Notes under the pieces: generated by a model
What the model saw: only the letters and a program-made list of their open reading frames with translations
Databases searched by the model: none
What the model was told of the DNA's origin: nothing
In this document: one piece after another, positions 1 to 64,000 of the stretch
How the letters are laid out: each line of letters starts with the position of its first letter
Position numbering within the stretch: the stretch's first letter is position 1
Translations under genes and position numbers: made by a program
Source of the DNA: Alphaproteobacteria bacterium CG11_big_fil_rev_8_21_14_0_20_39_49
Lineage (GTDB): Bacteria; Pseudomonadota; Alphaproteobacteria; Rickettsiales; UBA6187
Length of the DNA stretch: 64,000 nucleotides
Direction of reading: 5' to 3'
NCBI GenBank assembly: GCA_002787635.1
Contig: PCXK01000028.1
Location: 148,118 to 212,117, forward strand

Positions 1-48
1 TCATAAATTCGGGCGATGACGGGTGTAATTATTACTTAATTTACTATA
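1..48. repeat. Right half of a shell-B palindromic element
   Basis: The first 48 bases carry a GGGCGATGACG core arm followed by the terminal motif AATTTACTATA. This matches the right end of the complete elements at 34684-34832 and 42756-42897. The left half lies outside the window. It ends about 4 bp from the yaaA stop codon at 52-54. Confidence 0.75.
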
Positions 49-51
49 AAT

Positions 52-807
52 CTAAGGTTTTCGCGTAAAAACCGGTTCGGTATCTTTTGACAATGCTTTA
101 TTATAAGCATAGCCTTCATAGTTAAATTTTAGAAGGTCATCGGCGTTTGTTATTTTGTTCTCTATTATATAATGTGCCATAAGCCCCCTCGCCTTTTTGG
201 CGTAGACCATAATCATTTTATACTGACCGTTTTTATAGTCCTTAAATGCAGGGCTTATAACTTTGGCTTTTAGAAGTTTAGGCTTTACCGACTTGAAATA
301 TTCATTAGATGCAAGGTTAACTATAAGCTCATTTTCAAATTCGTTAATTTTTTCAGTGATTTTATTACCCCAAAATTCGTATAGGTTCTTACCCTTGTTA
401 TTCTGTAACTTTGTCCCCATTTCCAGACGATATGGCTGTATCAGGTCAAGCGGTCTTAAAAAGCCGTATAACCCCGATAATATCCGTAAGCGCTTCTGGG
501 CGAATTTTACATTCGGCTTATCTAATTTTTCAAATTCCAGCCCGTCATATACATCACCTTTAAAAGCATATGCCGCCTGTTTTGCGTTATCTTTTGTAAA
601 AGGAGTTGCAAATTCTTTATATCGCAGATAGTTAAGTTCGGTTAATTTGTGACTAAGGCTCATTAAGGAGCTTATTTCTTCTTTTGATAACCCTCTTAAT
701 GTCTTTATAAGCTCACAGGAATTTTCTATAAAATCCGGAGTTGTATATTCACCTTTTGTAGCCGTTGCAAAATCCATTGATTTGGAAGGTGATAATAAAA
801 CAAGCAT
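52..807 (-). CDS. yaaA: Peroxide stress protein YaaA (DUF328)
   Basis: A 251-residue protein with the family's N-terminal LLSPSKSMDF stretch and the C-terminal KARGLMAHYII motif, full length for the family. In E. coli, YaaA is induced by peroxide and lowers free intracellular iron, limiting Fenton damage; the reaction is not established. Its ATG shares one base with the stop codon of the upstream small membrane protein (TAATG arrangement), so translation is probably coupled. It is the last gene of a three-gene minus-strand operon with an amidohydrolase first. A shell-B repeat follows the stop codon almost directly. Confidence 0.93.
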   Translation of the reverse strand: MLVLLSPSKSMDFATATKGEYTTPDFIENSCELIKTLRGLSKEEISSLMSLSHKLTELNYLRYKEFATPFTKDNAKQAAYAFKGDVYDGLEFEKLDKPNVKFAQKRLRILSGLYGFLRPLDLIQPYRLEMGTKLQNNKGKNLYEFWGNKITEKINEFENELIVNLASNEYFKSVKPKLLKAKVISPAFKDYKNGQYKMIMVYAKKARGLMAHYIIENKITNADDLLKFNYEGYAYNKALSKDTEPVFTRKP

Positions 808-1085
808 TACTTTTTCCGCTTTTTCGTATGTTCGATAATTTCATAATCAACATCAATAAAGTCGTCAATATCACGGGATTTACCGCTATTATTTCGGGCT
901 TTATTCATTTTGTAAGTATTCCAAAAACGCAAGATGGGTATTGCTATTATGAGTAGCGTTATTACCCCTATGGCAACTATAAATCCAAATGTCAAAAAAG
1001 CCAGAACAGCCACGCCGACCAATACAAATTTTAAATTTGATTTAATTTGTTCGATTATTACTGCTTTTTTCTGACTAAAAGCCAT
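807..1085 (-). CDS. Small membrane protein of unknown function
   Basis: I do not recognise a named family. I chose the internal ATG at 1085, giving 92 residues, because it overlaps the upstream amidohydrolase by only 11 bp; a longer frame reaches 1145. The protein has one long or two short hydrophobic segments (about residues 18-52), then a basic linker and an acidic C-terminus with DIDDFIDVDYEII before a Lys/Arg-rich end. It is probably inner-membrane with a cytosolic tail. Overlaps on both sides (11 bp upstream, 1 bp with yaaA) support a real, co-translated gene. Confidence 0.75.
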   Translation of the reverse strand: MAFSQKKAVIIEQIKSNLKFVLVGVAVLAFLTFGFIVAIGVITLLIIAIPILRFWNTYKMNKARNNSGKSRDIDDFIDVDYEIIEHTKKRKK

Positions 1086-1917
1086 ATATTTCCTTTGCGT
1101 TTTCGTATAAAACCTTCTGTTTTTCCGAATCATTAGAACAAGCATATTCGGATATTTCTTTTATAAAAGATAATACATTATTATAATTCATAAACTCGCA
1201 ATATTTTTTCCCTGCATATTCAGGCGTTGATTCGAGTACCGGACCTGCAAACGGAGCATCGCTTGCACCTAGTATTAACTTATCATGCCCGACCGATTCT
1301 ACAATTTGTCGGATTATCGGTTTTACCTTATCCGCATCAATACTTGTTCTGTAACCGGGACCTTTGAAGTATATATTGTTACGTAACTTTGATATTTCAA
1401 GTAGATTCCCGAAATTGATATCGTCCTCACCAAGCTTAGGCAAGCCAAAATGGTCGATAAGTATAGTAATTCCCTTTGGGATTTGTTTAATAAGTTCAAC
1501 TATATATTCGCATGTTCCGAATATCAGGATATGCTTTCCCTCTGCCTCGATTATTTTTAAGAAACTTTGCCATTGTTCGCTCGAAATGTCCGGAGTTGAG
1601 TCTTTTGCGTAAAGTCTTATGCCTTTTACATCATCTCTTTTAATCCACTTTAATGTATTTTCATTATTCAAATCACCCTTTATTACACCGGCTGCTTTTT
1701 TGCCGTTTTTTTTCAACTCGTCCAATGCACTGATTACATGTTGCGAGTTTTTTGACATGCTAAAATCAACAACCACAACAGCTTCGGGAGAATTTTCTTT
1801 TAACTCACTAAAATAAATATCGGGAGTATTCAATAAATTTTGCGGTTGTAACGCAGGTATTCCTTCATTGTTATCATTTTGTGCAAATAGATGGACATGC
1901 GTATCTATCCAATTCAT
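1075..1917 (-). CDS. Amidohydrolase family protein (TIM-barrel metal-dependent hydrolase)
   Basis: A 280-residue protein starting with the metal-binding signature DTHVHLF near residue 5, typical of the amidohydrolase_2/COG3618-like group. Later parts include an ILIDHFG segment near residue 155 and a LGASDAPFAGP stretch near residue 218, where the family places a histidine and a catalytic aspartate. The substrate cannot be read from sequence; relatives hydrolyse lactones or decarboxylate aromatic acids. It is the first gene of the operon with the small membrane protein and yaaA, whose function in oxidative stress says little about its substrate. Confidence 0.85.
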   Translation of the reverse strand: MNWIDTHVHLFAQNDNNEGIPALQPQNLLNTPDIYFSELKENSPEAVVVVDFSMSKNSQHVISALDELKKNGKKAAGVIKGDLNNENTLKWIKRDDVKGIRLYAKDSTPDISSEQWQSFLKIIEAEGKHILIFGTCEYIVELIKQIPKGITILIDHFGLPKLGEDDINFGNLLEISKLRNNIYFKGPGYRTSIDADKVKPIIRQIVESVGHDKLILGASDAPFAGPVLESTPEYAGKKYCEFMNYNNVLSFIKEISEYACSNDSEKQKVLYENAKEIYGF

Positions 1918-2164
1918 GAAAATTCTCCGTTTATTAAAAAATTAGTTGTATTTTTTTATCATATTAAAATTATTTTATCCACGATTTTTCCATGCAAAGC
2001 ATCATTTTGCAACCTAAACTAGATTGAAAAGCGTAAAAAAACCTACCGAAAGCTGTTGCGTTGCACAACAACATGTTCTTGCCTAGTGTTTATATACAAA
2101 GTATATACTGCCATTGATAGTAAACCAAAGATATTTTTGCAACTTATTACAGGAATACAAACTT

Positions 2165-3667
2165 ATGGTATCCGAAAAAAAGAAACGTGTAGCAGGAACT
2201 CGCCCTAAGAAGAAAAGAGAGATAAGGGCAGGTCTATCTAATGTGATAGGTTCCATAAAGGAAAGCCGTTTTAACAGGTATATTTCGCACGGAATGTATC
2301 AGAACCAGAAAAATAAATTTTATTCCGCCGATGAGATAACGGATTTAAAAAACGCAGGCGTAGAAGACAGATTGCCCCCACGTGCTACGGCATGGTATAT
2401 GGACTTGGCTTCCAGAAGCACTTCTATCCGTAATTTAATAAAGGCACGCCCTGAAGAAACTAAAGATCTTTCAGGTGAAAGCGATCCTTCAAATCAGTTA
2501 AAATACAGCCCTGTACCCGGACTTCTTCACAAATATGAATTAGTGCTTTTATATGTCGTCAGGGCATGTAGTTCATGGTGTAGATATTGCTACCGTTCGG
2601 ACTTTTTAGTAGGCAGAACTGAAAAAGATATCGGCTCTATTCAGGAAATTACCGATTACATTAAGGGGCATAACGCAAAAGCAAAAGAACATAACAAGCC
2701 TGATGTTCCTTTGAAGGACAGAATAATCCCGATAAGGGAGGCGTTGCTGTCGGGTGGTGACCCTATGGTGTTGTCGAACAAGAATCTTTTTGACTATATG
2801 CATGGTCTTGCGAACGCCGGTGTGCGTATGATACGCATAGGCACTAAGGAGTTGGCGTTCTTCCCTCAGCGTTTTGACGAGAACTTTTTTGATATGATTG
2901 ATTTGTTCCATGAGTTACACCCGCGTGTCGGACTTGCGTTCATGGTACATTTTACTCACCCCGACGAGTTATTGGAATTAGATGAGAACGGAAACCATAT
3001 TGAAGATGATGAAGGTAACTTTAAGCGTATTGAAGTAACGGAAAAAGCTATTAAGAACTTACGCAGCCGTTATTTCATTACACTTGAGAACCAGACCCCT
3101 ATTATCGATAGCGTCAATGATGATGCCGAAACTTTAAATCTTCTGCAAAAGCAATTGAAACGTATCGGCATTAACAACCACTACTACTTCCAGTGCCGTG
3201 AGATTGAAGGGCATAAGGCTTTTGCTGTTCCTGTTGAAACGTCATGGAAAATACACAGCATGTCACAAATGGGATTGTCGGGCATTGAAAAATCACGCTT
3301 TGCTATGTCTACCGAAACTGGTAAGATGGAAGTTGTTTCAGTTATTGATAAGCCTGATTTCAAAGCGTTAGGAATAGAGCTTCCTGAAGTTGTGAAAGCT
3401 TTTGTTGACGAATTGATAGGCGACGGTCTTGTGGTCTTTAAAATGCACCGTACTCCGTATTTTGATATGCAGGGTGACTTGGTGATAGCAAAAAGAAATC
3501 CTAATGCATTATGGATTTCAGGCTATGAGGACAGAATTATCTATGACGGTCGTAAAAAAGGCGATGAAAAATATTCTCCGCTTGCCAAGATATTAAAGCC
3601 GTTTATTGAAGCTAATGAAGAAAGATTACCTGAAATTTTAGAGAAAGTTGCCGTCGCCGCTTTTTAA
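2165..3667 (+). CDS. kamA: Lysine 2,3-aminomutase family radical SAM enzyme
   Basis: A 500-residue radical SAM/PLP enzyme expected to convert L-lysine to L-beta-lysine. The cluster motif CxxxCxxC is present as CSSWCRYC at residues 135-142. The N-terminus is long and very basic (KKKRVAGTRPKKKREIRAG), making it larger than the roughly 416-residue clostridial enzyme. I start at ATG 2165, preceded by AGGA about 10 bases upstream; a TTG at 2114 would add 17 residues. It is too long for the EF-P lysine aminomutase EpmB (about 340 residues), and no EpmA or EF-P gene is nearby. No beta-lysine acetyltransferase or lysine-fermentation genes adjoin it, so its role (osmolyte, modification or catabolism) is open. 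Confidence 0.88.
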   Translation: MVSEKKKRVAGTRPKKKREIRAGLSNVIGSIKESRFNRYISHGMYQNQKNKFYSADEITDLKNAGVEDRLPPRATAWYMDLASRSTSIRNLIKARPEETKDLSGESDPSNQLKYSPVPGLLHKYELVLLYVVRACSSWCRYCYRSDFLVGRTEKDIGSIQEITDYIKGHNAKAKEHNKPDVPLKDRIIPIREALLSGGDPMVLSNKNLFDYMHGLANAGVRMIRIGTKELAFFPQRFDENFFDMIDLFHELHPRVGLAFMVHFTHPDELLELDENGNHIEDDEGNFKRIEVTEKAIKNLRSRYFITLENQTPIIDSVNDDAETLNLLQKQLKRIGINNHYYFQCREIEGHKAFAVPVETSWKIHSMSQMGLSGIEKSRFAMSTETGKMEVVSVIDKPDFKALGIELPEVVKAFVDELIGDGLVVFKMHRTPYFDMQGDLVIAKRNPNALWISGYEDRIIYDGRKKGDEKYSPLAKILKPFIEANEERLPEILEKVAVAAF

Positions 3668-4150
3668 TTAATCTTCTTGCAAATATAATTTTGATACCCG
3701 TTGTTTTTTGGATAGCGTTGTCAGGATTAGCATAGTAAATTAAAAATTTACTATAGTATTTTAACTTTTTAAAAATCATTGTCATACTAGCCTTGTGCGG
3801 GTATCTAATGAAACTATTATAAGATCTCCTTATAATTTTCTGCGAAAATTCAGGGGATAACATAATTAAAGGAACGTTAAAATACTATATACGGCTTAAA
3901 AAATCCCCTCACCCGCTTGCGGGGGAGGGTTAGGGAGGGGGCAATGAATTGAGGCAAAACAAATACTTATAAGCACAGCCCCCTCACAAAACACTATCGT
4001 GTTTTAACTCTCCCTCAAGGGGAGAGTAGTTTTTTAAGACTTTTGCAGAGCTTTATATATTTGTCATGCCGAACTAGTTCGGCATATGTGTATAACTTTA
4101 AAAAAGACCCCGAAATAAATTCAGGGTGACGGTATTAACGAGGTAGAAAA
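3668..4150. repeat. Gene-free 483 bp gap holding three repeat types
   Basis: No convincing gene. At 3731-3756 there is a minimal shell-B inverted repeat (CATAGTAAATT...AATTTACTATAG) with almost nothing between the arms. At 3896-4037 a C-rich/G-rich repeat begins with CCCCTCACCCGC and ends with CTCAAGGGGAGAG. At 4062-4131 there is an inner-core palindrome (TGTCATGCCGAA ... TTCAGGGTGACG) that ends about 20 bp before the clpB start. The clpB Shine-Dalgarno is GAGGT, eight bases before ATG. Confidence 0.75.
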
Positions 4151-6751
4151 ATGGACTTTAATAAATTCACCGAGCGTTCAAGGGCAGTTGTTCAAGCGGC
4201 ACAAAGCTCCGCAATTGCGGCAAATCATCAGAAATTTACTCCCGAACATCTTCTAAAAGCACTGATTGAAGATGAAAGCGGTCTTGCAGGTCAGTTGATA
4301 GTTTCCTGCGACTCTGATCCGCGTGATATTGAAGCACAGATCGAAGCCTCTATTGATAAAATGCCGAAAATATCAGGAAGCGGTTCGGGACAGATTTTTA
4401 TGGCTCCCGAACTGGCTCGTATTTTCGAAGAAGCTCAAAAGCTTGCTAAAAAATCAGGAGATCAATTCGTTACTCTTGAAAGACTGCTACAGGCAGCAGC
4501 AACGGTAAAAGGCTCTGATGTTTACGAGATACTAAATTCAAACGGCGTAACCGCACAAAAACTTCAAGCTGCTATTGATATAATAAGAAAGGGACGTACT
4601 GCCGATTCACAAACTGCCGAGGATAGTTTTGACGCTTTAAGGAAATACGCCACCGATATGACCGAGCTTGCAGAGAAAGGCAAGCTTGATCCCGTTATAG
4701 GGCGTGATGAGGAAATACGCCGTACCATTCAGGTTATATCCAGACGCACCAAGAACAACCCCGTTCTGATAGGCGAGCCGGGTGTAGGTAAAACCGCTAT
4801 ATTAGAAGGACTGGCACAGCGTATGGTAGCAGGTGACGTGCCTGAAAATATGAAAAACTCAAGATTAATGGCTTTAGATTTAGGTGCATTGATTGCAGGT
4901 GCAAAATTCCGTGGAGAATTTGAGGAGCGTTTAAAATCTGTTTTGAACGAAATAAAATCTCACGCAGGTAATATAATATTATTTATTGATGAGTTGCATA
5001 CCCTTGTTGGAGCCGGAGCCTCTGAAGGCTCTATGGACGCTTCTAACTTGCTAAAACCCGCCCTTGCCAGAGGTGAGTTGCATTGCGTAGGGGCAACTAC
5101 GCTTGCCGAATATAGAAAATACATTGAAAAAGACGCTGCCCTTGCAAGGCGTTTCCAGTCTGTATTTGTGTCCGAGCCGACAGAACAGGATACAATTTCA
5201 ATATTACGGGGAATTAAGGAAAAATATGAACTGCATCACGGTATCAGGATTTCTGACGGTGCATTGGTAGCCGCTGCTACCTTATCAAGCCGCTACATAA
5301 CCGACAGGTTCTTACCCGATAAAGCCATTGACCTGATTGACGAGGCTGCAAGCCGCCTGCGTATGGAGGTAGATAGCAAGCCTGAGGAAATAGACGAGCT
5401 TGACAGAAAAATAATCCAGTTAAAAATTGAACAGTCAGCCTTAAAGAAAGAAAAAGACAAAGCTTCAAAAGACAGGCTTGAAAAGCTTGAGTCCGAACTA
5501 TCCGAATTAGAGGAAAAAGCCTCCGACCTTAACAGTAAGTGGCAGGCTGAAAAAATGAAGGTACAAAGTATCCATAAAATTAAAGAGGAGTTGGACGCTG
5601 CCCGTTCCGAGCTTGAAATAGCACAACGAGGTTCAGATTTACAGCGTGCCGGAGAGCTTACTTACGGTATTATTCCCGATCTAGAGAAAAAGCTTGTCGT
5701 AGCTGAACAAAATAATAGTAAAAGCACTGTAAAAGAGGCTGTTACCGAAGAGGATATTGCCGCTATAGTATCACGCTGGACAGGTATTCCTGTTGATAAG
5801 ATGCTAGAGGGTGAGCGTGATAAACTACTAAAAATGGAAGAAAGACTGGGTGAGCATGTGATAGGACAGAGCGATGCGGTAAAAGCCGTTAGTGAGGCGG
5901 TACGCCGCTCCCGTGCCGGCTTACAAGATAGGAACAGACCGCTTGGTTCTTTCTTGTTCTTAGGGCCGACAGGTGTCGGCAAGACCGAGCTTACCAAAAC
6001 ACTGGCACAATTTCTTTTTGACGACAAAAACGCCCTACTGCGTGTCGATATGTCCGAATATATGGAAAAACACGCCGTAGCACGCCTTATCGGTGCGCCT
6101 CCGGGATATGTAGGCTATGAAGAAGGCGGTAAATTAACCGAATCCGTGCGTCGCAGACCATATCAGGTAATTTTATTTGATGAAGTAGAAAAAGCACACC
6201 CCGATGTGTTTAATATATTGCTGCAAGTGCTTGATGACGGGCGTTTAACGGACGGTCAGGGGCGTGTTGTGGACTTTAAAAACACCATTATTATACTTAC
6301 ATCAAACTTAGGCTCGCATATTTTGGCAGAACAAAAAGACGGGGAAGATACTTCTAAAGTTCGTAACGAAGTAATGGAAATCGTAAGAAGTGCTTTCAGA
6401 CCTGAATTTTTGAATCGTTTGGACGAAATCATATTGTTCCACCGTTTGTCACGAAAACATATGGATTCTATTGTAGAAGTTCAGATGCGAATCTTGTCAG
6501 GCTTGCTAGAACAAAGGAATATCAATATCGAACTTGATAACAACGCTAAAAAATGGCTGGCTGACAAAGGATATGACCCCGTATATGGTGCAAGACCTTT
6601 AAAACGTGTTATCCAGCAGGAAATACAGAACAAGCTTGCCAATATGATTTTAGACGGTTCGGTAAAGAATGGAGATTTAATTAAAGTTACGGTAAAAAAC
6701 AATGAGCTTTATTTTGCCTCTCCCGATAAAAACGGTGCAAAAGCTGCTTAA
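4151..6751 (+). CDS. clpB: Chaperone ClpB (Hsp100 disaggregase)
   Basis: A full-length 866-residue ClpB, the ring ATPase that works with DnaK to rescue aggregated proteins. In order: an N-terminal double Clp-N domain, AAA1 with Walker A GEPGVGKT near residue 207, the coiled-coil middle domain (about 400-530), AAA2 with Walker A GPTGVGKT near residue 605, and the C-terminal small domain. The middle domain separates it from ClpA and ClpC. Heat-shock control is usual for the family, but I see no clear sigma-32 promoter; instead the 5' region carries a palindromic repeat. It appears monocistronic. Confidence 0.98.
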
Positions 6752-6935
6752 TTAAAAAAATATACATTTTTTGTCATTTGTTTACGAAATATTTACAATT
6801 GAACTTGTATAATTTATAGATTAACCTAAACAAGTTATTTTGCTAACTATAAAAAAATTTGAGCATATGTTACGTAAACAGCCGAAAAGTAAAACGAAAG
6901 TATCAAGCGGACAGCCGACAAAAGGTGGCTGGCAA

Positions 6936-8840
6936 ATGGATAAAGCCGAAAAAAATAAAGGGTCGGGTATTAAGAACCTGTTCAAGATGCTTTTACTTTT
7001 TCTTGGCGTAGGTTTAATCGGTGTCAGTTTCTTTCTTTCTTCGGACGGCGGGGTTGCCTCAATAACCGCTGAAGAAAAAAATAACGATAATAACGGTAAG
7101 TTAGTTCATGTAACAGGTAAGCTGTCCTCAAAAGCACTTGAAGATCCTATGTTTCTTATAGAGTATGAGGGAGTCGGGCTAAAAAGAATTGTCGAGATGT
7201 ACCAATGGGTTGAACTGGGCGGCGAGTATGCTAAGGAATGGAAAAGCGAGATAGTTGCTTTGTCAGAAGATGCCGGCGACAGAGTTAATCCGCCGGAAAT
7301 GTCTTTTTTATCCGAGTCATGGAAAGTTGAAAAAGTGGATTTGGGAACTTTTGGTCTTTCCGAATCCATAATTGAGAAAGTTGTTAATTACACTCCGTTA
7401 GAATTAAATCAGGAAAATTTTTCAAAATTAAATAAACATGGTCAGGCTGCATTTAAGTTACATGAAGGTATGTATTTTTGGGGGCATGACCAAAACAACC
7501 CTTTAATAGGTGATATTAGAGTTAGGTTTGAAGTGGCAGAAGCAGCCACCTATTCGGTTCTTGCCAAACAAACAGGCGGTAACTTAAGTGCATATAGCGA
7601 TGGAGGAGCTACGATAGAGAAGGTAGCCAGAGGCAATGTTAGCTTAGAAACAATGCTAAAAGGCGTTGATTCTGTCGGTGGTGGCATTATGCCCCTTATA
7701 CTTAGAGTTATCGGTGGTCTTTCGTTCATTTTATTTATATTAACATTAGTGTTAGGTAGAAAAAATTCTCCAAAATTAGCCAAAGAGCCGACAGATAAAA
7801 GCAAAGAAGCGGTATCCGAAAATCAGCCTCAACAGAATACGGATAGTATTCCGGCTTCTACTGAAAATAAAAATGCGGCAATTGATGACGGATTTAATTC
7901 CGATAACATCGATGATGAAGTTTTAGAAGATATTGAAATGCAGGAAGACGGGTATGGTTACGAACCCGAAGATAACGACAACGAAAATTCTATGCCCCCT
8001 TATCTTGCTTCCGCTGAAGAATCTTATAATGACTTTAGCGATAATATTCCTGACAGCATAGATATGGCGGATGAAGATGAAGACGATAACGAACTACCCG
8101 AAGGGATAGAGATTATAGGCGGTGATGACTTTGAAGAGGAAGCACCGAAAGCCGGTTCATCGGAATTTGAATCTTCACCTGAAGAATACGAAACAGAAGA
8201 CAATAACGAAGCCCCAGAAGGAATCGAAATTATAGAAGAAGAAATTGATGACTCATTAGAGTTCGCACCATTACCTGAAGGTGAACAAGAAGACGATGAT
8301 AATGAAGTCCCAGAGGAACTTGAAATTATAGGTGACGATTTTGAAGAAGAAACACCGAAAAAAAATTCATTGGAATTTGAACCTTCACCTAAAGAAGCTG
8401 AAACAGAAGATTATAATGAAGCACCTGAAGTAATTGATATTATAGAAGAAGGACTTGATTCATCGCCTAAAACCGAAGATGATAACTCGCTAGAGTTCGA
8501 ACCGTTATCTGAAGACAAACAAGAATATGACGATATTATCCTTGAAGATTTTGAAGAAGAATTCAATGATGGCGAAAATGTCGAGACTGAAAATGCGGAA
8601 GAAGTTCCTGATTTGCCAAATCCGAGGGAATTTTTAAATAAAAATCCAAGCGGTGAAGCTACGGAAAATATCGTAGCAGAAGAGGATGAAGTATCATTTG
8701 AAATAGATGCCGTTAATATCCCTGATGACTTTGATCCAAATGCAGAAATGGAAATCGACACTGATGAGGATATAGAAATTGATTACGATGCATATATTGA
8801 CGAAGAACCTGACACCGAAAGCGATAATGAGAAAAAATAG
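6936..8840 (+). CDS. TMEM43-family membrane protein with acidic repeat tail
   Basis: The N-terminal half resembles the TMEM43/DUF1625 family: a membrane segment (LFKMLLLFLGVGLIG), a long extracytoplasmic domain with VHVTGKL and the GLKRIVEMYQW motif, then a second membrane segment (PLILRVIGGLSFILFILTLV). The family's function in bacteria is unknown. After it comes a roughly 350-residue, strongly acidic, probably disordered tail containing a tandem duplication of about 70 residues (near 8085-8300 and 8300-8535) built around PEGIEII, DDFEEE and SLEFEPL motifs. I prefer ATG 6936, with AGGTGG seven bases upstream; TTG 6840 or ATG 6867 would add basic residues. Confidence 0.8.
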   Translation: MDKAEKNKGSGIKNLFKMLLLFLGVGLIGVSFFLSSDGGVASITAEEKNNDNNGKLVHVTGKLSSKALEDPMFLIEYEGVGLKRIVEMYQWVELGGEYAKEWKSEIVALSEDAGDRVNPPEMSFLSESWKVEKVDLGTFGLSESIIEKVVNYTPLELNQENFSKLNKHGQAAFKLHEGMYFWGHDQNNPLIGDIRVRFEVAEAATYSVLAKQTGGNLSAYSDGGATIEKVARGNVSLETMLKGVDSVGGGIMPLILRVIGGLSFILFILTLVLGRKNSPKLAKEPTDKSKEAVSENQPQQNTDSIPASTENKNAAIDDGFNSDNIDDEVLEDIEMQEDGYGYEPEDNDNENSMPPYLASAEESYNDFSDNIPDSIDMADEDEDDNELPEGIEIIGGDDFEEEAPKAGSSEFESSPEEYETEDNNEAPEGIEIIEEEIDDSLEFAPLPEGEQEDDDNEVPEELEIIGDDFEEETPKKNSLEFEPSPKEAETEDYNEAPEVIDIIEEGLDSSPKTEDDNSLEFEPLSEDKQEYDDIILEDFEEEFNDGENVETENAEEVPDLPNPREFLNKNPSGEATENIVAEEDEVSFEIDAVNIPDDFDPNAEMEIDTDEDIEIDYDAYIDEEPDTESDNEKK

Positions 8841-9078
8841 CCTCTAGTCGCAGAAGAACCATACTCGTCATTCATACTATGGCTTGACCATAGTATCCAA
8901 GGATATGCATATAGTTTTTTCAATTATAGGAAATCAAGACGATGTGTAGGCTCTCGGTGAGATTACCCTATAATTGCCTTTGGCAATTCGGGTAATGACG
9001 TGACGCTTGTATCGTATATAGTATTTCTTTGGAAAACTTAGGTAATTACGCTAGGCATTATGCAAAAGTCGTAAGCTA
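8841..9078. repeat. Gap with two hairpins
   Basis: No gene is visible in 238 bp between convergent genes. A short hairpin lies at 8864-8898 (CATACTATGG...CCATAGTATCC). A core arm at 8955-9000 (GGTGAGATTACCCTATAATT ... CGGGTAATGACG) is the same type as the core of the elements at 30298-30385 and 34684-34832. Either may terminate transcription from both sides. Confidence 0.6.
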
Positions 9079-9501
9079 TTATTCCATAACAATATCGGCT
9101 GTTTCAATGCCTTTTGAACGTAAAAACGTAAGAAGGCTCATAAGACGGTCAATCGTAGCGTTTTTATCTCCGTACACAACCACCTTCTTTTCCGATGAGT
9201 TGCCGTAAGAATCAATAAGGGATTTTTTGAACAACTCAAAATCTTCGAATTTTTGTTCGTTTATTGCCCACATTTTTTCTTCCGCAAATATGGTAATTTT
9301 TATTGTATCTTCTTCGGTCAACACCTTCAAAGCGTCCTCTTTGTCCTCCGGAAGAGTTATATCAAAAACCTGTTGCATTGTATTGGTGGTCAACACCAGA
9401 AAAATGATAAGCATGAACATTACATCAAGAAGAGGTGTAAGGTCGGGTATCAAATCTGACACTATTCCTTTACGCTCGGAGCCTGAATTTACATCAATCA
9501 T
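9079..9501 (-). CDS. exbD: Biopolymer transport protein ExbD
   Basis: A 140-residue ExbD/TolR protein with one N-terminal transmembrane helix (PDLTPLLDVMFMLIIFLVLT) containing the conserved proton-relay aspartate (D26), followed by a periplasmic domain. With ExbB it uses the proton gradient to energise TonB. It starts 2 bp after exbB ends and is last in the tonB-exbB-exbD operon. The TonB neighbour favours ExbD over TolR. Confidence 0.93.
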   Translation of the reverse strand: MIDVNSGSERKGIVSDLIPDLTPLLDVMFMLIIFLVLTTNTMQQVFDITLPEDKEDALKVLTEEDTIKITIFAEEKMWAINEQKFEDFELFKKSLIDSYGNSSEKKVVVYGDKNATIDRLMSLLTFLRSKGIETADIVME

Positions 9502-9503
9502 AT

Positions 9504-10037
9504 TTAAATCTTCACGCCCTCAAGTTGTAACGAAATCCTGTTTAACTCAGTTTCATATGCCGATATTCTTGTTTCCCTCATTCTGGCAAAGATAAATGCC
9601 GCAAATAAACAAGGCAATGCAACAATTAAACCCGCTGCCGTCGTTAACATAGCCGTCCAAAGACCTTCTGCAATTAAAGCGGGATATACAGGTCCTTCAT
9701 GTACCGCTATTTTTTTGAAAGACTCGATAATGCCAAGCACAGTTCCAAGCAGCCCCAGCATAGGGCTAACAACCGCAATTACCCTTAATATCTTGATACC
9801 GAAATCATAAGGCTTTTTTGCCTGCGTTAATAAAAAAGTCGCAAGTTCGTCCCTGATGTTTTTCGGCTGTCTTGAATTTTCTTCTAAGACATGTTTTATT
9901 TCATGGAAAACCTTACACTTATCAACAGGCGGTAACTTTAAATAAAAGATTATACGTTCAAATATTATCGCCAACCCTATTAAGGATAGTATCATTATCG
10001 GAATGCCAAGAAAGCCTATATATTGTAATTTATCCAT
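9504..10037 (-). CDS. exbB: Biopolymer transport protein ExbB (MotA/TolQ/ExbB family)
   Basis: A 177-residue inner-membrane proton-channel subunit. The family core is clear: VVSPMLGLLGTVLGIIESF in the second membrane region and GLWTAMLTTAAGLIVALPC in the third. It is shorter than E. coli ExbB (244 residues) because it lacks the N-terminal periplasmic extension, as in many alphaproteobacterial copies. It lies 6 bp after tonB and 2 bp before exbD in one operon. Confidence 0.93.
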   Translation of the reverse strand: MDKLQYIGFLGIPIMILSLIGLAIIFERIIFYLKLPPVDKCKVFHEIKHVLEENSRQPKNIRDELATFLLTQAKKPYDFGIKILRVIAVVSPMLGLLGTVLGIIESFKKIAVHEGPVYPALIAEGLWTAMLTTAAGLIVALPCLFAAFIFARMRETRISAYETELNRISLQLEGVKI

Positions 10038-10043
10038 TTTTTC

Positions 10044-10712
10044 CTACTTTAAAACAAATTCATACGGAGCCTTAACCCACTGTCTGGTAGGCACATTATT
10101 CACATATGACGGTTCAAACTCCCACTTCCATGCAACTTGCATAACCGCTTCATCTAAAATTCTATATCCCGATGACTCAAACAATTCCACATCTTTTATA
10201 GTGCCGTCAATGTCAATAAGAGCCTTAATAACAACCTCCCCTTCCAACCCCAGCATTAAAGCTCTTTTCGGGTATTTAGGAGAAACCCTGACACCTTTAA
10301 AGGAAGCGTCTTTAATAAAGCTATTATTTGCAATGTCTTTTACAGGATAATCGATCTTTTCTTCTAGCGATTCCTCTATATATTCCTCTTTTACTTCTTC
10401 ACGGGCTATAGGACCTTCAAATAAAGAGGCGTTCGGCATTAGCTTGGCAATCTCAGCTTCTTTTAATACCGCAACCTGCTTTTCAGACTTAACTATCTTT
10501 TTTAACGGCGTTTTTTCAAATGCAGGTTTAGGTTTTGTAAAATTAAGTGCTACAGAAGATCTTTCAATAGCACTAATGCCGTTATCATAAAGCTCCGTTT
10601 GTTTTACAGCATGCAAAAACACAGCCAAAACAATGGCATGGAGCATTAGAGACACACCCGCAGCAGTGCCTATCGAACAAGATTTTCCACTGTTATTTAA
10701 CAATACGGACAT
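10044..10712 (-). CDS. tonB: Energy transducer TonB
   Basis: A 222-residue TonB: an N-terminal membrane anchor (AAGVSLMLHAIVLAVFLHAV, about residues 18-37), a periplasmic spacer, and a C-terminal TonB domain with SPKYPKRALMLGLEGEVVI and the SSGYRILDEAVMQVAWKWEF helix/strand. The spacer is acidic/basic mixed and lacks the long EP/KP-rich stretch of enterobacterial TonB. First gene of tonB-exbB-exbD and divergent from a FecA-like receptor, with a Fur-box-like site in the shared promoter region; it probably serves that receptor under iron control. Confidence 0.93.
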   Translation of the reverse strand: MSVLLNNSGKSCSIGTAAGVSLMLHAIVLAVFLHAVKQTELYDNGISAIERSSVALNFTKPKPAFEKTPLKKIVKSEKQVAVLKEAEIAKLMPNASLFEGPIAREEVKEEYIEESLEEKIDYPVKDIANNSFIKDASFKGVRVSPKYPKRALMLGLEGEVVIKALIDIDGTIKDVELFESSGYRILDEAVMQVAWKWEFEPSYVNNVPTRQWVKAPYEFVLK

Positions 10713-10787
10713 GTTTTTTTAGATAATCTCTTTTATATTTAGCTCCTTATGGCGGATTTATAACAGTTTTTATTTTTTATTGCAATT

Positions 10788-10806
10788 AATAATGATTCTT
10801 ATTGAC
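10788..10806. promoter_or_regulatory. Putative Fur box between tonB and the FecA-like receptor
   Basis: The 19 bp AATAATGATTCTTATTGAC matches the classical Fur consensus at about 13 of 19 positions, including the ATAATGAT half. It lies about 62 bp before the receptor ATG and about 76 bp before the tonB start, a position suited to repressing both. The match is by eye; some alphaproteobacteria use other iron regulators (Irr, RirA) on different sites. Confidence 0.6.
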
Positions 10807-10868
10807 ATATATTTTTTCGGAGTTTATGAACTTGAGAATCACTTGCAAAAAAAATAAAGGAAATTAAA

Positions 10869-13064
10869 ATGGCTAATAAATTTTCACTAAAAACATTTTT
10901 AGCATCTACCTCTTTGATGACTGTTATGACAACAAGTGCCTTGGCAAATACGACCAAAGAGCTTGAAAGAGTTATGGTTATAGGCGGTCAGGATAAGGTA
11001 TCGGAAATTACAGGTTCCGCCCATTATGTGGGAGAAGAAGAATTAGATAAATATAATTATAATGACATAAACCGAGTATTAAGACAGGTTCCGGGTGTAA
11101 CCATTCAGGAAGAAGAAGGGTACGGAAATAGACCTAATATCGGAATCAGAGGCGGACGTTCAGAGCGTAGTGCCGATATTACTTTGATGGAAGACGGCGT
11201 ATTAATCGCCCCTGCCCCATATTCTGCACCGGCTGCTTATTATTTTCCAAGAGTGGACAGAATGGAAGCAGTTGAGGTTCGTAAAGGCTCAAGCACTATC
11301 AAATTTGGACCAAGGACAACATCAGGTGCGGTAAACTTGGTATCAAGTTCAATTCCTGCCCAATCAGAGGGAAAGGCATTACTTGCATATGGTGACGATA
11401 ATACACAAAGAGCGAACCTAAATTACGGCAACACCCACGGTAGATTCGGATATGTTCTAGACTTAGGGCATGAAGCTACCGACGGCTTTAAAGGAATTGA
11501 CATAGTTGGCGGTGACACCGGATTTTCGATTCAGGACGTTATGGCAAAATTCAGAGTAACCGGCGATCCTAACGCAGAAATATACCAACATATTGAGTTT
11601 AAGGTCGGAGCTACGGAAGAAGATTCCGATGAAACTTACTTAGGGCTTTCACAAGCTGATTTTGACGCTGATCCATTTAGAAGATATGCAGCGTCACAAG
11701 TTGATAATATGGACGCAGACCATCAGCAATTCCAGATAAGACACTATATAGAACCTGCCGATAACTGGGATATAACCACCACGGCATACAGAAACCAATT
11801 TGCACGTAACTGGTATAAATTGCAGAGCGTAGAAATCGGCGGTGCAAAGCTAGGCACGGCAGATGCTATTGATAGTGCGGCATATCTTGCAGCATTAAAA
11901 GGACAGACCGACCTTGCAGGAGATGCTAATAATAACCTTGCCGTACGTGCTAATAACCGCGAATATCTTTCGCAAGGAATACAAACTAACATAGGTCATC
12001 AGTTTGATTATGGAAAAACCTCCCATGATATAGAATTCGGTATCCGTTACCACTATGATGAGGAAGACCGCTTCCAGCATGAGGATTTATATAGCATCAC
12101 CGGTGGCGTTATGAACCTGACAACGGCAGGCACTCCGGGTAGTAACGCAAATCGTGTCGGCTCGGCAAATGCTACGGCTTTATTCATTGAAGATGAGATA
12201 AAATATGAAAAATGGACTATAGTTCCCGGAATCCGTTATGAGCATATTGAGCTTAAACGTGAAAACAGGGCAAACGGTCAGGTTGATGAATACGACCTTG
12301 ATGTTGTTGTTCCGGGAATCGGAGTCGCCTATCAGATAAATGATGCAACAAGCGTATTTGGTGGAGTGAATAAAGGTTTTGCTCCTCCGGGACCATCTAC
12401 TAACACATCACAAGACCCTGAAGAAAGCATAAATTACGAGTTTGGAGTCCGCTTTACTGAAAATGCCTTCAAAACAGAGGCTGTTGCATTTTATAATGAC
12501 TATGACAATCTGCTTGGTGAAGAAACATTATCAGGTGGCGGCGGTGCAGGCACAGGGGATCAATTCAACGGCGGTCAGGTAGATGTTTACGGTGTTGAGA
12601 TAGGTCTGGAATATGATTTTTCAGCATTACTTGATGATTCAAAATATAAATTCCCTGTCGGAATCGGCTATACATATACAAAAGCTGAATTTGGAAGCAG
12701 CTTCGATAGTGCCTTTGATGAATGGGGAAGCGTAACAGATGGTGACGAGTTGCCATATGTTCCTGAACATCAGGTTTATATTTCGGCAGGAGTTGAGGCC
12801 GACAAATGGGCTTTGAACGCATCTGCTAAATATGTTGACGAGATGAGAACGGTTGCCGGAAGCGGTTCAATTCCTTCGGGTTCAGGTACTGATGAACATA
12901 TAATACTTGATATAGCCGGTGAATATGAGGTTTATAAGAACACACGTGTGTTTGCTACGCTTCATAACGTAACTGACGAGGAATATGTTGCGGCTCGCCG
13001 CCCTGCCGGAGCAAGACCGGGTGCGCCACGCACTTTACTTGCCGGTTTAAAACTTAAATTCTAA
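10869..13064 (+). CDS. TonB-dependent outer-membrane receptor, FecA-like
   Basis: A 731-residue receptor. A signal peptide ends near residue 26 (SALA/NTT), followed by a TonB-box-like ERVMVIG at about 34-40, a plug domain (PGVTIQEEEGYG, GIRGGRSERSADITLMEDG, GSSTIKFGPRTTSGAVNLVS) and a beta-barrel closing with the terminal phenylalanine of outer-membrane proteins (LKLKF). The plug wording is closest to Fe(III)-dicitrate/FecA-type receptors (COG4772). The N-terminal signalling domain of E. coli FecA is absent and no fecI/fecR lies nearby, so it should not signal. The ligand is unproven but iron is likely because of the Fur-box-like site. Confidence 0.9.
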   Translation: MANKFSLKTFLASTSLMTVMTTSALANTTKELERVMVIGGQDKVSEITGSAHYVGEEELDKYNYNDINRVLRQVPGVTIQEEEGYGNRPNIGIRGGRSERSADITLMEDGVLIAPAPYSAPAAYYFPRVDRMEAVEVRKGSSTIKFGPRTTSGAVNLVSSSIPAQSEGKALLAYGDDNTQRANLNYGNTHGRFGYVLDLGHEATDGFKGIDIVGGDTGFSIQDVMAKFRVTGDPNAEIYQHIEFKVGATEEDSDETYLGLSQADFDADPFRRYAASQVDNMDADHQQFQIRHYIEPADNWDITTTAYRNQFARNWYKLQSVEIGGAKLGTADAIDSAAYLAALKGQTDLAGDANNNLAVRANNREYLSQGIQTNIGHQFDYGKTSHDIEFGIRYHYDEEDRFQHEDLYSITGGVMNLTTAGTPGSNANRVGSANATALFIEDEIKYEKWTIVPGIRYEHIELKRENRANGQVDEYDLDVVVPGIGVAYQINDATSVFGGVNKGFAPPGPSTNTSQDPEESINYEFGVRFTENAFKTEAVAFYNDYDNLLGEETLSGGGGAGTGDQFNGGQVDVYGVEIGLEYDFSALLDDSKYKFPVGIGYTYTKAEFGSSFDSAFDEWGSVTDGDELPYVPEHQVYISAGVEADKWALNASAKYVDEMRTVAGSGSIPSGSGTDEHIILDIAGEYEVYKNTRVFATLHNVTDEEYVAARRPAGARPGAPRTLLAGLKLKF

Positions 13065-13089
13065 AAATTACTTTTTTTCATTTTTTTTG

Positions 13090-13124
13090 CAGGCTCTATT
13101 AGAAATAATAGAGCCTGTTTTTTT
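13090..13124 (+). terminator. Rho-independent terminator after the receptor gene
   Basis: A perfect 12-bp stem (CAGGCTCTATTA / TAATAGAGCCTG) with a GAAA loop, followed by seven T residues, 25 bp after the receptor stop codon. The minus-strand gene on the other side stops at 13140, so it may act on both. Confidence 0.93.
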
Positions 13125-13139
13125 GAAAGATTGGTATTA

Positions 13140-15056
13140 TTAGTCGGCAAAAGCCTTTATTACCTCGTAAGCCGCATTACATTCTTCAGTTTGCATATTA
13201 ATATCAAGAAAGTACCAATTATTAGTAATTAATTCTTTGCATTTACCTATATATATTATATTCGCCTCTAAAGGGTTTTGCTCGAATAATTCTAATTTTT
13301 CCTTATATTTTTCTTCGTCTAAAATCTTATCGGTGTGATTTGCAAGTATGTCCGATACCACCTGACAATGCGTATCGAACTTAATCATGTTCGATTTACA
13401 CCATTTTAGCTTATATTTTGCTTCTAAAATATGACTTTTGTAATGCTGCTTATACTTCTGTATCTTTTTTTTGTCTTCAGATATTTTTTCAAGCACTTTT
13501 AATGACATTTCACAATCATGAAGGCTATACACAGTTCCTTTTACGCATTCGTTTTTTAGGCTTCGGGTCATTTCAATGTTATCAATGTAATATTTTTCGT
13601 CCTTTTTTAATGCGTTTAGTTTTTCAAGTTCCTGTTCTTTTTTTATTCTATTTAGCCTTTTTTGTTCCGTCCTTGCAGCTTCACATTCTTCGTCCTTTAT
13701 ATTTTCATCATATTCATACCATTGATTTGCAAAAACAAGTTTACACCTTCCGGCAAGAAGGTCTTGTGCCTTATCGGGATTTTCTGCGAAGTATTTCCTG
13801 TAATAGTTTTTATATTCTTTTTTGGCTTTTTCTCGTTCTTCCTCAAGTCTTTGTGCCGATTCCAACAACTCGGCAATAACATTTAAGGCAGCAAGGCAGT
13901 CTAAGGCGGAAACTTTGGCTCTGGTTTTATTTTCTATACAACTTACCATAAAGTCTTCGGCTAATTTATGTTCTTTTGAAAAATAGTCGGTAAGGGATTG
14001 GTATTTTTTTGAATTAAATGAATTTGTATCACTAATATTTTTAATGAATTGTTCTTTATATTTACTTAATAGTTTTAACAATTCGATTTTGTCATTTTTA
14101 ATTTTTTGTTCATTGATGGCAGCCTGAACAGCCTGACACTCATCATTTTCTATAAAAATACTTGCACTGTTTTTAGGGGAAAAACCTTTGCATTTTGTTT
14201 TTAATAATCTTTGAGCCTCGGTAAGGTTGTTTCTGAAAAAATTCAAGTGCTTTTCAAATTCAAGCTGATTTCTATTCTTGCTAACGTTTTCGTTATATAT
14301 TTTAAATGCCGTTTCGCATTTAGTGCTATCTGTTTCAATTTTTTCCTGACATTTTGTTACGGTATCTCTGGCAGCTAGAATGTTTCCCCTGTAGAACTCT
14401 TCAAGGGATAATTTTTTTTCTTTAATTTCTTCATGTTCTTTTAACGCAACGGACACATATTGGCATATAACGGGATCTATTTTTTTTGTTTTACAGCTCG
14501 TGTCGGTTTTCTTGGCTTCTATTATATTGCTTTTAAAATATTCAAGATTCTTTTCGACATTGCTGTCGGTTATTTTTTGATTATTTTTTGATTTCTCTAT
14601 TTCTTCCAGCTCTTCTTTTGCTGCGTCACATTCGATATCATGTAGCGATGTATCTTCATCATATTGCGGATTGGAAAATAATTCATCACACTTGCTATCC
14701 ATAACTTCTTCTAGTTTGTTAGGGAATTTTTTGAATAATTTTCTATAATCATCAAAGGATAATGATTCTTCTTGTGTATCAGGCGGATTTTCTTCGATAG
14801 GCTGTTCAAATACCTCTTTGATTATGGCTTGCTTTTCTTCCGCCTCTTTTAGTTTTTTTAAACCTTCTTCAGCAGCTTGGCAGATTTTGTTTTCAGCTTC
14901 AATATCGCTTAGACATTGCTCGCTCAATAATTTTTCAGCCTCTTCTTTATGTAGGGTAAAATAAGATGCATTTTTTTCCACCTCTAATGCACATAAAAAA
15001 ATGAGAGATATTACGCAAAATAAGACCTTTTTTGTATCGATTTTGAAAAAATACAA
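13140..15056 (-). CDS. Secreted protein with ten paired-cysteine helical repeats
   Basis: I do not recognise the whole protein (638 residues). It has a signal-like hydrophobic N-terminus (VLFCVISLIFLCAL, residues 11-24) with no convincing lipobox. The rest is charged, lysine/glutamate-rich and helical, and every remaining cysteine belongs to one of ten pairs. Each unit reads roughly helix-xKC-(10 to 23 residues)-xEC-x-A-A-helix, for example SEQCLS/NKICQAA, AGRCKL/DEECEAA and IGKCKE/TEECNAA. Some units begin FAENPDKAQDLL, like the single-hairpin EexN/TrbK entry-exclusion lipoproteins; that resemblance is from memory. It suggests ten disulfide-stapled helical hairpins in the periplasm or outside. 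It lies 34 bp after the peroxiredoxin gene and may share its transcript. No conjugation genes are nearby. Confidence 0.8.
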   Translation of the reverse strand: MYFFKIDTKKVLFCVISLIFLCALEVEKNASYFTLHKEEAEKLLSEQCLSDIEAENKICQAAEEGLKKLKEAEEKQAIIKEVFEQPIEENPPDTQEESLSFDDYRKLFKKFPNKLEEVMDSKCDELFSNPQYDEDTSLHDIECDAAKEELEEIEKSKNNQKITDSNVEKNLEYFKSNIIEAKKTDTSCKTKKIDPVICQYVSVALKEHEEIKEKKLSLEEFYRGNILAARDTVTKCQEKIETDSTKCETAFKIYNENVSKNRNQLEFEKHLNFFRNNLTEAQRLLKTKCKGFSPKNSASIFIENDECQAVQAAINEQKIKNDKIELLKLLSKYKEQFIKNISDTNSFNSKKYQSLTDYFSKEHKLAEDFMVSCIENKTRAKVSALDCLAALNVIAELLESAQRLEEEREKAKKEYKNYYRKYFAENPDKAQDLLAGRCKLVFANQWYEYDENIKDEECEAARTEQKRLNRIKKEQELEKLNALKKDEKYYIDNIEMTRSLKNECVKGTVYSLHDCEMSLKVLEKISEDKKKIQKYKQHYKSHILEAKYKLKWCKSNMIKFDTHCQVVSDILANHTDKILDEEKYKEKLELFEQNPLEANIIYIGKCKELITNNWYFLDINMQTEECNAAYEVIKAFAD

Positions 15057-15090
15057 AGCTAACCTGTGCTAAACCTGATTTAAAGAACGT

Positions 15091-15564
15091 TTAACCATTA
15101 ATTTTTTTTACTTCTTCCAGCACTTCTTCTACATGACCTTTTACTTTAACCTTTCGCCATACTTTTTTTATTACACCCTGTTTGTCTATCAGAAAAGTTG
15201 AGCGGTCGATTCCCATATATTTCTTGCCGTACATGTTTTTTTCTATCCATGAACCGTATTTAGGGATTACATCAAGATCTTCGTCCGACAAAAGTGTTAT
15301 TTGAAGCGACTTCATACTCTTGAAGTGTTCATGCGTTTGCGGATCATCTTTTGAAACGCCGAAAATAATCGTATCATTTTCAGAGAATTCTTTAAGCTTC
15401 TCGGTAAAGTCAATTGCCTGCTGCGTACAACCGGGGGTGTTATCTTTGGGATAAAAATACAGCACAATATTTTTGTTCTTTTGTTTTGATAAAGTTACTT
15501 CATCAAATTTGTCCGATGTTAATGTAAAATCAGGTGCTTTTTCGCCTTGTCCTGCCGTGTTCAT
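15091..15564 (-). CDS. bcp: Peroxiredoxin, Bcp/PrxQ family, single cysteine
   Basis: A 157-residue thiol peroxidase reducing hydrogen peroxide and organic hydroperoxides. The peroxidatic site is YPKDNTPGCTQQAIDF. Typical Bcp proteins have a resolving cysteine five residues later (CxxxxC); here that position is isoleucine, and the protein has only one cysteine in total. It should act as a 1-Cys enzyme resolved by an external thiol such as glutathione, thioredoxin or glutaredoxin. It precedes the paired-cysteine secreted protein on the same strand. Confidence 0.93.
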   Translation of the reverse strand: MNTAGQGEKAPDFTLTSDKFDEVTLSKQKNKNIVLYFYPKDNTPGCTQQAIDFTEKLKEFSENDTIIFGVSKDDPQTHEHFKSMKSLQITLLSDEDLDVIPKYGSWIEKNMYGKKYMGIDRSTFLIDKQGVIKKVWRKVKVKGHVEEVLEEVKKING

Positions 15565-15845
15565 TGAAAATCTCCTTCATTATTTATAATATATACTTTA
15601 TACATACTTAAATTTTGATACACTCATTATTTACCAGTGTAAAATAGTTTTTTTTAATGTACAATCTTTTATGGATTTAGGATTGTTCGATAAATATATA
15701 TTTTGTATAAATTGCACTGAAATTTTTAATTTAATGAGCGAGTTTATTTGGTGCATCTGAATAGAGCCTGAAAAGGTGTTCAGGTTGACAAAACCTATAT
15801 TTATCGAACAATCTCATGGATTTTATTCAAAATTAGCAAATAGCA
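15565..15845. other. Divergent promoter region occupied by a repeat
   Basis: A 281 bp gap between the divergent peroxiredoxin and AsmA-like genes. About half is a shell-A element (15679-15815). The remaining AT-rich parts must hold both promoters; I see no confident motif. Confidence 0.6.
15679..15815. mobile_element. Divergent shell-A MITE with 8-bp target duplication
   Basis: Terminal inverted repeats near GATTGTTCGATAAATATA (left from about 15679, right ending 15815), flanked by the direct repeat ATGGATTT at 15671-15678 and 15816-15823. The asymmetric tag GCACTGAAATTTTTAATTT lies on the left, opposite to most copies in this window. The inner core ends in TTCAGGTTGACA. No coding capacity. 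Confidence 0.82.
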
Positions 15846-18800
15846 GTGATTATAATAAGTCTTAAATTTTCTACAAAATTGATACTGATACTTAGTGTAT
15901 TATTTATGCTTGGTTGTGCATCTTTATTTGCATGGATTTTAACAGGCTCACGCTCCCTGTCTTCTATAACCCCTTCTATTGAACGTGAGTTGAGTTCATT
16001 AAGCAAGAATATAAATGTTACTATAGAAGAGAGTTTCATAAAGTGGGATAGGGACGAAAAGGCAATAGTTATCGAAGCAAATAACGTCTCGGTATTAAAC
16101 CGCAAATCCAATAGACCCGTTGCCGGATTTCCCAAAATTGCATTTGATTTCAGTTTGCTGAACTTCTTGAAGGGCAATGTAGTTTCATCTGATATAACTC
16201 TGATAAATCCGACTTTTTATTTGGATACCACAAAAAAATCTTTGTATTTTGATAGCAAAGAAAAAGATGATGCTGAAGCAAATTCGGTTTTTAATGATGT
16301 ATTAGAGTCTTTAAAAAAAGGGGAGTATAGCTTTCCTGTAAACAGCATACGACTTAAAAACGCAGATTTGTTTATTAGTAACGGTTTTAGCGATTTTGTC
16401 TGGCATGCTAAAGACGGATATATAAGAATTGATAAAAAAAGTAAGGTAATATCCGAGTTGAATCTTAATTTCGGGAAAGAAACAACATATCTTGGGGCTG
16501 AAATTTCCTACAAGGAAGGTGCGTTTGATAATCAATTGAAATTTAAGGATTTGCCAAGTTATATTTTATCCGATCTGTTCCCTGATAAAGATATATTAAA
16601 AAACGTAAATTTAATCTCATCAGGTAATGTAAATTTTTTGATATCCGAAGAAGGAGAGATGATTCAGACCGAATTTGATATCGGTAGCATTACGGGTGAA
16701 GTTGAGCTTTTAAAAGCTTTTGCTGAGAAATTTAAAATTGTAGGGGCAAAAGCAAAGGGTAGTTTTTACGATAGCTTTTCAATGTTAACTCTGGATAAGT
16801 TTGATGCGAAAATTGATGATTCCATCGTTTTGATATCGGGTAAATTTGCAAATTTAATTCCCTCCCCTGATTTTGCACCGCTAATTAAGGCTGATGTTAC
16901 GGTTAAGGATTTTAAAGTTAGTAATTTGCATAAATACTGGCCCATATTATTGGGAGAGGCAGTTAGAGGCTGGGTTATATATAATATTACGGGAGCCGAG
17001 GTAGATAAAGCGACAGGCACTTTTAATTTTACGCCTGAATATTTCAACCGCATGTACGCATGGAATCGAAGCGGCAAGGTCGGACCTATACCCCGTATGG
17101 ACGAAAATGCAATTGATGCATTGATAGAAGTGGAAAATGCTAAAGTCACCTATATGGAACCATATCCGCATATAAATGATATTTCCGGCACTGTAAGTTT
17201 TACCGGAAGGGAAATGAACGTAAATGTAAAAGGTGCAAAGATAAGGGATTCCTTGGTTAATAATGCGGTTGTAATTATTGAGGATATGTACGAAAAGAAT
17301 TCCCCTATTAAAATCAGCGGTGAGTTTAACGGTTATGTAAGGGATTCTGTTGCTTTTTTGAAGCCTGCCTTAAAAAAACACAGGCTTACAAAACATTTAG
17401 ATAGTATATATAACGCAACCGGTGCTTTAAGAGGCAATGCCTCCATATCTTTTCCTATAACCGCTAGCTTAAGTTACGATCAGTTTGATATTGAAATTGA
17501 CTCTAAATTTTCGGACGTAAAGCTTCCATCATTTATAAACGGGCATGATGTTTCGGATTCTTCTTTTAATTTAACATTAAAAGACAATCTACTTAATGTA
17601 GACGGTACATTCGGTGTTTTAAACAGCACTGCAAAGGTTTCTTATAACAGGGATATAACGGTTAATAATAAGTCTGACTATACTATTTCAGGTAAATTTA
17701 CTCCTGAGAAACTTAAGAAGCTCGGCATTGCCGACATACCTGAATTTATAAAGAACGAGTTGTTCTTGGAAGCAAAAATGCGTGAAAGAAATGAGACGAC
17801 TTATGTAAATGGCGACATTGACCTCACCAAATCCGAGATATCCATTGAAAAAGCTGATTTTTTTAAGGAAGTTAACAAAAAGTCAAAGTTGGTTTTTGCC
17901 TTAAAAGATTACAAGGAAGGAAGTATAAATGAAACGGAGGTTAAAAGCTTTGTTCTTTCAGGTGATGATTTTGCAATAAACGGTAGTCTGAAAATAAATA
18001 ACGCAAAGTTGAATAGTTTAGAGATACAAAGTGCCAAATATAAAAATAATGATTATTCATTGAGCTACAAGCTTGAAAATAACGGTCATGTAGTACAACT
18101 TAACGGAAAAACACTGGATTTAAGTTCGGTTTCATTCGGTGAGTTCTTTAAAGACGAAAAGACGGACGAAAATAATGCATTTTCGTTTAAGGCTGCCGTT
18201 GACAAGGTTTTTATGAAAAATAGCGAGTCTTTGTCAAAGTTAACGGTAGATATGGATTGTTCTTCCGAATTATGTTCTTCTATAAATGCTTATGCAAAAG
18301 CCGCCCGTGATTCATTTGTTGCTTTGAGTGTAAAGCCTGTAGGGAAAAGTTATTCATTTATGCTTGAGGCGGACAATGCCGGTTCGGTGATTAATGCTTT
18401 TGGTATTTCAAAGCATATTGAGGGGGGGCGTTTAACTGTTGAATCAACATTTTCTAAGAGTAAAAACGGTTTAGTTGCAAACGGTCTGATTCAGATACGT
18501 GATTTTACGGCTATAAAAACACCTGTTTTGGGTAAGCTGCTTACATTGGCATCTTTAAAAGGAATATCGGATCTTCTAAATAATAACGGTATCAGGTTTG
18601 AGCGTTTTGCGGCTCCGTTCCATCTTTCAAGGGGGGTGATAACCCTGCATGATGCTAAAACGGCAGGTTCCTCTATCGGAATTACTTCGGAGGGAACTGT
18701 TGACATGAATTCAGGTCATATTGATTTAAGTGGCGCTATAGTTCCGGCATATGAAGTTAATAAGGTTTTGGGGGACATACCTTTGCTGGGAAATCTATTG

Positions 18801-18935
18801 GTAGGGAAAAAGAACGAAGGAGTTATAGCCACCAAGTACAGGGTCAAAGGTCCGTATGAAGATGTTAAGATAACGGTAAATCCTCTGACAATATTAACTC
18901 CGGGCTTTTTGAGGAATATATTTGATATATTTTAA
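15846..18935 (+). CDS. AsmA-like / YhdP-type protein (DUF3971), envelope lipid transport candidate
   Basis: A 1029-residue protein with an N-terminal membrane anchor (about residues 10-35) and a very long beta-rich periplasmic body. The C-terminus (YRVKGPYEDVKITVNPL ... TPGFLRNIF) is the typical ending of alphaproteobacterial AsmA/DUF3971 proteins. E. coli relatives (YhdP, TamB, YdbH) form bridge-like channels carrying phospholipid to the outer membrane. I use the GTG at 15846, since the next ATG would cut into the anchor. A shell-A element lies directly upstream. Role by homology only. Confidence 0.85.
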   Translation: MIIISLKFSTKLILILSVLFMLGCASLFAWILTGSRSLSSITPSIERELSSLSKNINVTIEESFIKWDRDEKAIVIEANNVSVLNRKSNRPVAGFPKIAFDFSLLNFLKGNVVSSDITLINPTFYLDTTKKSLYFDSKEKDDAEANSVFNDVLESLKKGEYSFPVNSIRLKNADLFISNGFSDFVWHAKDGYIRIDKKSKVISELNLNFGKETTYLGAEISYKEGAFDNQLKFKDLPSYILSDLFPDKDILKNVNLISSGNVNFLISEEGEMIQTEFDIGSITGEVELLKAFAEKFKIVGAKAKGSFYDSFSMLTLDKFDAKIDDSIVLISGKFANLIPSPDFAPLIKADVTVKDFKVSNLHKYWPILLGEAVRGWVIYNITGAEVDKATGTFNFTPEYFNRMYAWNRSGKVGPIPRMDENAIDALIEVENAKVTYMEPYPHINDISGTVSFTGREMNVNVKGAKIRDSLVNNAVVIIEDMYEKNSPIKISGEFNGYVRDSVAFLKPALKKHRLTKHLDSIYNATGALRGNASISFPITASLSYDQFDIEIDSKFSDVKLPSFINGHDVSDSSFNLTLKDNLLNVDGTFGVLNSTAKVSYNRDITVNNKSDYTISGKFTPEKLKKLGIADIPEFIKNELFLEAKMRERNETTYVNGDIDLTKSEISIEKADFFKEVNKKSKLVFALKDYKEGSINETEVKSFVLSGDDFAINGSLKINNAKLNSLEIQSAKYKNNDYSLSYKLENNGHVVQLNGKTLDLSSVSFGEFFKDEKTDENNAFSFKAAVDKVFMKNSESLSKLTVDMDCSSELCSSINAYAKAARDSFVALSVKPVGKSYSFMLEADNAGSVINAFGISKHIEGGRLTVESTFSKSKNGLVANGLIQIRDFTAIKTPVLGKLLTLASLKGISDLLNNNGIRFERFAAPFHLSRGVITLHDAKTAGSSIGITSEGTVDMNSGHIDLSGAIVPAYEVNKVLGDIPLLGNLLVGKKNEGVIATKYRVKGPYEDVKITVNPLTILTPGFLRNIFDIF

Positions 18936-18955
18936 CGTGTAAAAAGTAGAAACTA

Positions 18956-19501
18956 TCAGACTTTTTTAGATATGGCGATTGCCGTTTTGGTCATTAAAGA
19001 AACAGCACCTCTTAACAAGGGATATGCCGGAGCTTCTTTTGCATGGTTTGCTATTCCTAAGTCCCTATGTTCAATTTCTTCATCACGGAACTTTTTGATT
19101 TTTTTCTTTAACTCAGCTTCATCATCAGACAGATTATCAAGCTGTTCCTGATAATGCTTTTCTATAACGTCCTCCACAGCTTCGGTACATGCCATAGCTG
19201 CCTTTTCTCCCATAAGTGCCGTAGCCGCACCCAAGGCAAACGCACCCACATGCCACACGGGCATCATAACCGTAGGTCTTACCCTGCGATTTGATATTTC
19301 ATTCTCAAAATATTGCAGATGCTCTTCTTCCTGCTGTGCCATATGCTTTATGGTTTCATACGAAGCGGACTTTTTCAGAACTGCCATCTGACCTGCATAT
19401 ATCATCTTAGCACCATACTCACCGGCATGGTCTACTCTTATAACCTCATGAACAAATTGTTCATCTTTTATGTCACCGGGTAATCTATTCTTTTTTGTCA
19501 T
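18956..19501 (-). CDS. coq7: Demethoxyubiquinone hydroxylase (COQ7)
   Basis: A 181-residue di-iron monooxygenase performing the late ring hydroxylation in ubiquinone synthesis, at the inner membrane. Ferritin-like iron ligands are visible: the glutamate in RVDHAGEYGAK, ExxH in QQEEEHLQYFE, a middle glutamate in TEAVEDVIEKHY, and ExxH in EEIEHRD. Its start overlaps the dsbB end by 17 bp, so the two are probably co-translated; both belong to quinone-linked membrane redox chemistry. Confidence 0.96.
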   Translation of the reverse strand: MTKKNRLPGDIKDEQFVHEVIRVDHAGEYGAKMIYAGQMAVLKKSASYETIKHMAQQEEEHLQYFENEISNRRVRPTVMMPVWHVGAFALGAATALMGEKAAMACTEAVEDVIEKHYQEQLDNLSDDEAELKKKIKKFRDEEIEHRDLGIANHAKEAPAYPLLRGAVSLMTKTAIAISKKV

Positions 19502-20036
19502 GTGTTTTTCTGTAGGAATCGGACTTGTTCATCAATCTTATTTCTTTATACATTCTAACCGACATTATCAGCGTTATAAGACCGATAGAAGCCGAAAACA
19601 TAAAATTCCACCCAGCCATTGATAAGCCCAAAAATACAAACTGCGGTTTGTCACACGGAACATTAGGCTTGCCCATTATCTGTGTAGTCATTTCCTCTAA
19701 AGTTGAAGGCACTTCATCTTCGCCGACTACGCAGCCATCTGTAAGTGAAAATCTCCCCTGTTCCACACCAACGTGAAAAAAAGCCGTACCTCCGCCTGCT
19801 ATTAACGCAAGCGAGCATATGAATATCAACATTATTCTTAATGTCTGGTATTTTTTCAAGAATATTGCTATACCGCTTAGCAGGGTAATAACAAAGTATG
19901 GTATCCTTTGGTATAAACACAATATACAAGGCTCCATGCCAAATACATACTGCGACGTATAAGCACCTGATAATGCTAATATACTAAATATAAAGAGAAA
20001 TAATGTTATGTTAATACGCATGTTATTATTTTGCAC
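19485..20036 (-). CDS. dsbB: Disulfide bond formation protein DsbB
   Basis: A 183-residue inner-membrane protein with four hydrophobic helices that reoxidises DsbA by passing electrons to quinone. The first periplasmic loop has the CxxC pair (EPCILCLYQR); the second loop has two separated cysteines (DGCVVG and NVPCDKP), as in alphaproteobacterial DsbB. An internal ATG (M6) could be the true start. It overlaps coq7 by 17 bp. No dsbA is in the window. Confidence 0.93.
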   Translation of the reverse strand: MQNNNMRINITLFLFIFSILALSGAYTSQYVFGMEPCILCLYQRIPYFVITLLSGIAIFLKKYQTLRIMLIFICSLALIAGGGTAFFHVGVEQGRFSLTDGCVVGEDEVPSTLEEMTTQIMGKPNVPCDKPQFVFLGLSMAGWNFMFSASIGLITLIMSVRMYKEIRLMNKSDSYRKTHDKKE

Positions 20037-20081
20037 AAAAAAACCGGCTTACACAACAAATTTATTAGAAAATATTAAGGC

Positions 20082-20195
20082 AGTGTTCAATAAACATAGC
20101 TTTTGTCATGCTGAATTTATTTCAGCATCTCTAACATGACAAAAATTAAAGATTTCAGTGTAATTTTTACAAAATCTATGTTTATTTAACACTCC
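20082..20195. mobile_element. Shell-A MITE at the DUF3179 stop codon
   Basis: Ends CAGTGTTCAATAAACATAG and CTATGTTTATTTAACACT surround a TGTCATGCTGAA/TTCAGCATCT core and the tag AAAGATTTCAGTGTAATTTT on the right. The direct repeat AAATATTAAGGC occurs at 20070-20081 and 20196-20207 (12 bp shared; 8-9 bp of it may be the true duplication). The right copy contains the stop codon of the neighbouring gene. Confidence 0.85.
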
Positions 20196-20200
20196 AAATA

Positions 20201-21214
20201 TTAAGGCTTACTATTAAAACTATGATGCATTACGCCTTCGGGGTGAAATGCGTCAAAAACAAAGGCAAAAGTTACTACGTAATTCGTATCCTTAAATAAC
20301 CCTTCCTCAACTTTCTTTATCACCGAAACATTGCCTATATCACGGGATAAGGATATATTAAAATTATCCAAAACCGAGCTTTGCAAAGGTCTCCAAAAAA
20401 GAACTATATCGTTATGTTCTATTTGCTTCATTCTTCTAACCGTTTTTAAAGGCCATGCCTCATCACCTACAACAACAACATATTCCATGGGAGCTATCTC
20501 CCCCTTATATTCGCCGTCATATAGATAAGGAATGGTTGCACTATCATAGTCAGGATACGGGCTTGCACCGTAACTTCTTATAATTTCATCTGGAACCATA
20601 ACCTTGCCCTTAGGCTGCCTTAGCCTATACATATGCAAAGACTCGACCTTGGATATAACTTTATTTAGCCCCCTGCCAATCATATCCCCTACAACCGCAT
20701 CACCTGTATATTGCTGCCACCAGCTTTCGGTTTTTCTGTCATACATTAACCTGTTGGACTTATATAATTTACCTGTAGTGCCAAACTCAACCTCTTCACC
20801 GTCTATCAACCGTTCAAATACAATAGATGAATTACAAAGCGGACAATATGTAACTGCAATAGGAGTGTCACCTATCTTATCGTTAATTATCTCATGCCAT
20901 AAAAGTATTCTGAGCGGATAGGCTCTTGCCTCACCGTTTAAATAAACAGTAATAACAGGCTCATATATATGAATATTATCTATCCCATCAACCGTTTTAA
21001 ATACCGGATTATCTATAGAAGGTATTCCGTCTTTTTTTGGTCCACCCTCTATTATGCGGCTATAATCGATAGATGATTTCGTAAAATCGGTTTTAGACCA
21101 TTCTTTTAGATATTTTTTGTATAGCTTATCGCTGACTTCTTCCGAGTTTTCAGCAAATACATTAGATGCAACCAAACTAAATATAACAACTATGACTATA
21201 TTAAATTTACTCAC
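20201..21214 (-). CDS. DUF3179 domain-containing secreted protein
   Basis: A 337-residue protein with a signal peptide (IVVIFSLVASNVFA, cleavage near residue 22) and the DUF3179 core: AYPLRILLWHEIIND, then a TYCPLCNSSIVFER CxxC motif and FGTTGKLYKSNRLMYDR. The function of this family is unknown; the CPLC pair suggests metal or redox chemistry. It begins 12 bp after the DD-carboxypeptidase gene and probably ends that operon. Its stop codon lies inside the target-site duplication of the adjacent MITE. Confidence 0.88.
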   Translation of the reverse strand: MSKFNIVIVVIFSLVASNVFAENSEEVSDKLYKKYLKEWSKTDFTKSSIDYSRIIEGGPKKDGIPSIDNPVFKTVDGIDNIHIYEPVITVYLNGEARAYPLRILLWHEIINDKIGDTPIAVTYCPLCNSSIVFERLIDGEEVEFGTTGKLYKSNRLMYDRKTESWWQQYTGDAVVGDMIGRGLNKVISKVESLHMYRLRQPKGKVMVPDEIIRSYGASPYPDYDSATIPYLYDGEYKGEIAPMEYVVVVGDEAWPLKTVRRMKQIEHNDIVLFWRPLQSSVLDNFNISLSRDIGNVSVIKKVEEGLFKDTNYVVTFAFVFDAFHPEGVMHHSFNSKP

Positions 21215-21226
21215 ATCTCACCGTCC

Positions 21227-22354
21227 TTACGATTGGGACTCCAACAACGTTTTAATATTTGTTATAAAACGATTAAAACTACCTGCCTGTTTAACATCGT
21301 CAGATGCGACAAGCGGATATCTTTTTCTTTCCATATTCGGTATCTGTATAAACAAGCTTCCTATTTTATCACCTTTTTTTATAGGGCTTGCAACCGGTCC
21401 TTCATACTCTATGCCGACCTGTATATCATTTGAAGAAAGCTTAGGTATCAATAGCTCTATATCATTTTGGACTGACAAACTTACTTCATCGGTTTTGCCT
21501 TGCCACACCTGTGCATTATCAACCACCTGTCCTTTTTTGAATAATGTTTTTTTGGTAAAATTACGGAAGCCATAATTTAACAATCTTTCAGCCTCATCAG
21601 TCCTGTTAAATTCGCTGTCCAGACCGTTTACCACAGCCAACACACGGCGACCGTCTTTTTCACCTGAAATAACTATACCGTAACCGCCATCATCGGTATG
21701 CCCCGTTTTTAAACCGTCAACACCGATATCCCTGAATAATAAAGAGTTCCTGTTGGCTTGTTTTATATTGCTGTATTTATACTCCGCCTTAGCAAAATAA
21801 TGGTAATATTCCGGAAAATCCTTGATTATACGGCGTGCAAGAACAGCCAGATCCTTAGCCGACATATAATGCCCGTCATCAGGCCAGCCCGTTGAATTTA
21901 CAAAATTGCTGTTTGTTAAACCTATTCTTTTGGCAGTCTCGTTCATCAGCTCCGCAAAAGATTCCTCCGACGAGGAAATACCCTCTGCAACGGTAATGCA
22001 GGCATCGTTACCCGACTGCACTATTATCCCGTTGAGCAATTCTTCAACGGTCACTCTTTCCGTATGTCTTAGGAACATCTTCGAACCGCCCTTTTTCCAT
22101 GCTTTTTCACTGACGGTAAATTCATCATCAAGATTTAATATACCGCTTTTTAAACGCTCAAATACGATATATGCGGTCATCACTTTGGTCATTGATGACG
22201 GTACCATTTTTTCATCGGCATTTTTCTGATACAACACCTCTCCCGTATCATAATCCAGCAGTGCTGCATATTTTGCCTTAGTATTAAACGCACTTGCGGT
22301 AAAAGGAATTAAAATAAGCAATATAAAATATGTTTTAATAATCAGTTTTTTCAA
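21227..22354 (-). CDS. dacA: D-alanyl-D-alanine carboxypeptidase (PBP5/6 type)
   Basis: A 375-residue low-molecular-weight penicillin-binding protein that removes the terminal D-Ala of peptidoglycan stem peptides. A signal peptide (FILLILIPFTASA) precedes the S11 motifs: SxxK in PSSMTKVM, SxN in VQSGNDACI and KTG in LKTGHTDDGG. The C-terminal PBP5-like beta domain is present, but I see no clear amphipathic anchor at the end. Third gene of the mltB-rlpA-dac operon. A second, shorter copy lies at 29267. Confidence 0.95.
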   Translation of the reverse strand: MKKLIIKTYFILLILIPFTASAFNTKAKYAALLDYDTGEVLYQKNADEKMVPSSMTKVMTAYIVFERLKSGILNLDDEFTVSEKAWKKGGSKMFLRHTERVTVEELLNGIIVQSGNDACITVAEGISSSEESFAELMNETAKRIGLTNSNFVNSTGWPDDGHYMSAKDLAVLARRIIKDFPEYYHYFAKAEYKYSNIKQANRNSLLFRDIGVDGLKTGHTDDGGYGIVISGEKDGRRVLAVVNGLDSEFNRTDEAERLLNYGFRNFTKKTLFKKGQVVDNAQVWQGKTDEVSLSVQNDIELLIPKLSSNDIQVGIEYEGPVASPIKKGDKIGSLFIQIPNMERKRYPLVASDDVKQAGSFNRFITNIKTLLESQS

Positions 22355-22383
22355 AACAAAGACCTTTCTTGATATTTAAATTA

Positions 22384-23625
22384 TTATTGAATTGACGGAA
22401 GCTCTTTAACTATCATAGCATCAGGGTGACCAAGATTAACTACTTTTTGTAAAGCCAGTTTAGCGACTTTCTCACTCGGTATAGGTCCGAGCCTTACCCT
22501 GTAAAGCTGCCTTCCGGCTACTGAGACGGGAGCAACTATTACATCACCCAGAGGCATAAGCCTTTTTTCTATCCTATATGCATTTGCAACATCGCTATAC
22601 GTACCCGCCTGAACAAAATGCTGTTCGGTTTCAGGAAGTTGCCTTACATTATCATCGTGCATCATAGGCTTCTTGTAATCCGGTTCCGACTTCAAAACCT
22701 GCTTTGTTACACTTTCGATAGTCCCTTCAATTTCGCTATCATCTATATCGCCCTGCCAAGTCCCTACCGCCTCTACGTCTACATCTTCTTCTATAGCATC
22801 GAGTTCTTTTTCAGCAACGTTTCTATTATTTTCCGACAGCTTATAATATTCTTCTGACGGCTTAGAATCATTTATCTGTATTTCAGGCAAATCACCTGAT
22901 GATGACGGAGTAACCGCAGGGCTTTTTGTCAACATATTAGAAAGCTTCTTAACCGGCTCTAATATCGAGTTTTTATCTACCGAGAGAGAAAACGGCGTAT
23001 TTTCTTCTTCCTTCATTTCATACTCTTCATCATCTATAGCATAGGGAGATTTAGGTTCGGACGATTTGAACAAAGATGAAAATCTACTTTGCTCCTCTTC
23101 TAATGGAGTTTGAGATAAAGGCGACTTTTTTATTCCGGCAAGCAATCTGTTTGTCTGTCCTTTTAAGAACTGCACCCTAACCTTTGCTATCCCCTTTTCC
23201 CTAAATCCCAGAATATCGGCGGCTCTTTCAGAAACATCAATAACCCGTCCTTTAGCAAAAGGTCCTCGGTCATTTACCATTAAAATTATCGTTTTGTTAT
23301 TTTCAAGGTTAGTTACCCTTACCATACTGGGCAACGGCAAAGTATTGTGTGCGGCGGTTAAAGAGTTTTTATCGAACGTATCGCCGTTAGCGGTCGGCTT
23401 GCCGTGAAATTCATCACCATACCACGACGATATACCCGTCTCATCATAATCGGGCTGTTCTTTAGGATAATACCACGTACCGTCTATCTGGTAAGGATTA
23501 CCTACTTTGTAATAGCCTTTATGATCGTCATAGCTTACTTTTGGAGGAGTTTTTTTCGATACCGCACATGATACCAGCAAGATTGAAGCAATTAATGTTG
23601 ATAATATCTGTTTATTGAACAACAT
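22384..23625 (-). CDS. rlpA: RlpA-family septal ring lytic transglycosylase with SPOR domain
   Basis: I start at the internal ATG (23625) because AGGAGAGG precedes it and the protein then begins with a lipoprotein signal (LIASILLVSC), giving 413 residues. Next comes the double-psi beta-barrel (GISSWYGDEFHGKPTANG, MVNDRGPFAKGRVIDVS), a long low-complexity acidic/Ser-rich linker, and a C-terminal SPOR domain (FVQAGTYSDVANAYRIEKRL) that binds denuded septal peptidoglycan. It cleaves glycan strands lacking stem peptides, usually at the septum. It follows mltB by 13 bp and precedes the DD-carboxypeptidase. Confidence 0.94.
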   Translation of the reverse strand: MLFNKQILSTLIASILLVSCAVSKKTPPKVSYDDHKGYYKVGNPYQIDGTWYYPKEQPDYDETGISSWYGDEFHGKPTANGDTFDKNSLTAAHNTLPLPSMVRVTNLENNKTIILMVNDRGPFAKGRVIDVSERAADILGFREKGIAKVRVQFLKGQTNRLLAGIKKSPLSQTPLEEEQSRFSSLFKSSEPKSPYAIDDEEYEMKEEENTPFSLSVDKNSILEPVKKLSNMLTKSPAVTPSSSGDLPEIQINDSKPSEEYYKLSENNRNVAEKELDAIEEDVDVEAVGTWQGDIDDSEIEGTIESVTKQVLKSEPDYKKPMMHDDNVRQLPETEQHFVQAGTYSDVANAYRIEKRLMPLGDVIVAPVSVAGRQLYRVRLGPIPSEKVAKLALQKVVNLGHPDAMIVKELPSIQ

Positions 23626-23638
23626 GAGACAACCTCTC

Positions 23639-24637
23639 CTAATTAATGATCCCGTCAGAAAGCATACCGACTGCCGTTGCAAAATACAACGAACGATTCC
23701 ACTTTAACACGGTTTTATAGTTTGAATAAACCAAAAAAGCACGCTTTTTGTCATCTTCAGGCTTTATTATCGAAGCTTTAATATCCGCTCTCTGCGGTAG
23801 GCTACCGCCATCTGCTTTTCTTACCCCTAATTTTTTCCAGTCGGACAAGCCCTTTTCAACATCTCTGCCGATTAATTTTTCATCAAAATTCTTAGGCAAC
23901 TTCACTTCACGCCCCCATGTAATATCATCATTCCAGCCTCTTTTAGAAAGATAGTTGGCAATTGACGCAAAAACATCTTCTTTAGTCCCCCAAATATCAC
24001 GCTTGCCGTCATTATTATGGTCAACGGCAAGCTCAAGGAAGCTTGACGGCATAAACTGCGTTTGTCCCATAGCACCCGCCCACGAGCCTTTCATATCTTC
24101 AAAAGCTATGTGACCTTCATCAATAATTTTCAAGGCATCGAGCAGTTCTTTCTTGAAAAACTCCGCCCTTCTGCCTTCAAAGGCTAAAGTAGCAAGGGTG
24201 TTAACTATTGTAAAACCACCCATATTTCTGCCAAAATCGCTCTCTACCGCCCATAACGCAACTATGAATCTTGGCTGAACACCATACTTTTTGCTAACTT
24301 CGTTTAGTATTTTTTCGTTTTCTTTTAACATCGCCTTAGCACGCTGCACCCTAAAATCAGGAACTACCGTCTGCAAATATTCTTCAAAGGTTTTGGTTTT
24401 ATATGGCTGTGTTCTATCCAGTTCTATAGCCCTTGGAACAAATTTAACATCTTTCATGAACTTATAGATAGTTTGCTCACTGATGCCTTTTTGCTTCGCC
24501 TCCTCTACAAAATCAACTATCCAGCCGTGAAAAAGCTTTTCGTCATAAACTATTTCTTCCTTTTCATTTGCAAAAGCAAGATTAGAAAGTAGCAATATCA
24601 CTACAAAAACAACTCTTTTAAAAATAGAAAATATCAT
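23639..24637 (-). CDS. mltB: Lytic murein transglycosylase B
   Basis: A 332-residue MltB-family enzyme cleaving the glycan backbone of peptidoglycan to 1,6-anhydroMurNAc products. The catalytic glutamate lies in ALWAVESDFGRNMG; other family stretches are WAGAMGQTQFMPSSF and VDHNNDGKRDIWG. It has an N-terminal signal peptide (VVILLLSNLAFA) and no lipobox. First gene of a cell-wall operon (mltB-rlpA-dac-DUF3179). Confidence 0.96.
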   Translation of the reverse strand: MIFSIFKRVVFVVILLLSNLAFANEKEEIVYDEKLFHGWIVDFVEEAKQKGISEQTIYKFMKDVKFVPRAIELDRTQPYKTKTFEEYLQTVVPDFRVQRAKAMLKENEKILNEVSKKYGVQPRFIVALWAVESDFGRNMGGFTIVNTLATLAFEGRRAEFFKKELLDALKIIDEGHIAFEDMKGSWAGAMGQTQFMPSSFLELAVDHNNDGKRDIWGTKEDVFASIANYLSKRGWNDDITWGREVKLPKNFDEKLIGRDVEKGLSDWKKLGVRKADGGSLPQRADIKASIIKPEDDKKRAFLVYSNYKTVLKWNRSLYFATAVGMLSDGIIN

Positions 24638-25041
24638 CGAACACCCAAAACCTATATTAGTTATATAATCTTTAATTTATGTCATGGGCGAGCTTGTTTC
24701 AACATCTAAAACCGGATACTGAAATAAATTCGCCTATGACAAATTTATCGACAACGAACACTTCCCCAAACCTAAATTTACTGCTAAATATTTCGAAATG
24801 TCCCGTTAATTGGTTTTTGTATTAAAAGTATTTGTCATGCTGAATTTATTTCAGCATCTGTTCTTTTTGTTAGTAGAACCTGAAACAAGTTCAGGTTGAC
24901 AAAAAATTACAAAAAACCAATTACCGATTAACGGGGCATTCCGAAATATTATATACACGCAAGATTACCGATTGCAATAGTTGAATCTGCAATTAAATTG
25001 TTTATATATGATATAAGTATCCATTTTGGGAGTATATAAAA
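24638..25041. repeat. 404 bp divergent gap with two palindromic elements
   Basis: This gap separates the divergent mltB and htrA genes. 24680-24741 is an inner-core palindrome (TGTCATGGGCGA ... TCGCCTATGACA). 24786-24950 is a complete shell-C element: long arms beginning AAATATTTCGAAATGTCCCG on the left and ending CGGGGCATTCCGAAATATT on the right, around a TGTCATGCTGAA/TTCAGGTTGACA core. The htrA promoter must lie in the remaining 90 bp; GGGAG sits about 9 bases before its ATG. Confidence 0.8.
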
Positions 25042-26457
25042 ATGAGAAATTCGTTTGCTTTATTGAGTGTTATAATAAGTTTTTTATTAATTTTATCTTG
25101 GCACGGAAATTCACATGCCGTAGAAAAAAAAGCACCGTCTTCAAAAGAAGAAGTGATATTATCATATGCTCCGCTTGTAAAAGGAGCATCACCTGCCGTT
25201 GTGAACATATATACAAAGAAGAAGGTTCAAATCAGGCGTAATATATCGCCGTTTTTCAACGACCCTATATTCCAACACTTCTTCGGCAATAATTTTTCCG
25301 GAGGCTCCGTAACAGAAAGGGTTGAAAGCTCTTTAGGCTCGGGGGTAATAGTAAGCAAAGGCGGGCTTATAGTAACCAATCACCATGTAATATCCGACAG
25401 TGCGGATATAAGGGTAGTATTATCAGACAGGCGTGAATTCAGTGCAAAAGTGTTATTAAAAGATGAACGCACCGACCTTGCATTATTAAAAATTGAAACC
25501 GATAAAGACCTTCCTTATCTGGAACTTATGGATTCTGACGACTTAGAGGTGGGGGACATCGTAGTTGCTATAGGAAACCCTTTCGGTGTAGGGCAGACAG
25601 TCACAAGCGGAATAGTCTCGGCAGTTGCCCGAACTACTATCGGCATATCCGACTACCAGTTTTTTATTCAGACCGATGCGGCTATAAACCCCGGCAATTC
25701 AGGTGGTGCATTGATTAACATGGAAGGCAAGCTAGCAGGTTTGAACACCGCTATATTTTCCAAAACAGGAGCCTCAAACGGAATTGGCTTTGCCATACCG
25801 TCAAATATGGTGAAAACCGTTATCCGCACAAAAGGTGAAAGGGTTGTACGCCCGTGGCTTGGAATCGGTATTCAGGCGGTTACACAGGAAATAGCCAACT
25901 CAATAGGACTTGAAAGACCGGTTGGAGGGATATTATCCGCCGTTCACCCCGATAGTCCGGCATCTAGAGCTGGCTTAAAGGTCGGTGATGTAATAGTAGG
26001 CATTGACGAACATGAAATAATTGATGAACATGCCTTGCATTTCAGAGTAGCCACATACAATATAGGCTCAACAGCAAGCATTCATTTCGTAAGGGACGGA
26101 AATTTAAAATCCTCCGCAATTGAAATGGCTCAGCCACCGGAGAAACCTAAACGTGATACAAGAATATTCAAAGGCAACAACCCTCTTTCCGGCACTACGG
26201 TTATGAACCTTTCACCCGCTGTTACCGATGAACTGGGGCTAAAATTCTTGGCAGAAGGAGTAATAATTACCAATATAGATAAGGGGGTTGCATCAAGGAT
26301 AGGTATTAACAAAAACGATATTATAAAAAGCGTTAATAACAAAGAGATAAGCAACACCAAACAACTTGAGGAAATCTTAGATAGTAATTTTTCAACATGG
26401 TCAATTACGGTACAAAGAGGCAACAGGCTTTTAAATATCATTTGGAATGTCAGGTAA
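25042..26457 (+). CDS. degP: Periplasmic serine protease of the DegP/HtrA family
   Basis: A 471-residue Do-type protease/chaperone for misfolded periplasmic proteins. A signal peptide (about residues 1-28) is followed by a trypsin-like domain with catalytic H115 (TNHHVI), D145 (TDLALLKIE) and S220 (NPGNSGGAL), then PDZ1 (GGILSAVHPDSPASRAGLK) and a second PDZ (GVIITNIDKGVASRIGINK). Its stop codon abuts the rarA start, giving an htrA-rarA-crcB-rluC transcript as in other alphaproteobacteria. Confidence 0.96.
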   Translation: MRNSFALLSVIISFLLILSWHGNSHAVEKKAPSSKEEVILSYAPLVKGASPAVVNIYTKKKVQIRRNISPFFNDPIFQHFFGNNFSGGSVTERVESSLGSGVIVSKGGLIVTNHHVISDSADIRVVLSDRREFSAKVLLKDERTDLALLKIETDKDLPYLELMDSDDLEVGDIVVAIGNPFGVGQTVTSGIVSAVARTTIGISDYQFFIQTDAAINPGNSGGALINMEGKLAGLNTAIFSKTGASNGIGFAIPSNMVKTVIRTKGERVVRPWLGIGIQAVTQEIANSIGLERPVGGILSAVHPDSPASRAGLKVGDVIVGIDEHEIIDEHALHFRVATYNIGSTASIHFVRDGNLKSSAIEMAQPPEKPKRDTRIFKGNNPLSGTTVMNLSPAVTDELGLKFLAEGVIITNIDKGVASRIGINKNDIIKSVNNKEISNTKQLEEILDSNFSTWSITVQRGNRLLNIIWNVR

Positions 26458-27756
26458 ATGAAATCCTTATTTGAAAATGATATTAAGCAAAACACGTCAA
26501 AACCTCTGGCTGAACTACTTCGCCCCAAAAAACTTGAGGAGGTTGTGGGGCAGGAACATTTGCTCGGCAGCGACGGCAGCCTGACAAGATTTTTAAAAAA
26601 CAGGAATCTGCCCAGCCTGATTTTTTGGGGAACTCCCGGTTGTGGAAAAACCACTATCGCAAGGTTGTTAGCAAACGAAATAGGCTACCACTTTGAAATT
26701 GTATCCGCCGTTACCAACGGAGTTGCCGACCTGAAAAAAATATTTCAGTCCGCCCAAATACGAAAACAAAACGGCACTAACACCTTACTTATGGTGGACG
26801 AGATACACCGATTCAACAGAGGGCAACAGGATTTATTCCTGCCATATGTTGAAGACGGCACGGTTACTCTTGTCGGAGCAACAACGGAAAATCCGTCCTT
26901 TGAAATAAATTCAGCTCTTTTATCAAGATGTAAAGTTCTAGTTTTAAAGCAATTAGCTAATAACAGCTTAAAAGAAATTGTAAAAAGAGCAGAAAATCAT
27001 TTTAACAAAAAACTTCCTCTTACTGACAACGCCTTAGAAACCATTTGCCGTATATCCGACGGTGACGGAAGATATCTGCTCGGTATGTGCGAAGACTTAT
27101 TTAACATGGAACATAGTCAGGAAATAGACACCGAACAGCTAACAAAAATATTGCAAAAACGCTTTCCCATTTATGACAAGAATCAGGATAGCCACTATAA
27201 TTTAATAAGTGCGTTGCATAAATCGCTCAGAGGCTCTGATGTTGACGCTTCCCTTTATTGGTTCAACAGAATGTTAGAAGGCGGCGAAGACCCGATATAT
27301 ATATGCAGAAGGCTGGTAAGGTTCGCAGTTGAGGATATAGGACTTGCAGACCCTAACGCAATTGTGCAGGCTAATGCGGCAAAAGATGCTTATATGTTTT
27401 TAGGCTCGCCCGAAGGAGAGCTTGCCGTGGCACAGTCGGTTATATATCTTGCCACAGCCCCTAAATCAAATGCGGCATATACGGCATATAAGCTATCAAC
27501 CGCATCTGCGAAAAATAACGGCTCGCTCCCTCCCCCTAAATATATAATGAACGCTCCGACCAAGCTTATGAAAGAACTTGGTTACAAGGAGGGTTACATT
27601 TATGACCACGACACCCCCGAAGGATTTTCAGGACAGGATTATTTCCCCGAAGAAATGGAAAGAGAAGAATATTATCACCCCGTTGAACGAGGCTTTGAAC
27701 GTGATATTAAAAAACGTATAGAATATTGGAAAAAAATTCGGGAGAGTAGGCAATGA
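26458..27756 (+). CDS. rarA: Replication-associated recombination protein RarA (MgsA)
   Basis: A 432-residue AAA+ ATPase related to clamp loaders that acts at stalled replication forks. Walker A is GTPGCGKTT (about residue 60), Walker B is [12 protein letters not shown], and sensor 1 lies in [11 protein letters not shown]. The C-terminal MgsA domain has the [17 protein letters not shown] and [22 protein letters not shown]-type stretches. It begins directly after htrA and its end overlaps crcB by 4 bp (ATGA). Confidence 0.97.
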
Positions 27757-28127
27757 TTCCCATATACATAGCAATTGGCGGAGCGATTGGCTCGGTACTT
27801 CGATACTTCACTTCAAATTATTTCAACTCTGTTTTTAAAGTCGGCTTTCCTGCCGGAACACTGGCTGTAAATGTTATAGGCTCTTTAGCAATGGGTCTTG
27901 TTATCGGATATCTGGTCAAAACACTTCCGCATAGCAATGAGATGAGGGCATTTTTAACCGTAGGCTTGTTAGGAGGGTTTACAACATTTTCAGCGTTCTC
28001 GCTCGATGCGGTAACGCTTATACAAAGAGGAAATATATCACATGCTTTTATTTATATAGCTTTATCTGTTTTTGTCTCTATAATGGCACTCTTTATAGGA
28101 TTACAACTAACCAGAAACATACTTTAA
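27753..28127 (+). CDS. crcB: Fluoride channel CrcB/Fluc
   Basis: A 124-residue, four-helix inner-membrane protein forming a dual-topology dimeric fluoride exporter. Family motifs are GGAIGSVLRYF near the start, TLAVNVIGS, and GLLGGFTTFSAFSLD with the phenylalanines and central polar residues of the fluoride path. It overlaps rarA by 4 bp and precedes rluC by 3 bp. I see no fluoride riboswitch, as expected for an internal operon gene. Confidence 0.96.
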   Translation: MIPIYIAIGGAIGSVLRYFTSNYFNSVFKVGFPAGTLAVNVIGSLAMGLVIGYLVKTLPHSNEMRAFLTVGLLGGFTTFSAFSLDAVTLIQRGNISHAFIYIALSVFVSIMALFIGLQLTRNIL

Positions 28128-28130
28128 ACA

Positions 28131-29063
28131 ATGACAAAAGTTCAAACTGAAAAAGTTACAGCAGAAGATAACGACATTAGAATAGACCGTTGGTTTAAAA
28201 GAAACTTTCCCGCCTTTAGCCACACATCAATTGAAAAAGCCTTACGCAAAGGTCAGATACGCATTGACGGAAAAAAAGCAAAATCCTCAACGCATGTTCT
28301 GGCAGGTCAGGAGATACGCATACCTCCCATGAAGGAATACATAAAAGAAGAGAAACCAAAACCTAAGATTGACGAAAAATATATAAAGGAAATACAAAAA
28401 TCCGTTATCTACAAGGATACGGACATTATTGTAATAAACAAACCTGCCGGTCTTCCGACACAAGGAGGAGTCGGTATTAATGTAAGCGTAGACTCTCTTT
28501 TAGAATTTTTAAAATTTGATTATGATAAAAGACCAAAATTAGTACATCGTCTGGATAAGGATACTAGCGGAGCTTTAGTGCTTGCACGTTCGACTAATAC
28601 CGCATCTGAACTTACAGGTGCTTTTAAGAGTAAAAACATTGAAAAAACTTATCTGGCTTTAGTGGTCGGCAATCCAGAACTAGATGAGGGCAAGATTGAT
28701 TTAAGTATCAGCAAACAGGATTCCGGTGCAGGCAAAGAAAAAATGATAGCCGATGAAAAAGGACAAAAAGCCATTACATATTATAAAGTAATCGAAAAAA
28801 TGGGCAAAAAACTAAGCCTTGTCGAGCTATATCCACACACAGGACGCACCCACCAGCTACGTATTCATATGTCACATATCGGAAATCCGATATTAGGAGA
28901 TGGAAAATACGGCGGAAAATTAGCGTTCATTGAAGGATTAAGTAAAAAAATGCATCTTCATTCATATTCAATACAATTACCCGGATACGAAAAACCTTTT
29001 GTCGCTGAAGTCACCGGAAAAATGGCAGAAACTTTTTATAAGCTGGGTATATCGCATAAATAA
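28131..29063 (+). CDS. rluC: RluA-family 23S rRNA pseudouridine synthase (RluC-like)
   Basis: A 310-residue enzyme isomerising specific uridines in 23S rRNA. An N-terminal S4 RNA-binding domain (about residues 15-75) is followed by the catalytic domain with the conserved aspartate in VHRLDKDTSGALVLAR and the motif PHTGRTHQLRIHMSHIGNPI. RluC fits from gene context; RluD specificity cannot be excluded. Last gene of the htrA operon, followed by a terminator. Confidence 0.93.
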   Translation: MTKVQTEKVTAEDNDIRIDRWFKRNFPAFSHTSIEKALRKGQIRIDGKKAKSSTHVLAGQEIRIPPMKEYIKEEKPKPKIDEKYIKEIQKSVIYKDTDIIVINKPAGLPTQGGVGINVSVDSLLEFLKFDYDKRPKLVHRLDKDTSGALVLARSTNTASELTGAFKSKNIEKTYLALVVGNPELDEGKIDLSISKQDSGAGKEKMIADEKGQKAITYYKVIEKMGKKLSLVELYPHTGRTHQLRIHMSHIGNPILGDGKYGGKLAFIEGLSKKMHLHSYSIQLPGYEKPFVAEVTGKMAETFYKLGISHK

Positions 29064-29086
29064 CCCTTTCAAATTAAAGTTTATTT

Positions 29087-29125
29087 AAAAACTTTATAAA
29101 ATTACAATAATTTTATAAAGTTTTT
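29087..29125 (+). terminator. Terminator-like hairpin after rluC
   Basis: A perfect 17-bp AT-rich stem (left arm 29087-29103, loop ACAAT, right arm 29109-29125 ending in five T residues), 24 bp after the rluC stop. The stem has low GC, so termination strength is uncertain. Confidence 0.75.
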
Positions 29126-29266
29126 CATTGAAATACCCTATACAAATATGGCATTATGGTTAACAGGGAATATTCGTAAAAAAATAGTATCTTTAATTTT
29201 ATATATTTTTGTGCTATAATTAGTTGAATTAATGCATGTAGTGTTAAATTATAGGGAGAAAAGCTC

Positions 29267-30214
29267 TTGTTTTTTAGGTCAAAAAATTCTTTTTCTATTC
29301 TTACTTTTTTTCTATTTACAATAGTTATATCTTTTTCTACGCCATCATACGCAAATCCTAAATATGCATCACTAGTAATTGATGCCGATACAGGCGTTGT
29401 TTTGCATCAGGAAAACGCCGGAAAAACAAGGCATCCGGCTTCATTGGTAAAAATGATGACATTATATATGACATTTCAGGCAATAGAGCGTGGCGAGCTA
29501 AGCATGAACCAAAATCTTAAAGTTTCAGCACGTGCGGCAGGAATGCCGGCAAGCAAGCTAGGCTTAAGAAGAGGCTCAACCATAACGGTCAAAGATGCTA
29601 TATTAGCTCTTATAGTAAAGTCGGCTAATGATGCTGCGGTAGTTCTGGCGGAAGGAATCGGCGGAAGCGAGTGGAAATTTGCTACCATGATGAACCGTAT
29701 GGGCAAAAAGCTCGGAATGAACGAAACAAATTTCGTTAACGCATCAGGTCTTCACAACTCTCGTCAGGTTACAACCGCATATGATATGGCAAGACTTGCC
29801 GTTGCACTTCGCCGTGACTACCCAAGACATTACCACCTGTTTAACAGAACAAAATTTTACTTCAACGGCAAAGTGTATCAAGGACACAACAAAGTTGCAA
29901 GCAGCTATCAAGGGGCAGACGGTCTTAAAACCGGATATATAAACGCAGCAGGTTTTAATCTTGTAACTTCCGTAAGACGAGGTGGAAATAGTGTTGTCGG
30001 CGTTGTTTTAGGCGGCACAACATCTAAACGCCGTGACCGTCACATGGTTCAATTACTGGATAGGGTATTTTACAAAATGGCAAAAGGAGGAAATGCACCT
30101 AAAGCCACCATGCATACAGGCGTTGTGCCGTTTCCTAATCTAAAACCGGGAAGAAGTATGCAGGCTGCCGTTTCCGACTCTACACCGGAGCCAAACTTAA
30201 AACCTCAGGTATAG
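29267..30214 (+). CDS. D-alanyl-D-alanine carboxypeptidase, short form
   Basis: A 315-residue S11-family DD-peptidase with a signal peptide (FTIVISFSTPSYA). Motifs are SxxK in PASLVKMM, SxN in VKSANDAAV and KTG in LKTGYINAAG. It lacks the PBP5 C-terminal beta domain found in the copy at 21227, ending in a short proline/lysine-rich tail. The start is TTG, with AGGGAGAA about eight bases upstream. It has its own promoter region after the terminator at 29087. It may act on another site or growth phase than its paralogue. Confidence 0.93.
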   Translation: MFFRSKNSFSILTFFLFTIVISFSTPSYANPKYASLVIDADTGVVLHQENAGKTRHPASLVKMMTLYMTFQAIERGELSMNQNLKVSARAAGMPASKLGLRRGSTITVKDAILALIVKSANDAAVVLAEGIGGSEWKFATMMNRMGKKLGMNETNFVNASGLHNSRQVTTAYDMARLAVALRRDYPRHYHLFNRTKFYFNGKVYQGHNKVASSYQGADGLKTGYINAAGFNLVTSVRRGGNSVVGVVLGGTTSKRRDRHMVQLLDRVFYKMAKGGNAPKATMHTGVVPFPNLKPGRSMQAAVSDSTPEPNLKPQV

Positions 30215-30224
30215 CTTATAATCT

Positions 30225-30398
30225 GCACTGAAATCTTTATTTTTTGTCATGCTGAACTTGTTTCAGTATCTTATTTTTTCATATCTACATAGTATTACGT
30301 CATCGCCCGAGTTTCCGGAGGAAACTATAGGGCGATTCTGGTGAGATTCCCCTATAGTTTCCTCCGGAAACTCGGGTAATGACATCTTAATTTACTAT
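30225..30398. repeat. Composite palindromic repeat
   Basis: Two parts in the gap between convergent genes. 30225-30272 is the shell-A tag (GCACTGAAATCTTTATTTTT) joined to a TGTCATGCTGAACTT/TTCAGTATCT core arm. 30298-30385 is a near-perfect long hairpin from ACGTCATCGCCCGAG to CTCGGGTAATGACAT, followed by a shell-B end (AATTTACTATA, 30388-30398). It looks like a truncated A element next to a B element that lost its left end. Confidence 0.75.
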
Positions 30399-30459
30399 AT
30401 ATATTTATTATACTATGCTCAAGACGTAGCAATGACGGATATAAGAAGCGTTGAAAGCA

Positions 30460-31851
30460 TTACTCCGCATCATCAAGCTTTAATTTAGATGACTTATCTA
30501 TGCTTTTTTCTATGCATTTTATCATCAAGCCTGCAATATCTTTTCCGGTCACCTCCTCAATTCCCTCTAGTCCCGGAGATGAATTGATTTCCAGAACTTT
30601 TGGTCCTGAAGATGAGCGTATTATATCAACGCCTGAAACATCAAGATGCATTGCCTTAGCCGCTTTTATGGCAATTTTTCGCTCTTCAACAGTTATCTTT
30701 ACTGAATCGGCAGTACCGCCCAGATGCAGGTTCGCCCTGAATTCGCCTTCGGCTGCCTGCCTTTGCATAGAACCGACAACTTTTCCGTCTATTACAAAAC
30801 ACCTTATATCCTTGCCTTGTGCCTCTTTAATAAACTCCTGAACAAGTATGTTGGCTCTAAGGCTTTTAAAAGCATTAATAACACTTTCCGCAGCTTTTGA
30901 GGTTTCCGCAAGAACAACTCCACGCCCCTGAGTTCCCTCTAGCAGCTTAACAACAAGAGGTGCGCCGCCGACTGATTTAATTATTTCTTTCGTATCAAGC
31001 GGGGAACTTGTAAAGCCTGTCATAGGCATATCAATTCCCTTAGCCGCTAAAAGTTGTAGCGACCGAAGCTTATCCCTAGAACGGGATATAGATACCGATT
31101 TATTCAGGCAATAAACACCCATAGACTCAAACTGCCTTACAACGGCACACCCATAAAATGTTGCCGAAGGTCTGATTCTAGGTATTATGGCATCAAAGTC
31201 TTTTAGGCTTTCCCCTCCCCTATACAGAACGTCAGGCATAGACGAGGATATATTCATATAGCTTTGCCTTACATTTATAAAATACATATCGTGACCACGC
31301 TGCTCACCGGCTTCCATTATCCTTTTATTTGAGTATAGATCGGGGTTACTGGCAAGAAGCCCTATCTTGAGCCTGTCAATTTTCACCGGAGCTACATTGT
31401 AATATTTACAGACATCTTTTTCGTTCTTAATCCCCAGACAAAACGATGTATTCGGGTCGATTAACAACTCGCTAGTCATAGCCTCCCGCCCCAGTAACAT
31501 TCGATACCCCATAGAGTCCCTGTTTGTAAGGGTAATTTCTATGTCCCATCTTTTATCACCGAGTATTATAGGGGTTTTGATAACGTGCCTTGTCTGCTTT
31601 TCACCGCTTGAACTTTTTACGCTTCTTCTATCGACTGCCATAGCAACGCACTTTTGCACTATCTTGCGATTGCCCTGCACAGGGTGTATATCAAACTTAA
31701 CATACTTGATACCGTCTTCAATAAAAGGGTTGATATTAAAGGCATGTAAGGCTGATGTTTTAGCCCCCGAATCAACCCTTGCTTTTAGTGCGGGCAGGTT
31801 AAGTTCCGGTAAGGAACACCACTCTTCTTTTCCGATTATAGTTTTTGGCAT
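30460..31851 (-). CDS. rimK: RimB-like aspartic protease domain fused to RimK ATP-grasp ligase
   Basis: About 463 residues. Residues 1-140 form an ATP-dependent zinc protease/RimB-like retropepsin domain (COG4067 type), with active-site [11 protein letters not shown] and the later MLLGREAM. The rest is a RimK ATP-grasp ligase ([50 protein letters not shown] with the metal-binding E and N). RimK adds glutamates to the C-terminus of ribosomal protein S6, and RimB trims them, so both activities may lie on one chain. I prefer the second ATG (31851), with AGGA six bases upstream; the first is at 31857. Confidence 0.9.
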
Positions 31852-31942
31852 TAGCATCCTACTTAGTTAAAAATGTCGAATAAATCTAATTACATTTATA
31901 CATTCATATGTAAACATTTAATTTTAAATTATACGACTTTTT

Positions 31943-33313
31943 TTAACCTTCACGCAATTCCTTGGCTAGTAAAAATGCCAGTTCAACACTTTGCGAAGCG
32001 TTCAGTCTAGGGTCGCAATGCGTATGATATCTATCTTTTAGATTAACCTCCGATATAGCCTGAGCGCCGCCTACACATTCGGTAACGTCCTGACCTGTCA
32101 TTTCAATATGTATCCCTCCGGCATAAGTACCTTCTGCCTTATGTATATCAAATACATTCCTGACTTCCGCAAGAACTTTATTGAAAGGTCTTGTTTTGTA
32201 ACCGTTAGGTGACTTAATCGTATTGCCGTGCATAGGGTCGCATGACCATACGACTATACGCCCTTCTGATTTTACTTTTTTAATAAGGGTAGGTAGAAAA
32301 TCTTCTACCTTTTCCGCTCCCATACGGGAAATAAGGGTTATTCTGCCTGCCTCATTTTCAGGGTTTAGCGTATCTAAAATACGTATAAGGTTATCAGGAT
32401 CGGTCGAGGGTCCTACTTTCATACCTATAGGATTTGCTATACCACGCATATATTCAATGTGTGCTTCATCAAGATTACGAGTTCTGTCACCTATCCAAAG
32501 CATATGTGCCGAACAGTCATAGAACCGACCGCTATCGCTATCCTGCCTTGTCAATGCCTCTTCGTAATTGAGCAACAAAGCTTCATGTGAAGTAAAAAAT
32601 TCCGCCTCATGTATCTCATCGGTTTTTTCCAAGTCTAAACCGAACGCTTCCATAAATGAAAGGCTTTCGTTAATCCTGTCTACTAAATCCTTAAATAGCT
32701 TGCCTTGAGCCGATTCGGTAGCAAATTCCTGATTCCACTTATTAACGTTACGCAGTGACGCGTAGCCTCCCTTTGCAAGGGAACGCAAATAATTCAAAGT
32801 AGCCGTAGATTGGTCATATGCCTTTAGAAGGCGTTTGGGGTCAGGCTCTCTTGCATCTTCTGTAAAATCAATGGCATTGACCATGTCGCCACGATAACTC
32901 GGCAGTTCCACCCCATCAATAATTTCAGTATTTGCCGAACGTGGTTTGGCAAACTGACCTGCTATCCTGCCTACTTTTACAACGGGCTTACCCGCACCAT
33001 ACATTAACGCCACAGTCATTTGCAATATTACCCTAAAATAACTTTTCAGGTTCTCATCGCTAAATTCTGCAAAGCTTTCGGCACAATCTCCGCCTTGCAA
33101 GAGGAATGCTTTACCTTCTGCCACTTTAGCCAAAGATTTTTTTAACCGAACTATCTCGCTTGGCTGAACAAGCGGCATACGCTTTGCCAGATCCGACTCA
33201 ACAGCCTTTAATCCTTCAACATTCTTATATATAGGCTGCTGCTGAATAGGAAAATCTCTCCATGAACTTTTAGTCCATTTCTCATTATTTGCAGATTTTA
33301 CTTTACTAGTCAT
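31943..33313 (-). CDS. aroG: 3-deoxy-7-phosphoheptulonate synthase, class II
   Basis: A 456-residue class II (plant-type) DAHP synthase, the first step of aromatic amino acid synthesis, joining phosphoenolpyruvate and erythrose-4-phosphate. Family stretches are [59 protein letters not shown] and a [15 protein letters not shown] block with metal ligands. Divergent from prephenate dehydratase, so two steps of phenylalanine synthesis share one promoter region (33314-33396). The class II letter name is not fixed in the literature. Confidence 0.96.
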
Positions 33314-33396
33314 AAATCCTCGTTAATCTAAGGTCTCTTTTTTTAAGGTGCATAATTTAATCTTTTTATCAATAATTATAAAGGTTTTTTATTATA

Positions 33397-34239
33397 ATGG
33401 GTAAGAAAAATAACATAATCGCCTTTCAAGGTGTTGAGGGAGCACACTCCGATATGGCATGCCGTCAGGCTTATCCTTATATGGAGACTATGGCATTTGC
33501 GTCATTTGAAGATGCTATGCAGGCAGTTTTGGACGGAACTACATCGCTTTGTATGATACCTATCGAAAACTCAAAAGCAGGAAGGGTGGCAGAAATTCAT
33601 AACCTTTTACGCAACACCGAGCTATCTATTATCGGTGAGTGTTTCCAAAGAATCGAACACTTCCTTGTTGCACCCAAAGGCACTAAAATTACCGACATTA
33701 CAGATATTTACTCTCACCCGCAAGCTCTCATGCAGACTAAGGAAACATTAGCCGGATATAATTTTAAAAAGCACGAATACTCAAACACTGCCGCAGCCGC
33801 CCAAGACGTGGCAAAGTGGAATGACAAATCAAAAGCCGCCATATCATCAAGACTGGCAGCCGAGTTATACGGCTTGGACGTAATACTTGAAAACATTGAA
33901 GATGCAAATGACAACACAACCATCTTTATAGTTATGTCACTTGCCCCTATTGATGTTGACCCTAACGAAAAAACTATTACAAGCGTGCTATTTACAGCCA
34001 GAAACATACCTGCGGCACTATATAAAGCACTTGGCGGCTTTGCCACAAACAATGTAAACCTATTGAAAATCGAAAGTTATATAGCTCCGGGTACATCAAA
34101 CACCGCTGAATTTTTTATAAGCTTTGAAGGTCACCCCGACCGACGTAATGTTCAATTGGCTATTGAAGAACTCGGTTTTTTCTGTAGAAAGATAAAAGTT
34201 CTGGGTGTATATCCTGCCGATCATAAAAGATACGAATAA
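33397..34239 (+). CDS. pheA: Prephenate dehydratase
   Basis: A 280-residue monofunctional enzyme converting prephenate to phenylpyruvate. The catalytic domain has FQGVEGAHSDMACRQAYP, IPIENSKAGRV and the signature DNTTIFIVMS. The C-terminal ACT domain (LLKIESYIAPGTSNTAEFFI) carries an ESxxAP variant of the usual ESRP phenylalanine-binding motif, so feedback control is likely but may differ. No chorismate mutase domain is fused. A small unknown gene follows by 17 bp. Confidence 0.95.
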   Translation: MGKKNNIIAFQGVEGAHSDMACRQAYPYMETMAFASFEDAMQAVLDGTTSLCMIPIENSKAGRVAEIHNLLRNTELSIIGECFQRIEHFLVAPKGTKITDITDIYSHPQALMQTKETLAGYNFKKHEYSNTAAAAQDVAKWNDKSKAAISSRLAAELYGLDVILENIEDANDNTTIFIVMSLAPIDVDPNEKTITSVLFTARNIPAALYKALGGFATNNVNLLKIESYIAPGTSNTAEFFISFEGHPDRRNVQLAIEELGFFCRKIKVLGVYPADHKRYE

Positions 34240-34256
34240 GGCTTATATAAAAGATT

Positions 34257-34664
34257 ATGAAAAGAAAAGCTGAAAACATCGGTGATAAACAACAGCAGCA
34301 AAAGCCGCTACCGCCAAGACCTTTATTTCCGAACGAATATTTGCAACAAAATACGGCGGAAGATACAAAATGGACTGACAAGATTAAAAAACAAAAAGTT
34401 GCCGTACAATCTAAACATAACCCAAAACTTGCTCCTAACAAAGTGTCAGAAGATGATTTGTCATCTGCATTTTTTTCACATTCTATAGAAGAAATAAAAC
34501 AAATAATTCCCGATGAAACACTTATATCACCTGACGAAATAAAAAATATTTGGGATTCGGAGGAAAAAAAATATACTAAAAAAATAACCGAAGAAGGAAG
34601 TCATGTAACTAAAGACGGAGTTATATGCAAGCCGCTGCCAAAACCACCATCTGCGGTCAGATAA
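34257..34664 (+). CDS. Small hydrophilic protein of unknown function
   Basis: A 135-residue protein I do not recognise. No signal peptide or membrane segment. The N-terminal third is lysine-, glutamine- and proline-rich (KPLPPRPLFP) and looks disordered; the middle has a possible helix (FFSHSIEEIKQIIPDE), and the end is again proline-rich (KPLPKPPS). The ATG follows pheA by 17 bp with only a weak ribosome site. An antisense frame covers part of it; the plus-strand frame is longer and fits the local operon. Confidence 0.55.
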   Translation: MKRKAENIGDKQQQQKPLPPRPLFPNEYLQQNTAEDTKWTDKIKKQKVAVQSKHNPKLAPNKVSEDDLSSAFFSHSIEEIKQIIPDETLISPDEIKNIWDSEEKKYTKKITEEGSHVTKDGVICKPLPKPPSAVR

Positions 34665-34979
34665 ATCTGTATAACGAATTAGTTATAGTAAATTCTAAAT
34701 TCATATCCCATTAAGAAAAACGTCATTACCCGAATTGCCAAAGTCAATTATAGGGTAATCTCACCGAGATCGCCCTATAGTTTTCTAAAGAAAACTCGGG
34801 CGATGACGTAAATGAATTTAAAATTTACTATAGTACTCAATAAACATAGTTTTTGTCATACTGAATTTATTTCAGTATCTTCTTTGTCACGTTAGAGACA
34901 CTAAAATAAGTTCGCCCATGACAAAAAATTAAAGATTTCAGTGCAATTTTTACAAAAACTATGTTTATTAATACCTCGC
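34665..34979. repeat. 315 bp gap filled by two adjoining MITE-like elements
   Basis: A shell-B element lies at 34684-34832 (ends TATAGTAAATTCTAAATTCA and AATTTAAAATTTACTATA, core GTCATTACCCGA ... TCGGGCGATGACG). A shell-A element at 34834-34974 follows immediately (ends ACTCAATAAACATAG and CTATGTTTATTAATAC, core TGTCATACTGAA, right-hand tag AAAGATTTCAGTGCAATTTT). The A element stops about 6 bp before the M48 protease stop codon. Nothing else is seen. Confidence 0.85.
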
Positions 34980-36140
34980 CTAATTATAGTAAAAATCATA
35001 CCACTTTTGTTTTATATTATTTATCTTTATTGCGGTAGGAATATACACTTCTTTGATGTAATTACGCTCAAGATTTTCCCAATCTATGGAAAACGTAGTT
35101 GCATACATAACAAATACGATAGTAAATAAAGATATTCCGTTAGCAACCGAATTTAAAACTGACGGTCTGATATCAGCTCCTCTGTTCCTTATATTTTCAA
35201 CTCTTTTTATTCTGCTTTTCGTTCTGGGGTGTGTTGAAAATATACTGAAATACGAACCCTTACCAAGGGCGGCAAGTCCTAAAACCATTGAATATCCGCC
35301 GACAACATTGGCACTATCCCTATCACATCTATATTCTATAGAACGCCCGAACCACTTCATTAAAAAGCCATGAACAGGCATATATACCCATCTTAAAAAA
35401 AGACCGCAAAACCATGTTACAAAATTATATGTCTTATAAATAAAAACTTTTATGTACCAGCCTATAAACGGAATAAACAGCAACACATTTGCAAGTATCA
35501 GCAAAAATATCCTCATCATATTTGCTACATAATGGTTTATGGTATAACTCGAAGCGGTCAGCAATCCGGGCAGGAAATCCTTATTTACCAAATGTGACAG
35601 CTCATGCCCCATAATTCCCTGTATCGCCCTTACATATAACTCCTCATCATCTTTATACCTTCTGTGTATCTCGAATATTAATCCTAAAGTTAACGTAACC
35701 GTCTGATTATTAGAACCTCCTATAGCATAAGCATTTATAACCTCGCCGTCAGTGTCTATCAGGAGCCTTGTATTTTCCACACCGAACTTACTCCTTAACC
35801 ACTGGAAAGAGTCCATTATCTCCTGTTGTCTGGGAATCGCAGTCATAATACTTATATGTCTTGCACGCCTGTTTAGGAACTTTGCCGTAAATCCGAAAAG
35901 CATATCAAAGAACATATACAACAACGTAAACACACAAATCATTGAAACAAACAAAAGGAATATATCCCAAAACGCCTTTGCAAAAAAATCATTAAAAATT
36001 ATATAAAGAGGAAAAAAAACTAATGAGGCAGGTATAAGTAAGAAAACAAAATTTGCTATTGTAAGCATAAAAGTTAATAAAAATATAAAAGGCTTGGCAA
36101 ACATAGCAAATTGATATTTGAGTTTTATATAAAGCGACAA
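34980..36140 (-). CDS. M48-family membrane zinc metalloprotease (HtpX-like)
   Basis: A 386-residue integral membrane protease. The N-terminus has two hydrophobic segments and a third region near residues 45-80. The zinc site is GHELSHLVNKDF (HExxH), with a third ligand probably the glutamate in SIEYRCDRDSANVVGG. A hydrophobic loop (about residues 205-245) lies between them. The late sequence FSTHPRTKSRIKRV is typical of M48/HtpX. It is larger than E. coli HtpX (293 residues). It likely degrades misfolded membrane proteins. It is 21 bp after the acyl-CoA dehydrogenase gene. Confidence 0.9.
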   Translation of the reverse strand: MSLYIKLKYQFAMFAKPFIFLLTFMLTIANFVFLLIPASLVFFPLYIIFNDFFAKAFWDIFLLFVSMICVFTLLYMFFDMLFGFTAKFLNRRARHISIMTAIPRQQEIMDSFQWLRSKFGVENTRLLIDTDGEVINAYAIGGSNNQTVTLTLGLIFEIHRRYKDDEELYVRAIQGIMGHELSHLVNKDFLPGLLTASSYTINHYVANMMRIFLLILANVLLFIPFIGWYIKVFIYKTYNFVTWFCGLFLRWVYMPVHGFLMKWFGRSIEYRCDRDSANVVGGYSMVLGLAALGKGSYFSIFSTHPRTKSRIKRVENIRNRGADIRPSVLNSVANGISLFTIVFVMYATTFSIDWENLERNYIKEVYIPTAIKINNIKQKWYDFYYN

Positions 36141-36161
36141 TAAATCGCAGCACGGGTTTTT

Positions 36162-37958
36162 TTATTGCAAAAACGCCTCGTCCTTCATTTCCATGACAGG
36201 TTTAGCACCGTTTACTATGGAAGCTAAAAGCCCGTATGTTTGAGGAAGAACTTTTTTCATGAAAAACTTACCGGTAGATATCTTCGCTTCATAAAAATCC
36301 TTATCAACGCCGTCTTCTTTTAATTTTCGCAAGGATACTTCGATAAGTTGAACCCAAATATAGGCAAAAACCACTAACGCCATAAGCCTTAGATATTCAC
36401 TTGAACCTGCCGCCGCCTCATCAGGGTTGCCCATGCCGTTTGCGGCTATCCACAATGAAGCCTGCTGACCGTTTTTCAGTGCCATATATAAATCTTTAGT
36501 ATATTCGGACATTTCAGGGTTATCACGATGCTTATTCACAAAATCATCGGCAGGGTGGAAGAAGGAACGTAAATACTTGCCCATTTTTTTAGGAAGCTTC
36601 CTTCCGACCAGATCTAAAGCCTGAATGCCGTTTGCACCCTCATAAATCTGGGCAATACGTGCATCACGCACATACTGCTCCATGCCGTATTCTTTGATAT
36701 ATCCATGTCCGCCAAAAATCTGCATACCCATATTAGTCGATTCAAACCCTGCATCGGTATAATATGATTTCAATATCGGAGTAATAAACTGCACAAAATC
36801 ATCAGCCTGTTCTTTTTCCTTATTATCATCATGCTTTTTGCTGATATCTATTTGTAAAGCCGTATAACAAGCCAATGCCCTTGCACCTTCATTAAAACTA
36901 CGCATAGTAAGCAGCATACGCCTGATATCAGGGTGTACCAAAAGAGGGTCGGCTTCTTTTTCAGGATATTTAGGTGCTTTTAGCGACCTTCCCTGCAATC
37001 TTTCCGATGCATATTGAGCGGCATTTTGATAGGACACCTCCGACAAGCCAAGCCCCTGAATACCCACATATAGCCTCGCCTCATTCATCATAGTGAACAT
37101 CGCCCTCAAGCCTTTATGTGCCTCTCCTACAAGATAACCGACAGATCCGTCATAATTCATAACACAGGTAGGTGAAGCGTGTATTCCCATTTTATGCTCA
37201 ATAGAACCGCAAGTAACATTATTTGCACCACCCAATGAACCGTCATCATTTACCCAAATCTTTGGAACTACAAATAAACTTATGCCTTTGACTCCATCGG
37301 GTGCATCGGGTAATTTTGCCAGAACAAGGTGAATTATGTTTTCCGTAATATCCTGCTCACCTGCTGAAATAAAAATCTTAGAACCGCTTATCTTATATGT
37401 TCCGTCTTCATCGGGAATTGCCTTTGTTCTGATCAGCCCCAAATCCGTTCCGCATTGCGGTTCTGTAAGGCACATTACCCCCGACCATGTTCCGTCTACC
37501 ATTTTAGGCAGGAATTTTTGTTTTATCTCGTCGGAGGCATGCATATATATTGCGTTATACGCACCATGCGTCAAACCCGGAGTAATTCCGAATGAAAGAT
37601 TTGACGAGCATATCATTTCACTTACCGACATATTCAGAACTTCAGGAAGCCCCTGCCCGCCAAAATCAGGCGAACATGTAAAGCTTGTCCAGCCTGATTG
37701 AACATAAGTTTGATACGCCTCTTTAAAACCTGATGGAACAGTAACCTTACCGTTATCGAATTTCACCCCCTCTGCATCGCCGGACTGATTGAGAGGAAAC
37801 AACACCTCTTCACATAATTTAGCCCCCTGATCAAGCAATGCGGTAATAAGGTTATCGTCAACATCTTCAAAACCCTGAATGCCGTTATATTTAGAAACAT
37901 TAAGCCAGTCCTTTAATACAAACTCAAAATCTCTCACCGGTGCTTTATACTGAGGCAT
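36162..37958 (-). CDS. Acyl-CoA dehydrogenase (FadE-like, long C-terminal form)
   Basis: A 598-residue FAD enzyme for the first step of beta-oxidation. Family stretches are MCLTEPQCGTDLGLIRTKA, KISGSKIFISAGEQDI and FGGHGYIKEYGMEQYVRDAR followed by IYEGANGIQALDLVGRKL. The extra roughly 130-residue C-terminal domain is typical of the larger bacterial acyl-CoA dehydrogenases found with FadN-type proteins. It is the last beta-oxidation gene of a minus-strand operon, 11 bp after the EEP-family gene. Confidence 0.94.
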   Translation of the reverse strand: MPQYKAPVRDFEFVLKDWLNVSKYNGIQGFEDVDDNLITALLDQGAKLCEEVLFPLNQSGDAEGVKFDNGKVTVPSGFKEAYQTYVQSGWTSFTCSPDFGGQGLPEVLNMSVSEMICSSNLSFGITPGLTHGAYNAIYMHASDEIKQKFLPKMVDGTWSGVMCLTEPQCGTDLGLIRTKAIPDEDGTYKISGSKIFISAGEQDITENIIHLVLAKLPDAPDGVKGISLFVVPKIWVNDDGSLGGANNVTCGSIEHKMGIHASPTCVMNYDGSVGYLVGEAHKGLRAMFTMMNEARLYVGIQGLGLSEVSYQNAAQYASERLQGRSLKAPKYPEKEADPLLVHPDIRRMLLTMRSFNEGARALACYTALQIDISKKHDDNKEKEQADDFVQFITPILKSYYTDAGFESTNMGMQIFGGHGYIKEYGMEQYVRDARIAQIYEGANGIQALDLVGRKLPKKMGKYLRSFFHPADDFVNKHRDNPEMSEYTKDLYMALKNGQQASLWIAANGMGNPDEAAAGSSEYLRLMALVVFAYIWVQLIEVSLRKLKEDGVDKDFYEAKISTGKFFMKKVLPQTYGLLASIVNGAKPVMEMKDEAFLQ

Positions 37959-37969
37959 AAATTTACTCC

Positions 37970-38971
37970 TTAACCGTTATTTTCTTTTGGAACCACAAAT
38001 TTTAAAGTGGTAATTACAGGATAGTGGTCAGAACCCATAGCCGGCCCTCTTTCCCGTTTTTGAACTACAATATTATCTGACACTAAAATATTATCAATCG
38101 TTATCCCCATCAAATTCGGCAGGAACGAAGGCCAAGACGGCTTGTATGCTCCTATGCCCAAACCTATATCGCCCTCTTTCATATTAGATGATTCTGCCAT
38201 TTTCCGAAAATTGGGCGAGAACCTCGTACTATTAAAATCACCCACAATCAGCCTATGATCTATTTGCTCTTTAACCACATGCTCGCCTATTGATTCAAGA
38301 ACGTCCTGATTGGTCTGTGCATAGCTTGGAAGTATCGGCGGAGGAGGATGCGTTCCGTATAATACGAAAGGCACTTCATAACCCGTAGTTTCTCCACGCA
38401 GCACTATTACGGGTGACTCGTCCTTTAGATATTTTATCTCTATCTCGTCAACATATAAACGGCTAAATACCGCCATATTGCGACCTCCTCTCATATCTTT
38501 ACTGATATGATACGGATACGCCCATTTTATCCTTCTGATAGCTTCTTGCCATCTTTCATTGACTTCAAGCAATACGACAATATCGACATCTTCGGTTTTA
38601 GAAACTATCCATCGTGTCATTTCATCGACATTGACGTTATTGCGGTTAACGTTATATTGCAAAACCTTAACTTCGTCGTAATATTCGGTAAAGTCCTCGT
38701 TGAAATCAAAATACGGCACGACCTTATAAGCCTGACTTGCACATATAACCAGCGTTATCAATGCCCATATTTTTCTTTTTGAAAATAATAGTAAAAGCGT
38801 CAATAGTGCCGCTATCAATACGTATTGAACCACAAAATGGGAGAAAAGGTCAAAGAACCAGTACAAGCTTGCCATATATGAAAGCGATACCGACACCAAA
38901 AGTATAACCGCAAGAAAAACCCACAGTCTTGAAATAAAGCTTTTTTTATTCTTATCCCTACGCCGTCTCAT
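37970..38971 (-). CDS. Membrane-anchored endonuclease/exonuclease/phosphatase family protein
   Basis: A 333-residue protein with a basic start (MRRRRDKNKK) and three hydrophobic helices (about residues 12-85), followed by an EEP-fold domain. Motifs include LQYNVNRNN, VVLLEVNERW, LYGTHPPPP, IVGDFNSTRFSP and GSDHYPVITT with the catalytic Asp-His. Members cleave phosphodiester or phosphoester bonds in nucleic acids, lipids or sugars; the substrate cannot be read. It lies inside the beta-oxidation operon, with gaps of 26 and 11 bp, so a phospholipid-related substrate is conceivable but only inferred. Confidence 0.88.
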   Translation of the reverse strand: MRRRRDKNKKSFISRLWVFLAVILLVSVSLSYMASLYWFFDLFSHFVVQYVLIAALLTLLLLFSKRKIWALITLVICASQAYKVVPYFDFNEDFTEYYDEVKVLQYNVNRNNVNVDEMTRWIVSKTEDVDIVVLLEVNERWQEAIRRIKWAYPYHISKDMRGGRNMAVFSRLYVDEIEIKYLKDESPVIVLRGETTGYEVPFVLYGTHPPPPILPSYAQTNQDVLESIGEHVVKEQIDHRLIVGDFNSTRFSPNFRKMAESSNMKEGDIGLGIGAYKPSWPSFLPNLMGITIDNILVSDNIVVQKRERGPAMGSDHYPVITTLKFVVPKENNG

Positions 38972-38997
38972 TTGCTACCTGCATGTTATATAACTTT

Positions 38998-41400
38998 TTA
39001 ATTCCTAAGGGGCTTACCCGTCTCAAGCATATGTTCGATTCTGTCCAACGTTCCTTCATTTTTAACTAGTTCCATAAAAACATCAAGTTCCAGATTCAGT
39101 AAATCCTGCTCTGTAAGTTCTTTTGTTATATCAGTATTACCACCGCTTAACACGGTTGCAAGTGCTTTTGATACGACTTCATCATATTTAGTAGCTTTAC
39201 CGTTTTTTACGTATCCGTCAATAGCCATATTAAGTGCAGCTCTTGCAGTTTTACCAGGTAGGCTTATCGAACGCATTTGTGGCGGATTATATCCGTCAAC
39301 CAACTCAAGACACTTATCTTTTGCGTCACTTAACAGTCTCTTACGGTTCATGGTAATTGAATCTTTATCAAGCAGGATAAGCATATCTTTTGCTTCTTCG
39401 GCTGACTTGGCTACCTTTGCAAGACCGATATTTTCAAACGCCCTAATTATGGCAGGCATAGTATTAATAGTCTTTATAGGACTCAACGCACTGAACATAC
39501 GCCCAAGCTTGGCTGTAACGGTTTGTTCATCAAGCCTTTTGTCTATATTGCGTATTAGCATTTCCTTACAACCTCCCCAGCCGGGAACAATACCCACACC
39601 AACCTCAACAAGCCCTGTGTAAGTTTCAACATGTGCCTGTACGGCATCAGAATGCATCAATATTTCACAACCACCGCCCAGTGCCATACCGCTTACGGCA
39701 GTAACTACGGGGAATGGAGCGAATTTCAGTGCCATATAGGCATCTTGTCCACGCTTGATAATTTCCCTGATATCCTTCCATGCGGCAACATTTGCAGCAA
39801 ATAATAAAACTCCGATATTCGCACCGACACAGAAATTGTCAGAATCATTTGCTATAACCAGACCTTTATACTGCTTTTGCACGATTTCAATTGATTTTTC
39901 TATCATTTCAAGAATCATAGGGTCAACGCTATTCATCTTGGACGTATATTCAAGGCAGGCAATGCCGTCACCTATATCCCATAAGCTTGCCGAAGGGTTT
40001 TTCAATATCGGTTTGTTTCCGACCTTCTTATCAGCCAGCATCCACGCATCGGGTGAAACTTTTATTTCCGTATAATCACCGCTGCCGGTTATATAGAAAC
40101 GCTTGCCGCCCTCAAGCTTATACATCGGATTATCACCTGCTTTTTCAAGCAGTTGTGGAATACTCATTCCTTCTGACTTTAACTTTTCAGCCAGCCATTT
40201 TGTTCCCGAAACTTTATCACAACCCAATTTATCAATCAGTTCAAAAGGACCGTATTTCCAGTTATATCCTAGCTTCATAGCTTCATCTACGGCAACAATA
40301 TCATCTGATATTTCAGGCACTAAAGATGCTGCATAGCTCAATGTTTTAAGCAATACCGCTTTTCCGTATTTACCGTCTATATCATCATGTTCTATTAATT
40401 TTCTCAAACCACCCTTAGCCGCTTCCACACTTTGCAGCTTCGGTCTTGTTGCGGGTGAATACTCCCCCGTTTTCAGGTCGATTACTTCCTTAATTTTTTC
40501 GCCTGTTTCAGTATTTAAACGATAAAACCCTCCGTTACCCTTCCTGCCCGTATAACCTTCACTTATCATACGCTTAACAAGTTCAGGTTCTTTATATATC
40601 TTTATAAACTCATCAGTTTCAGGCAGGGTTTTTGAAAATTCCTTCGCTATCAAAGGCATCAAATCAATACCTATCAAATCCAACAGACCGAATATCCCCG
40701 TTTTAGGGATTCCGACAGGTCGCCCCATTACCAGATCAGCCTCTTCAACCGTAATACCGATATCCATAGCGTCCAGAACACCGACAGTCATCCAATAGCA
40801 CCCGATACGGTTAGCAATAAATCCGGGGGTGTCTTTGCAATCGACAACTCCCTTACCCAGCTTCACGTCGCAAAACTCCCTAACGACTTTTGCTATATCG
40901 GCAGATGTATGCTCTCCCACCACTAACTCAAGCAATCTCATATATCTTGGAGGGTTAAAAAAATGCGTAACCATAAAATGCTTGTTAAATTCTATAGGCA
41001 TTTCTTCTATCAACAAATGCAGCGGTATAGTAGATGTATTGGACGAAACCACAGCCTCAGTTTTTTTAAACTCACTTATTATTTTATACAGATCCCTTTT
41101 GATTTCCAAATCTTCCAGAACCACCTCAATAATCCAATCCACATCGGATAATAAGCTTAAATCGTCTTCAAGATTACCGGGTATAATAAGCTTGGCTTTG
41201 CGTTTATGAGTCAATGGTGCAGGATCGGTTTTCAACAATCTTTCAATAGCACCTTTAGCCAGCTGACTTCTGTCTTTTGCGTCTTTTGGAACGATATCCA
41301 GTAAGACTACTTCCGTACCTGAATTTGCCACATGTGCCGCAATTGATGCACCCATAACACCGGAACCTATAACCGCAACTTTATTTATTCTAAAACTCAT
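38998..41400 (-). CDS. 3-hydroxyacyl-CoA dehydrogenase / enoyl-CoA hydratase, FadN-like
   Basis: An 800-residue bifunctional beta-oxidation enzyme. The N-terminal part is the hydroxyacyl-CoA dehydrogenase, with NAD site GSGVMGASIAAHVANSG and NRIGCYWM/GIFGLLDLIG regions. The C-terminal part is a crotonase-like hydratase (SGMALGGGCEILMHSD, VEVGVGIVPGWGGCKEM). This order is the reverse of E. coli FadB/FadJ and matches Bacillus FadN. It follows the thiolase gene by 22 bp. Hydration and oxidation of 2-enoyl-CoA are expected. Confidence 0.94.
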   Translation of the reverse strand: MSFRINKVAVIGSGVMGASIAAHVANSGTEVVLLDIVPKDAKDRSQLAKGAIERLLKTDPAPLTHKRKAKLIIPGNLEDDLSLLSDVDWIIEVVLEDLEIKRDLYKIISEFKKTEAVVSSNTSTIPLHLLIEEMPIEFNKHFMVTHFFNPPRYMRLLELVVGEHTSADIAKVVREFCDVKLGKGVVDCKDTPGFIANRIGCYWMTVGVLDAMDIGITVEEADLVMGRPVGIPKTGIFGLLDLIGIDLMPLIAKEFSKTLPETDEFIKIYKEPELVKRMISEGYTGRKGNGGFYRLNTETGEKIKEVIDLKTGEYSPATRPKLQSVEAAKGGLRKLIEHDDIDGKYGKAVLLKTLSYAASLVPEISDDIVAVDEAMKLGYNWKYGPFELIDKLGCDKVSGTKWLAEKLKSEGMSIPQLLEKAGDNPMYKLEGGKRFYITGSGDYTEIKVSPDAWMLADKKVGNKPILKNPSASLWDIGDGIACLEYTSKMNSVDPMILEMIEKSIEIVQKQYKGLVIANDSDNFCVGANIGVLLFAANVAAWKDIREIIKRGQDAYMALKFAPFPVVTAVSGMALGGGCEILMHSDAVQAHVETYTGLVEVGVGIVPGWGGCKEMLIRNIDKRLDEQTVTAKLGRMFSALSPIKTINTMPAIIRAFENIGLAKVAKSAEEAKDMLILLDKDSITMNRKRLLSDAKDKCLELVDGYNPPQMRSISLPGKTARAALNMAIDGYVKNGKATKYDEVVSKALATVLSGGNTDITKELTEQDLLNLELDVFMELVKNEGTLDRIEHMLETGKPLRN

Positions 41401-41422
41401 ACCTTAACTTCCCGTATTTTTT

Positions 41423-42562
41423 CTATATTGCCTCTAAGATTGTAGCTATTCCCTGACCGCCTCCGATACACATCGTTGCCAGAGCGTACTTCCCCTTCTT
41501 TCTTTTTAGCAATCCGGCGGCTTTGCCAACAATACGACCTCCCGATGCACCGAGCGGATGCCCCAAGGCAATCGCTCCCCCGTCAAGATTTAGCTTTTCC
41601 GTATCAATATTAAGCTCCTTAATAACAGCAATAGCCTGTGCCGCAAATGCTTCATTTAACTCAATTACATCAATATCTTTTAACTCAAGACCGGCTCTTT
41701 GCAATGCTTTTTTAGTAGCATTAACAGGACCTATACCCATAATTTCAGGAGCGCAGCCCGAAACGGCAAAGCTTTTTATACGGGCAATAGGTTTCAAACC
41801 GTTTTTACCCGCATATTCCTCGCTGCATATGAGCAATGCTACCGCACCGTCAGTAAGAGGCGATGAAGTTCCGGCTGTTACAGTGCCTTTTGAATCAAAC
41901 GCAGGTCTTAATTCCTCCAGTTTTTCAACCGTAGTTTCAGGACGGATACAACCGTCTTTAGATACCGTTTTACCACCATAGACAATATTAATTATCTCGT
42001 TGTTAAATTTTCCGCTCTCGGCAGCTTTATAGGCTTTTTTATGACTCTCTACGGCGAATTGCTCCTGTGCCTTTCTTTTTATATTATATTTGTTAGCCAG
42101 ATTTTCTGCCGTAACTCCCATACTTTCATATGCTTCGGGATATCGTTCGTATAGATCGGGGTGTGGAAGCGGATTAAAACCGGTCATAGGCACTCTTGTC
42201 ATCGACTCCATACCTGCCGCTATAAACACCTCTCCCATGCCTGCCGCAATGTTTGCAGCGGCAATATGAACCGTCTGCATTGATGAACCGCAAAAACGGT
42301 TAACCGTTTGCCCTGCAACGGATATCGGCAGTCCTGCAATGAACGAAACAAGCCTTGAAACATTTAACCCCTGCTCTCCTTCAGGGAACGCACAGCCCAT
42401 TATTAGGTCTTCAATATCGGTCGCCTTAACTCCCGTTCTTTCAACTAACGCCTTTATAACCTGAGCGGCAATCTCATCGGGTCTTATGTCTGCCATTTCA
42501 CCTTTATGTGCCGGAGTAAACGGAGATCGTACATATCCGGCAATTACTGCATTCTTCATCAA
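41423..42562 (-). CDS. fadA: Acetyl-CoA C-acyltransferase (thiolase, FadA-like)
   Basis: A 379-residue thiolase performing the final cleavage of beta-oxidation. The nucleophilic cysteine is in NRFCGSSMQTVH, the histidine in GGAIALGHPLGASGGRI and the second cysteine in ATMCIGGGQG. First gene of the operon thiolase - FadN-like - EEP - FadE-like. Biosynthetic acetoacetyl-CoA thiolase is possible, but the context argues for degradation. Confidence 0.94.
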   Translation of the reverse strand: MMKNAVIAGYVRSPFTPAHKGEMADIRPDEIAAQVIKALVERTGVKATDIEDLIMGCAFPEGEQGLNVSRLVSFIAGLPISVAGQTVNRFCGSSMQTVHIAAANIAAGMGEVFIAAGMESMTRVPMTGFNPLPHPDLYERYPEAYESMGVTAENLANKYNIKRKAQEQFAVESHKKAYKAAESGKFNNEIINIVYGGKTVSKDGCIRPETTVEKLEELRPAFDSKGTVTAGTSSPLTDGAVALLICSEEYAGKNGLKPIARIKSFAVSGCAPEIMGIGPVNATKKALQRAGLELKDIDVIELNEAFAAQAIAVIKELNIDTEKLNLDGGAIALGHPLGASGGRIVGKAAGLLKRKKGKYALATMCIGGGQGIATILEAI

Positions 42563-42899
42563 TTCCTCTACTACATGTTGTCAAATAATCCGATTATAGT
42601 AATTGCAAGTTAATAAAAACTCTAGTGTTTTTTTATATTATACTTATTCCAAATAATTTCCGTGCGTTTGAGAGTAATTTACACGCTATTATTTATCACC
42701 TTCGCTGTGTCACCCACCCCGTCGAATGACAGGATAAAAATAATTCTTTGCAAGCTATAGTAAATTAACTTTTCAACAATGTTGTCATCCCCCGAATTTT
42801 TGTAGAAAATTATAGGGGGATCTCAGTCTAATTTTTAGAGATCCCCGAACAAGTCGGGGATTGACAATTCTAACTCTTGAAAAGTTAATTTACTATATA
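42563..42899. repeat. 337 bp gap with a complete shell-B element
   Basis: 42756-42897 has perfect 21-bp terminal repeats starting TATAGTAAATTAACTTTTCA, around the core GTCATCCCCCGAATTTTTG ... AAGTCGGGGATTGACA. The ends are compatible with a duplicated TA target. It ends 2 bp before the fadD stop codon. 42563-42755 should carry the thiolase promoter; I see no clear motif there beyond a second TATAGTAA-like stretch near 42594. Confidence 0.85.
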
Positions 42900-44585
42900 T
42901 CAGCTCTCACCCGCCTTATCTTTTTTAGAAAGCTCCCTTTTCAATATTTTTCCTATCAACGATTTAGGCATTTCTTCTACAAACTCAATATATGCAGGCT
43001 GTTTATATTTTGCTATTTTGCCTTTTAGGAATTCTTTTATTTGAGCCTCGGTTACCATCTCGCCTTGTTTCAGCTTGATATAGGCTTTTACTAACTGACC
43101 TTTTTCATCATCGGACACACCGAGTACACTAGCCTCATCAACACAAGGGTGCTTATATAATTCTTCTTCAATCTCCCTTGGATAAACGTTGAAACCGCTT
43201 GTAATTATCATTTCCTTCAACCTATCGACAATATAGATATAACCGTCTTTATCCATATAGCCCATATCTCCCGTATGCAGCCGCCCTGAGCGTATAGTGG
43301 CTTTTGTCTCCGCCTCATTACCGAGATAACCCTTCATAACCTGAGGGCCTTTGATGCATATTTCACCTATCTCACCTATTGGCATCGGCTTCCTTTCCCC
43401 TTCAATATCCCTTATTTCAACAACGGTATTGGGCAAAGGTATGCCTATAGACCCCTTCTTGTTCTCACCGAATAACGGATTAGCGACAGCAACAGGTGAG
43501 CTTTCGGTAAGCCCGTAACCTTCTATCAGTTTACAACCGGCAATTTCCTCAAACCTCTCTTTAACTTCCAAAGGCAACGGTGCACCGCCCGATATGCAGA
43601 ATTTCAGCGATGAAAGATTATAATCCGGTGTTTTCTTATGGTTGTTAAGAGCCGTAAATAAAGTCGGGACTCCGGGCATTAATGTTATTTTCTTTTTAGG
43701 TATATCTTTTAATAGATTACCTATTTCAAGGCGTGAATGTACTACTATTTTACACGCTTTTAATATGCTAAGATTCATAACTACGGTCATGGCAAAAACA
43801 TGGAAGAACGGCAGAACGCCGAACATCACCTCTTCACCCTCCTTTAGCCCCTCAAACCAAGCACCTGTCTGGATAGTGTTGCTGTATAGATTTGCATGTG
43901 TCAGCATAGCACCCTTTGGCAAACCTGTAGTGCCTCCCGTATATTGCAAAACGGCAATATCCTCTTGAGGGTTAATTTCTACATGCTTGAAGTTGCCGTC
44001 ATTTTCATAGAACGAATCGGCATAAATATTAGCCTCCCCATAACTAACCGAGGCTACGGATTTCTTTTTAAATAAACCGAACATCACTCCTTTTAATAGC
44101 GGCAACTGCTTTTGAAAATCACCTACAATTACCTTTTCAAGCATTGTAGATTGTAAAAGGCTTACAGTTTTATCAAAAACCAAGCTTAAGTTTAAAGTTA
44201 CCATTATTTTTGTTTTAGAATCCTGCACCTGATGCATTAATTCATTAACGGTATAAAGAGGGTTATAGTTAACTACAATCCCGCCTGCCTTTAAAACTCC
44301 ATAATACGCAACTATAAACAAAGGGCAGTTAGGCATGAATAAACCTACCCTATCGCCTTTTTTAAGACCGTTATCCTGAAGACCTTTAGCAAACTTATCA
44401 GATAACTTTAAAATATCATTGTAACTATATATTTTTCCATAATAATCCACACAAATGCAATCGCCGTGCTTTTTAGCAGACTCGTCCAGAATAAGATGAA
44501 GGGGCTTTAAAACTATAGGACTATCCCACTTGATATTTTCAGGATAACTTTTTTCCCACAGATACTCTTTTTTACGTATAACCAT
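42900..44585 (-). CDS. fadD: Long-chain fatty-acid-CoA ligase (FadD-like)
   Basis: A 561-residue adenylate-forming enzyme activating fatty acids for beta-oxidation. The P-loop-like motif is LQYTGGTTGLPKGAMLTHAN; others are GYGLTESSPVA, LHTGDMGYMDKDGYIYIVDR and the C-terminal catalytic lysine region PKSLIGKILKRELSKK. Same strand as and upstream of the thiolase operon but separated by a MITE, so it is probably transcribed separately. The other AMP-binding families (acetyl-CoA synthetase, CoA ligases for aromatics) fit less well. Confidence 0.94.
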   Translation of the reverse strand: MVIRKKEYLWEKSYPENIKWDSPIVLKPLHLILDESAKKHGDCICVDYYGKIYSYNDILKLSDKFAKGLQDNGLKKGDRVGLFMPNCPLFIVAYYGVLKAGGIVVNYNPLYTVNELMHQVQDSKTKIMVTLNLSLVFDKTVSLLQSTMLEKVIVGDFQKQLPLLKGVMFGLFKKKSVASVSYGEANIYADSFYENDGNFKHVEINPQEDIAVLQYTGGTTGLPKGAMLTHANLYSNTIQTGAWFEGLKEGEEVMFGVLPFFHVFAMTVVMNLSILKACKIVVHSRLEIGNLLKDIPKKKITLMPGVPTLFTALNNHKKTPDYNLSSLKFCISGGAPLPLEVKERFEEIAGCKLIEGYGLTESSPVAVANPLFGENKKGSIGIPLPNTVVEIRDIEGERKPMPIGEIGEICIKGPQVMKGYLGNEAETKATIRSGRLHTGDMGYMDKDGYIYIVDRLKEMIITSGFNVYPREIEEELYKHPCVDEASVLGVSDDEKGQLVKAYIKLKQGEMVTEAQIKEFLKGKIAKYKQPAYIEFVEEMPKSLIGKILKRELSKKDKAGES

Positions 44586-44788
44586 AATCAGATTACAAAC
44601 CTTTCATTAATAAATCCATTTCAGGATAAACTATATTTTTTTTATTAGAAATATTTTTCTTATAAGTTGCAATACATATCAATCATGACAATTTTTAGCC
44701 TTCGTAACAAAATCATTTGTAAAATTACTTATTGATGTTATCTTAAATTCCCGTTTTCCAATTTTTTATTATATAAGAAGGTATTTAT

Positions 44789-45067
44789 ATGAAACAGGAT
44801 AACCCCAAAGAACCCAACCAAAAACATAGTTGGCTACAAAAATTACTAGAAAACAACAGTAACAAACAAGACCCTCTGGAAACAAGTCTTTCCGATTCGA
44901 GCAGAACAGAAAAAGCGGCAGGCTTAGACGAATCAATTAGAACAGGTCTTAATGCATCTGACAGAGCAAAACTATCTGAAGAAAATAAAAGTAAAACCCA
45001 TGCTCAGGCTATAGATGACCAAAGAAGTAAAATTACCGCCGAAGAGGCAATGTGGTTTGGAAGTTAA
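44789..45067 (+). CDS. Small hydrophilic protein of unknown function
   Basis: A 92-residue charged, serine- and lysine-rich protein with no signal or membrane segment and no recognised family. The start is supported by AAGGT seven bases before ATG. The C-terminus (ITAEEAMWFGS) is the only region with hydrophobic character. It stands alone, divergent from fadD and convergent with the glycosyltransferase, with a shared hairpin after the stop. Confidence 0.6.
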   Translation: MKQDNPKEPNQKHSWLQKLLENNSNKQDPLETSLSDSSRTEKAAGLDESIRTGLNASDRAKLSEENKSKTHAQAIDDQRSKITAEEAMWFGS

Positions 45068-45078
45068 AATATAACTTA

Positions 45079-45112
45079 ACATAAGTAGGGTTAGACAATA
45101 TCCTACTTATGT
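45079..45112. terminator. Bidirectional hairpin between convergent genes
   Basis: An 11-bp perfect stem (ACATAAGTAGG / CCTACTTATGT) whose right arm includes the glycosyltransferase stop codon (45103-45105). The loop is 12 bp. T-runs are short on both sides, so termination is plausible rather than certain. Confidence 0.65.
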
Positions 45113-46140
45113 CCCTTTTCAATTTTTATCAATGCTTCTAAAATTTTTCTTCCGATAACCTCCGATTCATATTTTTGAGCCGTATTATAAGCGTTTTCTG
45201 CCAGTTTTCTAGCCAAAGCTCTGTCGTTCAGCAATTTTTCTACAGCAGAAGCTATCATTCTGCTATCGCCTTTTTCAACAATAATTGCATCTTTTTTCTG
45301 CGTAGCTATTTCCGCCGGACCTTCTGAATCGGTAGTTATGACCACCTTTCCCCTCGCAAAAGCTTCCAGCAGAATTATCCCGAAAGGTTCGTGTATCGAA
45401 GGCAGCACAAAAATATCTATATTATTAAAAAATTTCGACTTATTTTCAACCCACCCCGAAAACTGCACCCTATCATCTAAACGCAGATCCCGAACTAGCT
45501 TTTTTAGTACCGGCTCTTCCTCACCTGCCCCGCCTATAACAGCCCTAAAATCAACGGCTCTGTCTTTTAACTCTGATAAAGACCTTACAAAATAATCAAA
45601 TCCTTTTTTTTGTACAAAACGCCCCATAGTACCTATGACGACAGGAACTCTGAATTCACTTATAGCAACCTCGGAACTAGGCATTTTTATCATGTTGGGT
45701 ATTTTGTATATAGTGTCTTCTTTTTGTCCCATACTGATGAGGGTTGATTTCAGATCTTCGGTTGTCGCAAACATAGCACTAAATCCGATTTGCCTTTTTA
45801 AGCTATAATTATGCGTAACGCCGACTATCGGTAGTTTAAGCTTTTGTGCGGGAGACCTCAACAGGTTTGCCGCTCTGTTACCGTGTACAATAATTACATC
45901 AGGTCTTATTTGCTTCAGGATTTTCTTCAGATAACTTTTAGCCAAAAAGTCAAATATACCTTTATTTTTAACATTAACTATGTTCACCTGAAGACCCACC
46001 AGAGCAGGTCTCACCTGTGCATTAGGGTGTATAATAGCCGTTACCTTACAGCCCTGATTCTTCAAACAGGTGCAATAATCTATAAAAGCTTGTTCTATAC
46101 CTCCCAAACCACGACTAAACATGGCATTTACTACATGCAT
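45103..46140 (-). CDS. Glycosyltransferase family 4 protein
   Basis: A 345-residue GT-B fold enzyme. An N-terminal acceptor domain (MHVVNAMFSRGLGGIEQAF) is followed by the C-terminal nucleotide-sugar domain with MGRFVQKKGFDYFVRSLSEL, VQFSGWVENK and the EX7E-type motif in EPFGIILLEAFARG. It transfers a sugar from a nucleotide donor, retaining configuration. Likely product: lipopolysaccharide core or another envelope glycan; no sugar genes adjoin it to settle this. Confidence 0.92.
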   Translation of the reverse strand: MHVVNAMFSRGLGGIEQAFIDYCTCLKNQGCKVTAIIHPNAQVRPALVGLQVNIVNVKNKGIFDFLAKSYLKKILKQIRPDVIIVHGNRAANLLRSPAQKLKLPIVGVTHNYSLKRQIGFSAMFATTEDLKSTLISMGQKEDTIYKIPNMIKMPSSEVAISEFRVPVVIGTMGRFVQKKGFDYFVRSLSELKDRAVDFRAVIGGAGEEEPVLKKLVRDLRLDDRVQFSGWVENKSKFFNNIDIFVLPSIHEPFGIILLEAFARGKVVITTDSEGPAEIATQKKDAIIVEKGDSRMIASAVEKLLNDRALARKLAENAYNTAQKYESEVIGRKILEALIKIEKGHK

Positions 46141-46289
46141 ACAAGACCTTTTTTTACTATTATCGATATCTCAAAATTAGAAAAAATGCATACAAAGCAC
46201 CGTTTGAGAGCATCAAAATCTAAAAAGAACTATAAGTTTAAAAACTATACAAAATTATTTGCGACATAAAAGACTTTAATTGATTATCA

Positions 46290-46553
46290 TCAATTGATTA
46301 TCATCTGATAATTAACTTTTTTGAACTCGGCAGGCTTTATAATCTCGCAAGATTCAACCTTTACCGAGTGTAACTTACCGTCGAGTTCACGCTCCCAAAA
46401 ATCCAAAAATCCCTTTAAATGTGGAAAATCAGGACATTTATCATATTCTTGCCATAAATATGTTTGTAACAAAGAAGGATGGTCGGGCATAAAATAGAAA
46501 ATATTTGCCGTTGTTAGTCTAAAATCATTTAACATTAACTCCATATAACTCAT
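46290..46553 (-). CDS. usg: Usg family protein
   Basis: An 87-residue protein matching the alphaproteobacterial Usg family: DFRLTTANIFYFMPDHPSLL, QTYLWQEYDKCPDFPHLKGF and LDFWERELDGKLHSVKV. The function is unknown; the name comes from a gene next to trp genes in other bacteria. I start at ATG 46553 because GGAGGT lies seven bases upstream; longer frames start at 46574. It is a useful lineage marker for this window. Confidence 0.88.
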   Translation of the reverse strand: MSYMELMLNDFRLTTANIFYFMPDHPSLLQTYLWQEYDKCPDFPHLKGFLDFWERELDGKLHSVKVESCEIIKPAEFKKVNYQMIIN

Positions 46554-46639
46554 ATAAATAACCTCCATAACCACGAGTCATAAGGTTATTATAGCATGGA
46601 ATTTGTTAAATTTTGATTAAAATTAACATAAAAAACCGA

Positions 46640-46671
46640 GTAATGTTCAATAAGCATACATTTTGTCATAA
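46640..46671. repeat. Half of a shell-A element
   Basis: GTAATGTTCAATAAGCATA followed by CATTTTGTCATAAG matches the left end of shell-A elements. The core and right end are gone. It lies 9 bp from the stop codon of the flavin oxidoreductase gene. Confidence 0.65.
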
Positions 46672-46679
46672 GTATAACG

Positions 46680-48083
46680 CTATTCTCCGGTCATTATCCT
46701 GTCAACCAGTTCTTTAACCGTAGGAACGAACCCGTTTTTATAGAAAGGATCTTCCGCAAACTTATATGCGTTATGACCTGCAAACATCAACTGGTCTTCA
46801 ATAGAACCCGCCCCATGTGCAATATCCTGCAAGGTTTTTTGTATGCAAAAACTTCTCGGATCGGCTTTTTTACCGGTAGTATAATCATCATGATCTTTCC
46901 AGTTACTAAAGCTGCAATGACTCAAACAGCCCATACAATTTACCTGATCTTCATGAATAATATCAGCTTCTTTTTTAGTGACGAATATCAATGTAGATTC
47001 CGGCGTTTTCAACGCCTCCACATAGCCTTCCGAGATCCATTTAACCGCTCTTTCTTTGTCTTGAGTTTCAACATAGACATTTCTTTTTCTCGGCCCTATC
47101 GGCAAAGCCTCGGTTAATACGCCCTCAGGATTAGTAACATATGGAATCTGCCTGTCCTGTCTGCCTTCAAGGCTTCTTAAAAAATCATTCCTCACGGCAG
47201 AAGAATAAAAGCCTGTAGGACTAAATCTATTGAGCAGAACATCGCCCTCACTTAAGGTCAAAAGCCTTTTTTTCCAATCATCAGGCACCGGACTTTCCTT
47301 TGTCAGTATAGGTCTTGTACCATATTGAAAGCAAATCGGTCCTATCTCAGGGTTATCAAGCCAGTGTGACCAGTCTTTTAAATACCAAACCCCTCCCGCC
47401 ATAACTATCGGCGTATCATTCAAGCCTACCGAATTCATAAAACTTCTTATTTGTGCAACCCTCGGATACGGATCTTCCGGATTTTTCGGGTCTTCACTAT
47501 TACTTAAGCCGTTATGACCTCCTGCAAGCCACGGGTCTTCATATACCACGGCTCCAAGCTTGTCAGAGGACTTTGAATATGAACGCTTCCATAACGCCCT
47601 GAAAGCTCTCATAGATGAAACTATAGGATAGTAATAAACATTATATTTTTCAGCTATTTCAGCTAACTTATAAGGCATTCCCGCACCGCATGTAACACCA
47701 TGCACAAGCCCCTTAGCACCTTCGAGTACGCCTTCTAAAACGCGTTGTGCACCACCCATTTCCCATAAAACGTTTATGTGCAAACGCCCTTCACCGTTAG
47801 ATGTCTCGTGTGCGATTTTAGCCTGATGGATACCGCCTTGAATGCCCATTTGGACTAGCTCTTCGTGACGTTCACGCCTTGTATGTCCTTTATAAACTAC
47901 AGGGATTACATTGCCGTCTTTATCGTAACTGTCGGCATTTACGCCTGAGAAGGTTCCCACAGCACCCGCTGCGGCAAAAGCACCCGAACTATCACCGTTA
48001 GTTACGGCAACTCCCTTTCCACCCTCAACAATTGGTAAAACTTCTTTCCCTGATATAAGTACCGGTTTTAAATTTTTTAACAA
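46680..48083 (-). CDS. Nitronate monooxygenase / 2-nitropropane dioxygenase family flavin oxidoreductase
   Basis: A 467-residue TIM-barrel FMN protein (COG2070). Recognisable regions are QGGIHQAKIAHETSN, GLVHGVTCGAGMPYKL, PIVMAGGVWYLKDWSHW with PICFQYGTRPI at the phosphate site. It is longer than classical nitronate monooxygenases (about 320-350 residues), and its C-terminal part has a cysteine cluster (CMGCLSHCSFSNW), possibly a metal or Fe-S site. The substrate is not predictable: the family covers nitronates and also FabK-type enoyl reductases. Confidence 0.85.
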   Translation of the reverse strand: MLKNLKPVLISGKEVLPIVEGGKGVAVTNGDSSGAFAAAGAVGTFSGVNADSYDKDGNVIPVVYKGHTRRERHEELVQMGIQGGIHQAKIAHETSNGEGRLHINVLWEMGGAQRVLEGVLEGAKGLVHGVTCGAGMPYKLAEIAEKYNVYYYPIVSSMRAFRALWKRSYSKSSDKLGAVVYEDPWLAGGHNGLSNSEDPKNPEDPYPRVAQIRSFMNSVGLNDTPIVMAGGVWYLKDWSHWLDNPEIGPICFQYGTRPILTKESPVPDDWKKRLLTLSEGDVLLNRFSPTGFYSSAVRNDFLRSLEGRQDRQIPYVTNPEGVLTEALPIGPRKRNVYVETQDKERAVKWISEGYVEALKTPESTLIFVTKKEADIIHEDQVNCMGCLSHCSFSNWKDHDDYTTGKKADPRSFCIQKTLQDIAHGAGSIEDQLMFAGHNAYKFAEDPFYKNGFVPTVKELVDRIMTGE

Positions 48084-48240
48084 AGTTTATTCCAATTTAA
48101 GTTTAAAAATAAAGTTAAGAAAAATTTTATATCAAAGACACTTTAATAAGTCCACACGATAAAGGCATTTGATGAAAAAAGTTAAACACCGCACAAAACT
48201 TCAAGAAAAACCACGCAAATAACAGACCGTACTAACGCTT

Positions 48241-48747
48241 TCAACCTGCATTACATAGGCTGTGCATTTTATTATAAGCCGCAGTAAAACCGCTTAGTGA
48301 GTATGTATCGATAGAGTAAGTACCTTTTGTAGAAGTACCTTTTATTCTCATTTTCATGCCTTTTTTCATTTTGCTTATTGCTATATTATCGTACTTTTCT
48401 GTTTTAAACCAAGCAAACTCACCATCGGTCATGCTAAGTTTATATTCCACGTTATCAATAATTGCACGAGGCTCCGTGCCTTCTTTATACGGATAACCGC
48501 TCGTAATACTGAACTCATCACGATCACCGCCGACATTGGTTATCATAACGTAAGGATCGCCCCTACGACTGTAATTACCGGTCTTATTCGTCGGAAAGCT
48601 AACAATATAGCACAGCTTCCGACCGTTTTGATAAGACGTATATACCGACCAGTCCTGATATGAGTTTTTAAATTCCTGCGAGTTTGCAGCCGAAGCTACC
48701 CCTAAAAATAAAAAAACCACTGATATAAATAACGATTTATGCCTCAT
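48241..48747 (-). CDS. Invasion-associated locus B (IalB) family protein
   Basis: A 168-residue secreted protein. A signal peptide (SVVFLFLGVASA) is followed by the IalB fold: YQDWSVYTSYQNGRKLCYIV, a beta-rich middle with FAWFKTEKYDNIAISKMKKG and the end SLSGFTAAYNKMHSLCNA. IalB of Bartonella is linked to erythrocyte invasion, but the family is widespread in non-pathogenic alphaproteobacteria, so the name implies no virulence here. Confidence 0.88.
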   Translation of the reverse strand: MRHKSLFISVVFLFLGVASAANSQEFKNSYQDWSVYTSYQNGRKLCYIVSFPTNKTGNYSRRGDPYVMITNVGGDRDEFSITSGYPYKEGTEPRAIIDNVEYKLSMTDGEFAWFKTEKYDNIAISKMKKGMKMRIKGTSTKGTYSIDTYSLSGFTAAYNKMHSLCNAG

Positions 48748-48880
48748 ATTAAAAAACTACTTATTTTTTGTTACCATTGACTACGCTAAAGGATTAACGC
48801 AAAAATTATTTTTGGTCAAATTATTTTCAAAAAAACCTTGATTTAGGCTGATAACCGCAGAAAAGTAGTTAAAAAATTAA

Positions 48881-49237
48881 CTAACTAATCATTTTTTTCA
48901 TCTTTTCCCGAGATGCATAAAAACTTAATTCCAACTCACCGAACAGATCTTTGATTTCTTCAAGATTGCCGCCGTCATTTATCATTATTGAATGAGCTTC
49001 GCTCTCAATTTTATCAGCCAGATCCGATACTATTTCAGCACCGAATTCATTGGCGGTATTTTTCATGGTATGGGCAAGAGATTGAATCTTGAGACAGTCT
49101 TTTGACTCAATTCCGTTTTGTATTCCGACGATATAAATTGAGGAATCTTTAAAGAAATCATTTATTTGCGAGGAAAAGTCATCTTCTAACAATTGTTTTA
49201 TTTTAAGGTACTTTTTCTCATTTATCAAATGTAACAT
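48881..49237 (-). CDS. HPt (histidine phosphotransfer) domain protein
   Basis: A 118-residue single-domain protein. The phosphorylatable histidine is H56 in SLAHTMKNTANEFGAE, the HxxK...G pattern of HPt four-helix bundles, followed by SDLADKIESEA. Such proteins relay phosphate between a hybrid kinase and a response regulator. The nearby kinase at 50237 has no receiver domain, so the partner is probably elsewhere. It is divergent from the two-component genes. Confidence 0.85.
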   Translation of the reverse strand: MLHLINEKKYLKIKQLLEDDFSSQINDFFKDSSIYIVGIQNGIESKDCLKIQSLAHTMKNTANEFGAEIVSDLADKIESEAHSIMINDGGNLEEIKDLFGELELSFYASREKMKKMIS

Positions 49238-49590
49238 CGTTACAACATAGTAAAAACAAATATGCTTTTACCACCTCTTTAAAATAATATAAAAACTATT
49301 ATCATAAATTATACACACCAAAAGTTAACAAACAATTAACCTGAGTCAAAAACGGGCATTGCTAACTAAACATAGTTTTTGTGATTCATGTCAAAATTTC
49401 TTAGTATTTTTGTCATGCTGAACTTGTTTCAGCATCTACTCTAAAATAAAAAAGATACTGAAATAAATTCAGTATGACAAAAACTATGTTTAGTTAGCAA
49501 TGCCCAAAAACGATACCAATTAATTTAGTGACTTTAAGCTCCGACCGCAATATAAAAGATTTATACATATAATAACACAGCGATTTTAAT
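49238..49590. repeat. 353 bp divergent gap containing a shell-A element
   Basis: Between the HPt gene and the response regulator. 49355-49504 is a complete element (listed separately). The flanks (49238-49346 and 49513-49590) are AT-rich and presumably hold both promoters; no motif is clear. Confidence 0.7.
49355..49504. mobile_element. Best-preserved shell-A MITE with 8-bp target duplication
   Basis: Perfect terminal inverted repeats of about 28 bp beginning GGCATTGCTAACTAAACATA, flanked by the direct repeat CAAAAACG at 49347-49354 and 49505-49512. Inside is the palindromic core TGTCATGCTGAACTTG ... TTCAGTATGACA. Length 150 bp, no coding capacity. Confidence 0.88.
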
Positions 49591-50262
49591 ATGAAAATTC
49601 TACTTATAGAAGATGATATAAAAGTATCCGAATATATAATAAACGGCTTAAAGGAAGCAGGACATAACGTAGACAGCTCAAGGGACGGTAAAGACGGCTT
49701 ATTTCTTGCTACCACCGAAACTTATGATGTAATTATAATAGACAGAATGTTGCCTTCGGTTGACGGGCTTACAATTATACAGACAATGAGGGCTTCCGAT
49801 AACAAAACGCCTATTATTATATTAAGTGCGCTCGGAGATGTTGACGACAGAGTAAAAGGGCTAAAATCAGGTAGCGACGATTACCTTGTAAAGCCTTTTG
49901 CATTTGTTGAGCTAATGGCAAGAATAGATGCGTTAAGCCGCAGAACGTCAGGTTGTTCCGGGAAGAACCTGACCGTTTTAAAAGCAGGCGGTATTGAACT
50001 TGACCTGTTATCCAGAAAAGTAAGGGTAAATGATAAGGAGGTTGATATTCAGGGACGTGAATTTAACCTACTTGAGTATCTGATGCGAAATAAAGGCAAT
50101 GTAGTTACCAGAACAATGCTCTTAGAAGGTGTCTGGGATTACAATTTCGACCCTCAAACCAATGTTATAGATGTACATGTCAGCAGGGTACGCAAAAAGA
50201 TAGGCGATGATGGCGGAAAAATAATCAGGACGGTTCGTGGTGCAGGATATATCATCGAGTAG
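49591..50262 (+). CDS. OmpR/PhoB-family response regulator
   Basis: A 223-residue regulator. The receiver domain has acidic residues E7, D8 and D9 and the phospho-acceptor D51 (IIIDRMLP), with the conserved lysine in LVKPF. The C-terminal winged-helix DNA-binding domain has VDIQGREFNLLEYLMRN and NVIDVHVSRVRKKI. Its 3' end overlaps the kinase gene by 26 bp. Targets are unknown; the lipid-modification cluster immediately downstream is the obvious candidate. Confidence 0.96.
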   Translation: MKILLIEDDIKVSEYIINGLKEAGHNVDSSRDGKDGLFLATTETYDVIIIDRMLPSVDGLTIIQTMRASDNKTPIIILSALGDVDDRVKGLKSGSDDYLVKPFAFVELMARIDALSRRTSGCSGKNLTVLKAGGIELDLLSRKVRVNDKEVDIQGREFNLLEYLMRNKGNVVTRTMLLEGVWDYNFDPQTNVIDVHVSRVRKKIGDDGGKIIRTVRGAGYIIE

Positions 50263-51604
50263 CCCTCGAAATTATTATCAAAGTTCCAGCTTTAAAATGG
50301 CTGCCTTGTTTACGTTTCTGTTAAGCCTTTGCGTAATAATCATAGGATATTTCTTATATGATTTCAGCCAAAAAAGCTTTTTGAGGGAAACTGAAGCCGC
50401 AATTAATAGTGAAATTGAAAACATACTGTCAATAACTTCCGATGCCGACCGCAAAGCGATAAAATCTCTTATAACAAAGCGAGGCAAACTAAAAAAACAC
50501 CCTATATACTACTATCAGGATATAGACGGTAACTTTCTTGCGGGCAATATAGATAACGTTCCCAAGCAAACTTCTCTAATAAAAGAGGGTATAGTCGGTT
50601 TTAAAATAGATATAAACGGCACAGAGCATCAGGTTGCCGCCAAAATACACACATTTGCCGACGGTTCAAAGCTATTGGTAGCAAGGAATATCCACGATAT
50701 AATAACCGGTTATAACAAGCTGAAAACTTTCAGTATTTTTATTATAATCTTTATGTTACTGGTAGTTTTGATAAGCTTCCTGATAAGTAACTTTGTTGTC
50801 AGCCGTATAAACAAAATAACCGGTACGGTACGGCAGATAATAGACACAGGCGACCTGTCACGCCGGATATCTACCGACAGCAATTGGGACGACCTTAGCT
50901 ATTTATCCGATACGCTTAATCATATGCTGGAAAAAATAGAATCCCTGATGCAGAGTGTAAAGCAGGTCAGCGACAATATCGCCCATGATTTAAAAACTCC
51001 TATAACAAGATTAAGGGGGGACTTAGATAACTTAAAGAACAAAAAACTTACAGGAAAAGATATTTCAAAACTGGTAGATGAAGCAGACAGGATAATAAAT
51101 ATATTTAATTCCCTTTTGAGAATCGCAAATATTGAAAAAGGCAAGTCCTCGCAAAATTTCGCCGATATACAAATAAACACCGTTTTAAAAGACGCAGTTG
51201 AACTTTATGAGCCTTTCATACACGAAAATAACCTGCACATTAACTTTGAGGCGGAGGAAACTCTACTTATAAATGCAGATAAGGATATGTTGTTCCAGAT
51301 GTTCGCAAATATCATTGATAATGCTATAAAATTTTCGCCTTCCGACAGCGATATTAATATCAGGCTATCAAAAGAAAAAAAATACGCACTGGTATCCATA
51401 TCCGATAAAGGAGCAGGGATAAATAAAAATGATTACGAAAAAGTTTTCGAGCGGTTTTACAGAGCCGACAAAAGCCGCAACACGCAAGGTCACGGTCTTG
51501 GACTAAGTATGGTTAAAGCTATTGTAGATATTCATAACGGCATAATAAAATTAGAGGATAATAATCCGGGTTTAATAGTAAATATCTATATACCGATAAG
51601 ATAA
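50237..51604 (+). CDS. Sensor histidine kinase
   Basis: A 455-residue inner-membrane kinase paired with the preceding regulator. Two membrane helices (about residues 21-43 and 162-188) flank a roughly 120-residue periplasmic sensor. A HAMP segment follows, then the phosphorylation site IAHDLKTPITRLRGDLD, the N box NIIDNAIKFSP and the G boxes DKGAGI and GHGLGLSMVKAI. I use the GTG at 50237; ATG 50297 would start at the first membrane helix. No receiver or HPt domain is attached. Confidence 0.94.
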   Translation: MVQDISSSSPRNYYQSSSFKMAALFTFLLSLCVIIIGYFLYDFSQKSFLRETEAAINSEIENILSITSDADRKAIKSLITKRGKLKKHPIYYYQDIDGNFLAGNIDNVPKQTSLIKEGIVGFKIDINGTEHQVAAKIHTFADGSKLLVARNIHDIITGYNKLKTFSIFIIIFMLLVVLISFLISNFVVSRINKITGTVRQIIDTGDLSRRISTDSNWDDLSYLSDTLNHMLEKIESLMQSVKQVSDNIAHDLKTPITRLRGDLDNLKNKKLTGKDISKLVDEADRIINIFNSLLRIANIEKGKSSQNFADIQINTVLKDAVELYEPFIHENNLHINFEAEETLLINADKDMLFQMFANIIDNAIKFSPSDSDINIRLSKEKKYALVSISDKGAGINKNDYEKVFERFYRADKSRNTQGHGLGLSMVKAIVDIHNGIIKLEDNNPGLIVNIYIPIR

Positions 51605-51841
51605 AAATTAAAATCTTTTAACATATCAAAGACCTTTATTTAATGTAGCCTGTATTATAATGTTATAGTGATTTAAAATAACTTCCGTACCACAGGTTGT
51701 CATCCCCCGAATTTTCGTAGAAAATTATAGGGGGATCTTGTGCCATTTATAGAAGATCCCCGCACGTAGGCGGGGATGACATTAATAGGCTGAAGTTAAT
51801 TTCAAGGACTATAGTATTAACTTATATAAGAGTTCTTTTTT
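51605..51841. repeat. Gap with a shell-B-like element before the lipid cluster
   Basis: 51664-51813 has imperfect ends TATAGTGATTTAAAATAACT and AATTTCAAGGACTATA around the core GTCATCCCCCGAATTTTCG ... CGGGGATGACA, nearly the same core as at 42756-42897. The promoter of the lipid cluster is probably in the last 30 bp or within the element. Confidence 0.75.
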
Positions 51842-53092
51842 ATGAAAATTGCTATCATAGGGAGTGGAATTTCCGGTCTTGGTTCCGCCTATTTACTGGG
51901 CAAGGAGCATGACGTAACCATATATGAAAAAAATGACTATATCGGGGGGCATAGCCGTACTGTAGATATAAAAATCGACGGTAAGGACATACCGGTTGAT
52001 ACGGGCTTCATAGTTTTTAATTACCGTAATTATCCTAATCTTTCGGGGCTGTTTAACCATCTGGACGTAAAAGTTGCCAAAAGCGATATGTCGTTCGGAG
52101 TAAGTATTGATAATGGTTGGCTTGAATACGGCACACGCAGACCTTTCGATATATTCGCTCAAAAAAGGAATCTACTACGCCCTAAATACTGGGAAATGCT
52201 TTTTGACATATTAAAATTCAACAAAAATGCCGGCAAATATGTTAATAGGGATATAACCCTAGGAAAGCTCCTTGATGAACTTGGAACGGGCGATTGGTTC
52301 CGCAACTATTATCTTTTAGCTATGGGTGCGGCTATATGGAGTACGCCCACCAAAGGAATGCTTGATTTTCCTGCAAAAACATTTATCCGATTTTTCGATA
52401 ATCACGGTCTGCTTACGGTTAACGACCAGCCCCAATGGTACACTGTCAAAGGCGGAAGCAAAGAATATGTCAAGATAATTACAAAGAAACTTACAAATAG
52501 TATAAGATTGTCATGCGGCGTTGAAAAAATAATCCGCAAGAAAAGCCATGTAGAGATATTATCCATTGACGGCAAAAAAGAAAAATATGACGCTGTTATC
52601 TGTGCTTGCCATAGCGATCAGGCTTTGAAAATGCTTGATGAGCCTACTGCCGATGAACAAAAAATACTCCAATCAATAAAATACCAACCCAATGAGATGT
52701 ATCTGCACTCCGACACAACCTTTATGCAAAAAAGGAATGGGGCATGGTCTAGCTGGGTTTACCTGTCCGAAGACAAGGAGGACAACTCCGAAAATATAAG
52801 CCTTAGCTATTGGATGAACAACCTGCAACCGCTCGACACCGATAAACCCGTCATCGTTACACTTAATCCGCACAGAAAACCGGACGAATCTGTTATTTAC
52901 GATCACTATACTTTTGAACACCCTGTTTTTGATGATGACGCTATAAAAGCTCAGGAAAATATAGAAAAGATTCAAGGCAAAGATAAGATATGGTACACAG
53001 GGGCATGGCTTCAATACGGCTTCCATGAAGACGGTCTGTCAAGTGCGGTAAAGGTTGCAAAAAAACTCGGAGCAAAAATACCATGGCAATAG
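51842..53092 (+). CDS. FAD-dependent amine-oxidase-like protein (COG2907)
   Basis: A 416-residue flavoprotein with the dinucleotide motif IGSGISGLGSAYLL at the N-terminus, GGHSRTVDI and DTGFIVFNYRNYPNL, and a C-terminal FAD segment (GAWLQYGFHEDGLSSAVKVA). It belongs to the group always found with DUF1365 and Cfa-like genes. In Rhodobacter such clusters are linked to the singlet-oxygen response and to methylated or furan fatty acids; a role as a fatty-acyl desaturase/oxidase is therefore inferred. It overlaps the next gene by 10 bp. Confidence 0.9.
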   Translation: MKIAIIGSGISGLGSAYLLGKEHDVTIYEKNDYIGGHSRTVDIKIDGKDIPVDTGFIVFNYRNYPNLSGLFNHLDVKVAKSDMSFGVSIDNGWLEYGTRRPFDIFAQKRNLLRPKYWEMLFDILKFNKNAGKYVNRDITLGKLLDELGTGDWFRNYYLLAMGAAIWSTPTKGMLDFPAKTFIRFFDNHGLLTVNDQPQWYTVKGGSKEYVKIITKKLTNSIRLSCGVEKIIRKKSHVEILSIDGKKEKYDAVICACHSDQALKMLDEPTADEQKILQSIKYQPNEMYLHSDTTFMQKRNGAWSSWVYLSEDKEDNSENISLSYWMNNLQPLDTDKPVIVTLNPHRKPDESVIYDHYTFEHPVFDDDAIKAQENIEKIQGKDKIWYTGAWLQYGFHEDGLSSAVKVAKKLGAKIPWQ

Positions 53093-53859
53093 ACGCTCGG
53101 ATATTTAACGCAAAAGTTATGCATAAGCGTCTGTTTCCTAAGGTTAACTCCTTTACATACGGTATATATTACATAGCATTACCGCTTGGGCAATTGAACG
53201 GAAAATCCCCTGCCCTTTCCGATATATCTATAAATAAATACGCATATTTGAGCTTTTATGAAAAAGATCACGGCAGCCGTGACGGAACAAATCTTGAACT
53301 TTGGATAAGAAAAATCTTAGAAGAACACGACATAAACGAACATATTAAGGATATACAATTAGTATGTATGCCAAGGGTGTTCGGTTATGTTTTTAATCCC
53401 GTAAGTTTCTGGCTGTGCTTTGATAAAGATGAAAAATTAATAGCGGTTCTATGCGAAGTTAATAATACTTTCGGAGAAACGCACAGCTATCTTTGTTATA
53501 ATAAAAACATGAAGGAAATTCAAACCGATGATATCATAGAAACAAAAAAGCTATTCCATGTATCACCTTTTTTAAAACGAGAAGGAGGCTATAAATTCAG
53601 ATTTTCATTAAAAGGCAATAAGTTGGGTATATGGATAGATTTCTACGATTCGGAGGGCAAAAAACAGCTAATTACCTCACTTATCGGAACATTAGAACCC
53701 CTTACAAAAGCTAATCTTAGAAAAGCGTTTTATAAACACCCATTAGTAACATTAAAAACTATTTTTTTAATCCACTGGCAGGCAATAAAGCTTATCACAA
53801 AAGGAATAAAATACATACCGAAACCTAAACAATTAAAAAATAGAGTAAGTAAAAATTAA
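53083..53859 (+). CDS. DUF1365 family protein
   Basis: A 258-residue protein with the DUF1365 hallmarks: MHKRLFPKVNSFTYGIYYIA at the N-terminus, MPRVFGYVFNPVSFWLCFD in the middle, and EVNNTFGETHSYL. Its biochemical function is unknown; genetic linkage ties it to unusual fatty-acid synthesis together with the COG2907 and Cfa-like neighbours. It overlaps the oxidase gene by 10 bp. Confidence 0.92.
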   Translation: MAIDARIFNAKVMHKRLFPKVNSFTYGIYYIALPLGQLNGKSPALSDISINKYAYLSFYEKDHGSRDGTNLELWIRKILEEHDINEHIKDIQLVCMPRVFGYVFNPVSFWLCFDKDEKLIAVLCEVNNTFGETHSYLCYNKNMKEIQTDDIIETKKLFHVSPFLKREGGYKFRFSLKGNKLGIWIDFYDSEGKKQLITSLIGTLEPLTKANLRKAFYKHPLVTLKTIFLIHWQAIKLITKGIKYIPKPKQLKNRVSKN

Positions 53860-53942
53860 AAAAGTTTAATTGAACGGTAACCGCCTATTTATATACTAAG
53901 CGGTATAATTGTAATTGTTTTCATTAGTACGGGACTATAATA

Positions 53943-55103
53943 ATGCTAGAAAAACAAGTTATAAATAAATTTCTTCAACAACTTGAAAAAGTTCAATACG
54001 GCTCTGTCGGAGTAACAACTCCCGATGGAAAAGAATATTATTTTACAGGCAATGAATCCGCTGCCCATGCCGATTTAAAAATTCATGATTACAGGGCAAT
54101 AACCAACCTTCTGGCAAAGGGTGATATAGGGTTTGCCGAGAGCTACCGTGACGGCTTATTTGACTCGGATAACCTTGAAAATCTTTTAACGGTTGCCCTG
54201 CAAAATGCCAACGTAATGGAAAGCTATCTATATGGAGGCAAGTTCTCAGGCATAATGGCACAATTACTTTATTACATGCGTTCAAACACCCTAAAAGGCA
54301 GCCGCAGGAACATTAAGGCACATTACGATTTGGGGAATGATTTTTATTCCGTGTGGCTAGACCCTACAATGTCTTATTCGGCGGCTATATTCAAAGATGA
54401 AAATGAACCTTTAATTCAGGCTCAACACAACAAATACGATAGAATAATAAATAGCTTAGACACAAATTCCGGCAGCCTTCTTGAAGTAGGCTGCGGTTGG
54501 GGCGGATTTGCCGATAGGGCTGTTGAAAAAGGTGATTTCGCATTAAAGGGAATAACAATATCACAGCGGCAATATCAATACGCAAAAGAACGTCTGAAAA
54601 ACAATGCCGATATAGTTTTAGAAGATTATCGCAAACAGGAGGGGAAATACGATAATATCGTATCAATTGAAATGTTTGAGGCGGTAGGGGAAAAATTCTG
54701 GACAACATATTTCAGTAAAATGAAATCATTACTAAGCCAAAAAGGAAAAGCAGTAGTCCAGACTATAACAATTGACGAGCAGTATTTTGAACGCTACAGA
54801 AAAACCGGTGATATGGTAAGAAGTTTTATTTTCCCGGGCGGTATGTTGCCGTCGGTAACACGCTTTAAACAAGAAGCGGCAAAAGAAGATTTAAACGTAA
54901 AATACATACACAGTTTCGGTCAGGATTACGCAAAAACACTAAGGCACTGGTCAAACTCATTTGAAAGCAATCTGCCGAAAATCAGAAAAATGGGATTTGA
55001 TGAAAAGTTCATAAGACTATGGCGTTTTTATTTATGTGCCTGTACTGCCAGCTTTACGGCAGGCAGAACAAATGTAATTCAGGCAGAGTTAAGCCATGCT
55101 TAG
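53943..55103 (+). CDS. Cfa-like fatty-acyl-phospholipid methyltransferase
   Basis: A 386-residue SAM-dependent enzyme of the cyclopropane synthase family (COG2230). The SAM site is LLEVGCGWGGFADRA; other family stretches are IKAHYDLGNDFYSVWLDPTMSYSAA, ITISQRQYQYAKERL and SIEMFEAVGEKFWTTYF. It methylates double bonds of unsaturated fatty acids in phospholipids, giving a cyclopropane or, in UfaM-type homologues, a methyl-branched product. The cluster context favours the second but the sequence alone does not decide. It overlaps the next gene by 8 bp. Confidence 0.92.
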   Translation: MLEKQVINKFLQQLEKVQYGSVGVTTPDGKEYYFTGNESAAHADLKIHDYRAITNLLAKGDIGFAESYRDGLFDSDNLENLLTVALQNANVMESYLYGGKFSGIMAQLLYYMRSNTLKGSRRNIKAHYDLGNDFYSVWLDPTMSYSAAIFKDENEPLIQAQHNKYDRIINSLDTNSGSLLEVGCGWGGFADRAVEKGDFALKGITISQRQYQYAKERLKNNADIVLEDYRKQEGKYDNIVSIEMFEAVGEKFWTTYFSKMKSLLSQKGKAVVQTITIDEQYFERYRKTGDMVRSFIFPGGMLPSVTRFKQEAAKEDLNVKYIHSFGQDYAKTLRHWSNSFESNLPKIRKMGFDEKFIRLWRFYLCACTASFTAGRTNVIQAELSHA

Positions 55104-55614
55104 ATATTTTATCATCTCATCAATTATATTAATTAGCTATTGTCAGGCGGGCTTTGCTGAAAATTATCTGGATAAACATATCGGTTCCCCTCAAATAATA
55201 GGCAGCTCAAAATTCAAGGTTATGTTCTGGCATGTTTATGATGCAACTTTATACTCAACCGACGGAAAGTTTTCTTTTGATAAAACATTTGCCCTCAAAC
55301 TCGACTATAAAAGAAAATTAGAGGGTGAAAAAATAGCGGAAAGGTCTGCCGAAGAAATGCGTAATATAGGTTTTAATGACGAGGTAACTCTGGCAGGCTG
55401 GTTTTCACAAATGCGTAATATATTCCCCGATGTTGATAAAGGTAATTATATTACGGGAATATATGTACCGGGTGAAAATACTATATTTTATATGGACGGT
55501 AAAAAAATAGGCGAAATAAGTGACAAGGAGTTCGGAAAATGGTTTTTCGGTATATGGCTTAGTAATAAAACTAGCGAGCCTGAACTTCGCTCAAAACTTC
55601 TGGGAATACGCTAA
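55096..55614 (+). CDS. Chalcone isomerase-like periplasmic protein
   Basis: A 172-residue protein with a signal peptide (SSIILISYCQAGFA) and the bacterial chalcone-isomerase-like fold (Chalcone_3): MFWHVYDATLYSTDG, FALKLDYKRKLEGEKIAERS and a FYMDGKKIGEI strand. In plants this fold includes fatty-acid-binding proteins, so lipid binding is a reasonable guess; isomerase activity is not expected. It overlaps the neighbours by 8 bp and 1 bp. Confidence 0.82.
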   Translation: MLRYFIISSIILISYCQAGFAENYLDKHIGSPQIIGSSKFKVMFWHVYDATLYSTDGKFSFDKTFALKLDYKRKLEGEKIAERSAEEMRNIGFNDEVTLAGWFSQMRNIFPDVDKGNYITGIYVPGENTIFYMDGKKIGEISDKEFGKWFFGIWLSNKTSEPELRSKLLGIR

Positions 55615-56900
55615 TGCGTCAACAAATATCCGCAAAAGAGCTTGTATCATATGGCAGTCTTGCCATTCCCCTATCTTTTGCGGGTATCTCCATTTATGTA
55701 AACGCCCCCGACTATTATGCAACACAGTACGGTATGTCATTAGGAGTTCTCGGGCTAGCCTTACTTGCATTGCGTTTTATAGATGGAATACAAGACCCTA
55801 TCATCGGCTATTTAAGCGACAGAAACATTCACAAGCGAAAGCTTTTCATGCCCTTGTCCCTGATAATATTGGGTATAAGCTTTTTTATGCTGTTTAGCCC
55901 CGTAACAAGCCATTATTTAATATGGTTCGTATTAATGATATTTATATCTACTACTGCATTTAGCATTTTAACTATAAATCTTAACTCTATAGGTGCAATG
56001 TGGAGCCGTAATAGCGACCAAAAAACCACTATAGCCGCATACAGGGAAATATGCGGTATCATCGGTTTGTTAATTGCGATAACAATGCCTTCAATCTTAC
56101 AAATACATATGAGCAAGGTATCTGCGTTCTTTATTATGGGGCTAACACTTCTTGTGTTTATATCCCTCACTTTGCCTGTATTTTTTTCTTTAAGTGATAA
56201 AATTATACTAAAAAACAGTTCCTCCAAAAAATTAAACGTAACTTCGCTACCTAAAATCCCCGATAAAATTAAACGGTTTTATATAATATATGCCTTGAGT
56301 ATGCTTGCATCATCTATTCCTGCCGTTTTAGTATTATTTTTTATAAGGGACAGATTAGATTTAGAAAACTATACGGGATTATTCCTGCTTACATATTTTG
56401 CATCAGGTGCGATAGGCATACCTTTATGGAAAAAATTAAGCATAAAAAAATCAAAAAACATTGTATGGCTATACTCTATGCTGCTGGCAATTATAGTGTT
56501 CTTTTGGGCAACATTTTTAAGCGAAGGCAATTTATGGCAGTATTTGGTTATATGCCTGCTATCGGGCATAGCTTTCGGGGCAGATCTTGTTTTGCCACAT
56601 TCGATTCTTGCCGATTATACCGACAATAAAAAAGATAGTAAGCATTCATCATTTTATTATGGTATACTCGCTTTTTTAGCGAAGCTATCTTTCGCACTGG
56701 CTGCGGCAATATCATTACCCTTATTGGAAAGTCAGGGCTTTGCACCTGCAAAAGCAAACTCTGACCATGCACTTTTGGTATTGAGTATCACTTATGGTGC
56801 TATTCCGTGTGTGATAAAAATATTTTCAATATTACTACTTAGGAGAATGACAAATGCTAAAAAAACTGATTATCATAGGAGCTTTAATAATGCTAAATAG
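55614..56900 (+). CDS. MFS transporter, GPH (glycoside-pentoside-hexuronide) type
   Basis: A 428-residue protein with about 12 hydrophobic helices. The N-terminal signature RFIDGIQDPIIGYLSDR and the later GADLVLPHSILADYTDNKK fit the GPH:cation symporter group (COG2211). In related lipid clusters this transporter is conserved, and its cargo is unknown; a lipid or lipid precursor is an inference. Its start shares one base with the preceding stop, and its 3' end overlaps the DUF3833 gene by 47 bp. Confidence 0.9.
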   Translation: MRQQISAKELVSYGSLAIPLSFAGISIYVNAPDYYATQYGMSLGVLGLALLALRFIDGIQDPIIGYLSDRNIHKRKLFMPLSLIILGISFFMLFSPVTSHYLIWFVLMIFISTTAFSILTINLNSIGAMWSRNSDQKTTIAAYREICGIIGLLIAITMPSILQIHMSKVSAFFIMGLTLLVFISLTLPVFFSLSDKIILKNSSSKKLNVTSLPKIPDKIKRFYIIYALSMLASSIPAVLVLFFIRDRLDLENYTGLFLLTYFASGAIGIPLWKKLSIKKSKNIVWLYSMLLAIIVFFWATFLSEGNLWQYLVICLLSGIAFGADLVLPHSILADYTDNKKDSKHSSFYYGILAFLAKLSFALAAAISLPLLESQGFAPAKANSDHALLVLSITYGAIPCVIKIFSILLLRRMTNAKKTDYHRSFNNAK

Positions 56901-57378
56901 TTGCGGAAACAAACTTGATGTATATAAGAACACAGAACCCAAAGCCGATATAAAAGAATACTTTAGCGGCAATATAAAAGCATGGGGGCTGGTGCAGAAA
57001 CGCGGCGGTGAGGTAACTACACGGTTTGACGTTGATATGGTAGGAAAGTGGGACGGCAACACAGGAACGTTAACAGAAGATTTCCACTATTATGACGGAA
57101 AAACCCAGCAACGAATCTGGAAACTGACTAAAAACGAAAACGGAACTTATACCGGAACGGCAGGTGATATAATAGGCGAAGCAAGCGGAAGGGCAGAAGG
57201 TAGTGCCGTAAACTGGTCATACATAATGGATATACCGGTAGACGGAAAAACTTACAGGGTAAAACTTGACGACTGGATGTGGCTTATGAATGACGGCATA
57301 TTGATTAATCGCTCTTACATAAAGAAATTCGGTATAGTAGTAGCGGAACTGACTTTATTCATGCAAAAACAGGATTAG
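56854..57378 (+). CDS. DUF3833 lipoprotein
   Basis: A 174-residue protein with a lipoprotein signal (IIIGALIMLNSCGNK). The body (FSGNIKAWGLVQKRGGEVTT, ALIKKFG-like end) fits the DUF3833 family, a lipocalin-like beta structure regularly found in Cfa/DUF1365 clusters. The start is strongly supported by AGGAGA eight bases upstream, inside the MFS gene. Function unknown; lipid binding is plausible. Confidence 0.87.
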   Translation: MLKKLIIIGALIMLNSCGNKLDVYKNTEPKADIKEYFSGNIKAWGLVQKRGGEVTTRFDVDMVGKWDGNTGTLTEDFHYYDGKTQQRIWKLTKNENGTYTGTAGDIIGEASGRAEGSAVNWSYIMDIPVDGKTYRVKLDDWMWLMNDGILINRSYIKKFGIVVAELTLFMQKQD

Positions 57379-57379
57379 C

Positions 57380-58126
57380 ATGTCTTTTGACAATCAGAAT
57401 ATATGGATAATAGGTGCAAGTAGCGGTATCGGCAAAGAACTTGCCATACAGCTAGATGCCCTTGGAGCAAAACTTATACTAACTGCCCGCAATAAGGACA
57501 AACTAAACGAACTGAACAAGCAGCTAAATAACAAACATAGCGTTGAAGCACTTGATGTCTCAAATCATTCAGATGTGAAGAAAGTTAGCAAGCATATTAT
57601 CAAAAACCATGATAGCGTTGACAGGATAATATTCCTGCCTGCTTTATATAAGCCGGATTCAATTGAAAACATGAACTTAAAGTTTATGTCCGATCTGGTA
57701 GATGTAAACCTGAAAAGTGTTTTTTATATAACAAATGAGGCTTTAAAGATATTTAACAAGCAGAAGTTCGGACAGATTGCCATATGCGGCTCGGTAGCAG
57801 GCTATACGGGTCTTGCCAACGGACAGCCATATAGTGCCACAAAAGCAGCTATAATAAACTTTGCCGAAAGCCTTTATCTGGAATCCCCTAAATACATAGA
57901 TGTAAAACTCATTAGCCCCGGCTTTGTAAAAACCCCTATGACGGATAAAAATAAGTTCAAGATGCCGATGATTGTCAGCCCTCAGAAAGCTGCCAAGTTT
58001 ATCATAGATGGTCTAAATAAAAACAAATTTGAAATACATTTTCCAAAAACATTTACATTTCTGTTAAAAATAGTATCTATATTACCTTACACGATTAAAT
58101 TCTATGTAACTAAAAACTTTAGGTAA
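57380..58126 (+). CDS. Short-chain dehydrogenase/reductase
   Basis: A 248-residue classical SDR. Cofactor site GASSGIGKELA, the catalytic serine region AICGSVAGYTG and YSATKAA (YxxxK). The C-terminus is hydrophobic and basic (LLKIVSILPYTIKFYVTK), suggesting membrane association. It follows DUF3833 by 1 bp. The substrate is unknown; a keto- or hydroxy-lipid fits the context. Confidence 0.93.
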   Translation: MSFDNQNIWIIGASSGIGKELAIQLDALGAKLILTARNKDKLNELNKQLNNKHSVEALDVSNHSDVKKVSKHIIKNHDSVDRIIFLPALYKPDSIENMNLKFMSDLVDVNLKSVFYITNEALKIFNKQKFGQIAICGSVAGYTGLANGQPYSATKAAIINFAESLYLESPKYIDVKLISPGFVKTPMTDKNKFKMPMIVSPQKAAKFIIDGLNKNKFEIHFPKTFTFLLKIVSILPYTIKFYVTKNFR

Positions 58127-58131
58127 ATATT

Positions 58132-59031
58132 ATGCGGATACTTATCACCGGAGGTACCGGCTTCATCGGTAAAGCCTGTACTAAATTTTTGACCGCAAAA
58201 GAGCATGAAGTTATTATCCTTACAAAAAATAAGGACAAAGCACCTTTATACGCCAAAGTAATAAGCGAAATTGACGAAATTAAAAAAAACGATAAAATCG
58301 ACGTTATAATAAATCTGGCAGGTGCTCCGATTGATAAAAGATGGACAGCCGAATATAAAAACGAGCTAATTTCAAGCAGGGTTGATATCACCGGTCAGGT
58401 AATATCACTTATTGAAAGATTGAAAACAAAACCGAAATTACTAATTAGTGCATCGGCTATCGGTTACTACGGCTGTCAGGGCGGTGAGAAATTGGTGGAA
58501 AAATCAGCACCTGTGACAAACTTCACTCATGAACTATGCAAGACTTGGGAAGATGAAGCCTTAAAAGCTGAAAATTACGGCGTAAGGGTGTGCATTGCAA
58601 GGCTAGGTGTGGTTTTTGGTATCGGCGGAGGCATGATTGAAAAATTGCTTCCTTCTTTTAAAAGCGGTCTTGGCAAAAAACTGGGGGACGGTAGCCAATA
58701 TTTATCATGGGTGCATTTACATGATGTAGTAAGAGCATTTAACTTCTTTATTAAAAATGATAGCTGCTCGGGAACTTACAATATTACCGCACCAAATCCT
58801 ATAACTAATGAACAATTCACCACTGCCATGAATGATTCCCTTAACCTTCCGACATTTTTATTTATACCGGCAGTTTTAATTAAACTGATTTATGGCGAAA
58901 TGGGTGAAACATTACTTTTAAAAGGACAGTATGTTACACCTAAGAAGCTACTGGACGAAGATTTCAGGTTTAAGTTCAATACGATTGAGGAAGCCTTATC
59001 GCAAGTTCTGGAAAACCAAAAGCAACTTTAA
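58132..59031 (+). CDS. TIGR01777-family epimerase-like SDR
   Basis: A 299-residue extended SDR (SDR39U1/YfcH type). N-terminal GGTGFIGKACTKFL, INLAGAPIDKRW, SASAIGYYG (Tyr of the active site) and the C-terminal DUF1731-like part (PAVLIKLIYGEMGETLLLKG). The substrate is unknown. It ends the lipid cluster, its stop overlapping the convergent gltX end by 4 bp, which leaves no room for a terminator between them. Confidence 0.9.
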   Translation: MRILITGGTGFIGKACTKFLTAKEHEVIILTKNKDKAPLYAKVISEIDEIKKNDKIDVIINLAGAPIDKRWTAEYKNELISSRVDITGQVISLIERLKTKPKLLISASAIGYYGCQGGEKLVEKSAPVTNFTHELCKTWEDEALKAENYGVRVCIARLGVVFGIGGGMIEKLLPSFKSGLGKKLGDGSQYLSWVHLHDVVRAFNFFIKNDSCSGTYNITAPNPITNEQFTTAMNDSLNLPTFLFIPAVLIKLIYGEMGETLLLKGQYVTPKKLLDEDFRFKFNTIEEALSQVLENQKQL

Positions 59032-60416
59032 ATAGCCGCCTCAACCCTTTTATTTACCTCACTTTTTCCAAATATCTCAATTACCTCGAACATATCGGGC
59101 GATACGTGAGAGCCTGTAATGGCAGCACGCAGCGGCATCATTATTTTGCCTAGCCCCAATTGCTTGTCTTCAGCGAACTTTCTTATAAAACTTTCAATAC
59201 TCGCAGCCTCCCAGCTTTCAAGCTCCTCAAAACTAATCAACAAATCACGTAACACTTGCGAAGCATCGCCGGCTAGGGCTTTTTGTGCTTGCGGTGTAAA
59301 CTCGGAAGGAACACCAAAAACATAAAATAAGGACAACTCAGCTAGTTCATTTAGATTTTTAACTCTTTGTTTTAAAGAATTCATACCTTTAGTTAGCCAC
59401 TTGTTAGATAAATCATCAATAGTCTTTCCGATTCTTTTTTCTAACAATGGAGTAATAAGGCTGACAAGACGCTCATCATCGGCTTTTGAAATATAATGCG
59501 AGTTCAAATTATCCAGTTTTACAAAATCAAACCTTGAAGGTGACTTGCCCAATGATTCCAAATTGAACCACTTTATTGCCTGCTCGGTCGAAATTATCTC
59601 ATCATCGCCATGACTCCACCCAAGCCTTAGCAAATAATTACACACAGCCTCAGGCAGATATCCCATATCCCTGTAAGCCTCAACTCCTAATGCTCCGTGC
59701 CGTTTAGACATTTTTGCTCCATCAGCTCCGTGAATGAGCGGTATATGTGCATAAACAGGGCTTTTCCACCCTAAAGCATCATATATCAATTGCTGTCTTG
59801 TTGCATTCGTTAAATGGTCATCTCCCCTGATAACATGGGTAACTTCCATATCATGATCATCTACAACCACTGCCAGCATGTATGTAGGTGTGCCGTCAGA
59901 ACGTAAAATTATCATGTCATCTTGTTCTGAATTTTGCACAACCACACGCCCCTGCACAACATCTTCTATTGCCGTTTCACCCTCCTGCGGAGCTTTCAGC
60001 CTTATTGTAGGCTCAATATTATTGGGAATATCCGCCCTATGACGGCAAGTCCCGTCATATTTAGGACTGCGTTTTTCCGCCATTGCCTGCTCACGCTTTG
60101 CATCGAGTTCTTCTTTGGTGCAATAGCACTTATACGCCTTTTTTTTCGATACCAGCTCAAGAGCAACTTCTTTGTGCCTTTCCACCCTTGAGAATTGATA
60201 AAATTCATCGTCCCAGTTAAGCCCAAGCCATTTCATGCCGTCTAAAATAGCGTTTACCGCTTCATCAGTGGAACGCTTACGATCCGTATCTTCTATTCTC
60301 AGAAGGAATTTTCCGCCTTTGTTTTTGGCATAAAGCCAATTAAACAAAGCGGTTCTGGCTCCGCCTATATGTAAAAAACCTGTGGGAGATGGAGCAAAGC
60401 GGGTTACAACTGTCAT
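59028..60416 (-). CDS. gltX: Glutamyl-tRNA synthetase
   Basis: About 462 residues. The class I HIGH motif appears as PTGFLHIGGAR and KMSKS as GAKMSKRHGALG. It charges tRNA-Glu; in alphaproteobacteria, GltX enzymes may also misacylate tRNA-Gln for the GatCAB route. I start at the second ATG (60416), so that the protein begins MTVVTRFAPSPTG; an upstream ATG at 60431 adds five residues. Confidence 0.97.
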   Translation of the reverse strand: MTVVTRFAPSPTGFLHIGGARTALFNWLYAKNKGGKFLLRIEDTDRKRSTDEAVNAILDGMKWLGLNWDDEFYQFSRVERHKEVALELVSKKKAYKCYCTKEELDAKREQAMAEKRSPKYDGTCRHRADIPNNIEPTIRLKAPQEGETAIEDVVQGRVVVQNSEQDDMIILRSDGTPTYMLAVVVDDHDMEVTHVIRGDDHLTNATRQQLIYDALGWKSPVYAHIPLIHGADGAKMSKRHGALGVEAYRDMGYLPEAVCNYLLRLGWSHGDDEIISTEQAIKWFNLESLGKSPSRFDFVKLDNLNSHYISKADDERLVSLITPLLEKRIGKTIDDLSNKWLTKGMNSLKQRVKNLNELAELSLFYVFGVPSEFTPQAQKALAGDASQVLRDLLISFEELESWEAASIESFIRKFAEDKQLGLGKIMMPLRAAITGSHVSPDMFEVIEIFGKSEVNKRVEAAI

Positions 60417-60431
60417 TTTATGTAATATCAA

Positions 60432-60809
60432 TTAATTAAATTCGTTGTAGATTATTACATCAAAGACTTTAAAAAGTAAACTGTTAGGATTTGAGGAAGT
60501 ATTCAATAAACATAGTTTTTGAAAGTTTTCCTAAACTTTTCAAATTGGATACCATGATAAGAAATTTCGGAATTGTACGTTTAATGGTTGAGTAGTTAGA
60601 ATTAGTTGTTTTTGTCATGGGAGAATTTATTTCAGCATCTCATTTTACTTTGAAAAGACCCAGAAACAAGTTCAGGGTGACAAATCAACCATTAAACGTA
60701 CAATTCAGAAAATTTTACTAAATTTTTTTCATAGGATGACAGTATAAGTAAATTAAAATTTACTATACTTAGTGAACACAGCCGTATTAACATAAACTAA
60801 ATTACAAAT
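60432..60809. repeat. 378 bp gap with nested palindromic elements
   Basis: 60499-60779 is bounded by degenerate shell-A ends (GTATTCAATAAACATAG and TTAGTGAACAC). Inside lies a shell-C element at 60562-60715 (arms AAATTTCGGAATTGTACGTT and CGTACAATTCAGAAAATTT) around the core TGTCATGGGAGA/TTCAGGGTGACA. A minimal shell-B inverted repeat lies at 60743-60767. No gene is visible. Confidence 0.78.
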
Positions 60810-61001
60810 TCAACCTTTCTTCCTAAGTACATATTGAAGCTTTTGAATTGCAAGATCTTGCATTTGTTTTTGTGTTACACCTTTAACTGGAGCCACAATA
60901 CATGTCTCCGTGCCGGTCTTTGGGTCAATGGCACTTACCTTCACAGAGTCCCCCACCCTAACAAACTCAATTATATACTGATTATCGGCATCAGATTGCA
61001 T
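60810..61001 (-). CDS. Small conserved alphaproteobacterial protein (DUF6898-like)
   Basis: A 63-residue protein: EFVRVGDSVKVSAIDPKTGT, then ETCIVAPVKGVTQ and a C-terminal helix QKLQYVLRKK. It resembles a short conserved alphaproteobacterial family, DUF6898 as far as I recall, sometimes mislabelled as serine hydroxymethyltransferase. Function unknown. It lies 42 bp after lpxC on the same strand. Confidence 0.65.
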   Translation of the reverse strand: MQSDADNQYIIEFVRVGDSVKVSAIDPKTGTETCIVAPVKGVTQKQMQDLAIQKLQYVLRKKG

Positions 61002-61043
61002 TTTAATATATAATCAAAATTATACGAACAATCCAAACTTACA

Positions 61044-61961
61044 CTAATTCAACTTATGTTGCAACATTGAAGCACTTTCGCCTTCAGGAAGTTGGACGAC
61101 ACGCCACGCATCTTCATCAGCGAAAAATTCATGCAGCAATTTATTATTAAGCCCGTGTCCCGATTTAAATCCTGAAAGATGCCCTTTCAAATAAGCACCG
61201 GCTAGATATATATCACCGATGCAATCCAGCACTTTATGGCGGACAAACTCATTTGAGTAACGTAAACCGTCCTTATTGATAACGCCTCCTTCGTTGACAA
61301 CGATAGCGTTATCTAAAGAACCACCTCTTGCAAGACCGTTTTTTCTCATAAGATCAACTTCCTGTTCAAAACAGAAAGTACGTGCGCGACATAATTCACC
61401 TTTAAAAGTAACATCACGCGAATCAAAAACAGCTTTTTGATTTGATATCACTTTATCACCGAAATCTATTTCCAGACCGACCGAAAAGCCTTCCGCAGGA
61501 GCGATAGATATATATCCGCTATCTGCTTTGTCGCTTTCAGTCACTCTTATTTCTTTTAGAACTTCAATTACCTTACGTGTTTTGCTTTGCTCTTTAACAC
61601 CCGCACAGTCAACAAGGAAAACAAAAGGTTCCGAACTGCCGTCCATGATAGGCACTTCCGGAGCATCTATCTCAATCACGCAGTTATCAATACCGCAGCC
61701 CCACAAAGCCGCCATTAAATGCTCTACGGTAGCTACCCTTACGCCGTCTTTGTTGCATAATGTAGTGCCAAGCATGGTATTTGAAACGTTTTTATAAGAT
61801 GCTTCAACAACATTATCTTTGCCTTTAACGTCCGTACGTATGAACAAGATACCCGTATCTTCAGAGGCAGGGTTTAATACTAAGCTAGTTTTCACTCCTG
61901 AATGCAAACCCACACCGACGCAGCTTACTTTATTTGCTAATGTTTTCTGATAACTGAACAT
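61044..61961 (-). CDS. lpxC: UDP-3-O-acyl-N-acetylglucosamine deacetylase LpxC
   Basis: A 305-residue zinc enzyme performing the first committed step of lipid A synthesis. Zinc ligands are in ATVEHLMAALWG and RHKVLDCIGDIYLAG; the catalytic histidine is in FKSGHGLNN. I start at ATG 61961 (MFSYQKTLANKVSCVGVGLHSG), with AAGGAAAT upstream; the longer frame to 62003 is not needed. Its presence shows the organism makes lipopolysaccharide. Confidence 0.97.
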   Translation of the reverse strand: MFSYQKTLANKVSCVGVGLHSGVKTSLVLNPASEDTGILFIRTDVKGKDNVVEASYKNVSNTMLGTTLCNKDGVRVATVEHLMAALWGCGIDNCVIEIDAPEVPIMDGSSEPFVFLVDCAGVKEQSKTRKVIEVLKEIRVTESDKADSGYISIAPAEGFSVGLEIDFGDKVISNQKAVFDSRDVTFKGELCRARTFCFEQEVDLMRKNGLARGGSLDNAIVVNEGGVINKDGLRYSNEFVRHKVLDCIGDIYLAGAYLKGHLSGFKSGHGLNNKLLHEFFADEDAWRVVQLPEGESASMLQHKLN

Positions 61962-62093
61962 AATTGTTATTTCCTTTATTTTAATGTGTTTTGCTTCCTG
62001 CAAATGACACGTAGCTTCAATTACAACATAGCAATATGCCTTTGTATCTACAAATCACTCTTTATTACTAATTGTTACAGGATTAAATGTTGC

Positions 62094-62720
62094 TCAACTT
62101 GCAACGGGACTAACGGCATTAAAAATTTCCATTACGAACTTTTTGCCGAAGAAAATTATTAGCGTAGTTATAGTGATTCCTATCGTTCCGGTCACCATAC
62201 CCAATATTATGAAGATGCCGTCCTTACTCAACAACCCCAACGACATAAAAAGGATTCCGACAGCAGGTATAAGATTTGTAAAAGGCAGAGGTATCAATAT
62301 AGAAATGGCAAAAAAGAGTGCAAAAAATCCTATCACTTTTTCACCCTCAGGCGATGAAGCAAACGAAAATCTCGGTCGCAAGACCCTCTCGGCTTTTCTT
62401 AGGTAAGGAGCTGCCTTTTCAACGATTAGTGCCACAGTTTCACGCTTTATTGTTTTTGCACCTATTTTTTTAGGCATCCAAGGTGAATCCATTCCCCTTA
62501 TCATTTGTATTGAAAAAACTATCAACGGAATTGCCGGAACGGCAGTAAGACCGGGCGGCAATGCAGGGACGCACAAAGGAAGTGCAAAAAACACCATTAA
62601 AATCCCGAATCCTCTCTCATGCAAAGCAGTCTTTATTTCATGTAATGATATTCTATCGTTGCGGTTATCCCTAACCACACCTTCTAAAACATCAGATGCC
62701 AGCCTGTCTTTTTTACTCAT
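62094..62720 (-). CDS. exoD: ExoD family membrane protein
   Basis: A 208-residue protein of the ExoD family (exopolysaccharide synthesis). The N-terminus has the family's LHEIKTALHERGFGILMVFF and PLCVPALPPGLTAVPAIPLI segments, followed by further hydrophobic helices toward the C-terminus. In rhizobia exoD affects exopolysaccharide production and nodule invasion, with unknown mechanism; here it is most likely a general inner-membrane protein. Confidence 0.9.
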   Translation of the reverse strand: MSKKDRLASDVLEGVVRDNRNDRISLHEIKTALHERGFGILMVFFALPLCVPALPPGLTAVPAIPLIVFSIQMIRGMDSPWMPKKIGAKTIKRETVALIVEKAAPYLRKAERVLRPRFSFASSPEGEKVIGFFALFFAISILIPLPFTNLIPAVGILFMSLGLLSKDGIFIILGMVTGTIGITITTLIIFFGKKFVMEIFNAVSPVAS

Positions 62721-63012
62721 TTATATGTATTGTTATTACCTTGTCAAAAAAGATTGTAACATGTTTGCGTAAGCACAGCTACAAAAAATAAAAATAATAT
62801 AAAATTTTAAAATAAAATATAGTTATTATATCTTTAGCATAATCAAGCAATCCTATTAATGTTACCAATGAAAATATAAAGTAAAAATAATAAATTTACT
62901 TAATTCCTTCTTATGAAGTATTTTGCCGTTTTTTAGAAAAAATCAAGGGAAAAACATGCGGCATAAAGACTATTAAAACGAACGCAAGACAAGTTAAAGA
63001 TTAAAAAAACAA

Positions 63013-63327
63013 CTACTTATCAACATACATGGTTTCATCTTCTGCCACATATCCGAGCAACCGCCTCGCCTGTTCGTCCAACAGGTCAGGGTCAACCGAC
63101 TCATCTCTTAGCAGGGCAACTCTGTTTTCAAGCCTCAATTTTTCAGCACTTACATAATCAAGCTCGGTCTTAGCTTCGGCAACCTTCTTTTGAATGTCTA
63201 TCATAGACAAAAGACCGTTCTCACCGCTTATTACGTGATAAAAGAAATACCCGAATACCAGCATCAGTAAGAGAGTCCCTATAGACCCTACCAAGCTTAC
63301 ACCTGAAGACGAAGAAGAATGCATACT
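63013..63327 (-). CDS. ftsB: Septum formation initiator FtsB/DivIC family protein
   Basis: About 104 residues from ATG 63327. One membrane helix (VGSIGTLLLMLVFGYFFYHV) is followed by a coiled coil (about residues 38-75) and the C-terminal LLDEQARRLLGYVAEDE. It forms the divisome subcomplex with FtsL and FtsQ in better-studied bacteria. The location downstream of enolase is the common alphaproteobacterial order. A longer frame to 63390 is unlikely, since its N-terminus adds non-conserved residues. Confidence 0.9.
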   Translation of the reverse strand, partial: SMHSSSSSGVSLVGSIGTLLLMLVFGYFFYHVISGENGLLSMIDIQKKVAEAKTELDYVSAEKLRLENRVALLRDESVDPDLLDEQARRLLGYVAEDETMYVDK

Positions 63328-63405
63328 TTGCTTTCCGTTTATTTGTGATTGATAGCTATTAATATTATGGCAGATTGATGTAAAAATCAAGGAACTAATT
63401 AGCCG

Positions 63406-63553
63406 AAGTGTTCAATTAACACAGCTTTTGTCATGCTGAACTTGTTTCAGCATCTTGTTTGTTACTTGGGAGATGCTGAAACAAGTTCAGCATGACATAA
63501 ATTCAAGATTTTAGTGCAATTTTTACAAAAACTATGTTTAGTGAACACTCCCA
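63406..63553. mobile_element. Shell-A MITE at the enolase stop codon
   Basis: Ends AAGTGTTCAATTAACACAG and CTATGTTTAGTGAACACT, with a near-perfect core palindrome TGTCATGCTGAACTTG ... AACAAGTTCAGCATGACA and the tag on the right side (AGATTTTAGTGCAATTTT). Flanked by the direct repeat AATTAGCCG at 63397-63405 and 63554-63562; the right copy contains the enolase stop codon (63556-63558). Confidence 0.88.
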
Positions 63554-63555
63554 AA

Positions 63556-64000
<445 letters not shown>

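Follow-up and report, generated by a model that had tools for sequence, protein, structure and literature searches.

The array gene and its surroundings

The window analysed here is a stretch of DNA of 64,000 nucleotides. Its minus strand encodes, at 13140..15056, an exported-looking protein of 638 aa that begins at a TTG start and carries ten paired-cysteine helical units. The protein has 22 cysteines, two in the signal region (residues 14 and 22) and 20 beyond it. Since the latter alternate between short and long gaps, they form ten pairs (48/59, 123/143, 188/198, 236/247, 289/307, 373/387, 438/458, 504/515, 553/564 and 606/626), and all gaps within pairs (10-20) are smaller than those between pairs (38-66). 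Such strict alternation was obtained in about 1e-5 of random-placement trials. A sequence-only reading of this DNA had described ten regular pairs, and both this result and the persistence of the pattern in an orthologue with 11 pairs bear it out, so that the tandem paired-cysteine array is confirmed as a real observation. The description of the unit itself needs correction: the pairs stand, but the loops between paired cysteines, given as 10-23 residues, measure 9-19, and the KC and EC taken as general occur at only 4/10 first and 4/10 second cysteines, respectively. A better signature is [YF][FY]..N..EA, with the first C 5-8 residues further on, followed by the loop and C..A. The protein contains no CXXC motif.

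The N-terminus (residues 1-28, 14973..15056, minus strand) resembles a signal peptide, with a K-rich start and a hydrophobic core at about residues 10-26, where the Kyte-Doolittle value peaks at 2.7; no other segment of the protein is equally hydrophobic. The lipobox [LVI][ASTVI][GAS]C is absent from this signal region (LIFLCALEVEKNA). In the orthologue the signal peptide is classical (MQKSKLIFFINTVIATIFLLSFAEISVAKD, ending ...SVAKD) and devoid of cysteine.

Upstream of the array gene by 34 bp and on the same strand lies bcp (15091..15564, minus strand), encoding a peroxiredoxin of the Bcp/AhpC-TSA type, and divergent from it is yhdP (15846..18935, plus strand), encoding a YhdP/AsmA-like envelope protein. 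Further neighbours of the array in the window are coq7, dsbB, a DUF3179 gene, a TonB receptor gene, tonB, exbB and exbD. A 13-bp hairpin followed by a T-run (13089-13118) between the convergent TonB-receptor and array genes is likely a plus-strand terminator, and elsewhere in the window (6840-8840) a TMEM43-domain protein has a long, very acidic repetitive tail with repeats like EAPEGIEIIxxx. In the orthologue's genome the array gene lies 20 bp behind bcp, and yhdP is divergent there too. The adjacency to the peroxiredoxin gene is thus conserved in both genera, with gaps of 20-34 bp. The functional theme that had been read into it is not supported: the bcp-yhdP pair predates the array and is present in two relatives that lack it (G002 and G003), and no signal sequence was seen in the bcp product. 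As for the suggested link to oxidative folding through DsbB, dsbB is located 4.4 kb from the array gene in the window and DsbB is encoded in both array genomes. The linkage is not conserved, however, since in the orthologue's genome (G001) DsbB is on contig C142 and the array on C196, a contig of 9.4 kb without dsbB. A Dsb-operon theme is therefore rejected.

VirB10 is encoded in 5/5 genomes of the family, in those with the array and in those lacking it. In the window genome (G000), VirB8, VirB9 and VirB10 are on contig C9 (VirB8 and VirB9 were recognised by eye) and the array is on C28; the array lies in no T4SS operon and not between VirB5/TrbJ and VirB6/TrbL genes. Adjoining recG and the VirB8-10 genes on C9 is a gene (L082:2-2893) for an unusual pilin-fused repeat protein, with a type IV pilin-like N-terminus (FSFTEMSVVLASVSAIVVMALGG), many Cys-rich repeats resembling sushi/CCP modules (GYxGxP..C..GxWVN..C) and a LamG-like region.

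An orthologue and a five-unit super-repeat

Among 88 relatives searched, a single homologue of the window protein was found, which comes from another genus within the family. Its gene (L004:7221-9395, on contig JAJRPW010000155.1 of the Alphaproteobacteria MAG Dive100_bin10.126) runs off the contig end, so the product is at least 725 aa long; it is 35% identical to the window protein over the orthologue length. Its 11 cysteine pairs have the same loop lengths, position by position, as those of the window protein. Scans of genome contigs for the array returned only this one orthologue record.

Comparison of all units defined five phases, A to E, which follow one another in the orthologue as A B C D E A B C D E A and in the window protein as a merged first unit and then C D E A B C D E A. 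With units numbered in the order of their cysteine pairs, all on the minus strand, unit 1 (14832..14975) is probably the remnant of ancestral A and B units merged by deletion. It is followed by units 2 (phase C, 14580..14750), 3 (D, 14415..14555), 4 (E, 14268..14411) and 5 (A, 14088..14252). Unit 6 (B, 13848..14000) opens a complete second five-unit copy, continued by unit 7 (C, 13635..13805), which has a long loop with the motif WY..D....D.EC, units 8 (D, 13464..13607) and 9 (E, 13317..13460), and unit 10 (A, 13143..13301), whose long loop carries WY..D.

The period is seen in the spacing of first cysteines between units five apart, which is 324, 324, 324, 324, 324 and 325 in the orthologue and 315-325 in the window protein. 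Unit similarity in the orthologue is 80.3 at a lag of five, against 21-46 at other well-populated lags (p = 0.00015), and when loops were left out this signal was reached in 0 of 20,000 permutations; for units 2-10 of the window protein the lag-5 similarity gave p = 0.018. Between the two proteins, window unit i best matches orthologue unit i+1 (mean 95.7 versus 21-37 at neighbouring offsets), with a second peak of 70.3 five units away. As units are closer to their counterparts in the other genus than to their own neighbours, both the array and the block duplication predate the genus split, and each unit position has stayed distinct ever since. The repeats thus form a real and ancient five-unit pattern. 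A reading as rapidly varying surface repeats is rejected, since the units keep their position between genera. Among the best-conserved parts of the array are the aromatic loops of phases A and C (CKLVFANQWYEYDENIKDEEC, CKALFADPWYDIDEDIQDKEC), and the orthologue retains each of the three tryptophans present in the window protein.

AlphaFold was run on units 5-10, with the super-repeat copies as alignment (4 rows; mean pLDDT 80.2, pTM 0.41), and on the full window protein (2 alignment rows; mean pLDDT 65.7, pTM 0.31). Both models are all-helical and place each cysteine pair on either side of an inter-helix loop, in agreement with the helical units with cysteines at hairpin loops that had been predicted from the sequence. 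In most units, a long helix is broken at the conserved Asn and followed by a short helix that stops close to the first cysteine, then by the loop, and the next long helix begins 2-3 residues before the second cysteine. Structure searches with Foldseek (best E of 2.5 in PDB and 0.44 in BFVD) and VIA-align (best Z of 4.7) yielded no convincing match to a known fold; weak matches of this kind are expected for long helices.

Relation to EexN/TrbK proteins and distribution

Searches of Pfam and NCBIfam with the whole window protein, and of Pfam and PHROGs with single units, gave chance matches only. The CHCH (twin CX9C) family was considered and rejected: its sole match, to COX6B, is at chance level (E 0.043, among 21 units), and the array has one pair per hairpin where twin CX9C proteins have two CX9C motifs. 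LprI, rejected likewise, gave no significant profile match to array units. Proteins of the CHCH and LprI type share with the array helices bearing regular cysteine pairs; in the array, unlike in them, the pairs flank inter-helix loops, one pair per unit.

The link to a known family came through the orthologue and profile comparison. The NCBIfam model NF033894 (Eex_IncN) matches the orthologue in three stretches with an E-value of 3.5e-7 and 30.1 bits, just below the curated cut-off of 33 bits; a search of the window protein with this model gave no match. A separate EexN profile, made of single units of EexN proteins collected with NF033894 from other genomes, scored both arrays above 500/500 cysteine-fixed shuffles of each. 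When the 21 array units were aligned with EexN units by hhalign, the probability was 94.8 and the score 34.4, with cysteine on cysteine and with the YF..(N/H)..E and C..A positions aligned too, at an identity of about 11% over 44 columns. The controls, 200 cysteine-fixed permutations of the EexN columns, had a mean score of 7.4 (maximum 14.1) and probabilities of at most 5.6, and the reversed profile scored 7.7. Since cysteine-fixed controls lose the match, cysteine spacing alone does not explain it. The units are homologous to the EexN/TrbK entry-exclusion lipoproteins, a likeness already noticed in the sequence-only reading, and the window protein is a divergent and expanded EexN relative. 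We do not class it within EexN itself, given that the orthologue scores under the cut-off, the lipobox is absent and the gene lies away from the usual position. A sequence search of PDB with the unit and EexN profiles gave nothing significant.

With a combined model, arrays were found in two of the 344 genomes of the order, those of the window (G000) and the orthologue (G001), which agrees with the earlier view that the array is unusual; as several genomes are incomplete MAGs, absences in this count are less certain than presences. Single-unit EexN lipoproteins are encoded in three other genomes of the order (G034, G036 and G145), in G036 between TrbJ-like and TrbL-like genes. No array was found by tblastn of plasmids and phages or when viral contigs were scanned. 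At the level of the class, 385 genomes yielded one bridging case, G778, in which a T4SS operon (L141:5778-9167) encodes VirB2, VirB3, VirB4, VirB5, a 205-aa EexN-like lipoprotein, VirB6 and then a 238-aa lipoprotein, so that VirB6 is flanked by two multi-cysteine EexN-type lipoproteins. The 238-aa protein (L141:8451-9167) has four EexN units and scores 68 bits with NF033894. In another genome, G648 (L084), two adjacent genes each encode an EexN-unit protein that has an ordinary signal peptide and lacks a lipobox. From these two cases, multiplication of the unit and loss of the lipid anchor occur separately elsewhere, and the window protein combines both. The G648 genes are near a gene for an M48-like protease and no T4SS operon is visible there, an instance of EexN modules outside conjugation.

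Proposed role and comparison with known systems

The most likely role of the window protein, to which we would give about an even chance, is that of a rigid, multivalent binding scaffold in the periplasm (or secreted), derived from a multiplied EexN/TrbK module and held by putative disulfides within each unit. The module would have been multiplied unit by unit, after which a block of five units was duplicated. Each unit may be pictured as a short helix, capped at YF..N..EA and ending at the first cysteine, then the loop, and then a long helix that is opened by the second cysteine and would run into the next unit. After the presumed export, the two cysteines of each unit would be joined in a disulfide that closes the base of the loop, and the stapled hairpins would make a stiff chain. 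Contacts would most likely be made by the long loops of the A- and C-phase units, which are aromatic (WY..D....D.EC) and conserved by position between genera. VirB6/TrbL-type proteins are the partner class of entry-exclusion proteins, and an envelope machine of this type is a possible partner of the scaffold. The data show the array, its super-repeat, the orthologue with its shared gene order, the EexN homology and the predicted helices; export, periplasmic location, disulfides, stiffness, scaffold role and partner are all steps that we infer. Several points weigh against this reading: the pTM values are low, no solved fold matches, NF033894 does not reach the window protein, the array lies far from the T4SS genes of its genome, and it is missing from relatives that do have VirB10. 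The cysteines could, moreover, have a redox role and not a structural one.

A competing explanation is that the array works in exclusion, as a free periplasmic decoy, encoded on the chromosome and blocking the incoming channels of conjugative or other T4SS, its many units widening specificity or avidity. This must be taken as a real rival because the array's relatives are exclusion proteins, and a T4SS operon encodes enlarged or multi-unit EexN lipoproteins, including one placed between VirB5 and VirB6. Moreover, a double-length TrbK of plasmid pKPC_UVA01, 151 aa long, excludes IncN as well as IncP plasmids (PMC8923210). However, TrbK and EexN are membrane lipoproteins and the window protein has no lipobox, its gene is on a chromosomal contig away from any transfer operon, and the array is old and conserved by position, whereas exclusion genes usually travel with their plasmid. 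The missing lipid anchor, the missing transfer operon and the old position-specific conservation speak for a cellular role other than exclusion, and we regard exclusion as unlikely. An equally unlikely reading is a rod or spacer in the periplasm, whose chain of stapled helices would reach across or brace the envelope and bind no specific ligand. The long alternating helices of the AlphaFold models and a unit spacing kept to the residue are consistent with it, but the pTM values are low in both models, and a plain spacer would not need loops that are rich in aromatic residues and conserved by phase.

If the cysteines had a redox role, the twenty of them might be a disulfide reservoir, coupled to the peroxiredoxin next door as a thiol relay or redox buffer. 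Although the adjacency to bcp is kept in the orthologue, this is very improbable, since the bcp product, having no signal sequence, would sit in another compartment, two relatives have bcp in the same position and no array, and the cysteines occupy fixed structural positions at helix ends and form no CXXC. It is also possible to question the descent itself, and to see in the likeness to EexN a convergence of short helical hairpins with cysteine pairs; the units are indeed short and biased in composition, with low identity to EexN. Nevertheless, cysteine-fixed controls lose the match completely and the alignment extends to the YF..(N/H)..E and C..A positions, which makes convergence quite improbable. 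Going further than the scaffold reading, we tentatively propose, as a possibility with somewhat less than an even chance, that the chromosome co-opted a plasmid-exclusion module, which expanded into a disulfide-stapled, five-unit-periodic periplasmic scaffold with a cellular role unrelated to plasmids, representing a new class of envelope repeat protein.

EexN/TrbK proteins are usually treated as single-unit plasmid accessories, and no description of a multi-unit EexN was found in the open-access literature. The array defines a repeat family missed by Pfam. TrbK and EEX of IncP and IncN plasmids can be aligned distantly, and the classical place of trbK and eex is between genes of the TrbJ/VirB5 and TrbL/VirB6 types (PMC8923210). 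TrbK of IncP plasmids is the same type of small exclusion lipoprotein, but it is small and membrane-anchored, unlike the array. EexN (NF033894; Eex of IncN plasmids) has in common with the array a signal sequence, the helix-C-loop-C-helix unit, [YF][FY]..(N/H)..E before the first cysteine and C..A after the second. These EexN lipoproteins measure about 75-100 aa, contain a single unit with a loop of about 8-13 and are often encoded between VirB5 and VirB6, whereas the window array has ten units and loops of up to 19, with neither a lipobox nor a T4SS operon. The four-unit protein of G778 resembles the array in carrying EexN units in tandem, with loops that vary in length (12-18 residues), and differs in being a lipoprotein, in its number of units and in its place in a VirB operon. 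The G648 proteins resemble it in having the EexN unit after an ordinary signal peptide without lipobox and differ in having one unit each. The EexN module can thus be viewed as a building block used once in EexN, four times in a T4SS-operon lipoprotein and 10-11 times, with a higher-order repeat, in an exported-looking chromosomal protein, and comparison across these unit numbers could reveal how the module binds.

Follow-up and report, generated by a model that had tools for sequence, protein, structure and literature searches.

The element described here lies in a window of 64,000 nucleotides (the whole stretch of DNA that was analysed), between two divergent genes. Its left neighbour is an Hpt-domain gene (48881-49237, minus strand; PF01627) and its right neighbour encodes a response regulator with a Trans_reg_C domain (49591-50262); the distances to the start codons are 109 and 78 bp. 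The element is intergenic, without an overlapping open reading frame of at least 100 aa, and its 22-mer end (up to 3 mismatches) was found in the window only at its two ends (0 of 100 shuffles). Rickettsia palindromic elements (RPE), another class of repeat, often stand in-frame within genes. The features are listed below with the evidence for each.

49347..49354, plus strand: left copy of the 8-bp target site duplication CAAAAACG (repeat comparison and flank-agreement test)
49355..49504, no strand: complete type B MITE of 150 bp with IS1-type ends (terminal inverted repeats, genome-wide family and flank agreement)
49355..49382, plus strand: left terminal inverted repeat of 28 bp, GGCATTGCTAACTAAACATAGTTTTTGT (arm complementarity; matches IS1-family ends of relatives)
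49411..49438, plus strand: REP hairpin unit 1 with a TGTC tag, 8-bp stem, 5-nt loop and 3-nt tail (perfect stem)
49452..49479, minus strand: REP hairpin unit 2 in opposite orientation, giving a head-to-head dimer (match to the REP format)
49477..49504, minus strand: right terminal inverted repeat of 28 bp, the counterpart of the C-terminal codons and the stop codon in IS1 transposases (by eye)
49505..49512, plus strand: right copy of the 8-bp target site duplication CAAAAACG (repeat comparison and flank-agreement test)
20079..20196, no strand: type A element of 118 bp, same superfamily (repeat search)
60568..60708, no strand: type C MITE in which IS1595-type ends, CGGAATTGTACGTTTAATGGTTGA, enclose a related REP dimer (flanks matching at 6 of 8 positions)

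An earlier note on this DNA had described a 150-bp element with about 28 bp of perfect terminal inverted repeat and an 8-bp flanking repeat, and this description was confirmed. The arms, 49354-49385 and 49474-49505, show 97% complementarity along 32 nt. Pairing is unbroken over the outermost 29 nt, of which 28 belong to the element, and CAAAAACG stands on both flanks. At 150 bp and with no transposase gene, the element is of MITE size. Its predicted fold as single-stranded DNA reaches -42.3 kcal/mol, whereas shuffles give -12.3 (z = -11.7).

Inside the element, two CGTC/TGTC-tagged REP hairpins form a head-to-head dimer. We searched for REP units with a CGTC or TGTC tag, a stem of 8-9 bp beginning with AT, a loop of 4-5 nt and a 3-nt tail. 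Both units fit this format, each with a TGTC tag, a perfect 8-bp stem starting with AT and a 5-nt loop, and any unit of the format was present in 5 of 1000 shuffled elements. The available part of the report by Di Nocera et al. 2013 gives CGTC as the tag, TGTC as a variant and CCA as the tail consensus, and describes these repeats as having no dedicated transposase (PMC3733652). The window dimer resembles the published dimers in its TGTC tags, AT-led 8-bp stems, 5-nt loops and head-to-head arrangement, whereas its tails are CTA and CTT and it sits in a shell with target duplications. Among the loci examined in relatives, most shell-less REP units have the CCA tail, and dimers of the same kind without a recognisable shell were found in G014, G034 and G025. 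A literature search with the 26-nt hairpin sequence gave no match. A further comparison is offered by H. neapolitanus, a name that we take to stand for Halothiobacillus neapolitanus. Its CGTC-1 dimers likewise lie regularly inside longer palindromes, there of 41 bp, for which the portion of the text available mentions no target duplications, IS link or alternative shells (PMC3733652).

We then followed the family through the assembly of the same genome (2,303,631 bases, 31 contigs). The end GGGCATTGCTAACTAAACATAG (up to 3 mismatches) occurred 15 times in the whole assembly and the type A end GGGAGTGTTCAATAAACATAG, the "shell A" of the earlier note, 82 times; the reversed-sequence controls gave 0 in both cases. 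A search with the whole element yielded 69 matches, of which the best eight span 136-152 of 152 bases at 85-100% identity. The assignment of the window element to shell A did not hold, since its outer 12 bp are of type B and two families had been merged; likewise, ends of type GTGTTCAATAAACATAG, suggested there as the search target, are the type A end, and the element carries the type B end GGCATTGCTAACTAAACATAG. The two end types are identical at 16 of 21 bases, with the inner TAAACATAGTTTTTGT common to both, and homology extends to their inner arms (mean alignment score 9.0 vs 1.97, sd 1.19, for shuffles). Given this end identity and arm homology, A and B represent two subfamilies within a single MITE, set apart chiefly by their outermost 12 bp. 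For type A, no parent transposon was found. Another type B copy, C26:138299-138448, is flanked at either end by CAAGAACG, which is similar to CAAAAACG, a likeness between two copies only. A coreless 67-bp type B element (C26:84763-84829) was considered as a REP-less ancestor and set aside, because a deletion between two ATGTTT repeats in a core-bearing copy would give the same sequence (by eye).

Other repeats were seen in the window. At 60495-60786 a type C MITE is apparently nested in an older type A-like element, with GGAAGTATTCAATAAACATAG on the left and TATACTTAGTGAACACAGCC on the right. A dispersed palindrome, GTTGTCATCCCCCGAATTTT...AGGGGGATCT, at 42781-42850 and 51696-51765, shares the GTCAT...ATC frame and has a different stem, and an inverted pair of 50 bp that is 98% identical, ACGTCATTACCCGAATTGCC...GTAATCTCACCGAGA, at 8952-9001 and 34720-34769, represents a further repeat family.

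The target duplications provided the evidence for movement. Over 28 A/B elements of the genome, restricted to two-ended elements with summed end mismatches of at most 9, flank agreement peaked at 8 bp, with a mean of 0.643 against 0.323 for a null of mismatched left/right flank pairs. At 9 to 12 bp it was absent in the same 28 elements (0.381 at 9 bp vs 0.314). Twelve of the 28 matched at 7-8 of 8 flank positions, where 0.15 were expected, and seven, the window element included, had perfect 8/8 flanks; the other 16 matched at fewer than 7 of 8. IS1-family target duplications are about 8-9 bp long, and the 8 bp found here fall in that range. The flanks of three IS1 elements of relatives, chosen for their clean ends, also agreed at 8/8, and an automatic scan of 20 stretches returned an 8/8 duplication in only two (L184 and L195). 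In nine relatives' loci no Hpt gene was found beside an orthologue of the response regulator, so there was no empty site to align. The earlier view that the element is a MITE that moves by transposition is supported by the 8-bp duplications, together with IS1-family elements with matching ends in relatives.

GGnnnTG is the end pattern of IS1. A degenerate end pattern (up to 1 mismatch) was found in 23 of the 343 genomes of the order, the element's own included, with 1 hit in 1 genome for the reversed control. The order is Rickettsiales, as a G198 locus matches Rickettsia australis with 100% identity along 3,021 bases. In G293, two such ends bound an IS1 element of 850 bp with the 8-bp duplication TCGTTAAG; they are identical to type B at 18 and 19 of 21 bases, and the two enclosed open reading frames match the NCBIfam IS1 model NF033558 at positions 1-111 (E 1.6e-24) and 148-199 (E 3.8e-8). 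In G150, the end GGCATTGCTAACTAAAGATAG, identical to that of the window element at 20 of 21 bases, stands directly after an IS1 C-terminal open reading frame; for the split frames, the IS1 models score below their curated cut-offs. Insertion sequences with such ends are therefore present in relatives, with 18-20 of 21 bases identical and beside frames that match NF033558. The last IS1 codons run into the inverted repeat, as MFS-stop in G293 and IFS-stop in G150, and the right end of the window element spells bases corresponding to these codons (by eye). The element is like IS1-family insertion sequences and their derived MITEs in its GGnnnTG ends and 8-bp duplications, and it differs in its interior, which is a REP dimer and not an internal deletion of IS1.

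IS1 transposase matches were found in 107 of the 343 genomes of the order. The genome of the window, searched as the earlier note had proposed, has no match to the DDE transposase families PF00872, PF03400 or PF12762, and IS256 (PF00872) was on this ground rejected as the parent. Its single NF033558 match is a lone N-terminal half (C15:63253-63564). It was also rejected as parent, because this zinc-ribbon/HTH protein of 154 aa lacks a DDE domain and IS1-like ends are missing from its flanks. The 154-aa gene, with a zinc ribbon and a helix-turn-helix, lies at C15 about 63196-63660 (L181 1397-1861) and is possibly a domesticated regulator; N-terminal-only matches to NF033558 were also seen in G002, G020 and G024. 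The terminal inverted repeat pattern gave 0 matches in viral contigs. As the search of the genome, whose 31-contig assembly could conceal a repeated IS, gave no functional transposase of either IS1 or IS1595, we infer the enzyme from the relatives. The suggestion that a transposase acts in trans, or that the parent has been lost, fits these results. Because the genome has only the IS1 half and none of PF03400, PF12762 and PF00872, the most probable parent is an IS1-family element that either no longer exists in the genome or is missing from its assembly.

The same end type also occurs in named genomes of Rickettsia, Bacteroidia, Methylobacter and a few others (44 stretches). Among 14 two-ended candidates from other genomes, a set that omits the L129 pair (3 mismatches) and the G202 element (L150), four had flanks matching at 7-8 of 8 positions and one at 9 of 9. 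These results indicate that IS1-type MITEs with such ends are widespread. REP cargo is carried by several but is not obligatory, because a REP-like unit was present in only 2 of 5 Rickettsiales candidates and in 0 of 9 others. In Candidatus Methylobacter favarea (NZ_CADCXN contigs), which contributed 14 of the 44 end-bearing stretches, most ends lie about 105 bases from a contig end, which suggests a multi-copy IS that broke the assembly. MITECca01 of Cardinium is a comparable MITE of an intracellular symbiont, with ends matched to a parental IS; its IS982 parent resides in the same genome, and the available part of the source mentions no REP cargo (PMC9769881).

A third shell, type C, encloses the same kind of dimer. 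Its end GGAATTGTACGTTTAATGGTTGA occurs 39 times in the genome and is identical at 22 of 23 bases to the ends of an IS1595-family transposon of 1.95 kb carried by G002, a genome from a different (sister) genus of the same family; that transposon carries an 8-bp duplication (PF12762 E 6.9e-38, NF033547 E 1.7e-63). Flank agreement of ten type C elements peaked at 8 bp, with 5 of 10 matching at 7-8 of 8 positions against 0.11 expected. Among 59 core copies from the genome, 16 were A/A, 6 B/B, 8 C/C and 6 without shell, the others being one-sided, variants or hybrid; these proportions are biased, because the loci were gathered partly through shell patterns. One element, C26:33968-34117, is a hybrid, with its left half of type B and its right half of type C. 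The right half has the AGACCCTGAA second hairpin, a form carried by 6 of 8 C/C copies and by none of the A/A or B/B copies compared (by eye). The hybrid shows no clear target duplication (4/8, by eye) and so need not have moved as a unit.

The clear IS1595 ends of shell C, around the same REP dimer and with 8-bp duplications, raise the alternative that the window element belongs to another 8-bp-duplicating DDE family such as IS1595, with one IS1595-type enzyme moving shells A, B and C; the sequence GGAATTG also fits GGnnnTG. We consider this improbable. End scans of 15 IS1595 loci showed no B-type ends, whereas the IS1 elements of G293 and G150 have them, and IS1595, present in 7 of 36 genomes searched, is absent from the genome of the window; it was accordingly rejected as the parent of type B.

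A fixed intergenic hairpin, that is, a terminator or regulatory palindrome that does not move, would account for the very strong predicted fold and for the position between the divergent hpt and response-regulator genes. Such a hairpin is hard to reconcile with the 8-bp duplication and with many dispersed copies at unrelated sites that have duplications of their own. In addition, no terminator-like site was found in the element, and its promoter-like sites were not in excess (4 vs 2.6 expected), which makes this reading very improbable. Equally hard to credit is mobilisation of a REPIN-like element by a RAYT (an IS200-like tyrosine transposase). In its favour, REP-like hairpins form an inverted pair in the core, and a single RAYT-like gene is present in the genome (166 aa, PF01797 E 5.2e-6). 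However, the combination of a GTAG tag with a RAYT gene flanked by the same repeat was not found: the tag is TGTC, the gene is flanked by a different hairpin, GACGGGGTTTGTAACCCCGTC, and target duplications are a signature of DDE enzymes that IS200-like tyrosine transposases are not known to leave. The RAYT-like gene lies at C10 about 5621-6233 (L207 1622-2234), with inverted GACGGGGTTTGTAACCCCGTC hairpins of a different REP type at its bounds.

Taken together, we regard it as likely that the window element, a MITE of the IS1 family, is non-autonomous and was inserted in trans, carries a REP dimer as cargo and belongs to a family with exchangeable shells. The ends, the target duplication, the family structure and the near-identical IS1 ends of relatives were observed directly. 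An IS1-type DDE transposase acting in trans would have cut at the GGnnnTG ends and generated the 8-bp target duplication; this enzyme would be an IS1 transposase that has presumably been lost since or is missing from the assembly. The REP hairpin dimer would have ridden along, and the same dimer would also have been packaged in type A shells (IS1-like ends) and type C shells (IS1595 ends). That shells can be exchanged is suggested by the one element that joins a B left half to a C right half, together with the shared core; the most likely route for such an exchange would be recombination, or else gene conversion, within the REP dimer that the shells have in common.

MITEs and REP dimers are both common; the window element as such is a MITE of the usual sort, and IS1 ends on a MITE are nothing new in kind. 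What we regard as a novel variation is a REP cargo that IS1 and IS1595 shells have in common. Literature searches over titles and abstract openings gave no report of REP dimers inside IS1 or IS1595 MITEs, and none joining "IS1 family", "MITE" and "Rickettsiales". What stands out is that a single REP dimer family occurs within three kinds of transposon end, two of which match different DDE transposase families, IS1 and IS1595, and that there is a hybrid. This bears on an open question about REPs, namely how CGTC-tagged repeats move without host transposase genes flanked by them. Given that the available part of the published description reports no dedicated transposase for CGTC REPs (PMC3733652), IS1/IS1595 MITE shells are a plausible vehicle for them, and REP dimers boxed in such shells offer a testable answer. 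More tentatively, CGTC-type REP dimers might spread in general as cargo of swappable DDE end modules, the boxes being swapped via the dimer. The small palindromes of Rickettsiales genomes can bear clean transposition scars and, if this broader proposal is true, one hairpin family can borrow whichever transposase is present at the time.
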